Shown: positions 1 through 42,873 of the stretch, in pieces | Layout: the number at the start of each line of letters is the position of its first letter | Numbering within the stretch: position 1 is the first letter of the stretch | Source of the DNA: Verrucomicrobiota bacterium | Lineage (GTDB): Bacteria; Verrucomicrobiota; Verrucomicrobiia; Chthoniobacterales; UBA10450 | Direction of reading: 5' to 3' | DNA: 42,873 nt | Assembly: GCA_003218395.1 (NCBI GenBank) | Contig: QHNJ01000137.1 | Coordinates: 1-42,873, forward strand | Translations under genes and position numbers: made by a program | Notes under the pieces: generated by a model | Told to the model about the DNA's origin: nothing | The model's database searches: none | The model's input: only the letters and a program-made list of their open reading frames with translations

Positions 1-882
1 GATCTTCCGACGGCGACGCGTGTAAACGTTCAATGCAACGCGATGGTTGGTGAACGGAAAGATCGACGCGTACACCGGAGGTTCATCTGGCGATCGTTTT
101 CGCAGCGTTGGCAAGATCCACATGCCGCACCAGCGTTCACGGGCTTTCTGAAGCAGAATTCTATTCGGTCGAACGATAAACGCGTGATTTTCGGTCAGTC
201 GTATTGTTGGAGGCCGCACTTTCTTTATTGGCAGACTTTCCGGATTTTTTGCGCGGCAGAATTTTTTGACGGGGCAAATCCCGCATTTTGGTTGCCGCGG
301 AAGACAAACCAGCGCGCCGAGATCGACAAGCGCCGAATTGTAGATGCGGGCGGAATACCGTGGAAGAAGAATGCCCGCGTGTCTCCAGAGTGCTTCTCGA
401 CCAGCCGTTCGATCGATCGGGTTGCGGAGATTAAACAGACGCGCCAGAACGCGAGCAATGTTGGTTTCGACGATCGGGACTGGCTGATTGAAGGCGAACG
501 TCGCGACAGCATTAGCAGTGTAACGGCCGACGCCCGGCAATCCTCGTATTGCCGCGACACTCCGAGGAAAGTTGCCGCCGCGCCGGTTTTGCACGGTTAT
601 CGCAACCGCCCGCAGATTGCGCACCCGCGCGTAATAACCGAGGCCTTGCCATGCGTGGAGGACGTCACTTTCTGAAGCCCGAGCCAGCACGGCGAAATCG
701 GGGAAGCGCCGGAGCCACTCATTATAATAGGGGATAACTATGGCAACCAGCGTCTGCTGGAGCATGATCTCGGAGACGAGGATGGCATAGGGGTCGCGAG
801 TTTGCCGCCAAGGGAGAACGCGGCCGTGCTTGTGGTACCAATTTGTCAACGCCGCATAGAATTGATTTTTTCGGAAAGCCAC
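1..882 (-). CDS. mutY: A/G-specific adenine glycosylase MutY (3' end beyond window)
   Basis: Reverse-strand reading from GTG at 882: VAFRKNQFYAALTNWYHKHGRVLPWRQTRDPYAILVSEIMLQQTLVAIVIPYYNEWLRRFPDF...ARASESDVLHAWQGLGYYARVRNLR...GLPGVGRYTANAVATFAFNQPVPIVETNIARVLARLF...; HhH-GPD and Cys cluster. Missing from the ORF track, probably because it has no stop in the window. Confidence 0.9.
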   Translation of the reverse strand, partial: MAFRKNQFYAALTNWYHKHGRVLPWRQTRDPYAILVSEIMLQQTLVAIVIPYYNEWLRRFPDFAVLARASESDVLHAWQGLGYYARVRNLRAVAITVQNRRGGNFPRSVAAIRGLPGVGRYTANAVATFAFNQPVPIVETNIARVLARLFNLRNPIDRTAGREALWRHAGILLPRYSARIYNSALVDLGALVCLPRQPKCGICPVKKFCRAKNPESLPIKKVRPPTIRLTENHAFIVRPNRILLQKARERWCGMWILPTLRKRSPDEPPVYASIFPFTNHRVALNVYTRRRRKI

Positions 883-976
883 AGCGAAACATGGATTAAC
901 ACAGATGACTGATTATGTCTTGCTGACTAATTCGGACGGAATGCAATCTCTGTTTCATCTGTGGTAACCTGTGGCT
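877..976. repeat. Imperfect inverted repeat (AGCCACAG...ACAGATGA / TCATCTGT...CTGTGGCT)
   Basis: agccacag 877-884 pairs with ctgtggct 969-976; acagatga 901-908 pairs with tcatctgt 955-962. Overlaps the mutY start and ends just before rnhC. Confidence 0.55.
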
Positions 977-978
977 GA

Positions 979-1926
979 ATGAATTCGTATACACATCCGC
1001 TTTCCTTAGGGGAGGTAACCAAGCTTCGTGCGCTGCTCGAAAAGCTCGGGTTCGAATTTTCTCCAAAGGAATACACGCTTCTTTTTGCCCGGAAGAATAA
1101 GCTGAGCGTGGCAGTTTACGAAAAAGGACCGAAAGTGCTCGTGCAAGGCAGGAACGTAGAGGAGTTCGTGCAATTTGAGCTGGAGCCAAAGGTTCTCGGC
1201 GAAGCGAAACTAGGCTACGAAGAAGTACACTTGCCGGAAATGTTCGAGCCGCACTTTGGCGTCGATGAGAGCGGAAAGGGTGACTTTTTCGGGCCACTCG
1301 TGATCGCAGGCGTCTATGTTGATCGTGGAATTGCGCGCAAACTTCTCGATGCCGGTGTGCAGGATAGTAAACGAATCGGCTCGGATGCGCGTATAGGTGC
1401 CCTAGCTCAAATCATTCGAAAGACTGCCAACGGCTTAGTCGAGACCGTGCTGATCGGTCCGCAAAAGTACAACGAGCTTTACCATAAGTTCGGCAATTTG
1501 AACAAACTGCTAGGATGGGGGCACGCTCGCGTGATCGAGAATTTGCTGGCAAAAAAACCGGATTGTCCCCGGGCGTTGTCGGACCAGTTTGCGGACGCGC
1601 ACGTGGTCGAGCAATCGCTGTTGCGCCATGGCCGCAAGATCGACATCGAACAACGCACGAAAGCGGAATCAGATATCGCGGTGGCGGCCGCATCGATTTT
1701 GGCGCGTGAAGCTTTTATCAGGTGGCTGGAGCGGCAAGGGAAGGAACTAGGTTTGCGACTCGAGCGAGGAGTGTCCGCCGGCGTAAGAGAGACCGCGAAA
1801 AGACTGGTGGAAACGAACGGACCCGGCGTGTTGCGCGACGTGGCGAAAGTACATTTCCGAACTGCGCACGAGGTCGCTCCGGACCATTATGCGGCCCCGC
1901 GGCCGCGTGAGAATTGGCGAAAGTAA
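979..1926 (+). CDS. rnhC: Ribonuclease HIII
   Basis: N-terminal TBP-like region followed by VDESGKGDFFGPLVIAGVYVD and a DSKRIGSDARI-type RNase HII/HIII signature. Confidence 0.9.
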   Translation: MNSYTHPLSLGEVTKLRALLEKLGFEFSPKEYTLLFARKNKLSVAVYEKGPKVLVQGRNVEEFVQFELEPKVLGEAKLGYEEVHLPEMFEPHFGVDESGKGDFFGPLVIAGVYVDRGIARKLLDAGVQDSKRIGSDARIGALAQIIRKTANGLVETVLIGPQKYNELYHKFGNLNKLLGWGHARVIENLLAKKPDCPRALSDQFADAHVVEQSLLRHGRKIDIEQRTKAESDIAVAAASILAREAFIRWLERQGKELGLRLERGVSAGVRETAKRLVETNGPGVLRDVAKVHFRTAHEVAPDHYAAPRPRENWRK

Positions 1927-2071
1927 TTGAGGATTGGTCCGCGCGGGATGTCCTGGCAAAGTTGCCATTGCGTTTCGTCTTCTTGTCGAGGAAGTTAGCC
2001 GGTTAAAAAGTTCGGTTTTTGTTTTTAATTTGACCACCGCCACGGCAATGTGGAGCGATTACTAAATAGAT

Positions 2072-2428
2072 ATGGCAAAGCTAACCAAACGCGACATCGT
2101 TGTCGCCATCAGCAACCAAACCGGCATGGTCCAACACGAGGTATTCAACGTGGTCCAGCGGACGCTCGATAAAATCACCGACAGTTTAGCCAACAACATT
2201 CCCGTTGAACTGCGCAACTTTGGCGTTTTTCAGCCCCGGCTTACAAAGGCTCGCGTGGGACGAAATCCGAATCAACCCGGCAGCAGCTTCGTGATTCCAC
2301 CGCGAGCGACGGTGAAATTTAAGGCTGGCAAGATTATGCGTCAGCGCGTGGAAAAGCTTTCACGGGAGTTAAAAGAAGCCGCTGAGCGGCAGAAGAACGC
2401 TAGCGCGCCCGCCCGCAGCGGCCCGTAA
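2072..2428 (+). CDS. HU/IHF-family DNA-binding protein
   Basis: MAKLTKRDIVVAISNQTGM...VELRNFGVFQPRLTKARVGRNPNQPGSSFVIPPRATVKFKAGK: DNABII fold with GRNP motif. Confidence 0.88.
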   Translation: MAKLTKRDIVVAISNQTGMVQHEVFNVVQRTLDKITDSLANNIPVELRNFGVFQPRLTKARVGRNPNQPGSSFVIPPRATVKFKAGKIMRQRVEKLSRELKEAAERQKNASAPARSGP

Positions 2429-2455
2429 CGCAGCTATTTACCCGGCCGATCGAAG

Positions 2456-4960
2456 TCAGGATTTCGCGGTAGTCTCGAGATCGAGCAGATTTTTAATCGC
2501 CTCTTCTAACCGCTCAAAATTGATCGGCTTGGTCAGATGCTCGGAAAAACCTGCCGCTCGGGCTTCCTTTACGTCTTGTTCGGTTCCAAAGCCACTAAGT
2601 GCAATTCCAGGCAGAGCTTTGCTGCTTCGCAATTCGCGCATTAATTCATAGCCGGTGCGGTCCGGAAGTCCGATATCGCTAATTAGCAGATCGAAATCCT
2701 GTGCGCGCACTTTTTCCACGGCCTGCTCGGCGGAATGCGCCACTGTAATTTCGTAGCCGCGGCGCTCCAGCATCTTCTTCATTCCGGTGCATGTATCATG
2801 ATGATCGTCCACCACTAGGACGCGCCGATGCCTGGGCACAACCAAATCTTTTTCCGAAACGGCGCGTCGATCGCGTTGGGCGCCATCGCCGTCGCCGCTG
2901 ATCGGACTCGGCACCGTTTTCAGTTCTAGCGAAAACGTGGAGCCTTGATCCTTTCCGGGACTTCCCACGCGGATTTTCCCGCCATGCGCATCGATCAGCG
3001 CCTTCGAAATCGCAAGACCTAGGCCGAGCCCTCCAAAACGGCGGGTGATCGAGGTTTGTCCCTGCTCGAAAGCGTTGAAGATTTTATCGATCCTTTCCGG
3101 CTCAATGCCCATCCCAGTGTCGGCAATCCGGACGTCAATCCTCTCCGGCGTGGCGTTCATTGTCTCGATAATGATGCGTCCTTTTTGGGGAGTAAACTTC
3201 ACGCTGTTCTTGATCAAATTCCAAAAGACTTGCTGCAAACGCGCCGGATCGCCTGCGACATGCGTATAAGCAGCGTGAAGGCGAAATTCCGCCTCAAGAT
3301 GCTTCGCAGCAATGTCCTCGCGGCAAATCTCGTAAGCGCGGTGGAGGATTTCGTGCACGCAAACAGTCTCAAAGCTCAACTGCAGTTTGCCTTTTGCGAT
3401 GCGCGTGACGTCGAGCAAATCGTCGATCAAACGCGCTTCCAGCTCGACGTTGCGTCGAATGACCTCGAGCGCCTCGTGAACCGTCGGGGAATCGGGAACG
3501 GTCGCTTCCAACTCCCCGACCATCGCGATCACTGGTGAGAGAGGATTGCGCAACTCGTGCGAAAGCAGCGCTAGGAATTGGTCTTTCGCGGCATTTGCGC
3601 CAATCAGTTCCTGGCGCAGTTTGACATCTCGCGTTTTGTCTTCGACGAGATATAGCACGCCTTGGATGGTTTCTTGCGGGCCCTGTAGCCGGAGCAGGGT
3701 AACATCCAAAAAATGCGTCATACCCGTTTTGTCTTTTAAGGGCTGCTCGATCAACTGAAACGGTGTGCCAAAAGAAAGGACTTTCTCGATTGCTCCGGCC
3801 GGGGCGATCTTCACATCGTCGTAAGTGGCTTCCGTGATGTCGTCACTCTGTGGCAGATCTCCGAAACGCTGGGCCATGTGCGCAAAAGCCTCGTTCGCCT
3901 GAAGGAAACGGCGGGACCTCGGATCGACAAAGGCAATGCCACTAGGCATGTTCGCCAGGATCTTTTCGTTAAAGACGACTTCACGTTCAATGCGCCGCGT
4001 AGATTCCAGCTGGCGCTGATAAAACCCGCTTCCGAGCCACGCGAGAACCGCCGTGAGAACAACCAACCAAGCTGCCAGGACAGTCATTCGTGCGAGGAGG
4101 TCATGAACGGGCTGGTAGGCGAGACTTTTCGGCTGCTCAACTACCGCGACCCAACCGGTCGATTCGATGGGGCTGAAAGAGTAAAGATTGCCGTGCCGCT
4201 CGAAGTGCCCGCTCTTGCTTTGGCGGATCTCTTTGATCAAAATCCCCCCTTCGGCAGAACTCGCTTTGGGGTTCGGCTTAAAATCAGTGACAAAAAGCGC
4301 GGCGCCGTTCTGGTCGAGCACCTCGAAACGAAAGCGATCGGCAAACTCGATTGTAGACAAGCGCCGACCGATTCTTTCCACGAGGACAGAGACTCCAATA
4401 TAACCGAGGATCGTCCGGTCTGGCCCGCGAACCGCGCCTACGATATCGGTTACGAGCCGTTTATCTAGCAACCTGGGATAAACTGCTGAGACAAAGGTCC
4501 CATTCGACGCTGCTGCTTGCTCGCGCCAGCGATCGGAACCAAAATCCTGGCCGATCATCTCCGGAGCCGTTGGAATTGATGCAATAAGCCGGCCATCTGG
4601 CGCACTCATGAACATTCCATCGATGTAGGGATGCGAATAAAATGCTGAGCTGAGCCATTGTGGAGCGACTGTCTGGGGACTCGTCGCGCTCAAAATGTTC
4701 GCGACTTCTGGCAGCGTCTGATAATACTCAATAACGCTACTACTGCGGGTTAGGTCATGGCCCACGAGGTGGCCCACCAATTGGATTAGGGTTTGCCGGT
4801 CGCGCAAGATCCTTGTTTCCAGGGTGTCGCGCAGAATTGTGTACGAAACGATGAGGGTTAAGACCGATGGGATCCATCCCGCTAAAAGGATTGGAAAGAT
4901 GATCTTGAAACGTTCGAAACGGTCCCGTCTTCGTTTCTTAAATGTGTCTCGCAATTGCAT
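2456..4960 (-). CDS. Hybrid sensor histidine kinase (dCache-like sensor, PAS, HisKA, HATPase, C-terminal receiver)
   Basis: LALLSHELRNPLSPV H-box, ADTGMGIEPERIDKIFNAFEQ, GGLGLGLAISKALIDAHGG, then VLVVDDHHDTCTGMKKML...LLISDIGLPDRTGYEL...LTKPI receiver. Confidence 0.93.
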   Translation of the reverse strand: MQLRDTFKKRRRDRFERFKIIFPILLAGWIPSVLTLIVSYTILRDTLETRILRDRQTLIQLVGHLVGHDLTRSSSVIEYYQTLPEVANILSATSPQTVAPQWLSSAFYSHPYIDGMFMSAPDGRLIASIPTAPEMIGQDFGSDRWREQAAASNGTFVSAVYPRLLDKRLVTDIVGAVRGPDRTILGYIGVSVLVERIGRRLSTIEFADRFRFEVLDQNGAALFVTDFKPNPKASSAEGGILIKEIRQSKSGHFERHGNLYSFSPIESTGWVAVVEQPKSLAYQPVHDLLARMTVLAAWLVVLTAVLAWLGSGFYQRQLESTRRIEREVVFNEKILANMPSGIAFVDPRSRRFLQANEAFAHMAQRFGDLPQSDDITEATYDDVKIAPAGAIEKVLSFGTPFQLIEQPLKDKTGMTHFLDVTLLRLQGPQETIQGVLYLVEDKTRDVKLRQELIGANAAKDQFLALLSHELRNPLSPVIAMVGELEATVPDSPTVHEALEVIRRNVELEARLIDDLLDVTRIAKGKLQLSFETVCVHEILHRAYEICREDIAAKHLEAEFRLHAAYTHVAGDPARLQQVFWNLIKNSVKFTPQKGRIIIETMNATPERIDVRIADTGMGIEPERIDKIFNAFEQGQTSITRRFGGLGLGLAISKALIDAHGGKIRVGSPGKDQGSTFSLELKTVPSPISGDGDGAQRDRRAVSEKDLVVPRHRRVLVVDDHHDTCTGMKKMLERRGYEITVAHSAEQAVEKVRAQDFDLLISDIGLPDRTGYELMRELRSSKALPGIALSGFGTEQDVKEARAAGFSEHLTKPINFERLEEAIKNLLDLETTAKS

Positions 4961-5031
4961 TCGCGTAAGTTGCGAAAATTAGCTTATCACCGTTAACCGA
5001 CTCGCCGCATCAGGCAAGGCGAATGTGTCGC

Positions 5032-5940
5032 TCACTCGCTTTGACGAATCGCGAGGTTTAACTCGCGCGCTTGGGCATGAATCACCTTCACATCAGCCAA
5101 ATTCAATCCCTCTCCGGTTGCTTTGCTTAAGGGAAACGTGAATGGCGTTAACCCTGAGCGAAGTTTCTCAAAGAATGGCCTGTGCGCCACTGTTGGCGGT
5201 AATGTTTTCAATTCTCCTGCGAAGAAATCGACCAGCTCGTGTTGCGCGAGAATCTTTGCCCGTTCGGGCGAAAAATCCATTTCGATTGCCGCTCGCTGAT
5301 CTCCAAGCTTCGCAACCAGCCACCAAGACTGATCAAATGCGCCACTTTTTGATCGCGCAACTCGATCATCGCCTGTTCAACATTTGCTTGTGTCGCGATG
5401 AGTTCTTTGCGTAGTGCGCGCCACTCGCCGCGGCGCGTTAGGTCAATGAGACTTGGTCACGGCGTGTCCCCGATAAGCCACGGCAAGGCCACGAGCTTCT
5501 CTCATCAAAACCCCCAGGTTATCGACCGCAGTTTCTTCTCTGCTTCGACAGTCAAAAATCCGTTGGCCACCAATCCTCCAAAGATCGGAGTTTTTCGCTC
5601 GCAGCTGCCAGGACTCGCTTTTGGAAATTCTCGTTGCAGTCACCCGAAAGGCAACCGCATGAACTCATCGAGTTGTTGAAATATGCGCGCGATCAACGGC
5701 GCAGTGTAAGCATTCACGCCCAGTTCCTCGCGCTCGCATCCCTGTTCGGTGATTGGTTCCTCTTGCGCCATCACGGGTGTTGCAAGGCCGGTCGCACCCC
5801 AATTACGAAGATCGACAATGAACACAACATTCTCGCTCTCTGCGCCATGCCCCGAGGCTTTTTTCGTGCTACAGCTGCCATTTTGACACGCAAACGTACG
5901 ATTTTTTTGATTTGACGCACATGCTGAAAACGGCATCATG
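5032..5940 (-). pseudogene. Hypothetical secreted protein, broken by at least three frame changes
   Basis: Successive minus-strand frames chain into one protein-like text: ...GVNAYTAPLIARIFQQLDEFMRLPF / VANGFLTVEAEKK / AVDNLGVLMREARGLAVAYRGHAVTK / SLIDLTRRGEWRALRKELIATQANVEQAMIELRDQKVAHLISLGGWLRSLEIS / MDFSPERAKILAQHELVDFFAGELKTLPPTV.... Confidence 0.6.
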
Positions 5941-7488
5941 TCGCCCTTGCTGCCTCAACTAGTAGCAGCGGTGGAAACTCCAATGCAAGGAAGCCTCGGA
6001 CACATTATCTGGACCGTCTGCTATCTGAGTGTGCTCATCGGTCTTTCGGCGTACGGTGTCCATCGCTACTTCATCATTTATCTGTATCTCAAAAACCGGA
6101 AGCGCGCACCGGTTCCGGCCCGTTACTTTGAACAACTGCCGACGGTGACGATGCAGTTGCCAATTTTTAACGAGATGTACGTGGCCGAGCGTTTGCTTCG
6201 TTCCGTGAGCGAACTGGACTATCCCCGGGAGCTTCTCCAAATCCAGGTGCTGGACGATTCGATTGATGAGACCCGCGAAATCACCGCCTCCTGCGCCGAC
6301 GAATTGCGGCAGCGCGGTTTTAACGTTCAACGCATTCATCGGGTAGATCGCACCGGTTTCAAGGCTGGCGCGCTGGCCGTAGGGCTGGAGGCCGCGGAGG
6401 GCGAATTTGTTTGTATCCTTGACGCCGATTTTGTCCCGCCTCCGGATTTGCTAAAGCGCACGATCCATTTCTTCAGCGATCCGAACGTAGGAATGATCCA
6501 GACGAGATGGGGCCATTTGAATCGCGGTTATTCGCTGCTCACCCGCATGCAAGCGATCTTTCTGGATGGCCATCTCTTGCTCGAGCAAACCGCGCGCAGC
6601 CGAAGCGGCCGGTTTTTCAATTTCAATGGAACGGCCGGTCTCTGGCGGCGTTCCTGTATCGAGGAGGCTGGCGGCTGGCAGCACGACACGCTCTGCGAAG
6701 ATCTTGATCTCAGCTATCGCGCCCAGCTTGTCGGTTGGAAATTTATCTTTCTTTCTGACGTTGTAACCCCCGCTGAACTTCCAGTGGATATGAACGGGTT
6801 TAAATCTCAACAGCATCGCTGGACAAAGGGATCCATCCAGACCTGCAAGAAACTGTTGCCCACAATTTGGCGCAGCCGGCTTCCATTTCCGATCAAACTT
6901 GAGGCCACGGGGCATTTGATGTCGAACTTCGCCTACTTGCTGCTTGCTTTCTTATGCGTCCTCTTGCACCCCTCATCCGGCGCGCCCGGGGGTGGTTGGT
7001 TGCGGACGCTGCTAATCGATGTTCCGATTTTCCTGGCGGCGTCAGTCTCGGTAGCGATTTTTTATATTTGCGCGCAGCGGGAGCTGCATCCGCGAACGTG
7101 GATGAAAGAGATTCTTTTTCTGCCGTGCTTGCTCGCCCTTGGCATTGGTCTTTCGCTGAACAACGCGCGCGCAGTGCTGGAGGCGCTCTTCAATCACAAG
7201 TCGGATTTCACACGCACGCCCAAGTACGGCATCGAACGCAAATCGCAACATTGGCGAACCTGCAAGTACCGGCCGCTGAAATCAGCCCTCCCGCTCGCAG
7301 AGCTGGCTTTCGCGATTTATTTCACCTACTTCCTTTGGTTCGCGATTGCGCATGGACAGTTTCTCTCGGTGCCCTTCCTGCTCATGTTCCAAGGCGGCTT
7401 CCTTTATGTCTGTATCTCTTCGTTCGCGAACCGCTGGCCCAAAATCAGCTTGGGCGGCTCACGCGCCGCCACCGCAATTCCCGCGTGA
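5938..7488 (+). CDS. Processive GT2 family glycosyltransferase (cellulose synthase/glucomannan synthase-like)
   Basis: PTVTMQLPIFNEMYVAERLLRS, VLDDSIDETREIT, FKAGAL, ILDADFVPP, TLCEDLDLSYRAQ, QQHRWTKG, with multiple TM segments: D,D,D,QxxRW-type processive GT2. Confidence 0.9.
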   Translation: MSPLLPQLVAAVETPMQGSLGHIIWTVCYLSVLIGLSAYGVHRYFIIYLYLKNRKRAPVPARYFEQLPTVTMQLPIFNEMYVAERLLRSVSELDYPRELLQIQVLDDSIDETREITASCADELRQRGFNVQRIHRVDRTGFKAGALAVGLEAAEGEFVCILDADFVPPPDLLKRTIHFFSDPNVGMIQTRWGHLNRGYSLLTRMQAIFLDGHLLLEQTARSRSGRFFNFNGTAGLWRRSCIEEAGGWQHDTLCEDLDLSYRAQLVGWKFIFLSDVVTPAELPVDMNGFKSQQHRWTKGSIQTCKKLLPTIWRSRLPFPIKLEATGHLMSNFAYLLLAFLCVLLHPSSGAPGGGWLRTLLIDVPIFLAASVSVAIFYICAQRELHPRTWMKEILFLPCLLALGIGLSLNNARAVLEALFNHKSDFTRTPKYGIERKSQHWRTCKYRPLKSALPLAELAFAIYFTYFLWFAIAHGQFLSVPFLLMFQGGFLYVCISSFANRWPKISLGGSRAATAIPA

Positions 7489-7520
7489 CAAAGTTCGAAT
7501 TATCGGGTAAGAGGTTGCGC

Positions 7521-8288
7521 ATGCTTCGACCCCTAGCTGTAATTCTCAGTCTAATTTCGATCGCTCCCGCGCTCTTCGCCACCCAGATCGACCCTGCCCA
7601 TCAACTGATAATAAGCGTTCGCGATCAGAAGGTAATGCTTCTGGAGAACGGTGCGATGGTGACAACCTACCCGGTTTCCACGTCCAAATTCGGGCTGGGT
7701 GATTTTTTGGGGCGAATGACAACTCCTCTTGGTTATCTCATGGTTGCACAAAAAATCGGTGACAACGCACCAGTCGGCGCCGTGTTCCACAATCGGCGGT
7801 TCACCGGCGAAATTCTCACGCCAAACGCGCCGGGCCGCGATCCAGTGATTACGCGGATCATTTGGCTGCGCGGGCTGGAAGCTCAAAACGCTCATGCTTT
7901 TTATCGCTGCATTTACATTCATGGCACGCCGCAAGAAAAAACAATCGGCCGACCAGCGAGCTACGGCTGCATCCGGATGAAATCGAGCGACATTGCCGCT
8001 CTATACAATCAAGTTCCGCTCGGCGCGATTGTGCAAATTATTCCCGATCGTTTGCCCAAAGTGCCAAAGGCATCGCCAGCGCGATCGAGTAATACGATGA
8101 CGGTGCAAGTCGAAAAATCGAATGCTCAGGAGCGGCTTGCTTCCCCATCCACTTCCGGTTCGCTCACGGTCGAGCAAATGCGAATGGCGGGAGCGCTCGC
8201 TGCAGAGCGACTGAAAAGCCAGGCTCGCAAAGCGCAGCCGGTTCTAAACAAAGGGACGGCAATGGTCCAAAACAATCCGCGTGCTTGA
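7521..8288 (+). CDS. L,D-transpeptidase (YkuD domain), signal peptide
   Basis: Starts MLRPLAVILSLISIAPALFATQ, an internal ATG of ORF 6954..8288 whose upstream part overlaps the GT2 gene. Catalytic IHGTPQEKTIGRPASYGCIRM. Confidence 0.88.
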   Translation: MLRPLAVILSLISIAPALFATQIDPAHQLIISVRDQKVMLLENGAMVTTYPVSTSKFGLGDFLGRMTTPLGYLMVAQKIGDNAPVGAVFHNRRFTGEILTPNAPGRDPVITRIIWLRGLEAQNAHAFYRCIYIHGTPQEKTIGRPASYGCIRMKSSDIAALYNQVPLGAIVQIIPDRLPKVPKASPARSSNTMTVQVEKSNAQERLASPSTSGSLTVEQMRMAGALAAERLKSQARKAQPVLNKGTAMVQNNPRA

Positions 8289-8387
8289 GGGTAATCGGTC
8301 CGTGGCATTTGCAGGCCGCGTGAGTGACTCTTGACAATCGTGATTACGCCCGCGAGCGTCCACGCCCACACAGTTTTCGATCAAGCA

Positions 8388-8642
8388 ATGGCCAACACGA
8401 GATCAGCCGTCAAGCGCGCCCGCCAGACATTGAAGCGATCGCTTCATAATCGCAGCGTGGTTACGGGTCTGCGAAGCATGCAGAAGCGAGCGCGTTCCTC
8501 GGCAACGCCCAGCACAGATCAAATCCGCGCAGTGATCTCGGCAATCGATAAGGCGGCCAAGCGCGGGATCGTCCATAGAAACGCTGCTAATCGCCGCAAA
8601 GCGCGGCTCAACAGAGCGCTCGTGGCCGCCTCAAGGAAGTAG
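8388..8642 (+). CDS. rpsT: 30S ribosomal protein S20
   Basis: MANTRSAVKRARQTLKRSLHNRSV...AIDKAAKRGIVHRNAANRRKARLNRAL; internal ATG of ORF 8331..8642. Confidence 0.92.
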   Translation: MANTRSAVKRARQTLKRSLHNRSVVTGLRSMQKRARSSATPSTDQIRAVISAIDKAAKRGIVHRNAANRRKARLNRALVAASRK

Positions 8643-8733
8643 TTTCAGATTCGAAGTTGATCTTAGCGCGCGGTTTGTCAGGGTCGGAGCAAATGGCCTT
8701 TGCATATCTCCCGGGACGGATAGATTCTTGCGA

Positions 8734-9330
8734 ATGATTCCCGCGATTCTCCTTGTTCTTTCGGCCGCCGCTTATCGCGTTACGACCGGACTCTTGATTC
8801 ACTCCGGCGCGAGCTGGCTTTCCAATTTCGCGCCGGTCGCATCGATTGCGCTCTGTTGTGCGGCCTACTTTCCAAAAAGATACAAATTCTCAGTGCCTCT
8901 CATTACGCTTTTTATTTCCGACGCGGTGATAAATTTTCGTTACGGCGCGCCGCTGCTCGATCCGCAAATTTTCATGCGTTATTTCGCGCTCGCTGCGGTC
9001 GGCTGCGCCGGGTTTCTTTTGCAGAATCGCGCATCGCTGAAGGCGCTTTTGCCGGCTTCCATTGTTGGGTCGACATTTTTTTACGGGATCACGAACGCGT
9101 TTTCCTGGTCGAGCGATCCTGGTTACGCGAAGAATCTGGGAGGACTCATCCAAGCGCTCACGGTGGGATTGCCTCAGTACAGCGCAACGCCGAGCTGGAT
9201 GTTTTTTCGCAATTCACTCATTAGCGATCTTCTATTCACTATACTCTTTGTTCTCTGCATGAACTTCGGCCGAAGCGCTGAGAGGTCGCGTGCCGGCGCC
9301 GCGCGGTTCCGTCCCGCAGCTGCGGGATGA
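8734..9330 (+). CDS. Conserved integral membrane protein (DUF6580-like)
   Basis: APVASIALCCAAYFPKRY..FISDAVINFRYG...GITNAFSWSSDPGYAKNLGGLIQALTVGLPQYSATPSWMFFRNSLISDLLFT; alternative start 8728. Confidence 0.65.
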   Translation: MIPAILLVLSAAAYRVTTGLLIHSGASWLSNFAPVASIALCCAAYFPKRYKFSVPLITLFISDAVINFRYGAPLLDPQIFMRYFALAAVGCAGFLLQNRASLKALLPASIVGSTFFYGITNAFSWSSDPGYAKNLGGLIQALTVGLPQYSATPSWMFFRNSLISDLLFTILFVLCMNFGRSAERSRAGAARFRPAAAG

Positions 9331-10313
9331 CCGCCATGCAGCCGGGGGAGCAGCGCGACGAAGTCGAGATGCTCTCGCTGATGCTGTTAATCCGGCGTTT
9401 CGAGGAACGCGCGAGTCAACAGTATCAAGCGCAGAAAGTCGGCGGCTTTTGTCATCTCTACATCGGCCAGGAAGCGGTCGTGGCCGGAGCGGTGGCGGCT
9501 GTGCGTGACGATGATTACATCATCACCGCATATCGCGATCATGCGCACGCACTCGCCCGCGGCACGAGCGCAAACGCATGCATGGCCGAACTTTTTGGAA
9601 AAGAAACCGGATGCTCGCGAGGGCTGGGTGGCTCGATGCACTTCTTCAACCGGCAAAATCACATGTACGGTGGTCACGCTATTGTGGGCGCCCACGTGCC
9701 ATTGGCTGTTGGATTGGCCTTTGCGATCAAGTACCGGGACGAGGATCGCGTGACACTCTGCTTCTTCGGCGACGGTGCAATCAATCAAGGATCTTTCCAC
9801 GAAGCTCTAAATCTCGCTGCTCTTTATAAATTGCCGATCGTTTTCATTTGCGAAAACAACCTCTTCGCCATGGGCACGTCGGTGAAAAGATCGACATCGC
9901 TGAAGCAAATTGTCGATCGCGCGGAGGGCTACGACATTCCCGGAGAAATTGTCGATGGAATGAACTTTCGCGAAGTTCGCGACAAAGTCGCCGAAATCGT
10001 GGACTCCATTCGGAAGGAATCGCATCCGGCATTCGTCGAAGTTCGCACTTATCGTTATCGCGGCCACTCGATGTCCGACCCGGCAAGTTACCGCACCAAG
10101 CTGGAGCTGGAGAAATATCGGCTCGATGATCCAATTACTCGTTTGCGTGCTCAGCTCACGCGGGAAGGGAAATTAACAAACGAGCAATTCGATCTGCTCG
10201 ACAAGCGCTCAAAGGAAATGGTGCTTGCGAGCGTAAAATTCGCCGAAGCAAGCCCTCAACCCCCGATCGAAAAGCTGCACGATTTTACCTACGCGGACGG
10301 GGCAAAGCCGTGA
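9327..10313 (+). CDS. pdhA: Pyruvate dehydrogenase E1 component, alpha subunit
   Basis: YRDHAHALARG, GLGGSMHFFNRQNHMYGGHAIVGAHVPLAVGLAFA, CFFGDGAINQGSFHEALNLAALYKLPIVFICENNLFAMGT, YRYRGHSMSDPASYRTKLE. Confidence 0.95.
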   Translation: MTAMQPGEQRDEVEMLSLMLLIRRFEERASQQYQAQKVGGFCHLYIGQEAVVAGAVAAVRDDDYIITAYRDHAHALARGTSANACMAELFGKETGCSRGLGGSMHFFNRQNHMYGGHAIVGAHVPLAVGLAFAIKYRDEDRVTLCFFGDGAINQGSFHEALNLAALYKLPIVFICENNLFAMGTSVKRSTSLKQIVDRAEGYDIPGEIVDGMNFREVRDKVAEIVDSIRKESHPAFVEVRTYRYRGHSMSDPASYRTKLELEKYRLDDPITRLRAQLTREGKLTNEQFDLLDKRSKEMVLASVKFAEASPQPPIEKLHDFTYADGAKP

Positions 10314-11293
10314 GAGAAATTACTTATCGCCAGGCACTCAACGAAGCGCTGGCTGAAGAGTTGGAGCGCGATCCAAACGTTTTTTTGATGGGCGAGGAAG
10401 TCGCTGAATATCACGGCGCCTACAAGGTAAGTCAGGGCCTGCTTGAGCGCTTCGGACCGAGGCGCATCATCGACACCCCCATCAGCGAGAACGGATTTGC
10501 GGGCCTGGGTGTTGGTGCGGCGATGGTCGGCTTGCGGCCGATTATCGAGTTTATGACGTTCAGCTTTTCGCTCGTAGCTTTCGATCAGGTCGTGAATAAC
10601 GCGCCGAACATGTTCACAATGTCGGGGGGGCAATTTAATATCCCGATCACTTTCCGCGGTCCCAATGGACCGGCGCATCAACTCGGTGCAACGCACTCGC
10701 ACGCGACCGAAAACTTCTATGCCAGCGTGCCCGGCCTGAAAGTTTGCACGCCGGCCACGCCGCGTGACGCAAAAGGGCTGCTCAAAACAGCTGTGCGTGA
10801 TAACAATCCAGTGCTCGTTTTGGAAGCGGAACTGCTCTACAGCTCGAAGGGAATGGTCGAGCCGCCGGACGAAGAGCTGCTCATTCCTCTCGGCAAAGCG
10901 GAAGTGAAGCGGGAAGGCAGCGACGTGTCGGTTATTTGTTATGCGCAGACGGTTCCGCTCGCTCTTAAAGTCGCGGCTCAACTCGAGGAGGAAGACATCT
11001 CCGCCGAGATCGTCGATCTTCGGTCGATCAAGCCGCTGGACGAGAAAGCGATCTTTGATTCTGTCGCGAAAACGCATCGCGTGGTGATCGTAGAACAAGA
11101 TCATCCGTTTTGTGGCGTGGGCGCCGAAGTTTGCTACCGGATACAGAGAAACATTTTTGATGAGATCGACGCACCAATCCTTCGCGTATCGCAAGAAGAC
11201 GTACCGATGCCGTACAACGAGCGTCTCGAGAAAGCCGTGCTGCCGAACGCGGATAAACTCCTCGCTGCCGTGAAACAGGTTTGCTACGCATGA
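10310..11293 (+). CDS. pdhB: Pyruvate dehydrogenase E1 component, beta subunit
   Basis: REITYRQALNEALAEELERDPNVFLMGEEVAEYHGAYKVSQGLLERFGPRRIIDTPISENGFAGLGVGAAM; overlaps pdhA stop by 4 nt. Confidence 0.95.
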   Translation: MREITYRQALNEALAEELERDPNVFLMGEEVAEYHGAYKVSQGLLERFGPRRIIDTPISENGFAGLGVGAAMVGLRPIIEFMTFSFSLVAFDQVVNNAPNMFTMSGGQFNIPITFRGPNGPAHQLGATHSHATENFYASVPGLKVCTPATPRDAKGLLKTAVRDNNPVLVLEAELLYSSKGMVEPPDEELLIPLGKAEVKREGSDVSVICYAQTVPLALKVAAQLEEEDISAEIVDLRSIKPLDEKAIFDSVAKTHRVVIVEQDHPFCGVGAEVCYRIQRNIFDEIDAPILRVSQEDVPMPYNERLEKAVLPNADKLLAAVKQVCYA

Positions 11294-11304
11294 CGACGTT
11301 AAAA

Positions 11305-11357
11305 GAGTTACAGATGTTACAAGGTTCAAAAGGGAAACTGTTGTAACATTGTAACTC
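11305..11357. repeat. Inverted repeat in the pdhB-E2 intergenic region
   Basis: gagttacagatgttacaa (11305-11322) pairs with ttgtaacattgtaactc (11341-11357), one bulged base; 18-nt loop. Confidence 0.8.
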
Positions 11358-11382
11358 CTGTAACCTCTTTACCTTTTTCATC

Positions 11383-12685
11383 ATGCCAGAAATTCAAATG
11401 CCGAAACTGAGCGACACGATGACGGAGGGTACTCTCGTCGCGTGGAAGAAAAAGAAGGGCGACGAAATTTCGGCCGGCGAAGTGCTGGCCGAGATCGAGA
11501 CCGACAAGGCGACCATGGAATGGGAATCGCCTGAAGATGGAACGCTCACCGAAATTTATGTCGAAGAAGGCGGCAAGGTAAACGTCGGCGACAAGATCGC
11601 GTTCATCGGCGGCGAAGGCGAGGAGGCGCCAAAGGAAGAGGAAAAAGCGGAAGAAAAAAAGGGAGAGGGCCCAGAAGGCGAGAAGCAAGACGAGAAAGCA
11701 AAGCGTGAGAAGGAGGAAGCAAAAAAGGAGCCGGAGGAAAAGGAAGAGATAGCAAGAAAAGAAGAAAAGCCGGAGAAGCCGAAAACGGAAAAGAAAGAGG
11801 AAAAAAGAGCGACGCCACAGAAGGCGGAAAAGAAAGTTGAAGCTGAAAAACCAGCGCCAACGATCGAGAGGCCTGAAGAAGCGCGCGTAAAAGCGTCACC
11901 GGTCGCGCGGCGAATTGCAGCCGAACTCGGCGTTGATCTTTCCAGCGTCAAGGGCACAGGCCCGGAAGGTCGTGTCACCGAAACCGACGTGCGCGCCGCC
12001 GCGCATTCAACTCTCCGGCATGCGCAAAATCATCGCGCAACGCCTAGTCGAAAGTCTCGGCCCGATTCCGCATTTTTATCTGAATATCGACATCAATGCC
12101 GGTCCGCTCATGGAGGCGCGCGAGGAATTGAAATCGGCCGGCGAAGAGGCGGACGCCGCCAAAATCACAGTGAACGACTTTGTTTTAAAGGCCGCCGTAC
12201 AGGCCGCAGTAAAGGTGCCGCGAGTGAATGCCTCGTTCGATGGCGATGCATTTGTGCAGTACGCCGATGTCGATCTTGGCATCGCGGTCGCGATTGAAGA
12301 TGGATTGTTGACGCCGGTGATCCGCGCGGCGCAAAACAAATCGCTACGCGAGATCAGTGAGCTGGTGAAGGACCTGGCGCATCGTGCGCGCAACAAACGA
12401 ATGAAGCCTGAAGAATTTCAAGGCGGCACATTCACCGTTTCCAATCTTGGCGGCATGGGAATCGACAGTTTTGCCGCCGTCATTAATCCGCCGCAAGGAT
12501 TCATTCTCGCCGTCGGCAAGATCACGAAAGTGCCCGTCATCGATGATTGCGATCAAATCGTTGTCGGCCATCGCATGTTGATCACGATGAGCTGTGACCA
12601 CCGCGTCATCGACGGCGCTCTCGGTGCCGAATATCTGAAAGAACTCCGGCATCTGCTGGAAAACCCGGCGCTGCTTTTGGTCTGA
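11383..12685 (+). pseudogene. pdhC: Dihydrolipoamide acetyltransferase (PDH E2) with an apparent frameshift between subunit-binding and catalytic domains
   Basis: Frame 1 (11383..12297): lipoyl domain EIETDKATMEWESPEDGTL and PSBD ASPVARRIAAELGVDLSSVKGTGPEGRVTETDV. Frame 2 (11915..12685): RIQLSGMRKIIAQRLVESLGPIPHFYLNIDINAG...MSCDHRVIDGALGAEYL. Switch near 11995-12010. Confidence 0.85.
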
Positions 12686-12761
12686 ATCGGTTGTCGTGCA
12701 GGGCAATGGAAATTCTGGGGACCACAGACTCGAGCCTGCGCTGCCCGGAACCTCAGGCGCG

Positions 12762-13247
12762 TTATCGCATCGCTGTTTCCCAGGCCATGAAGTCATCCAG
12801 GGTTTGCCGGGTTCTCGCGGCCGCAAACTCGATAACGGTCGCGTCATCCACAAAGCCGAGAAACGGGGTTTTGTCTGGAATCAAATCGAATGGGTCGACC
12901 AAATAACTGAGAGCTGCAACGATCCACAAGAGCGCGTCGCTCGAAACCTGATCGTATTCGCCGCGATGGTACGCGCGGATTAACCGCAACATCGTTTGGA
13001 GATAGGACCAGTTGTCTTGGAACGGCTCCCTGGGGACTGCCGCTGCCTTTCTCGCCGCCTCGTTGAAAAGCGCTTGTAAACTTTCGGGATTGTTGACACA
13101 CGATTTCGCATTGATTAGCGCCCGGGCAAACGCATCGCTACGAAGGGCAGGTTTCTGATACGGGATGCGCTGCTCAAGATTCTTCGAAGCCGACCGCCCC
13201 CGTGTCGTTCTCCGCGATTTCGTTTTGACCTTTTTCGCCTTTTTCAT
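12762..13247 (-). CDS. YkvA/DUF1232 family protein with basic N-terminus
   Basis: DALLWIVAALSYLVDPFDLIPDKTPFLGFVDDATVI; N-terminal MKKAKKVKTKSRRTTRGRSASK. Confidence 0.85.
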   Translation of the reverse strand: MKKAKKVKTKSRRTTRGRSASKNLEQRIPYQKPALRSDAFARALINAKSCVNNPESLQALFNEAARKAAAVPREPFQDNWSYLQTMLRLIRAYHRGEYDQVSSDALLWIVAALSYLVDPFDLIPDKTPFLGFVDDATVIEFAAARTRQTLDDFMAWETAMR

Positions 13248-13320
13248 GAAACGCTATGAAAGCACCTCGATTCGCCGATGAGAAGCCGATTCGTCTTTAA
13301 TTAAAGATCGACGATCAATC

Positions 13321-14346
13321 CTAAGGTTTTGTCGCGAAAATCAACGGTGATGGTCCGGGCGCTTGGAGTTTGCGTACTTTTTTGAAGCCAGCTTCTTCAA
13401 GCCAGCGTTTGATTTCGCTAAAGCTGAACGTATCGCCCCGTTCGCTGTGGACCAGCATGTTCACGGCAAAGATCAATCCATTCAACGGTCCCGTGCGATC
13501 GTCATTCACCAGCCATTCGGCAATTGCGATAATTCCACCGGATTTAAGCGCCCGAAAAGTTTTCGCGAGCAACTTTCGGCTACGCTCTTCGCCTTCGGTA
13601 TGAAGAATGTGACCCAGCGTGGCGATGTCGTACCCATTGCCAAAATCGGCTTCGAGCACGTCGCCTTCGATGTAGGAGAAGCGATCAGCCACGCCGAATT
13701 TCTGCGTGATGCGCTTGGTAGTCGGAATCATTTCCGGCCAATCCTGCGCCGTCACGCGTATAAGAGGCGATTGTTGCGCGAGCGCAATTCCCCAAATGCC
13801 AGAGCCGGCGGCGACATCGAGCACGCGAACAGCGTCGCGTTTCTTCGCAAGACGGAGCGCCTGCCCTAGCGCGGTGGCCGCCGGATAACTCATCGGGATA
13901 ATGTGCTCGACGAGGACCGAAAAAAATTGCGGCCCGTGCGCCTGCAGATTAAGCGCAACTGGCGGTGCGCTGGTTTTTACCGCTTCACCCAAGTGCAGCC
14001 AATCAGGAATGTGATGGCTCTTCACCATGGCGAAAAGTCCAGCGAGGCTGCCCGGCTTGTCGGTTACGAGAAAGTTTTCGCTTTCGGGCGTGAGCGAATA
14101 TTTTCCCTGTCGGTCCTTTTTTAAGAGTTCGAGGCCAACCAGCGCATTCATGATTGCCCGGAGTCCTCGCTCGGATGCGCCGGTTTTGTTTTTGACTTGC
14201 TGGACTGTTTTCGAACCGTTTTGAAGCGAATCGAAGACTTTGTTGGTCGCTGCGGCTCCGATGATGAGCGGCGGCGTGTAAGCGGAGGCAAATTGCATCA
14301 GGCGCTCGGGAGTGACTTGTTTTTTCTTGGAAGTTTTCCTTGGCAT
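13321..14346 (-). CDS. SAM-dependent O-methyltransferase with winged-helix dimerisation domain
   Basis: Dimerisation/HTH region GAAATNKVFDSLQNGSKTVQQVKNKTGASERGLRAIMNALVGLELL; VLDVAAGSGIWGIALAQ. ORF extends to 14382; MPRKTSKKK start preferred. Confidence 0.82.
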   Translation of the reverse strand: MPRKTSKKKQVTPERLMQFASAYTPPLIIGAAATNKVFDSLQNGSKTVQQVKNKTGASERGLRAIMNALVGLELLKKDRQGKYSLTPESENFLVTDKPGSLAGLFAMVKSHHIPDWLHLGEAVKTSAPPVALNLQAHGPQFFSVLVEHIIPMSYPAATALGQALRLAKKRDAVRVLDVAAGSGIWGIALAQQSPLIRVTAQDWPEMIPTTKRITQKFGVADRFSYIEGDVLEADFGNGYDIATLGHILHTEGEERSRKLLAKTFRALKSGGIIAIAEWLVNDDRTGPLNGLIFAVNMLVHSERGDTFSFSEIKRWLEEAGFKKVRKLQAPGPSPLIFATKP

Positions 14347-14516
14347 TTTTGATTTGGCTTTTTGGATCGTAAGATCGATCAATAACGAGCGTGGCGGCGC
14401 TGGTAAATCAGTTAACTGTGTCGAACAATTCTAACAAAAGGACGTGGCGCACGACATCGTTCATTATTCATGCAACACGCGGTGTGATTCGAGATCAAAC
14501 GCTCAGGCGCAACATT

Positions 14517-14768
14517 ATGTTTATTTTGCTTCTCGCCGCGCTGACCCTCCTGTTTTCTGGCACAACATTTTTGCAAACAACGCTTAATCCGCGCGAGCGC
14601 CCAATCTGGTTTATTCTGTTTTGGATCGTTTGCGGATGGTTAACCGTGACGGCGCTGTTCCTGGCGATCTTCGATTTGCTGGTCGTCACACTCCAATCGC
14701 GCAGAGCGCAACGGTCGCTGCGGGAGAATCTGAAAACGAAGTCGCCAAAATCGACAATTAACGAATGA
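14517..14768 (+). CDS. Small hypothetical membrane protein
   Basis: MFILLLAALTLLFSGTTFLQTTLNPRERPIWFILFWIVCGWLTVTALFLAIFDLLVVTLQSRRAQ: two TM helices; ORF extends upstream to 14391. Confidence 0.5.
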   Translation: MFILLLAALTLLFSGTTFLQTTLNPRERPIWFILFWIVCGWLTVTALFLAIFDLLVVTLQSRRAQRSLRENLKTKSPKSTINE

Positions 14769-14775
14769 TCGGGGC

Positions 14776-16104
14776 GTGAAAATGGCGACAACCAGGCAGC
14801 GATCGTCTGAGCCGCGCTTCCGATCGGTCGCCGGTCGCCATGGCGGCGTTCGGCCCGGCGAACATAGAGACGGCTACAAGTCGCGCGAGGAAATGGAAGC
14901 GACGGAGCGCGCCACGATTGCGCCGTTTGCCCAGAGATCTGGCGATTCGCGCGGCCGAAAATATCCAGAGCCCAGCCATGCGTATCGCACAGAATTTCAA
15001 CGAGATCGCGCACGCATCATTCATTCGCGGGCCTTTCGCAGGCTCGAGTACAAAACGCAGGTCTTCCTGAATGGGACCGGTGACCATTTGCGCACCCGGT
15101 TGACTCATTCGATCGAGGTGGCCTCCATCAGCCGCACAATCGCGCGTGCATTGGGACTGAACGAAGACCTCGCGGAAGCAATTGCACTCGCCCATGACCT
15201 GGGCCATTCGCCTTTTGGCCACTCCGGAGAAGAGATGCTCGCCGAATGTATGCGCGCTCACGGTGGGTTCGATCACAACCGCCAGAGCTTGCGGGTCGTG
15301 GAGCTCCTCGAAAATCCGTATCCAAAGTTTCCGGGTTTGAACCTGACATTTGAAGTACTGGAAGGTTTGCGAAAACATCGAGCCTTTTATGAGATGCCGA
15401 AAGTGGCGCGACCCGCCTTGGGCGGGTTGCAAGGTGAAGAAGGCAAGCTCACTACGGGGCGAATCCGTGTCGCCGCGGCGACCGGACCAGAGGTTCACTC
15501 CGCTTTAGAGAAGTATCATTGTCCATCATTGGAGGCGCAGATCGCAGATCTCGCGGACGAGATCACTTATTACAGTCATGATCTGGATGATGCGGTCGAT
15601 TTTGAAATTTTAAGCGCGGAGCGATTGGAAGAAAACGAAGTCTGGCGTCACAGCCGTCGCGCCGTGCTGGCACGTTATCCTGACGCGCGCGAACCTGAGC
15701 TGCACAGGTTGATCATTCGCGACATTATCGATGTGCAAGTGCGCGATGTGATAACAACAAGCGCGCAATCGATTGCTGATGCTGGTGTGCAAAGTGCGGA
15801 TTCAGTCCGCGTACAGCCGGCACCGCTCATTTGCTACAGTGACGATCTGTTACAAGCAAATCGCGCCCTGCGGAAGTTTCTATATGAGAATGTTTACTAT
15901 CACCCACGCGTTGCCGGTGTGAACCGGCGCGCGTGCGAGATGCTGAGAAAAGTCTTCGAAACATACCTTCTCGATCCTGACCGACTCGGCGACACAGCAA
16001 CAAAACGAATTGAGGTAGAAGGGCTGCATCGCACTGTATGTGACTACATTGCGGGAATGACCGATCGCTATTTGATGGAAGAATATGCGCGCATCGCCCT
16101 GTAG
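14776..16104 (+). CDS. dgt: Deoxyguanosinetriphosphate triphosphohydrolase-like protein (HD domain)
   Basis: FQRDRARIIHSRAFRRLEYKTQVFLNGTGDHLRTRLTHSIEVASISRTIARALGLNEDLAEAIALAHDLGHSPFGHSGEE. Confidence 0.93.
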   Translation: MKMATTRQRSSEPRFRSVAGRHGGVRPGEHRDGYKSREEMEATERATIAPFAQRSGDSRGRKYPEPSHAYRTEFQRDRARIIHSRAFRRLEYKTQVFLNGTGDHLRTRLTHSIEVASISRTIARALGLNEDLAEAIALAHDLGHSPFGHSGEEMLAECMRAHGGFDHNRQSLRVVELLENPYPKFPGLNLTFEVLEGLRKHRAFYEMPKVARPALGGLQGEEGKLTTGRIRVAAATGPEVHSALEKYHCPSLEAQIADLADEITYYSHDLDDAVDFEILSAERLEENEVWRHSRRAVLARYPDAREPELHRLIIRDIIDVQVRDVITTSAQSIADAGVQSADSVRVQPAPLICYSDDLLQANRALRKFLYENVYYHPRVAGVNRRACEMLRKVFETYLLDPDRLGDTATKRIEVEGLHRTVCDYIAGMTDRYLMEEYARIAL

Positions 16105-16149
16105 CGCCTCGCTGCGCGGGGGCGGCGCCGATGAGTTCGAGACAGGCAC

Positions 16150-16174
16150 GCCGCGCGTCTCACAGACACGTGGC
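16150..16174. repeat. Palindrome with 11-bp arms and 3-nt loop between convergent genes
   Basis: GCCGCGCGTCT-CAC-AGACACGTGGC; one mismatch and one wobble. Confidence 0.6.
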
Positions 16175-16179
16175 GACAG

Positions 16180-16812
16180 TCACGCTGCCGCGCTTCCATT
16201 CTCTTCACGCAAATACTGTATCACGAGCCGCAGCCGCTGATTTATTGAAAGTTCTTCAAGAATGCGCTGGCGGTGCAGAGGATCGCTCACGAATGTTGAG
16301 GCGACGAGATCGGCGAGCATTTCCGGGTCGCTTAAATCGGAGAGATACCGATCTACTTTGGGCGGAAGCTGCCGTTGCCCATCGTTTTTGAGGTTCGAAT
16401 AAAGCTCCAGGACTTTGGTAGCGAGCGCTTCGGTTTCAACCGAAGGGACGGAGTCAGATTCAAGGGAGTCAATTGTCGCGACCGGAAACGGCGCTTCTTG
16501 CTCGAAATCTCTGAATCGTACACGCTCCAGCCCCTGCAGAATCAGGTTCGAAGTGCCATCGCCGCGTTCGACGCAGGCGCGAATCAGACCGACCCCGGCG
16601 ATGTGAAAGAAATCTGCGCGCGATTGCCATTCTGTGCAGTGTGGTTTGATCAGTGCGACGCAGAACATGCGATGATGAGCGAGGGCGTGCTTTAGCATCT
16701 TGCGGTAGCGCGGCTCGAAGATGTAAAGCGGAAGCAGCGCGTGCGGAAAGAGCAAAGCCCCGGGCAAAGGCATGACCGGTACTCGCTTGGGCAAAATGAC
16801 GGATGCAGCCAT
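16180..16812 (-). CDS. LON peptidase substrate-binding domain protein
   Basis: MAASVILPKRVPVMPLPGALLFPHALLPLYIFEPRYRKMLKHAL...CVERGDGTSNLILQGLERVRF; ORF track start 16893 overlaps aroD. Confidence 0.85.
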   Translation of the reverse strand: MAASVILPKRVPVMPLPGALLFPHALLPLYIFEPRYRKMLKHALAHHRMFCVALIKPHCTEWQSRADFFHIAGVGLIRACVERGDGTSNLILQGLERVRFRDFEQEAPFPVATIDSLESDSVPSVETEALATKVLELYSNLKNDGQRQLPPKVDRYLSDLSDPEMLADLVASTFVSDPLHRQRILEELSINQRLRLVIQYLREENGSAAA

Positions 16813-16889
16813 ACCGCGATCCTTTATTTTAGTAAAATATCCGCGCTGAGAAAAGGGCAAGCAGGCCGCACGCAAAAATACTCTCGCTA

Positions 16890-17576
16890 TCATCGAATTC
16901 CGAAGGCGCGAAGTTGTTCGAGCGACATTTGGCCTTCGATGTCGCTGTCACGAAGTGAAGCGTAGACGAGGACCGATCCGGCGCGTGAGAGCAGAACACG
17001 CGAAATTGCGCCAAGTTTGCCAATCCCCATCCCGCTTACGGCGAGATCGACATCTTTCTTTGTGACGAAGGCGAGCAGTCGCGCGAGCTGCGCCGGTGTG
17101 TCGGTGCGCGTCGCAACTTTGAAAATATCTGCGCCATGCGCTTTCGCCGCGCGTGCTTTGCGGCGCAAGAAACGCGAACCTGGTGTCGATTTGAGACTAT
17201 GGAACGAAATGATTCGCCGCACATTCTTCTCCCGCGCCAATTCGAGGACCGAGCGGAGAGCAGACGCCGAGCGCAACTCGACGTCGACATAATGGGCTCG
17301 GCGTAAAAATCGAGAAAGCAGATCGCGCCGCTCCCTGAGCGCCAACTTATTTGCACCGCCCTCCTGCGAATGTCGCGCGGTGATAATGAGTGGTGCACGC
17401 AATCTCGACAACTTGTTTTCCAACTCATCGACCATGCGCACGAGATGATCTAGTCGCAGTTCAAACAAATCCGGTGGTTTGCGCATTCGGATGGCAAAAT
17501 CCAGGCTCGCGCTCGACATGATGACGCCCACGAGGCGAGGACGCGGGCGGTCGTTGGCCGAGCTGCCTCCGGTCAT
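16890..17576 (-). CDS. aroD: Type I 3-dehydroquinate dehydratase
   Basis: LFELRLDHL, IITARHSQEGG, RIISFHSLKSTP, ADIFKVATRTDTPAQ, VSGMGIGKLGAISRVLLSRAGSVLVYAS. Confidence 0.85.
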   Translation of the reverse strand: MTGGSSANDRPRPRLVGVIMSSASLDFAIRMRKPPDLFELRLDHLVRMVDELENKLSRLRAPLIITARHSQEGGANKLALRERRDLLSRFLRRAHYVDVELRSASALRSVLELAREKNVRRIISFHSLKSTPGSRFLRRKARAAKAHGADIFKVATRTDTPAQLARLLAFVTKKDVDLAVSGMGIGKLGAISRVLLSRAGSVLVYASLRDSDIEGQMSLEQLRAFGIR

Positions 17577-17611
17577 ATATGTAAAAGCGGCGTGATGTTT
17601 GCCGATCTGGG

Positions 17612-18214
17612 CTATCGCCGCGGCGCGTACCGTAAAAGCATTCTCTCGACGTATTTGGCAAGGATGTCGAACTCGAGGTTCAATAAATCCCCGATCTGGG
17701 CATAATCGAGATTAGTGCAGCGTTTCGTGTGGGGGATGATCCACACGACGAAGCTTTTCGGAAGGACTTCCGCGATTGTAAGGCTGATCCCGTTGACTGC
17801 GATTGAACCTTTACTGACAACGTAATGCGCGAACTCAGCGGGTAGCTCAACTTCGAGGCGATGATCGAGTCCGCTCTCTTCAAAAGCCAAAATGAGTGAA
17901 GTGCAGTCGACGTGCCCTTGGACAAAATGCCCGCCAATGCACGCGTTTACGGATAGAGCGCACTCAAGATTTACCGGAGCCTCAGGCCGCAACACTCTTA
18001 GGTTCGTCCGGGCAACTGTCTCCTCGAGAAGATCGAAAGTGAGCTGATTGCCGCGGTGCGAGCTTACTGTGAGGCAACAGCCATTCACAGCCACACTGTT
18101 ACCGTTCCGTATTTTTTTCACGGTGTGCGGCGCAGCAATTTGCAATTGGGCGCCGCGATCGCTGACGCGAACCGCAACCACACTGCCGACTTCTTCAATC
18201 AGGCCGGTAAACAT
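17612..18214 (-). CDS. ribE: Riboflavin synthase alpha chain
   Basis: MFTGLIEEVGSV, NGCCLTV, FDLLEETVARTNL, GGHFVQGHVD, GSIAVNGISLTI, VVWIIPHTKRCTNL. Confidence 0.93.
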   Translation of the reverse strand: MFTGLIEEVGSVVAVRVSDRGAQLQIAAPHTVKKIRNGNSVAVNGCCLTVSSHRGNQLTFDLLEETVARTNLRVLRPEAPVNLECALSVNACIGGHFVQGHVDCTSLILAFEESGLDHRLEVELPAEFAHYVVSKGSIAVNGISLTIAEVLPKSFVVWIIPHTKRCTNLDYAQIGDLLNLEFDILAKYVERMLLRYAPRR

Positions 18215-18224
18215 CGATCAACCT

Positions 18225-19559
18225 TTAGCCGCCGCGCATCGTAACCCAGGAAACCAGGAAAAGCACCGGTAGCAGGATCGGAAGGGAGAACCTTACGACG
18301 AAGCCAACAAAACTTGGTGTATGCATTTTGTGTTGTTGTGCGATTGCCTTGATCATGAAATTGGGACTGTTGCCGATGTAAGTGACGGCTCCGAACAAAA
18401 CCGCACCCATTGAGACAGCGACCATTTCGGCCGTGCCATTGGAAAGAAATTCGCGCACCGCGGTCGGGCTCTCAATGCCAAGACCGGCGTGGCCAAGAGC
18501 GCCGGCAAAGAACATTATGTAGGTCGGCGCATTATCGAGGACTGCGGATAGACCGCCGGTAACCCAGTAAAATTTCGCGGGCGTGTCAATTGCAAGATCG
18601 CGCGCGTGCAACTGCATATAATCGAGCACCGGGACTATCGTGAGAAAGATTCCGAGGAAGAGCCAGCCGACCTCTTTTACCGGAGCAAATGAAAACTCAT
18701 TTGCCCAATGTACGCTTTTCGGTGTCGTGAAATAAGATCCTACGGCGGCGACCAACATGATTGCTTCGCGCAAAAATGGCGGATGCTGGATGAAAACCGC
18801 GCCGACAATGATCGCGAGAAAGAAAATGTTGCGCAGCCCCTCCATATTGATCATGCGAACACCGGTTTCCAGCTGTCGAGCTGCTGCGGATGCGCGGCGA
18901 AAATTATGTCGATCAACATAATAAAATATCAGAAGGAGACAAAGGAGCGCGACAGACCAGGACAGCCAGCAATGCTGAATCATCCACCAGAAAGGCACGC
19001 CTTTGAGATAGCCAAGGAAGAGCGGCGGGCCCATCGGAGTTAATCCACCGCCCACGTTGCTCACGAGAAAGATGAAGAACGCGGTGTGCAAACCGGTGTA
19101 ACGATATTTGTTCACTTGAAGCCATGGGCGAATGAAGAGCATGGACGCGCCCGTTGTGCCAAGAAAGCTTCCCGCGACTGTTCCGAGAAACAGAAATGTG
19201 CAATTGAACAAAGGCGTGGCTTCTCCGCGGATTTGCACGTGAATCCCGCCAGAGACGACGAAGAGCGAGCCGACCAACACCATGAAACGGATATAATCGC
19301 TGCCCTCATGCAGGATTCGTTCCGACTGCCGGATTCCGAAGAGATAATAGGCGGTCGTGATGGCCGCGAGAAAAAGGGCAATGAGATGATAGTAGCGTTC
19401 CCAATGATGTTTCAAGACGAGCGGGAGAAATGCGATGCAAAGCAAAAGCAGCCCGAAAGGCAGCATGATTAATCGACTCGGTTCGATCTGCGGTGCTGTC
19501 GTCAGAATGAAATCGCTTATCACGAATCTCACGTGGGGGCAGAAATGCGACAAAAACAA
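18225..19559 (-). CDS. Sodium:proton antiporter / ArsB-NhaD superfamily permease
   Basis: Polytopic; VGGGLTPMGPPLFLGYLKGVPF, GGLSAVLDNAPTYIMFFAGALGHAG, GAVTYIGNSPNFMIKAIA. Likely start internal (MLPFGLLLL). Confidence 0.78.
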   Translation of the reverse strand: MFLSHFCPHVRFVISDFILTTAPQIEPSRLIMLPFGLLLLCIAFLPLVLKHHWERYYHLIALFLAAITTAYYLFGIRQSERILHEGSDYIRFMVLVGSLFVVSGGIHVQIRGEATPLFNCTFLFLGTVAGSFLGTTGASMLFIRPWLQVNKYRYTGLHTAFFIFLVSNVGGGLTPMGPPLFLGYLKGVPFWWMIQHCWLSWSVALLCLLLIFYYVDRHNFRRASAAARQLETGVRMINMEGLRNIFFLAIIVGAVFIQHPPFLREAIMLVAAVGSYFTTPKSVHWANEFSFAPVKEVGWLFLGIFLTIVPVLDYMQLHARDLAIDTPAKFYWVTGGLSAVLDNAPTYIMFFAGALGHAGLGIESPTAVREFLSNGTAEMVAVSMGAVLFGAVTYIGNSPNFMIKAIAQQHKMHTPSFVGFVVRFSLPILLPVLFLVSWVTMRGG

Positions 19560-19781
19560 ATTTCATGCAATAGAAACTAACCAAAATGGTCGAATCGGGC
19601 GCCTTCAGATTTGCACGCGCTTGGATTTTCTCGAATTACGTTGCGCGCAGTGGCCGGTGGTATCGGTGAAGAAAAATCTTTGAGAGAATTGGGAAATCGC
19701 AAATATGCCGAATAGCGCCGACAATAACTGTGTGCACACGTTAGGCGTTCCTCTTCACCCACCCCAAATCTAGATGCAAGA

Positions 19782-20378
19782 GTGCGCATTGTGATTTTCT
19801 TTGGCATTCTCTTCTTGTCGGGAATCGGCGCGCTCATTTTCGAGACGCTCTGGCTGCGGCTGAGCGGCCTGGCATTTGGCAACTCCATCTGGGCCGCGGC
19901 GTTAATTCTTTCCAGCTTCATGGCGGGTCTGGCGCTGGGCAACGGCGTCGCGGCATCGTCGAAGGTCCGACGATGGCGGCCCCTGCATCTTTACGCTGTG
20001 TTGAAACTGGCCGTCGCATCTTTTGGCTGCACAATTGTTTTTGATCTTCCGCTGCTGGGCGGGTTGATGCGGCCCATTTGGCAAATGCTGTGGAATTATC
20101 AGCCAACTGTCATCGGATTGCGTTTCGTCCTGTCATTCCTGATTTTGCTGGTGCCGACAACGGCCATGGGTTTGACGCTGCCGGTGTTAATCGAAGATCC
20201 AGTTTTGCGACAAACGAATTTTGGGCGGGCAATCGGTCTTCTTTATGGCTCGAACACATTGGGCGCAGTGGCCGGAGCTGTGCTCGGCGAAGCTTACTCG
20301 ATTCAAGCGTTTGGGATCCTTTATTTTCTCGGCAAGCAAAGAGAAAATTCGACAGTTCTGGCAAGAGCGCGCCAGTGA
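19782..20378 (+). pseudogene. Truncated spermidine-synthase-like membrane protein (N-terminal TM half only)
   Basis: FFGILFLSGIGALIFETLWLRLSGLAFGNSIWAAALILSSFMAGLALGNG...PTTAMGLTLPVLI...GRAIGLLYGSNTLGAVAGAVLGEAYSIQAFGI, then abrupt unrelated tail LYFLGKQRENSTVLARARQ*; no synthase domain. Confidence 0.65.
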
Positions 20379-20427
20379 CAGAATAAGCATGCCGAGCCGG
20401 TCAAAAAATTCATCTCTAATTTCTTAA

Positions 20428-21126
20428 ATGAAGCTTTACCGTAAAATCCGCAAACTTGCGCATCCGTTGACCTACCGGCGCGCATGGCGCAGAGCGCAAC
20501 GCTCCATTTTTCGCCTGCCGCTTGGGCCGCTGCGGACAACCATCGATCCGGAACGTCTGCGAGAAATCCAACAACGCTACGCCAACGTGCCTGCCGGTTA
20601 TGCCAAATACACGAACGTGGATCCCTGGTTGCGCTTGAATCGCGAACGTGTGCAAGATTTGAAGCTGCATCGTTCGGCGCCGAAGCGCGTGCTCGATCTC
20701 GGGTGCGGAGGTGGATTTTTCTTGTTCATATTAAAAGGGCTTGGTCATTCCGTCCTTGGCCTCGACGTTGGGCGGGTATCTCTTTTTACCGAATTGCTCG
20801 ATCTTTTCGATGTTCCGCGTGTCGTCTGGAGGATCGAAGCGTTCAAGCCGTTGCCCGATCTGGGTGAAAAGTTTGATTGGATCACCGCGTTCTCAGTCAA
20901 TTTTAATCTTTACCATCCATCGCAACGGCGATGGGGGGCGGCGGAATGGGATTTTCTTCTGCGCGATTTGCAGCGACATCTGGCGTCGGGCGGCAAGATC
21001 TTCTTCGGGCTCAATCCCCTCTACGCGGGTGATTACTACACGCCCGAGCTACACGATTTTTTCCTAAGCCGGGGCGCGAACGTCGAACGCGAACGAATCT
21101 TTTTCGATAAGGGGCTGCGCTTTTGA
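20428..21126 (+). CDS. Class I SAM-dependent methyltransferase
   Basis: APKRVLDLGCGGGFFLFILKGLGHSVLGLDVGRVSLFTELLDLF...DWITAFSVNFNLYH. Confidence 0.82.
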   Translation: MKLYRKIRKLAHPLTYRRAWRRAQRSIFRLPLGPLRTTIDPERLREIQQRYANVPAGYAKYTNVDPWLRLNRERVQDLKLHRSAPKRVLDLGCGGGFFLFILKGLGHSVLGLDVGRVSLFTELLDLFDVPRVVWRIEAFKPLPDLGEKFDWITAFSVNFNLYHPSQRRWGAAEWDFLLRDLQRHLASGGKIFFGLNPLYAGDYYTPELHDFFLSRGANVERERIFFDKGLRF

Positions 21127-21387
21127 CCCACACCGTACCCGCAATCGCCCCGGGAAAGAGCCAACCCACTTCCGTCGGGGGACCAATCATGTCGTAGATC
21201 GTGCTAAGCGGATGGGCAAGGCCATCCGACAAATCAGAGGGGCATCACCGGACACCGATCGTTTCGCGAGGAGCTTGTCGGGATGCTTCAGTCCTGAAAG
21301 CTTTCGGGATTGCGTACGAGGAATCGATGCTCGGTTGACGAATTCTTCCGTTCCTGCCGGGACTCGATTCATTGCGAATCAGTTTAC

Positions 21388-21405
21388 CCAGCGTTGAAAC
21401 GCTGG
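21388..21405. repeat. REP-like palindrome CCAGCGTT-GA-AACGCTGG
   Basis: Perfect 8-bp arms around a 2-nt loop in tttacccagcgttgaaacgctggtgctatttt. Confidence 0.75.
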
Positions 21406-21571
21406 TGCTATTTTGAAAAGGCCCACGGCCTGGGATCATTTTGTGAATGTGGCGCTGCCCAGTACCCGTGCGATCGATCCGCAATCACAACAATGGTCCG
21501 CAAAGAAGATTCCGCTGTTCATTCTTTTCGATCAGTTCCTGTCACTGCAAAAACGAACCGGGTCACCCTTT

Positions 21572-21805
21572 AAAAATATTTCAAAAAAGTGAAAGAAAAG
21601 CTTGCAAGCCTTCTGCACCTTCCATTAAACGGGAATCTGGCGCGCCAAATAGGCCGCGTCAGCCGTTCAAAAATATCTTAAAAAAAGTGAAAAAAAAGCT
21701 TGCAAGCCCTTTGCATTTTCCGTTAATCGGGAGTCTGGCGCGACAAATAAGCCGCGTCAGCCGTTCAAAAATATTTTAAAAAAAGTGAAAAAAAGCTTGC
21801 AAGCC
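21572..21805 (+). repeat. Tandem repeat, about 2.4 copies of a 97/98-bp unit, upstream of the TonB-dependent receptor
   Basis: aaaaatat[t/c]t.aaaaaa.gtgaaa.aaaagcttgcaagcc...ggcgcg.caaata.gccgcgtcagccgttc starts at 21572, 21669 and 21767; the third copy stops after agcttgcaagcc. Confidence 0.92.
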
Positions 21806-21859
21806 GTCAAAATATCCAATAATCCGTGCCAAAACCTAACCAAACCAATGGAGAAACCA

Positions 21860-24800
21860 ATGATAAAAAATGTGCTAAATAAGTTCGGATTCGTTCGCGT
21901 CGCTTTTGTAGCGAGCGTCGGATTTCCTTTGATTTTTGCATCAAACGCAGTCGCTCAGTTGGCGGCACCAGCGCAGCCCGCGCCACCCCCGGCTGGGGGT
22001 CAGGCGGAAGTCGAGCGCGTGATCGTGACCGGTTCAAACATTCCGACTGCGGAAGAGACTGGCCCGAATCCGGTGGATACCTACCGGCCGCAGGACATCG
22101 AAAAATTGGGTGTCCGCAACGCGCAGGATCTGCAAAATATTATACCGCAGGAGGCGGGCGGGACTGTCAACCAGAACATCGGTAATGGTGGTGACGGCAC
22201 TATCCAGCTCAACTTGCGCGGTCTGTTGTCCAAGGAGACCCTGGTTCTGGTAGATGGCAAACGTGTCGCAACTAGTGGATTGGGCTCCGCTGGGTTTAGC
22301 GCGGGCGTGGACATTAACCTGATTCCCTTCGTGATGATCGATCACCTCGACATCCTGAAAGATGGCGCCTCGGCTGTCTATGGCGCGGACGCGATCGCCG
22401 GCGTGGTCAACTTCTTTTTGGTCCATAAATTCCGCGGCTTGGAGATCGGGGGCACTTACGGGAACACAAACCTGGGAGCGTCCAATGAGATGGGCGAGTG
22501 GGAGGCATGGATCAAAGCCGGCACCGGAGATGAGAAGACAGACATTGTGGTCATCGCCGATTTCTGGGAGCGTACCGGCGGTTTATTTTCCGCCGACCGT
22601 GATATAAGTAGAAATGCGGGGCAGCAGGTTTTCTGGGGCGGTTTTGATGGTCGCAGCTCGAACTTCCCTGGCTCCATTTCCGCCAGTGGGAGTCCGTTCT
22701 CGTCCGCCAATTTCCGGCTAATCCCAAGCCTGTTTTTCAGCGCCAATTCCCCGCCGCCGCATTCCGCCCCGAACAAGGAGACTTCTCCGTTTTACCTCAA
22801 CAGCGTCGCGGTGCGGTTTCCGCAGCCTGTTGGCACAAACACAGCCCCGGGACTCGATGGAAATTATTTTAGGTTTAACTTCGCGGCTTTCACGCCAGCG
22901 CTTCCGCCGGCCGATCGTCAGAGCTTCTATGGGTCGTTCACCCGCGACATATGCGACAAATACCTGACGATATTTGGTGATTTTAAATATGTCCGCTCAT
23001 TTTTCGATGCGTCCCTGGCAGCCGTGCCGTTTGTGCCCGATCCATTCAAGAATCCAGGCCAAGCCGTAGGGCTTAGTGGTACTTCTGCTGGCATCAGTGT
23101 GCCAATCAGCAATCCGTTTAATCCGTTTACCGTAGGGGACACGAATTGGATATCGCCTAGTGGGCAATTAATCCCGGTGACTACCGGAGTGCGGTTTCGC
23201 GGGATTAACGATACCGGTCCCAGAAGTGAAAAGTTCACTTACTGGGATTCGCTCTTTGACGTCGGGCTCAAGGGTGAGATGGGAGAATTTGGCGATTATT
23301 TCAAGACTTGGAACTGGGAAGCGGGTTTCCGCTATTCCCGGAATGAGGGGCAGGACTTGTCCATAGGAGAAGCCAGCCAGCCTGGGCTAATAAGCGCGCT
23401 TTTGGATTCGAACCCGGCCACTGCGTTTAATCCCTTCCTTGGTTTCGCTGGCCACAACACTGCCGCGGCCAGGTCCGCTGTTTATGTTACCCTGCATAAC
23501 TCAGGCGAATATGAGCTGCCTTTGGGTTATGCGACCATTAACGGCGACCTGTTTAAGCTTCCCGCGGGACCTGTCTCCTTTGCTCTCGGCGGTGAGTATG
23601 ATGGGCCGAGATTCACCCGCGATCGCGACGTGCTCAACAACACGTTTTCATCGATTGGCTCGGTGGATGGGCAAAGCTTCAAGGTAAACCGGGATGTTTG
23701 GTCAATCTACGAGGAAGTGCGGGTACCCTTCACCAGCCCCACGTGGAACTTCCCCGGCTTCTACAGCTTCGAGGTGGACTTTGCCGAGCGCGAGGAATGG
23801 TACAGCAATAACACTTCTTCGGTTCCGGGAATTGTAAAGATCCCAGCGCAGCACAGCCAATATAACGCGCAGAAGCCGAAGATTTCCATCCGCTGGGAGC
23901 CGCTTGATCCCAAATGGATCGGAGCATTGACCTTGCGCGGTAGCTACACCGAAGCGTTTCATGCGCCGAATTTGTCGGAGATTGCGCCCGCGGGCTCGCA
24001 GAACTTCCCGGGGGTCGTCGATCCATTTTCCTCTCAGACCGATATCCAGGTCGAAGAACACATTAGCGGAAACCCCCAGTTGCACCCAGAAGTGGCCTAT
24101 GAATGGACCTACGGGGCGGTTTACAGCCCGAAATGGATCAAGGGCCTGACGCTGAGCGCGGATTGGTGGCATATTGACATGCGCGATATTGTATCGGCCC
24201 TCGGCGCGCAATTCGTTATCGAGCACTTTACCGGCACCGACTTGGTGCTACGTGGTCCCAGTACCGTTCCCGGTGAACTTGGCCCGGTCAATCTGGTCAT
24301 CGACCCCAGCCAAAACCTTGCTGGCGCGATCTTCGAGGGTCTCGATTACGAAGCGATCTATATTCTGGACTCTTCGATTTTTGGTCACGGCGATTTTGGC
24401 AGGGTGACTACCACGGTCAATGGCACCTGGTTATCCCGGGCTGAGCTCCAGACTGGACCCGATACCAAAATGTTCGGTATCGCGGGCGAGTTTTTGCCGA
24501 CGGCATTCAGCCTGACCAGTTCGCTGCCACGGAATCGGGCCAATGGCAGTCTGTTCTACGATGGTCCTGCCGACTCGTGGGCGCAGGGTTTCGATATTGG
24601 CGTGGTAGTCCACTGGATCAGCCAATATGAAGATGACAATATCTCGTTTACGGGTGGCAAGCCGCAAACACCGAGAACGAATCCGCCAGGGACTACCAAT
24701 AAGCTTGGGGAGGATGTTAGCGGCCTGGATGCTGGAGGACCCAGGGGCAGCGCCGCCCCGGGGGGTGCCGCGCGGAAAGTGGCGGCGTGGACTACATTCG

Positions 24801-25114
24801 ACCTGATCGCATCCTATACGTTCAACCTGCCGCCGCCAGCGCCGGCGCCGGTGCCTGGTTTTGCCAAGGATGGCGGTAAGAACGTCGCGATGAAGGACGG
24901 GAAGGAGAAGAATGTCATGCCGGTCTCCACTGCCGATTACAATCCGTGTGGATGGCGCGCGTGGTTAAATGGCACCACCATCACTGCTGGGATACAGAAC
25001 GTGACCGACGAAGATCCGTCGTTCGTGGGTGGCAACTTCGAGAACGGCTACGACGAATCGATTGCCACGATCAAAGGCCGGTTCTGGTACGTCGGTCTGA
25101 AGAAGCGATTCTAA
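21860..25114 (+). CDS. TonB-dependent outer membrane receptor
   Basis: MIKNVLNKFGFVRVAFVASVGFPLIFASNAVAQ signal; VERVIVTGSNIP, plug NIGNGGDGTIQLNLRGLLSKETLVLVDGKRVA...DGASAVYGADAIAGVVNFFL; C-terminal WYVGLKKRF. GGAGA upstream of ATG 21860; ORF extends to 21785. Confidence 0.93.
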   Translation: MIKNVLNKFGFVRVAFVASVGFPLIFASNAVAQLAAPAQPAPPPAGGQAEVERVIVTGSNIPTAEETGPNPVDTYRPQDIEKLGVRNAQDLQNIIPQEAGGTVNQNIGNGGDGTIQLNLRGLLSKETLVLVDGKRVATSGLGSAGFSAGVDINLIPFVMIDHLDILKDGASAVYGADAIAGVVNFFLVHKFRGLEIGGTYGNTNLGASNEMGEWEAWIKAGTGDEKTDIVVIADFWERTGGLFSADRDISRNAGQQVFWGGFDGRSSNFPGSISASGSPFSSANFRLIPSLFFSANSPPPHSAPNKETSPFYLNSVAVRFPQPVGTNTAPGLDGNYFRFNFAAFTPALPPADRQSFYGSFTRDICDKYLTIFGDFKYVRSFFDASLAAVPFVPDPFKNPGQAVGLSGTSAGISVPISNPFNPFTVGDTNWISPSGQLIPVTTGVRFRGINDTGPRSEKFTYWDSLFDVGLKGEMGEFGDYFKTWNWEAGFRYSRNEGQDLSIGEASQPGLISALLDSNPATAFNPFLGFAGHNTAAARSAVYVTLHNSGEYELPLGYATINGDLFKLPAGPVSFALGGEYDGPRFTRDRDVLNNTFSSIGSVDGQSFKVNRDVWSIYEEVRVPFTSPTWNFPGFYSFEVDFAEREEWYSNNTSSVPGIVKIPAQHSQYNAQKPKISIRWEPLDPKWIGALTLRGSYTEAFHAPNLSEIAPAGSQNFPGVVDPFSSQTDIQVEEHISGNPQLHPEVAYEWTYGAVYSPKWIKGLTLSADWWHIDMRDIVSALGAQFVIEHFTGTDLVLRGPSTVPGELGPVNLVIDPSQNLAGAIFEGLDYEAIYILDSSIFGHGDFGRVTTTVNGTWLSRAELQTGPDTKMFGIAGEFLPTAFSLTSSLPRNRANGSLFYDGPADSWAQGFDIGVVVHWISQYEDDNISFTGGKPQTPRTNPPGTTNKLGEDVSGLDAGGPRGSAAPGGAARKVAAWTTFDLIASYTFNLPPPAPAPVPGFAKDGGKNVAMKDGKEKNVMPVSTADYNPCGWRAWLNGTTITAGIQNVTDEDPSFVGGNFENGYDESIATIKGRFWYVGLKKRF

Positions 25115-25138
25115 AGCGAAGGCCGGGATAATTCATAG

Positions 25139-25176
25139 CGGCCGGGCTCCTCATAGGGCCCGGCCGTTTGCTTTTC
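25139..25176 (+). terminator. Rho-independent terminator after the TonB-dependent receptor
   Basis: CGGCCGGGC-tcctcatagg-GCCCGGCCG, perfect 9-bp stem followed by TTTGCTTTTC. Confidence 0.85.
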
Positions 25177-25450
25177 GTTTACAGAACGGACTTTACCGCA
25201 GAGATCGCGGAGCACGCAGAAAATCCTGAATTGATTCCTCATCGGAATTCAAAATGCAGCGGCGAATTCCGGAGTTTAGCAGCCAAACGTTGAAGTGGAT
25301 GAAAAATTCTTAGATCGCGAGAGGAGTAAAAAGCTATGGCGATTTGGTAAACGCGTCCCTAAGATTGACAATGGCGCGCGCGGTGCGTCCCGCAAGACGA
25401 GCATTGATTTTCGCGTCGGTTTGAGGAAAACTTAGTTCCGCTAAAAAGGC

Positions 25451-27388
25451 ATGCAGTACGTTACCGCGTTCTCACGTCCGCAAACTGTTCCGGCTGGGCT
25501 TGCTGCCGCGCGAAAGCCTAACCTGTGGATTCTGGACAGTTGGCGCGACCTGATCTTGTACGTCTGCACGCCGCTGGTGATCGTGCCGATCTTTCTCGTG
25601 GCGCAGGCGCGTTGGAGCGCGGAAGACATTTATCTTTTTGTCGCTGCCTTCGGCGCGATGGGTCACCACTTGCCAGGAATGATTCGCGCCTATGGCGATC
25701 GGGCGTTATTCCAGCGCTTCAAGTGGCGCTTCATTTTTGCACCGATTTTTTTGGTGGTCGTCTCCACGATCTTTTCGTTGTGGGACCTTAAAGGCATTGT
25801 GCTAGTCGCCTTTATTTGGGGCGTCTGGCACGGCATGATGCAAACGTATGGGTTCTGTCGCATCTACGATGCGAAAGTGGGCTCGTTCGCTGAGCTGACG
25901 CGTCGTCTTGATTTCGCATTGTGCGGGATTTGGTTCGCCACCGCGGTCCTTCTCTCATCGCAGCGAATGACTGATACCTTGGAGACTTATTACGCTGCGG
26001 GAGGGCCCTTCATTCCGCCCGGCTTCCTCCGGGCAGCACAGCAGGGGCTGCTTGCGTTCGCCCTCTTAGTTTCAGCCGTGTTTCTGGCAAATTTTATCCG
26101 GATGTGGACTAGCGGGAAGCGGCCTAGTCCGGTAAAGCTGGTTCTTCTCATCACGAGCATTTCTTTTTGGTGGTACTCCAACAACATCGTGGCCAGCGTT
26201 CTCGTCGGCATTGCCTTGTTCGAAGTATTTCACGACGTCCAGTACCTCTCGCTGGTTTGGATCTATAATCGTAAACGGGTTGAGACCGACAACTCGATCG
26301 GCGGGTTCATGCGCTTCGTATTCCGGCGCAGCGGTTCGCTGATCGGTCTATACGTGGGCCTGATCTTCGCCTACGGGGCGCTGGGTTATTTCAAGTCGAG
26401 CATCGGCATCGACGTAGTCAAACGCATCCTCACTGGTGTAGTGACCGCTTCGGCGCTGCTCCATTTTTATTACGACGGATTCATCTGGAAAGTGCGCGAG
26501 AAATCTACGCGACAATCTCTCGGCATCGGCGGCGGGACAACAGATGTTTTGACGAGCGGTTTTCTACCCAGCTGGGCCTTGCATGGCGCGAAATGGTTCG
26601 CTGTTTTTGTCATTCCGCTTGGCGCACTTTGGTTTGGGCAAGTGCGGCTCCCTCAGAATGAACTTGAACATTTAGCCTGGATCGCCGCCGATCTTCCTGT
26701 TTCCGCCCGGGCGCATACCAATTACGCCAAGGCTCTGCAGGAGGCTGGCCGACTCGATAAAGCAGCCGATGAATTTTCCGCTGCGCTTCGTCTTAATCCC
26801 GCTTCGGCAAAGGCCCACGCCAATCTGGCCAGCGTCCTGATTGGAAAGGGAAACCTGGAAGATGCGCAAACCCATTTCGAAACAGCACTGCGACTCGACT
26901 CTAACAACGCCGAGTTACACTCCGGTTATGCCTATCTTCTGGAGCGACTCGATCGCCCTGAGCAAGCAGCAGCGGAAATCGAAGCGTCCGTCCGCTTGGA
27001 CCCACAGTCTGCACAAGCTCGGTATAGCTATGGCGCATTTCTGGAGAAACACGGCAAACTCGAGGAGGCAATTGTGCAGTATCGACGGGCGATTCAAGCT
27101 GACCCGCGTCATGTGGATGCTCATCTCGATCTGGCAAGCGCGCTTTTCCAAGAGGGCGATTTGCAGGGAGCCGAGGCACATTATCTGGAGGGAAGCCGGC
27201 TTAAGCCAGAGCTCGCCCAACCTCACAACGACCTGGGAAAAGTTTTTATGCGCGAGGGCAACGTTTCCAGCGCGATCGCGCAATTCGAAGAAGCGCTACG
27301 TCTTCATCCCGACTTCCCGGAGGCGGAGGAGAATCTGCGCAGCGCGAGAGAAACCGAGGCTCAGTCTCGTTGGCAATCGCCGAGGTAA
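25451..27388 (+). CDS. Polytopic His-rich membrane domain fused to C-terminal TPR repeats
   Basis: N-terminal ~400 aa with many TM helices and GHHLPGM, WHGMMQTYG, FEVFHDVQY, LLHFYYDGFIWKVR; then ~6 TPRs (ARAHTNYAKALQEAGRLDKAADEFSAALRLNPASAKAHANLA...). Confidence 0.8.
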   Translation: MQYVTAFSRPQTVPAGLAAARKPNLWILDSWRDLILYVCTPLVIVPIFLVAQARWSAEDIYLFVAAFGAMGHHLPGMIRAYGDRALFQRFKWRFIFAPIFLVVVSTIFSLWDLKGIVLVAFIWGVWHGMMQTYGFCRIYDAKVGSFAELTRRLDFALCGIWFATAVLLSSQRMTDTLETYYAAGGPFIPPGFLRAAQQGLLAFALLVSAVFLANFIRMWTSGKRPSPVKLVLLITSISFWWYSNNIVASVLVGIALFEVFHDVQYLSLVWIYNRKRVETDNSIGGFMRFVFRRSGSLIGLYVGLIFAYGALGYFKSSIGIDVVKRILTGVVTASALLHFYYDGFIWKVREKSTRQSLGIGGGTTDVLTSGFLPSWALHGAKWFAVFVIPLGALWFGQVRLPQNELEHLAWIAADLPVSARAHTNYAKALQEAGRLDKAADEFSAALRLNPASAKAHANLASVLIGKGNLEDAQTHFETALRLDSNNAELHSGYAYLLERLDRPEQAAAEIEASVRLDPQSAQARYSYGAFLEKHGKLEEAIVQYRRAIQADPRHVDAHLDLASALFQEGDLQGAEAHYLEGSRLKPELAQPHNDLGKVFMREGNVSSAIAQFEEALRLHPDFPEAEENLRSARETEAQSRWQSPR

Positions 27389-27467
27389 AACCTCCGGTCG
27401 GCCGCGCTCAGCATGGCTCGCATTTACGAGCTGGCGTGATCTCCGTGGTTAACTGGGACAAAAACTA

Positions 27468-29648
27468 ATGTCCGGGAACGCCACGCCTTCAGGAACGAGC
27501 AAACAGAACCAGCTCCGATCCCCATTCTGGCAGCGGAATTGGCTTTGGGGGCTCTTTCTGATTGCCCTGGTTTCAATAGCATACACCCGAGTCTTTAACG
27601 CCGGCTTCATCTGGGACGACGAATCGCATCTGACGCAAAATCCCTGCATTATTGGTCCGCTCGGACTTAAAGAGATCTGGACGAGCGCGCGAGCCGTCTA
27701 TTACCCGCTCGTGCTGACGAGCTTCTGGAGTTTGCATAAGCTCGTTGGCTTAAGTCCATCGCCATACCACATTCTCAATGTGCTGCTGCACGCGGCATCG
27801 GCGGTCTTGCTCTGGCGCGTCTTGCGGCAACTCGATGTTCGCGGAGCGTGGCTGGGAGCACTGCTTTGGGCATTGCATCCGGTAATGGTGCAATCGGTCG
27901 CCTGGGTCACGGAGCTAAAAAATACTCAGTCGTGTCTCTTTTATCTTTTGTCGATCTTCTGGTTTTTGAAAGTGGACGCTGAGGAGAACGGGAACAGCGT
28001 TCGCTGGTGGCGCTTTGGCCGGGCGCTCCTGTTCTTTGTTGTGGCGATCCTGAGCAAGCCATCCACGGTCATGTTGCCTGCTGTAATCGCGCTCTGTGTC
28101 TGGTGGCGGAGAGGACGAGTCCGGTGGCGCGACCTCGCGACTCTCGTTCCGTTTGCGCTGATTTCAGCGCTTGCCAGCGTGTGGACGATTTGGGAACAGA
28201 AGTTCCATTCTGGTGCGACTGGTTCTGAGTGGGCCCAGTTGTGGCCGGAGCGGCTCATCATCGCGGGTCGCGCGATATGGTTTTATCTGGGCAAACTGAT
28301 TTGGCCCGATCCGCTCATTTTCATCTATCCGCGTTGGGAGATTAATTCGTTGCAACTGACGGCTTATCTGCCGCTGCTGGCAGCGTTGGCTGGTTTGTTT
28401 GCTTTGTGGCGAATTCGTGGGAAGTGGAGTCGCCCCGTGTTTTTTGCCGCTGCATACTTTGTGATTTCGCTATTTCCTGTGCTCGGCTTTTTCACCGTTT
28501 ACTTCTTCCGCTACTCGTTTGTGAGCGATCATTTCCAATATCTGGCGAGCATGGGACCGCTCGCGTTAGCCGGAGCTGGTATTACAGCGGTGGCCGATTC
28601 CCTCAAATGGAAACCTTTTCTCCGCGCGGCCATCTGCGGAATCCTCCTGCTTTTTGGCTTTTTGACGTGGCGGCAGAGCGGGATCTACCATGACTTAGTA
28701 AACTTGTACACGGCGACGCTGGCAAAAAATCCCGGCTGCTGGATGGCGCATTACAATCTGGGCATCGTCCTGCGCGACCAAGGCGAAACTGACGAGGCGA
28801 TAACTCATTATCGGCAGGCTGTCGCGCTGCGGCCGAATTACGCAGAAGCGCATTACAATCTTGGACGTGCTCTGGCTGAAAAAGGCGAATTTGAGGACGC
28901 GATCGCGCATTACGAAAAAGCGCTGGCCATAAATCCTGCCGACGCGGAAGCTCACAACAACTTGGGTGCCACGCTTTTTATGAAAGCACGCGTCGATGAT
29001 GCAATCACTCACTACCAGAAGGCGCTCGCGATTCGGCCGGATTACTCTGAGGCGTCCTGTAATCTGGCGAACGCGCTTCTTTCCAAAGGTGATATGGACG
29101 GTGCGATCATCCGGTACATGGCGTGCGTCGCTTTGTTGCCGAATCAGGCCGAGGCTCAATACAATCTGGCGAGCGCGCTTCTTCGAAAAGGCCGAACCGA
29201 CGAGGCCATTGATCACTACCGAAAAACGCTCGAATTGCATCCCGAGAATGCCGACGCGCACGCGAATTTGGGGAGCGCGTTTCTTGCGAAGAATCGCATC
29301 CAGGATGCGATTCTTCAATACAGAGACGCGCTTCGGATAGCACCGGGAAATGTGGCTGCCCAAAGCAATCTGGCGTGGCTGTTGGCGACTTCTCGGGACC
29401 AATCACTTAGAAACGGGCCAGAAGCTGTCCGACTGGCTGAGCAGGCTAGCCGCCTGACCGGCGGAACTCGGCCAGTTATCTTACGGATGCTCGCCGCTGC
29501 CTACGCGGAAACTGGCCACTTTTCTGAGGCTACCGAAACCGCTCAACAGGCATTGCAACTGGCCAATGGCCAAGGCAACACCGTTTTGGTTGATGCCCTT
29601 CGAAGAGAAATCGCGCTGTACCAATCGGGTCGGCCGTATCACAAGTAA
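27468..29648 (+). CDS. TMTC-like GT-C glycosyltransferase with C-terminal TPRs (paralog A1)
   Basis: FNAGFIWDDESHLTQNP, LHPVMVQSVAWVTELKN, FFRYSFVSDHFQYLASMG; then TPRs (HYNLGIVLRDQGETDEAITHYRQAVALRPNYAEAHYNLGRALAEKGE...). Confidence 0.82.
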   Translation: MSGNATPSGTSKQNQLRSPFWQRNWLWGLFLIALVSIAYTRVFNAGFIWDDESHLTQNPCIIGPLGLKEIWTSARAVYYPLVLTSFWSLHKLVGLSPSPYHILNVLLHAASAVLLWRVLRQLDVRGAWLGALLWALHPVMVQSVAWVTELKNTQSCLFYLLSIFWFLKVDAEENGNSVRWWRFGRALLFFVVAILSKPSTVMLPAVIALCVWWRRGRVRWRDLATLVPFALISALASVWTIWEQKFHSGATGSEWAQLWPERLIIAGRAIWFYLGKLIWPDPLIFIYPRWEINSLQLTAYLPLLAALAGLFALWRIRGKWSRPVFFAAAYFVISLFPVLGFFTVYFFRYSFVSDHFQYLASMGPLALAGAGITAVADSLKWKPFLRAAICGILLLFGFLTWRQSGIYHDLVNLYTATLAKNPGCWMAHYNLGIVLRDQGETDEAITHYRQAVALRPNYAEAHYNLGRALAEKGEFEDAIAHYEKALAINPADAEAHNNLGATLFMKARVDDAITHYQKALAIRPDYSEASCNLANALLSKGDMDGAIIRYMACVALLPNQAEAQYNLASALLRKGRTDEAIDHYRKTLELHPENADAHANLGSAFLAKNRIQDAILQYRDALRIAPGNVAAQSNLAWLLATSRDQSLRNGPEAVRLAEQASRLTGGTRPVILRMLAAAYAETGHFSEATETAQQALQLANGQGNTVLVDALRREIALYQSGRPYHK

Positions 29649-30000
29649 AGTCGTTGCCCCACTAGCAGCGAAAGGGCACTGCTCATTTTATCACTTTTCG
29701 ACTCGCTGACGCGATTCCGCCAAAGCTGCTCAGCCAATGGGAAACAGAGCGTAAATGTTGGCTGCGGCCGCCTCCCGAGCCGTGGTCGTTCGAAGTGGAG
29801 CAGGAATATCGTCGGCGGTTTTCTGGCACGATAGAACGCTGGCTCGATGCCAGCCATGGTTGGTGCCTGCTGCGCGAAAGCAACACGCCAAATTGGGTCG
29901 GGAATACGCTGCAGCACTTCGAGGGCGCGTGCTATGCACAGATCGCGTGGCTGGGTAATGCCTAATCATGTCCATACGGCTTTTGTTCGGCACGACTAAG
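29648..30000 (+). pseudogene. Degenerate REP-associated tyrosine transposase (RAYT / Y1_Tnp)
   Basis: LPH*QRKGTAHFITFRLADAIPPKLLSQWETERKCWLRPPPEPWSFEVEQEYRRRFSGTIERWLDASHGWCLLRESNTPNWVGNTLQHFEGACYAQIAW, then frameshift, MPNHVHTAFVRHD*. TAG at 29663 where RAYTs usually have W (LPHW); HUH motif at 29958-29975. Confidence 0.75.
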
Positions 30001-30018
30001 AGCTTTTCCCATGTACCT

Positions 30019-30038
30019 CGGCGGCTTAGAAACCGCCG
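30019..30038. repeat. Palindrome CGGCGG-cttagaaa-CCGCCG at the end of the RAYT remnant
   Basis: Perfect 6-bp arms; overlaps the 3' end (...HSRSGGF*) of the minus-strand TMTC-like ORF. Confidence 0.75.
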
Positions 30039-30812
30039 CTCCTTGAATGCTCGTGATACGGCAGGCCGAGCTCGTAGAGCGCAATTTCATCCCGAAGGGC
30101 GTTGGCCAGGCCGGATTTGCCCTCCGTGCCTGCGATGCGCAGAGCTTGCTCGGCTGCTGCAACGGCCTGGGCAAACCGGCCGCCCTCAGCGCGAGCAGCC
30201 GCGAGAGTCCGGAGATAAGTGGGATCTTTGCCGCCGGAAAGTTGCACGGCCTGTTCGGCGAGCTCGATTGCCCGATTCCCATCGCGAATTGAAGCATCGG
30301 AGGAGGTCGCGAGGAGCCACGCCAAATTGTTCCGAGCCAGCGAGTCTTGCTGGGAGATCCGTGCCGCATGCTCGTACTCGGCGATTGCATCTTTCTGTAG
30401 TCCGCTTTTAAGAAACGCGTTACCCAAAACAGTGTGGAAGCCTGAGTCGTTCGGCAGAGTCGGAAGCGCCTTCTGCCATTGCGCGATCGCTTCGCCGATC
30501 CGGCCCTGCTGAAATAGAACGCTGCCAAGGTTGAAATACGCGTCGCCATAATCAGGCCGCAGTTTCGCCGCTTTCTCGTAATGGCCGATCGCTTCACCCA
30601 GCAGACCTTTTCGGGCGAGGGCGTTGGCAAGATTAGTCTCGATGAGCGCCCCGCCAAGGTTGTAATGGGCGGAAGTGTTGCCGGATCGAATCTTCAACGC
30701 CGTCTCGAAGTGCGAAATCGCCCTGTCCAATTCGCCCCGTCGCAGGAAAAGATAGCCGAGATTGTTATGCGCCGTGTCGTTGTCAGGGGTAGGCGCAGAA
30801 TTGCTTGTAGCC

Positions 30813-30878
30813 ACGGCCCTGTGGGCCGTTTGTTCGGACTCCGCGTGATCCACGAGTGACCGACCGCAGGCCGGTTGC
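30813..30878. repeat. Two adjacent hairpins with 3-nt loops inside the broken TMTC-like gene
   Basis: ACGGCCC-TGT-GGGCCGT (30813-30829) and GTGACCGACC-GCA-GGCCGGTTGC (30856-30878; one mismatch, two wobbles). Confidence 0.7.
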
Positions 30879-31434
30879 GACAGGGCGCGAGCCGGAGTTG
30901 CGCATCATTATGGGCGCCATCAGATCCGTGATGCCCCAAACAATCAGCACATACAAACCGATCTGTGGCAGGTAAGTGTATCGATCCGCGCGCGCTTGCT
31001 CGCCGACCTGCACCAAGCCGATCACGGGCACGAGCATCCCGACATACCAAAACCAGCCGGTGAAAATGTAAGGCCGTTCTTTCCTCCAATGGATTGCCCA
31101 CAGGCTGACTGCGATGAGAAATGCAATTGCCAAAAGAACCTGCCAGGGCGGCAGTTGATCGTTGGGGTGAGGATAAAAAGCCGCCAGCCGCGCGGGCCAG
31201 AACATCTGCCAAATGTAGGCAACATAACTGATAACCGCGTTGTTCAGTCGCCACATAAAGGGCAACTGTTCAATCGCGCCGGCGCTCTGATTTTGTACCA
31301 GCAATGTCGCCACACACGAAATCGCGGACAAGGCGAACAATGGAATCTTCTCCACGATCAGCTTGAAGATCCGACCACGGACCACGGACCCCGCGCCGTC
31401 GCCGTAACCTCTTTGGCGCGCCGAAGGCTCGCGA

Positions 31435-31483
31435 CTGACTCCTGATCTCTGATTTCTGACGTCTGACGTCTGACGTCTGACTC
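31435..31483. repeat. Heptanucleotide tandem array, 7 units
   Basis: CTGACTC CTGATCT CTGATTT CTGACGT CTGACGT CTGACGT CTGACTC; period exactly 7, CTGA invariant. Confidence 0.9.
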
Positions 31484-32122
31484 TATTGACCGGCCAGTAA
31501 TCGAGGAGCAAAAGCACGAATGGAAGCGTCACCAGCATCGGTTTGGACATGAGGATGAAAAATACGGCGCTGAGCACGTCTTTTCGCTCGGAGACCCAGG
31601 CGACCGATTCCACGTGCAATGGATGAATAGCGAACAGCGATGCCACGAAGGCACTTTGCCAAATACTGCCAGTCCGGCTCGGACCGCCGGTCATCTGCCT
31701 GAGCACGAAAAAGAGCAACACGACGGCGACCGAGTGCAGCAAGACATTGGTGAAGTGATGTCCGCCAGCCTTCAGCCCGTACAACTGGCAGTCGAGCATG
31801 TGCGAAATCGTCGTGAGCGGATGCCAGTTTCGCGCATGAGCATGGGTAAATGCGCCGATTACGCCATCCACCGAAAGTCCTCTGGTGATGGAGGGGTTTT
31901 CATACACATACACATGATCGTCGACATCGACGAAATCGTGTCCGAGAGTTTGTCCAAAAACTAGCCAAGTAATCGCGATGAGGGCGAGGCAAACATAGAA
32001 AGACGCGAATCTCGAGGAGGAGCGCTTTTTTAACCGACTGTTGAAAAACTCGGGCGTGTTCTTCTTACTCCTGCTCCCGCTCTTACTCATCCGTTTGAGA
32101 ATTCCTCATGAAAGCGTTTTCG

Positions 32123-34066
32123 TCACGGTGACGAACTGCCATTTGCGAGACTTGGATCGCGCAGCGGTCTTCCGGCCTGGTAAAGAGCGATATTGCTCTG
32201 GAGCTCGTCCGCTAGGCCAGGGTTGCCCTGGTGATTGGCTAATTCAATGCCGCGCTGCGCAGTTTCAATTGCCTGTGTGAAAAGGCCGCTCTCGGCATAG
32301 GCAGCTGCCAATATGCGGAAAATCATTGGGATCTTCTCGCCCGACAAACGCAGCGCCTTTTCGGCCAGTTCAACGGCTTGGGGGCCATTTCGAATTGAGT
32401 CTTCCGGACACGTTGCGAAGACCCATGCCAGATTACTGGCAGCATTTCCGTTTTCGGGCTGAATTGCCAGCGTTTCCTGCCATTGCTCGATCGCTTCTCT
32501 TACACGGCCCTGCTGGATAAGAACAGTGCCCACAATATTACGTGCCTCCACGTTCTCGGGCTGAATTTCCAGCAACTTGCGATAATGAATCATCGCATCA
32601 GCTACTTGTCCCTTTTGAAGAAAAGCCTTGGCAAGATTGTCGTGGGCAGGCGCGTTTTCGGGCCGAAGATTCACGGCTGCCTGGAGTAGAGAAATCGATT
32701 CGTCCAATTTGCCTTTTCGAAGGAGAACGATGCCAAGATTATTTTCGGCAACGTCGTTGTTCGAGGTTACTGCAAGTGCGTGAGTGAACAGCGTTTCACT
32801 ATTGCGCCAAAAGGTTGTCTGAATCCACCCGCGCCAACTTAATACGCCAATGATTATCGCGGCACTGGCACCCAAAATTTCGCGTTGATGACGCCATGAA
32901 GCCGACCAATCGGCGACAGTCCAAGTGCCCATGATATAAAGGCCTATCTGCGGCAGGTAAGTGTATCGATCGGCCCGCCCTTGCCATCCGACTTGCACCA
33001 AACCAATCACCGGCACAAGCATCCCCAGGTACCAAAGCCAGCCAGTGATGACGTAGGGCCGTTTTTTCCGCACAGCAAACGCCGCTGCACTAATCGCAAT
33101 CAAAGCCGCGAGCGCGAGGATGATCCCCCAGGCCGGCAGGCGATTTTCTGGATGAGAATAAAAAACCGCGAGTTTCACTGGCCAGAGCATTTGCCAAATG
33201 TAGGCAACATAGGTCACTAATGCGTTGGTCGCCCGCGATGAAATCGGAAGTTGCTCGGTCCAACCAAGCGCATGTCGTTGGGCGAGAAATGTAACGATGC
33301 CTGAGACGGCGGACAGCCCAACCAGTGGAATCTTCTCTAGAATCAGCTGTCCCGCGACTGATTGTCGATCCCACAAGCGAAGTGGCGGAGGTTTTAGTTT
33401 GACTTCGGCTTTCGGTGCAAATCGTTGGAACGGCCAGTAATCCAGAAGCAAAAGTACGAAGGGGAGCGTCACCAGCATCGACTTGGACATTAGACCAGCG
33501 GTGAACGGTAACGCTACGGTGAGATAGCGCCGAATTGAGGGCGCACGCACGTGATGAACATATGCGAGCAGGGTCAGCATGAAGAAAACGCCGCTCAGCA
33601 CATCCTTGCGTTCTGCCACCCATGCCACGGATTCCACGTGCAACGGATGAATCGCGAACAGGGTCGCAACAAAAGCGCTTCGCAAAAGTGCGCCCGTCAT
33701 TTGTTTGAAAACGAGAAAGAGCAAGACCACGGAAATTGTATGGAGAAGCACATTGGTAAAATGATGTCCTCCCGCCCTCAGCCCATATAACTGGCAGTCC
33801 AGCATGTGCGAAATCGTTGTAAGCGGATGCCAGTTCTCCGAGTGGATATGTGTGAATGCCCAGCCAATAGCGGCGATGCTGAGACCGCTGGTTATCTTGG
33901 TATTTTCATAGACGTAGCGCGGATCGTCGTAGTTGACGAAGTCATGGCCGAGAGTTTGGCCAAAAACAATCCAGGTAAGTGCCGCCAGAAAGATGCAGAC
34001 GCTGATGCTTACCCAGCGGCGGTTCGCTTTGGAGGAAGCTATCGATCGGATACTGAGGGCGTGCAC
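32123..34066 (-). CDS. TMTC-like GT-C glycosyltransferase with C-terminal TPRs (paralog B1, intact)
   Basis: DFVNYDDPRYVYENTKITSGLS, NWHPLTTISHMLDCQLYGL, HPLHVESVAWVAERKDVLSGVFFMLTLLAYVHHVRAPS, RADRYTYLPQIGLY, WRNSETLFTHAL, TPRs. Confidence 0.85.
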   Translation of the reverse strand: MHALSIRSIASSKANRRWVSISVCIFLAALTWIVFGQTLGHDFVNYDDPRYVYENTKITSGLSIAAIGWAFTHIHSENWHPLTTISHMLDCQLYGLRAGGHHFTNVLLHTISVVLLFLVFKQMTGALLRSAFVATLFAIHPLHVESVAWVAERKDVLSGVFFMLTLLAYVHHVRAPSIRRYLTVALPFTAGLMSKSMLVTLPFVLLLLDYWPFQRFAPKAEVKLKPPPLRLWDRQSVAGQLILEKIPLVGLSAVSGIVTFLAQRHALGWTEQLPISSRATNALVTYVAYIWQMLWPVKLAVFYSHPENRLPAWGIILALAALIAISAAAFAVRKKRPYVITGWLWYLGMLVPVIGLVQVGWQGRADRYTYLPQIGLYIMGTWTVADWSASWRHQREILGASAAIIIGVLSWRGWIQTTFWRNSETLFTHALAVTSNNDVAENNLGIVLLRKGKLDESISLLQAAVNLRPENAPAHDNLAKAFLQKGQVADAMIHYRKLLEIQPENVEARNIVGTVLIQQGRVREAIEQWQETLAIQPENGNAASNLAWVFATCPEDSIRNGPQAVELAEKALRLSGEKIPMIFRILAAAYAESGLFTQAIETAQRGIELANHQGNPGLADELQSNIALYQAGRPLRDPSLANGSSSP

Positions 34067-34168
34067 TTGCGGCGATGTGATTGTGAAGGAGGCGAGGAAC
34101 CCCGCTAGTCCAGGAGCCGAAGCCGCCGCGCCCTAAAAAGGTTGCAATTCGCATGGATAACGGATGAA

Positions 34169-35821
34169 TTAGGATTTCCTTTCATAGATCAAAATATAAT
34201 GCCCTAGCTGCGGCACCGATTTCGGTACCTCCCCCAAATAAAAATCCGCTCCATCCGACGTGATGATATTCACGAGGCCGGCTCCGTCATAATACCTTCC
34301 GGTATACTCGTTCGCCCACGCAAAGATCCGCCGATCAGATCCGGGTTGTTCTAACCATGAATCCTCCATCACGACTGAAACCAGATATTTTGGGTGCGCG
34401 CGCTCAATTTCGCGAATCATTTCCTGTTGCATCTGATGCGCATACTTTTGCGGTTCCATTAAGCAGTAAGTGTAAATGTATCCGGTCGCGGAATGCCGGT
34501 TCGAATAAAAATAAATTTGAGGCTCAGATCCTAACACTACGATCGTGTCGTTGTGGCTTGTATGGTCGCGGACATATTCAGCAATCCTAATGGACTCTGG
34601 GAATGGGCTCTCCGGATAAATCATTCGGCAAGCTTCAACTGGAGAGACTCCAAAGAAGAACTTTTTCCCCAAAAAAATCGGCAGGGTTAATACCGCACCA
34701 AGGAGAAGCAGCGGAATAAACCGAGTCACGCTCGTATGACTATCCGTGAGATCCGACAACTTGCTGATGGCAACGCCGACGAACAGCGAAACCGCTGGAA
34801 GAACCAAAATGAAATAGTGGAATCGAAAGTAAAATCCGGAACATAGCGCCAGCACCGAAAATCCGAGTAGTCCAAGCAAAAATCGTGTGCTGGCGCGCAT
34901 TCGCCGATCCCATAGGCCCGCAACGACCCCAATTCCAGCGAGTACCCAGAGCGCCCAGCCAGCGCTAATGACCTCTGTTACGCTCCGAAAAAAAATCTGC
35001 GATGCTTGGGAGAGAGGAACTAAACTGCCATACTGGCGCGCGTAGTCGATTGTCCAAAACAAGAACTGTTTGAATACGCCTGCGCACCAGAGAAGGAAAC
35101 AAGTGATTCCGAAGGGGAGAATTACACCAGCGTCGAAGATCAGATTTCGCAGGAGGATGGTGTTTAGGCCAACGCGGCGGCTATCCCTGCACAAGAGATA
35201 AATCGCTCCAAATAAAATGAAAAAAATCGCAGGCTGCTTCATCAGGAGGCCAAGGCCAAAGAGCAATCCGCTCGCGAACAGTCGCCCGAACGCCTGCCGA
35301 TCCGATTCGTCGAGCAGGAGCAGCGTCCCACCGAGCACTGGCAGCATTACAAAATGTGTCGCGTGACCGGCGAAGCCGAGCACGGAGGGACTCACAGAAA
35401 GAACCGCATAACTTGCCGCCGCCGCGATGCCCGCTGTCGTATTTACCAGTCGTCGCCCAAGGAAAAAGATCAGCACGATTGTGGCAGCGTTCACCAAGAG
35501 CAAACCCAAATGAATTCCGATGACTGTTTGTCCGAAGATCGACATGATCACGGCATAAGCGGCATAGGTTCCGGGGAACTTCATGTTGTAAGCGAGTTTG
35601 TATGGGGGGATGCCTTGCAACAAAAGTTGGCCGGCATAAGCGTACTCGCCTTCGTCGCGTTCCAGCGGAATTCCGAGCAGTCGAATTCGGATCGCGACAG
35701 TAAGGCCAAAGATGATTACCGCCAAGGCCCACCATGCGACTCGCAAGATTTTGTCATGGCTGTCGATCTTGTTGATCACAGAAAGGCTATTCCGGTGAAA
35801 ACTACCGGGGTGCAACTGCAC
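34169..35821 (-). CDS. GT39/ArnT-like (PMT_2) membrane glycosyltransferase
   Basis: RIRLLGIPLERDEGEYAYAGQLLLQGIPPYKLAYNMKFPGTYAAYAVIMSIFGQTVIGIHLGLLLVNAATIVLIFFLGRRL: acidic first-loop motif, many TM helices. Confidence 0.8.
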   Translation of the reverse strand: MQLHPGSFHRNSLSVINKIDSHDKILRVAWWALAVIIFGLTVAIRIRLLGIPLERDEGEYAYAGQLLLQGIPPYKLAYNMKFPGTYAAYAVIMSIFGQTVIGIHLGLLLVNAATIVLIFFLGRRLVNTTAGIAAAASYAVLSVSPSVLGFAGHATHFVMLPVLGGTLLLLDESDRQAFGRLFASGLLFGLGLLMKQPAIFFILFGAIYLLCRDSRRVGLNTILLRNLIFDAGVILPFGITCFLLWCAGVFKQFLFWTIDYARQYGSLVPLSQASQIFFRSVTEVISAGWALWVLAGIGVVAGLWDRRMRASTRFLLGLLGFSVLALCSGFYFRFHYFILVLPAVSLFVGVAISKLSDLTDSHTSVTRFIPLLLLGAVLTLPIFLGKKFFFGVSPVEACRMIYPESPFPESIRIAEYVRDHTSHNDTIVVLGSEPQIYFYSNRHSATGYIYTYCLMEPQKYAHQMQQEMIREIERAHPKYLVSVVMEDSWLEQPGSDRRIFAWANEYTGRYYDGAGLVNIITSDGADFYLGEVPKSVPQLGHYILIYERKS

Positions 35822-35928
35822 GATTCACTGCGCGCCATTCTTGCCAAATGGGGCTCGCTCTCTGAATTAAACGGCAGGACTGTCTGAGCACTTTACTGCC
35901 TGTGGCATGGGAATAGTAATCGCCTAAC

Positions 35929-38007
35929 GTGGGACCGGTCGTGCACAAAATCGTCCAATGCCTTTTTTCTGCGCGTGGTCGCTCCTGTCTTTTTGGGCTG
36001 CTTTTAGTTGCTGTGACGATCTTTGCCTATCGCCCGGCGTTGCACGGCGGCTTTATCTGGGATGACGATGACTATGTGATAAATAACGGGTTGCTAACTG
36101 CACCCGATGGACTGCGGCGGATTTGGTTCTCCCTCGACTCGCCTTCGCAGTATTTCCCGTTGGTTTATACAACCTTTCGCATCGAGTACGCACTCTGGGG
36201 GCTTAATCCATCCGGCTATCATTGGGTCAACCTGCTACTTCATGTTGCCAACGCACTGCTGGTGTGGCGATTGTTGGTGCGCTTGAAAGTGCCGGGCGCG
36301 TGGCTGGCGGGAGCAATCTTCGCGCTGCATCCAGTGCAAGTGGAATCGGTCGCTTGGATCACGGAACGGAAAAATGTGCTGATGGGCTTTTTCTTTCTGC
36401 TAACGCTTCTTGCCTGGATTGCGTTTGTCGACGAGCGGACGAAACGGCCCTGGCGATTTTATGGGCTGGCTCTGATCCTTTATCTCCTGGCGCTTTCGGC
36501 CAAGACGACGGCCTGCACGCTGCCAGCGGCGCTGTTCTTGATTTTATGGTTGCAGAAGAAGCCCATCAGTTGGAAGAGAGTTTTCCAGATCGTTCCCTTC
36601 CTCGTTCTTGGCATCGCCATGGGTTTATTAGCGATGTGGTGGGAGCGTTATCACCAGGGGACGAGTCGAGCCATTTTTACGTTCCTGAGCCCAATCGAGC
36701 GGGTCCTCGTCGCAAGCCGGGCTGTTTGGTTTTACCTGAGTAAACTAATCTGGCCATCCAATCTGACCTTCATTTATCCGCGATGGGATATCGCGCCGAC
36801 TCATCTGCTCGATTACACGTGGCTGTTGGCGGGAATGGTTCTCTGCGTGGCAATCTATTTTCTGCGGCGATATCTGGGGCGCAGCGTAGAAGTCGCAACG
36901 CTGTGTTTCGTAGCCACGCTTAGCCCGGTGCTTGGGTTCATCATGCTCTACACATTTCGTTACACATTTGTGGCCGATCATTATCAATACCTGGCCTGTA
37001 TCGGCCCGATCGCGCTGGCGTCGGCTGCTCTAATCAATTTGGCCGACGCGTTTGAGCGCAGTCGCACCTTAATTTTAAGCGCGGTGCTCTGTGTGGTCGC
37101 AGTCCTGGCGGCGCTGACGTGGCGACAAGCCGCCATGTATGGCGACATCGAAACGCTCTGGCGGACGACGCTGGCCAGAAATCCCGATTGCTGGATGGCT
37201 CACAATAACCTGGGCATTGTGCTTTTCCAGAAAGGCGAAATTAACGAGGCAATCGCCAATTACCGGACAACTTTGCAAATGCAACCGGATTTTTGGGATG
37301 CGGATTACAATCTCGGCAGTGCGCTTCTCCAAAAAGGCAAGGTGGACGAGGCAATCGCTTATTGCAACAGAGCCGTAGCGAGCGAGCCAAATGATCCAGA
37401 TGCCCAAGTGGCTCTCGGCAACGCTCTTGTTCAAAAGGAACGAATCGACGAAGCGATCGTTCATTACCAAAGGGCGGTGGCAATAAGGCCCGATTACTTC
37501 ATTGCCCGCTACAGTCTTGGCCATGCTCTTCTTAAAAAAGGCGAAATCGACGCTGCAATCTCTCATTGCCGGGCTGCCTTATTGATTCAGCCTAAAAATC
37601 CAGATGCTCACACGACGCTGGCCGTCGCCCTTGATGAAAGAGGTCAAACGGCGGAGGCCATCACGCACTACAAAAACGCCCTGCAGATTTCTCCGAGATC
37701 TATCTCTGCTGCGAACAATCTGGCCTGGCTGTTGGCAACTTCTTCTACCGCGTCATTACGAAACGGCGACAAAGCCCTAGAGCTAGCAAGGCAAGCCAAT
37801 CAACTCTCGGGCGGTGCCAACCCGCTTGTGCTCGGCACGTTGGCCGCAGCGTACGCGGAGACCCGGCAATTTGAAAGAGCGATCGAGATCGCGCAGGCAG
37901 CCTCGCAGTTAGCAAAGATGCAGGGTGAGAGTGCCTTGGTCGTGAGGCTCCAGCAAGAAACTGAACTTTATGAGATGAGCTTGCCTTACCGCGAAGCGCC
38001 GAAGTAG
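35929..38007 (+). CDS. TMTC-like GT-C glycosyltransferase with C-terminal TPRs (paralog A2)
   Basis: LHGGFIWDDDDYVINN, FALHPVQVESVAWITERKNVLMGFFFLLTLLAW, FRYTFVADHYQYLACIGP, TPRs and NLAWLLATSSTASLRNGDKALELARQANQLSGG. Confidence 0.85.
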   Translation: MGPVVHKIVQCLFSARGRSCLFGLLLVAVTIFAYRPALHGGFIWDDDDYVINNGLLTAPDGLRRIWFSLDSPSQYFPLVYTTFRIEYALWGLNPSGYHWVNLLLHVANALLVWRLLVRLKVPGAWLAGAIFALHPVQVESVAWITERKNVLMGFFFLLTLLAWIAFVDERTKRPWRFYGLALILYLLALSAKTTACTLPAALFLILWLQKKPISWKRVFQIVPFLVLGIAMGLLAMWWERYHQGTSRAIFTFLSPIERVLVASRAVWFYLSKLIWPSNLTFIYPRWDIAPTHLLDYTWLLAGMVLCVAIYFLRRYLGRSVEVATLCFVATLSPVLGFIMLYTFRYTFVADHYQYLACIGPIALASAALINLADAFERSRTLILSAVLCVVAVLAALTWRQAAMYGDIETLWRTTLARNPDCWMAHNNLGIVLFQKGEINEAIANYRTTLQMQPDFWDADYNLGSALLQKGKVDEAIAYCNRAVASEPNDPDAQVALGNALVQKERIDEAIVHYQRAVAIRPDYFIARYSLGHALLKKGEIDAAISHCRAALLIQPKNPDAHTTLAVALDERGQTAEAITHYKNALQISPRSISAANNLAWLLATSSTASLRNGDKALELARQANQLSGGANPLVLGTLAAAYAETRQFERAIEIAQAASQLAKMQGESALVVRLQQETELYEMSLPYREAPK

Positions 38008-38031
38008 GGACACTTACCAGCTTGCGAGTCT

Positions 38032-39369
38032 TCAAAGCTCGTCGCGAAGGATTTCAAAAACAATTGTGCTATCGATTACCCCTTGCAATGCCTCCGTCCC
38101 GGGTCCGCTGCCAAACCCAATGACGTCTTCAACGGTTCCCAACGCGGATTTCGTGTAGAACGCCGCCGGCTCCGGCTGTTCTGCTCCCGGTTGTTCGCCT
38201 TGATTTCCGTTCGGCTTGCCCGGTATTTTAGCTGCTCCATACGTTCTTGTACCATGCGGACCGGTTGCCCAGGTAATCCATGGCTGTCCCGCGGAATTAA
38301 ATCCGAGCAGAGCAATTCCGCTGTCTTTGCGAAATGGAGACCCATTCAAGCTCAGTCCGCCGATCGCGGCGTCACCGCAGACAATGATTGTCGATTTCGG
38401 CCCCGCGAAATTTCGTGCAACGGCAACTGCGCGATCCAATTCGACCGTTTGGCTGAACGTCCTTTCCCCGTTGTTTTCCTGTGCCGCTTTGCGCATTAGT
38501 CCTGCATCGACCACCAGCAAGTATCCGCCAGCGTTGTATTGAAGTAATTCGATCGCCCGCCGCACCATATCCGAAAGACTCGGTTGCTGGCTTCGCTCTT
38601 CAACTTGGTTGGCAAACGCGAGCTCCACATTGTTAAAAGCGCCGAAAAGCTTCGGCCGTCGCCATGCGGGAACCGCTTCCAACTCGGCACGAGTTCGAAC
38701 GATATCGAACCCGTTGCCACGGAGTTCGAGTAAAAGATCGCGCCCGTCCTGTCTTTCCCCGCCCTTTGTGGTGGGAAGAAATTGCGCCATCCCGCCACCC
38801 ATCGCGATGTCGATCTTTCCTCCATCAACGAACTCAGCTGCAATCCTCTCCACATCATTCGGATCGGCCGCATGTGCGTAAAAAGCCGCGCTGGTTGGAT
38901 CGGTCAGGTTCGCATCTGTCACTAGACCGGTGGCTCGTCCATGTTCCCGCGCTAATTCAGTGATGGTCGTGATAGACTTCCCATCACCATTGATCGCGAT
39001 AGCGCGATTGGTTACTTTCACGCCGGTCGCAATTGCAGTTGCAGCGGCCGCCTGATCCGGAGCGGCGAAATCTTTCGAGCAGTTCGTCACCAAAGCAACA
39101 TGAGGCATCGAATCCAGATTCAGACGCGTGGCAGTCCCGCCGGCATAAGCTCGCGTCGGCGCAAGCCGCCCCGGCGCAAGGCCCTCTCCAATGAACAAAA
39201 CAATTCCGAAAGGTTTCCGGATGACCCAGTGTTGAAAATAAAGAACGCCAAGCCCGGCGAAGACGAGCAGGCAGAAAAGCGCCAGCAACTGGTTGCGCCA
39301 CTTCACGAGGCCGATGTAGGCGCGCCTCCTTTGCCTTGTCAACGAAAGAACCGCTTGTCGATCTCTCAA
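38032..39369 (-). CDS. Alkaline-phosphatase-superfamily protein, probable pseudoenzyme, membrane anchored
   Basis: GIVLFIGEGLAPGRLAPTRAYAGG, APDQAAAATAIATGVKVTNRAIAIN, ATGLVTDANLTDPTSAAFYAHAADP, TVELDRAVAVARNF. Fold signatures present, several catalytic positions substituted. Alternative GTG start 39306. Confidence 0.75.
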   Translation of the reverse strand: MRDRQAVLSLTRQRRRAYIGLVKWRNQLLALFCLLVFAGLGVLYFQHWVIRKPFGIVLFIGEGLAPGRLAPTRAYAGGTATRLNLDSMPHVALVTNCSKDFAAPDQAAAATAIATGVKVTNRAIAINGDGKSITTITELAREHGRATGLVTDANLTDPTSAAFYAHAADPNDVERIAAEFVDGGKIDIAMGGGMAQFLPTTKGGERQDGRDLLLELRGNGFDIVRTRAELEAVPAWRRPKLFGAFNNVELAFANQVEERSQQPSLSDMVRRAIELLQYNAGGYLLVVDAGLMRKAAQENNGERTFSQTVELDRAVAVARNFAGPKSTIIVCGDAAIGGLSLNGSPFRKDSGIALLGFNSAGQPWITWATGPHGTRTYGAAKIPGKPNGNQGEQPGAEQPEPAAFYTKSALGTVEDVIGFGSGPGTEALQGVIDSTIVFEILRDEL

Positions 39370-39391
39370 TCGTCGGCAGAGTGCGCTTCAT

Positions 39392-40838
39392 ATGGCTGGC
39401 CCGGTTATGCTCATTATTCGTGACGGCTGGGGCATCAATGCCGGTGGCCAGGAAAAGCGCGAAGAAAATGGAGACGCAACGCTCCTCGCGCGGACACCAT
39501 TTCACGACAAACTCTACCGCGATTATCCAAACGCGAAATTGAGCGCAAGCGGGGCCGACGTCGGCTTGCCTGATAGACAGATGGGCAACTCGGAAGTTGG
39601 CCATCTTAACTTGGGAGCCGGCAGGATTGTTTATCAAGATCTGACACGAATTAACAAGGCGATCGCGGAGGGCGAACTGGCGCACAATCGGGTATTGAAG
39701 GAAACGTTCTCCAACGCGCGCGGTCACCGACTCCATCTGCTCGGACTAGTTTCCGACGGTGGTGTTCACAGCCATTACTCGCACATGATCGCGCTTGCGA
39801 ACGCCGCGCGGGAATCAGGCGTTGCGGAGATCTTCATCCACGCCTTCACCGATGGACGGGATACGTCACCAACCGGCGGTGCCGCCTATTTGAAAACTTG
39901 CGAGGAGGAACTCCAGAAGAGCGGTTCCCAGATCGTCACGGTCGTAGGCCGCTACTTCGCGATGGATCGCGATCGCCGCTGGGATCGCACGAAAAAGGCA
40001 TGGGACGCCATCGTTCTCGGGCGCGGGGAAATTTGCAAATCGTCCCCATCTACCGCTGTGGATAGGCAATATAGAAATGGCAAAACCGATGAGTTCATTC
40101 CGCCGCTGATTTTTTCCTACGCAAATGAACAGCGCGTGCGTGACGGCGATTTTGTTTTATTTTTTAATTTCCGTGCCGATCGTGCGAGACAATTGTCTCA
40201 AGCCTTTTTGCTGAAAGACTTCGATGGCTTCGATCGCGAAGTGTGGCCCCGGGTTCATTTCGTCACTCTTACACAATACGATGTGACTTATAATTCACCG
40301 TTCATTTTTGAGCCCGCCGAACTCGTGCACATTTTGGGCGAAGTCGTGAGCGCAGCTGGCAAATCGCAACTGCGGATCGCAGAGACGGAAAAATATGCGC
40401 ACGTGACGTACTTTTTTAACGGCGGAATCGAACGCCCTTTCCCCGGCGAAGACCGCAAACTTGTGCCTTCACCCAAAGTCGCGACTTACGATCTTCAGCC
40501 GGAAATGAGCGCCCGCGAAGTCACCGATGAAGTCGTCGAGCGTATGGCGGATTACGACTTGATCATTCTTAACTTTGCCAATCCAGACATGGTCGGGCAC
40601 ACCGGGGTTCTCGATGCGGGAATCAAAGCCGTGGAGACCGTGGACGAATGTATCGCCCGCATCATCCCTTGTGCATTTCATTTATGTGGCCAAGGATGCC
40701 GCACAGTTTCGCTGCGAAGACGGAATTCTGGCCGATGTCGCGCCCACGCTCTTGTTTCTACTCGGTCTGCCGCAGCCCAAAGAGATGACCGGGCACAATT
40801 TGCTCGTGCTGGCTTCAAAAAGAAACCCATCCAGTTAA
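39392..40838 (+). pseudogene. gpmI: 2,3-bisphosphoglycerate-independent phosphoglycerate mutase with internal deletion and frameshift
   Basis: [93 protein letters not shown], then a frame switch to [45 protein letters not shown]; no TADHGN. Confidence 0.85.
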
Positions 40839-41069
40839 CAAGATCGACAACGTGCGTGGAGAGGCGCGTACTGCTCGCGAACACCTTTCGGACTCCTCAC
40901 CTGCAGAACCCCGTTGCTGCTTGATCGCCAACAAGTAAGAAATGGGAAGTGCCAGCTGTGTTCAACACAATCAACAATGTTAATAAGCTCTGTCCCCTCT
41001 TGGCACTTCCGAAATCAGCGACAAAGGGCGCGCTCTCTACCAGTGCTTTAGCGACCTTATTCAGAGCTC

Positions 41070-42755
41070 TTGTACGAAGCGCACTACCGTGAAACCACTT
41101 TTTTGAAAGCCGCCGTCGGAAAAGCCCGAGATCTTCTATCGTTTGTTCGAGCAAAGCAGACCGCCTTGTGGAAGATCAGTTACTTTGTTATTGCAGCCTT
41201 TCTCATTCGCTCAGCCGCATGGAAGCGCTTTTCATTGCCGCAAGATCCGTTAGCCGACACCGATGTCGGATATCTCTGGCCAGCCCTCATGAAGCTGAGC
41301 AGTGGTGCTTTTGCGCATATTCAAGGCCTAAACTTCCTCTATCCGGGCCTGGTTTATCTGATTTTGCAGATCTGCGCCGATTTTCGGGCAATCTCAGTGA
41401 TTCAACATTTCCTCGGCTTGATTGCCGGTGGTTTATTTCTCGCGAGCTGGAGTAGACTCGGCGATTTCTTTCCCAAACCTCGTTTGAACCGTGTCGTGCA
41501 CGAAGCGATCGGGCTTTTAGGCGCTGGCATCTATTTGCTTTCATACGGTCCTATCTTCTCCGAAATGCAAATCCGGCCCGATGGCGTGTGCATGTTTTTC
41601 GAAATCTTGATCTTTTGGCTAATAGTTCAGTTCTTTTATTACCGGATAATCTCACCGAATGCACGGAAGGCGGTTATTTATGGAACCGCAATCGGGGTAA
41701 GCGCTTTTCTCCTCGCGTCGCTGAAGCCGAGTTTCACGCTCATGGCGCTTTTTGCGGTTGCCCCCGTAATCTGGTTAATAGTCAATGCTAAAGGCAATTT
41801 CGCTGGGAAGCTTGCGTTTTTTGCTATCACGGTGCCCATCATCGTGGCGCTGACTCTTACGGAGCATTATCACAGGCGAAACGATCAGATCGTCAAAATG
41901 TTTCTCCCAGAGACCCTCTTTGTGATCCATGCGAAAATCATTCGGGAGCAGATGGCCGCTGACTTAAGAAACGGCCAGACGGATATTTACTCCCCTGCGT
42001 GGCTGCGAGTTGCCTGCGATGATCTCGAGAGAGAAATTCAACGCACGCATAATCTCTATTCTAGGGTGTTCCCCGTTCTCGGATTTGAGCCCGACTACCT
42101 AAAGGTTGGTGCTGATTCCCTTCTCAGTCGGTGGCGGCGTCAACTTGGTAATGAGCGCTTCTTGAGATTCTTGAAGTACTGGTACTGGCACAGCGTCGCG
42201 CACCGGCCATTTGCTTTTATCGACAAAATCGCTGGCCAACTCAGGGTCTTTTACTCGACGAATTGTCCAGCATTCAGCGCGCGGAAGGTATGGCCGTTGT
42301 CATCCCGCTCTTATGCCGGGAGCCTTTCGGCACTGTCTCAATCTCAATCGTTGCAGTTGCTTTCTAAGATGCCGGCCGGATCAGCTTTCTTGGAACACAC
42401 CCAAGCACTTCGTTTCAGCGACATCGTCGTTCATCAAAACAAGGGAGTTCAAATCTGTCATGTTTGCTGCGCTCGGACCTATCTCGCAATTTTGCTCATC
42501 AGTGTTCCCCTTGCAGGTTGGTTCATGTTCAAACGAAGCGGCTCAGAAGAGTCAAAGTGGACAGCATTTTTGGTTATTTTTTTCTACTCCGCCAATTTCG
42601 GAAACGTCTTTGGCATTTCGGTCGTTCACACGATGGAAGTTTGGCGCTACTCCACCGTTCTTTTTATTGCGGCGCTGTTTGCGCAGCTTTGGGCGATCCG
42701 ATGGTTGATTGAAGTCAGTCTAACGACCTTCGTCAATCAAGCTACCCGGCATTGA
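41070..42755 (+). CDS. Polytopic membrane protein, possible GT-C glycosyltransferase of unassigned family
   Basis: About 9-10 hydrophobic segments; early PQDPLADTDVGYLWPALMKLSSG acidic motif; long soluble-looking segment at 300-400 aa. Confidence 0.5.
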   Translation: MYEAHYRETTFLKAAVGKARDLLSFVRAKQTALWKISYFVIAAFLIRSAAWKRFSLPQDPLADTDVGYLWPALMKLSSGAFAHIQGLNFLYPGLVYLILQICADFRAISVIQHFLGLIAGGLFLASWSRLGDFFPKPRLNRVVHEAIGLLGAGIYLLSYGPIFSEMQIRPDGVCMFFEILIFWLIVQFFYYRIISPNARKAVIYGTAIGVSAFLLASLKPSFTLMALFAVAPVIWLIVNAKGNFAGKLAFFAITVPIIVALTLTEHYHRRNDQIVKMFLPETLFVIHAKIIREQMAADLRNGQTDIYSPAWLRVACDDLEREIQRTHNLYSRVFPVLGFEPDYLKVGADSLLSRWRRQLGNERFLRFLKYWYWHSVAHRPFAFIDKIAGQLRVFYSTNCPAFSARKVWPLSSRSYAGSLSALSQSQSLQLLSKMPAGSAFLEHTQALRFSDIVVHQNKGVQICHVCCARTYLAILLISVPLAGWFMFKRSGSEESKWTAFLVIFFYSANFGNVFGISVVHTMEVWRYSTVLFIAALFAQLWAIRWLIEVSLTTFVNQATRH

Positions 42756-42873
42756 GGGCAAAGCCACTTCCATCGCGCAAGCCGGGCACAACCTGCTCAT
42801 TCCGGTTTTTTCGCAATCAGCCGTCGCGTTTCAGCGCGTGAGGCTTGTTTTGCTTCAGGAAGTCGCGATGCCG

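Follow-up and report, generated by a model that had tools for sequence, protein, structure and literature searches.

REP palindromes of the GTAG type are known in the Planctomycetes-Verrucomicrobia-Chlamydiae group, where they are often paired and also occur inside genes (PMC3733652). Intragenic GTAG copies were most numerous in the verrucomicrobium Opitutus terrae (Di Nocera et al. 2013, PMC3733652); of the intragenic inserts, more than half consist of dimers or groups that encode 20-30 residues, and in the recB gene of Xanthomonas different REPs are found at about the same site (PMC3733652). As described by Bertels and Rainey (2011, PMC3116915), REP doublets are mobile units that can also be excised, and an association between RAYT and REP sequences has been reported (PMC2817692).

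The window analysed here, meaning the whole stretch of 42,873 nucleotides, is all of contig C135 of a metagenome-assembled genome (MAG) of 2.95 Mb in 335 contigs, 88% complete. It contains a TMTC-like gene, B2, with a broken reading frame beside two palindromes. Very probably, its history comprises an old in-frame insertion of a REPIN into the gene and a later, separate deletion of 101 bp.

The host gene and its REP units

B2 (30026..32090, minus strand) consists of a membrane part and TPR repeats and was delimited by the ORF list and by uninterrupted orthologs. The last residues of its ORF1 (minus strand, 30783-32090; 435 aa) are those quoted by the preliminary description and, as also stated there, the TPR part continues in another frame, in the ORF 30026-30853 (minus strand). 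A Pfam search gave no match in ORF1; the TPR repeats are clear. The adjoining paralog B1 (32123..34066, minus strand) is an intact 647-aa ORF with the short linker usual for the family, presenting TPR domains and a PMT_2 match at 22.2 bits, under the cut-off of 26.1. In B2, CTGACGT and GACCACG units also form short tandem repeats within an in-frame loop at 31375-31490; the loop was considered as a second mobile element and rejected, as no other genome copy was found at E < 0.5, and it is kept as a fast-changing loop. In the ortholog of G012, the region matching this loop is immediately preceded by an assembly gap.

Regarding the palindromes, both of those named in the preliminary description are present, the hairpin ACGGCCC-TGT-GGGCCGT at 30813-30829 and an imperfect one at 30859-30875. 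An inverted-repeat finder with default seeds detected nothing in the hairpin stretch, and the folding of the whole 83 nt as a single strand is unremarkable (z -1.3), indicating that the signal is family membership and not fold energy. The genome search suggested in that description gave a divided answer, as the full 146-bp segment is single copy and only its 24-nt cores recur, belonging to a REP family that is indeed dispersed. Repeat membership was therefore assessed with a covariance model, R1, built from 13 aligned REP units from the rest of the genome, with the window copy excluded.

The best of the 86 genome-wide R1 matches is the B2 unit with the GTAG head at 30805..30833 on the plus strand (TTGTAGCCACGGCCCTGTGGGCCGTTTGT; 38 bits, E 7.1e-7), which within the window alone reaches 38.1 bits and E 9.9e-9 with the same model trained without it, values far in excess of chance. 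The inverted partner, at 30855..30883 on the minus strand (CTGTCGCAACCGGCCTGCGGTCGGTCACT), is decayed: over the whole window and both strands it has 11.9 bits and E 0.15, or about 5e-5 by arithmetic if restricted to one orientation and ~30 doublet-compatible positions, these E-values being rough to a factor of five. Together they form a REP doublet (REPIN/BIME) at 30805..30883, with no strand assigned, which accounts for the greater part of the in-frame linker insert (31 aa) shared by the orthologous clade according to linker lengths and the ortholog alignment. Its span of 79 bp, with the second unit weak, agrees with the other inverted pairs of the genome, about a dozen in number and 56-85 bp long. 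Moreover, at 30805-30829 it shows the end typical of the GTAG superfamily, TTGTAGCC followed by the first hairpin. Members of this superfamily are mainly extragenic and the B2 copy is inside a gene, which does not exclude its membership, because intragenic copies are a recorded minority (PMC3733652). As far as its sequence tells, the B2 segment is an old in-frame GTAG-REP doublet (REPIN), the relic of a mobile repeat.

The family is well represented elsewhere, with approximately 30 R1 matches at E < 0.003 in the own genome and 37-80 matches per genome at E <= 0.01 in six relatives. The partial genome matches share the layout of TGTAGCC plus a hairpin, mostly with an inverted partner. In the window, another REP doublet (16099-16179; 19.9 and 20.0 bits) sits in the usual extragenic position, in the gap that separates convergent genes with their ends at 16104 and 16180. 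Also in the window, three direct repeats with a period of ~95 bp, 86-88% alike, occupy 21558-21808, just upstream of a 1109-aa TonB-receptor-like ORF at 21785. Eight Y1_Tnp matches were found in the genome, and one Y1 transposase gene (L193, G000:C4:13304-13651, minus strand; 115 aa, possibly truncated) is flanked on both sides by REP matches (12881-12910, 13946-13974 and 14481-14559), making it a possible candidate RAYT/REPtron.

The linker in orthologs and the deletions in B2

Searching related genomes at the DNA level yielded orthologs of B2 in six congeneric species, five of them with the hairpin segment. It lies at the same place in G012, G016, G029, G001, G015 and AV134, with the TM helix and the W(K/R)NSE motif directly after it. 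The ortholog frames are uninterrupted in G012 (738 aa, including a run of N), G016 (714 aa), G029 (708 aa) and G001 (715 aa), as is that of AV134 (L119), found later, with an open frame of 735 aa; the G015 ortholog has a 1-nt insertion, located elsewhere in the gene. The segment is thus native, in-frame linker sequence in several intact orthologs, which is the very finding that the preliminary description gave as refuting its own proposal. The preliminary description had it replacing the linker and TM segment, which does not agree with these genes, as they possess both the segment and the TM helix after it, and what the window is without is exactly 101 bp past the segment.

The distance between DRYTYLP..GLY and W.NSE is exactly 42 aa in 37 family matches, 38-44 in a few and 72-79 only in the B2 clade, counted over the loci collected, some of them in duplicate. 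The additional stretch in G012 amounts to 31 residues, GSRSVATSLQPITRGSRGVRTDGPQSRGYKP, and 93 of the 108 aligned bases of the segment match between this genome and the window. The insert has a pairwise omega of 0.9-1.8, compared to 0.14-0.24 in the upstream membrane flank, and its lengths are all whole codons (35, 36, 36, 41, 42 and 46), the pattern, judging by these alignments, of a linker free from constraint within a gene whose frame is maintained. Concerning the palindromes themselves, R1 still recovers the main REP unit in G012 at 34.2 bits and weak remains at the same place in G016 and G029 (10.0 and 10.1 bits, respectively), and it finds no clear REP left in the G001 and G015 orthologs. 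Given this last result and the low score of the inverted partner in the window, a REP origin of the insert for the clade as a whole depends in part on the position and length that the orthologs have in common, and the linker may already have been longer when the REP arrived in the lineage of G000, the genome of the window, and G012.

The 101-bp deletion has its junction at 30791..30792 on the minus strand, where CTGCGCC meets TACCCCTGA on the gene strand, leaving 20 nt in the window against 121 in every ortholog. It begins 12 bp past the doublet segment and takes the last TM helix along with the W(K/R)NSE motif; the resulting frameshift leads to a TGA stop at 30785-30783. The frame of B2 is thus broken by this separate deletion and not by the REP segment. 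Programmed frameshifting was considered and discarded, since 101 bp of a conserved membrane segment are gone and not merely the frame. A second deletion, of 84 bp, in frame and exclusive to the window, was placed by the indel table and the codon alignment at an approximate junction of 31550..31557 (minus strand), removing 28 aa after AVFFI[L]. The TPR half of the window, compared with G016 and AV134, has an omega of 0.23-0.25, with no relaxed selection beyond noise in these comparisons, which suggests that the break is recent or else an assembly error. Considering also the second deletion, further upstream, this copy of B2 looks like a young pseudogene. Among the orthologs, L066 (G017:C409) has a different loss of 98 nt, comprising nearly the whole REP insert and shifting the frame.

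The miaA site and the proposed order of events

A second in-frame site was noted in miaA (PF01715, 248 bits), where locus L196 (G000:C139:5849-5932) contains REP matches in frame; it was compared with loci L197-L219 and L224-L226. The same 84-bp doublet type is present in six members of the genus, including the own genome, and a 54-bp doublet with different stems occupies the same position in seven others. One genus member has three units at this site, and in G020 the REPIN seems to have been partly lost by deletion. Outside the genus, a member of the sister genus carries the first type and another member of the family a third one, and the site is empty in one family member and in the more distant members of the order that were examined. 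These REPINs support the idea that this lineage tolerates in-frame REP doublets and passes them on.

For B2, the proposed history would start long ago with the in-frame insertion of a GTAG-type REP doublet into the loop ahead of the last TM helix, in an ancestor of several species of a soil Verrucomicrobia genus; the enzyme that copied the doublet would presumably be a RAYT/IS200-type tyrosine transposase (Y1/HUH). This loop would tolerate extra residues, allowing the insert to survive as an unconstrained linker of ~31-42 residues, with its palindromes decaying to different degrees among the descendants. Much later, and in this species or strain only, the 101-bp deletion would have occurred 12 bp past the doublet, with loss of the last TM helix and a shift of the frame; together with the 84-bp deletion, it would have turned B2 into a young pseudogene.

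The preliminary description offered another explanation, a recent palindromic insertion that took the place of the linker and TM segment and disrupted the frame. Its proposal of a REP/BIME-like element in coding sequence is supported by the R1 matches and the linker length, and the segment truly belongs to a dispersed palindromic repeat family and adjoins the break; nevertheless, a recent event is extremely improbable, because the segment is in frame in the intact orthologs of other species, G012 having the same 93 of 108 bases, and the break is a deletion outside it. It is also quite improbable that the linker is ordinary Arg/Gly/Pro-rich coding sequence resembling a REP by chance convergence. 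The lack of a REP in the distant orthologs of G001 and G015 would fit such convergence, as would the 'GYK' codons that happen to yield GGCTACAAG, but a genome-wide score of 38 bits (E 7e-7) from a model blind to the window unit, an inverted partner at the usual spacing of the family and an extra length specific to the clade all speak against it.

The reading of an old in-frame REPIN would persist if the break were an assembly or binning artefact of the MAG, the real gene being intact with its REPIN linker. An artefact of this kind is conceivable in a MAG fragmented into 335 contigs, in a gene with a TPR half free of relaxed selection (the same omega of 0.23-0.25 against G016 and AV134) and with an N gap in its G012 counterpart; however, a collapsed assembly would less typically leave one gene with two clean and independent deletions, of 101 and 84 bp, the first of them with no repeat to be seen at its junction, and the adjoining B1 is intact, leaving the artefact as the somewhat unlikely case. 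In addition, a REPIN might promote deletions nearby, by hairpin slippage or imprecise excision by the transposase, intragenic REPINs then being fragile sites. The start of the window deletion 12 bp from the doublet, the independent, frameshifting 98-nt loss of the insert in G017, the seemingly truncated REPIN in miaA of G020 and the REPIN excision reported in Pseudomonas fluorescens (PMC3116915) are consistent with that view, which is still doubtful, since there are only two such lesions in seven orthologs and the 84-bp deletion of the window is far from any REP. A causal link from the palindromes to the two nearby deletions is thus only suggested.

It may tentatively be proposed, as a possibility of rather low probability, that in this lineage in-frame protein linkers have repeatedly arisen from REP doublets, that at miaA doublets of unrelated stems take each other's place between species, as if exchanged on the spot and not inserted afresh, and that the same elements could seed gene-breaking deletions as in B2. 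With its filled, differently filled and empty relatives, the miaA site would make it possible to measure directly how old intragenic REPINs are, how they are replaced and whether they may be targeted.

Comparison with known systems

What seemed to be a gene-breaking insertion would become a series of ordered events, in which the gene took up a mobile palindrome in frame long ago, the resulting linker drifted neutrally and the gene was lost later. A broken frame is, then, not necessarily caused by a palindrome lying next to it. With this case, uncultured soil Verrucomicrobia related to Ca. Udaeobacter join the short list of lineages with protein segments derived from repeats.

Among the known systems, E. 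coli REP/BIME also have alternating inverted palindromic units with a GTAG head, but differ in the stem, and their units rarely overlap protein-coding regions (PMC12306157). Rickettsia palindromic elements (RPE) are likewise palindromes kept in frame within proteins; however, the likeness to this type, one of two suggested in the preliminary description, does not suit B2, as RPE-4 and RPE-6 belong to the CGTC superfamily and to another phylum (PMC3733652), and the B2 element is GTAG-tagged, the relatives being soil Verrucomicrobia MAGs. With REPINs it shares the inverted REP doublet of fixed span as a unit and the many pairs in the genome, but REPINs were defined in extragenic space (PMC3116915), and the B2 copy is intragenic and degenerate. 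Its counterparts are the intragenic GTAG REPs of O. terrae (PMC3733652), which are also GTAG palindromes, mostly doublets, in frame and thought to be neutral in loops or linkers. Unlike those cases, the host lineage is one of uncultured soil Verrucomicrobia, the host genes are a TMTC-like gene and miaA, and the B2 copy is decayed, common to several species and older than the adjoining break. The B2 REPIN is, then, of a kind already described in O. terrae genes, to which it adds a modest new example.
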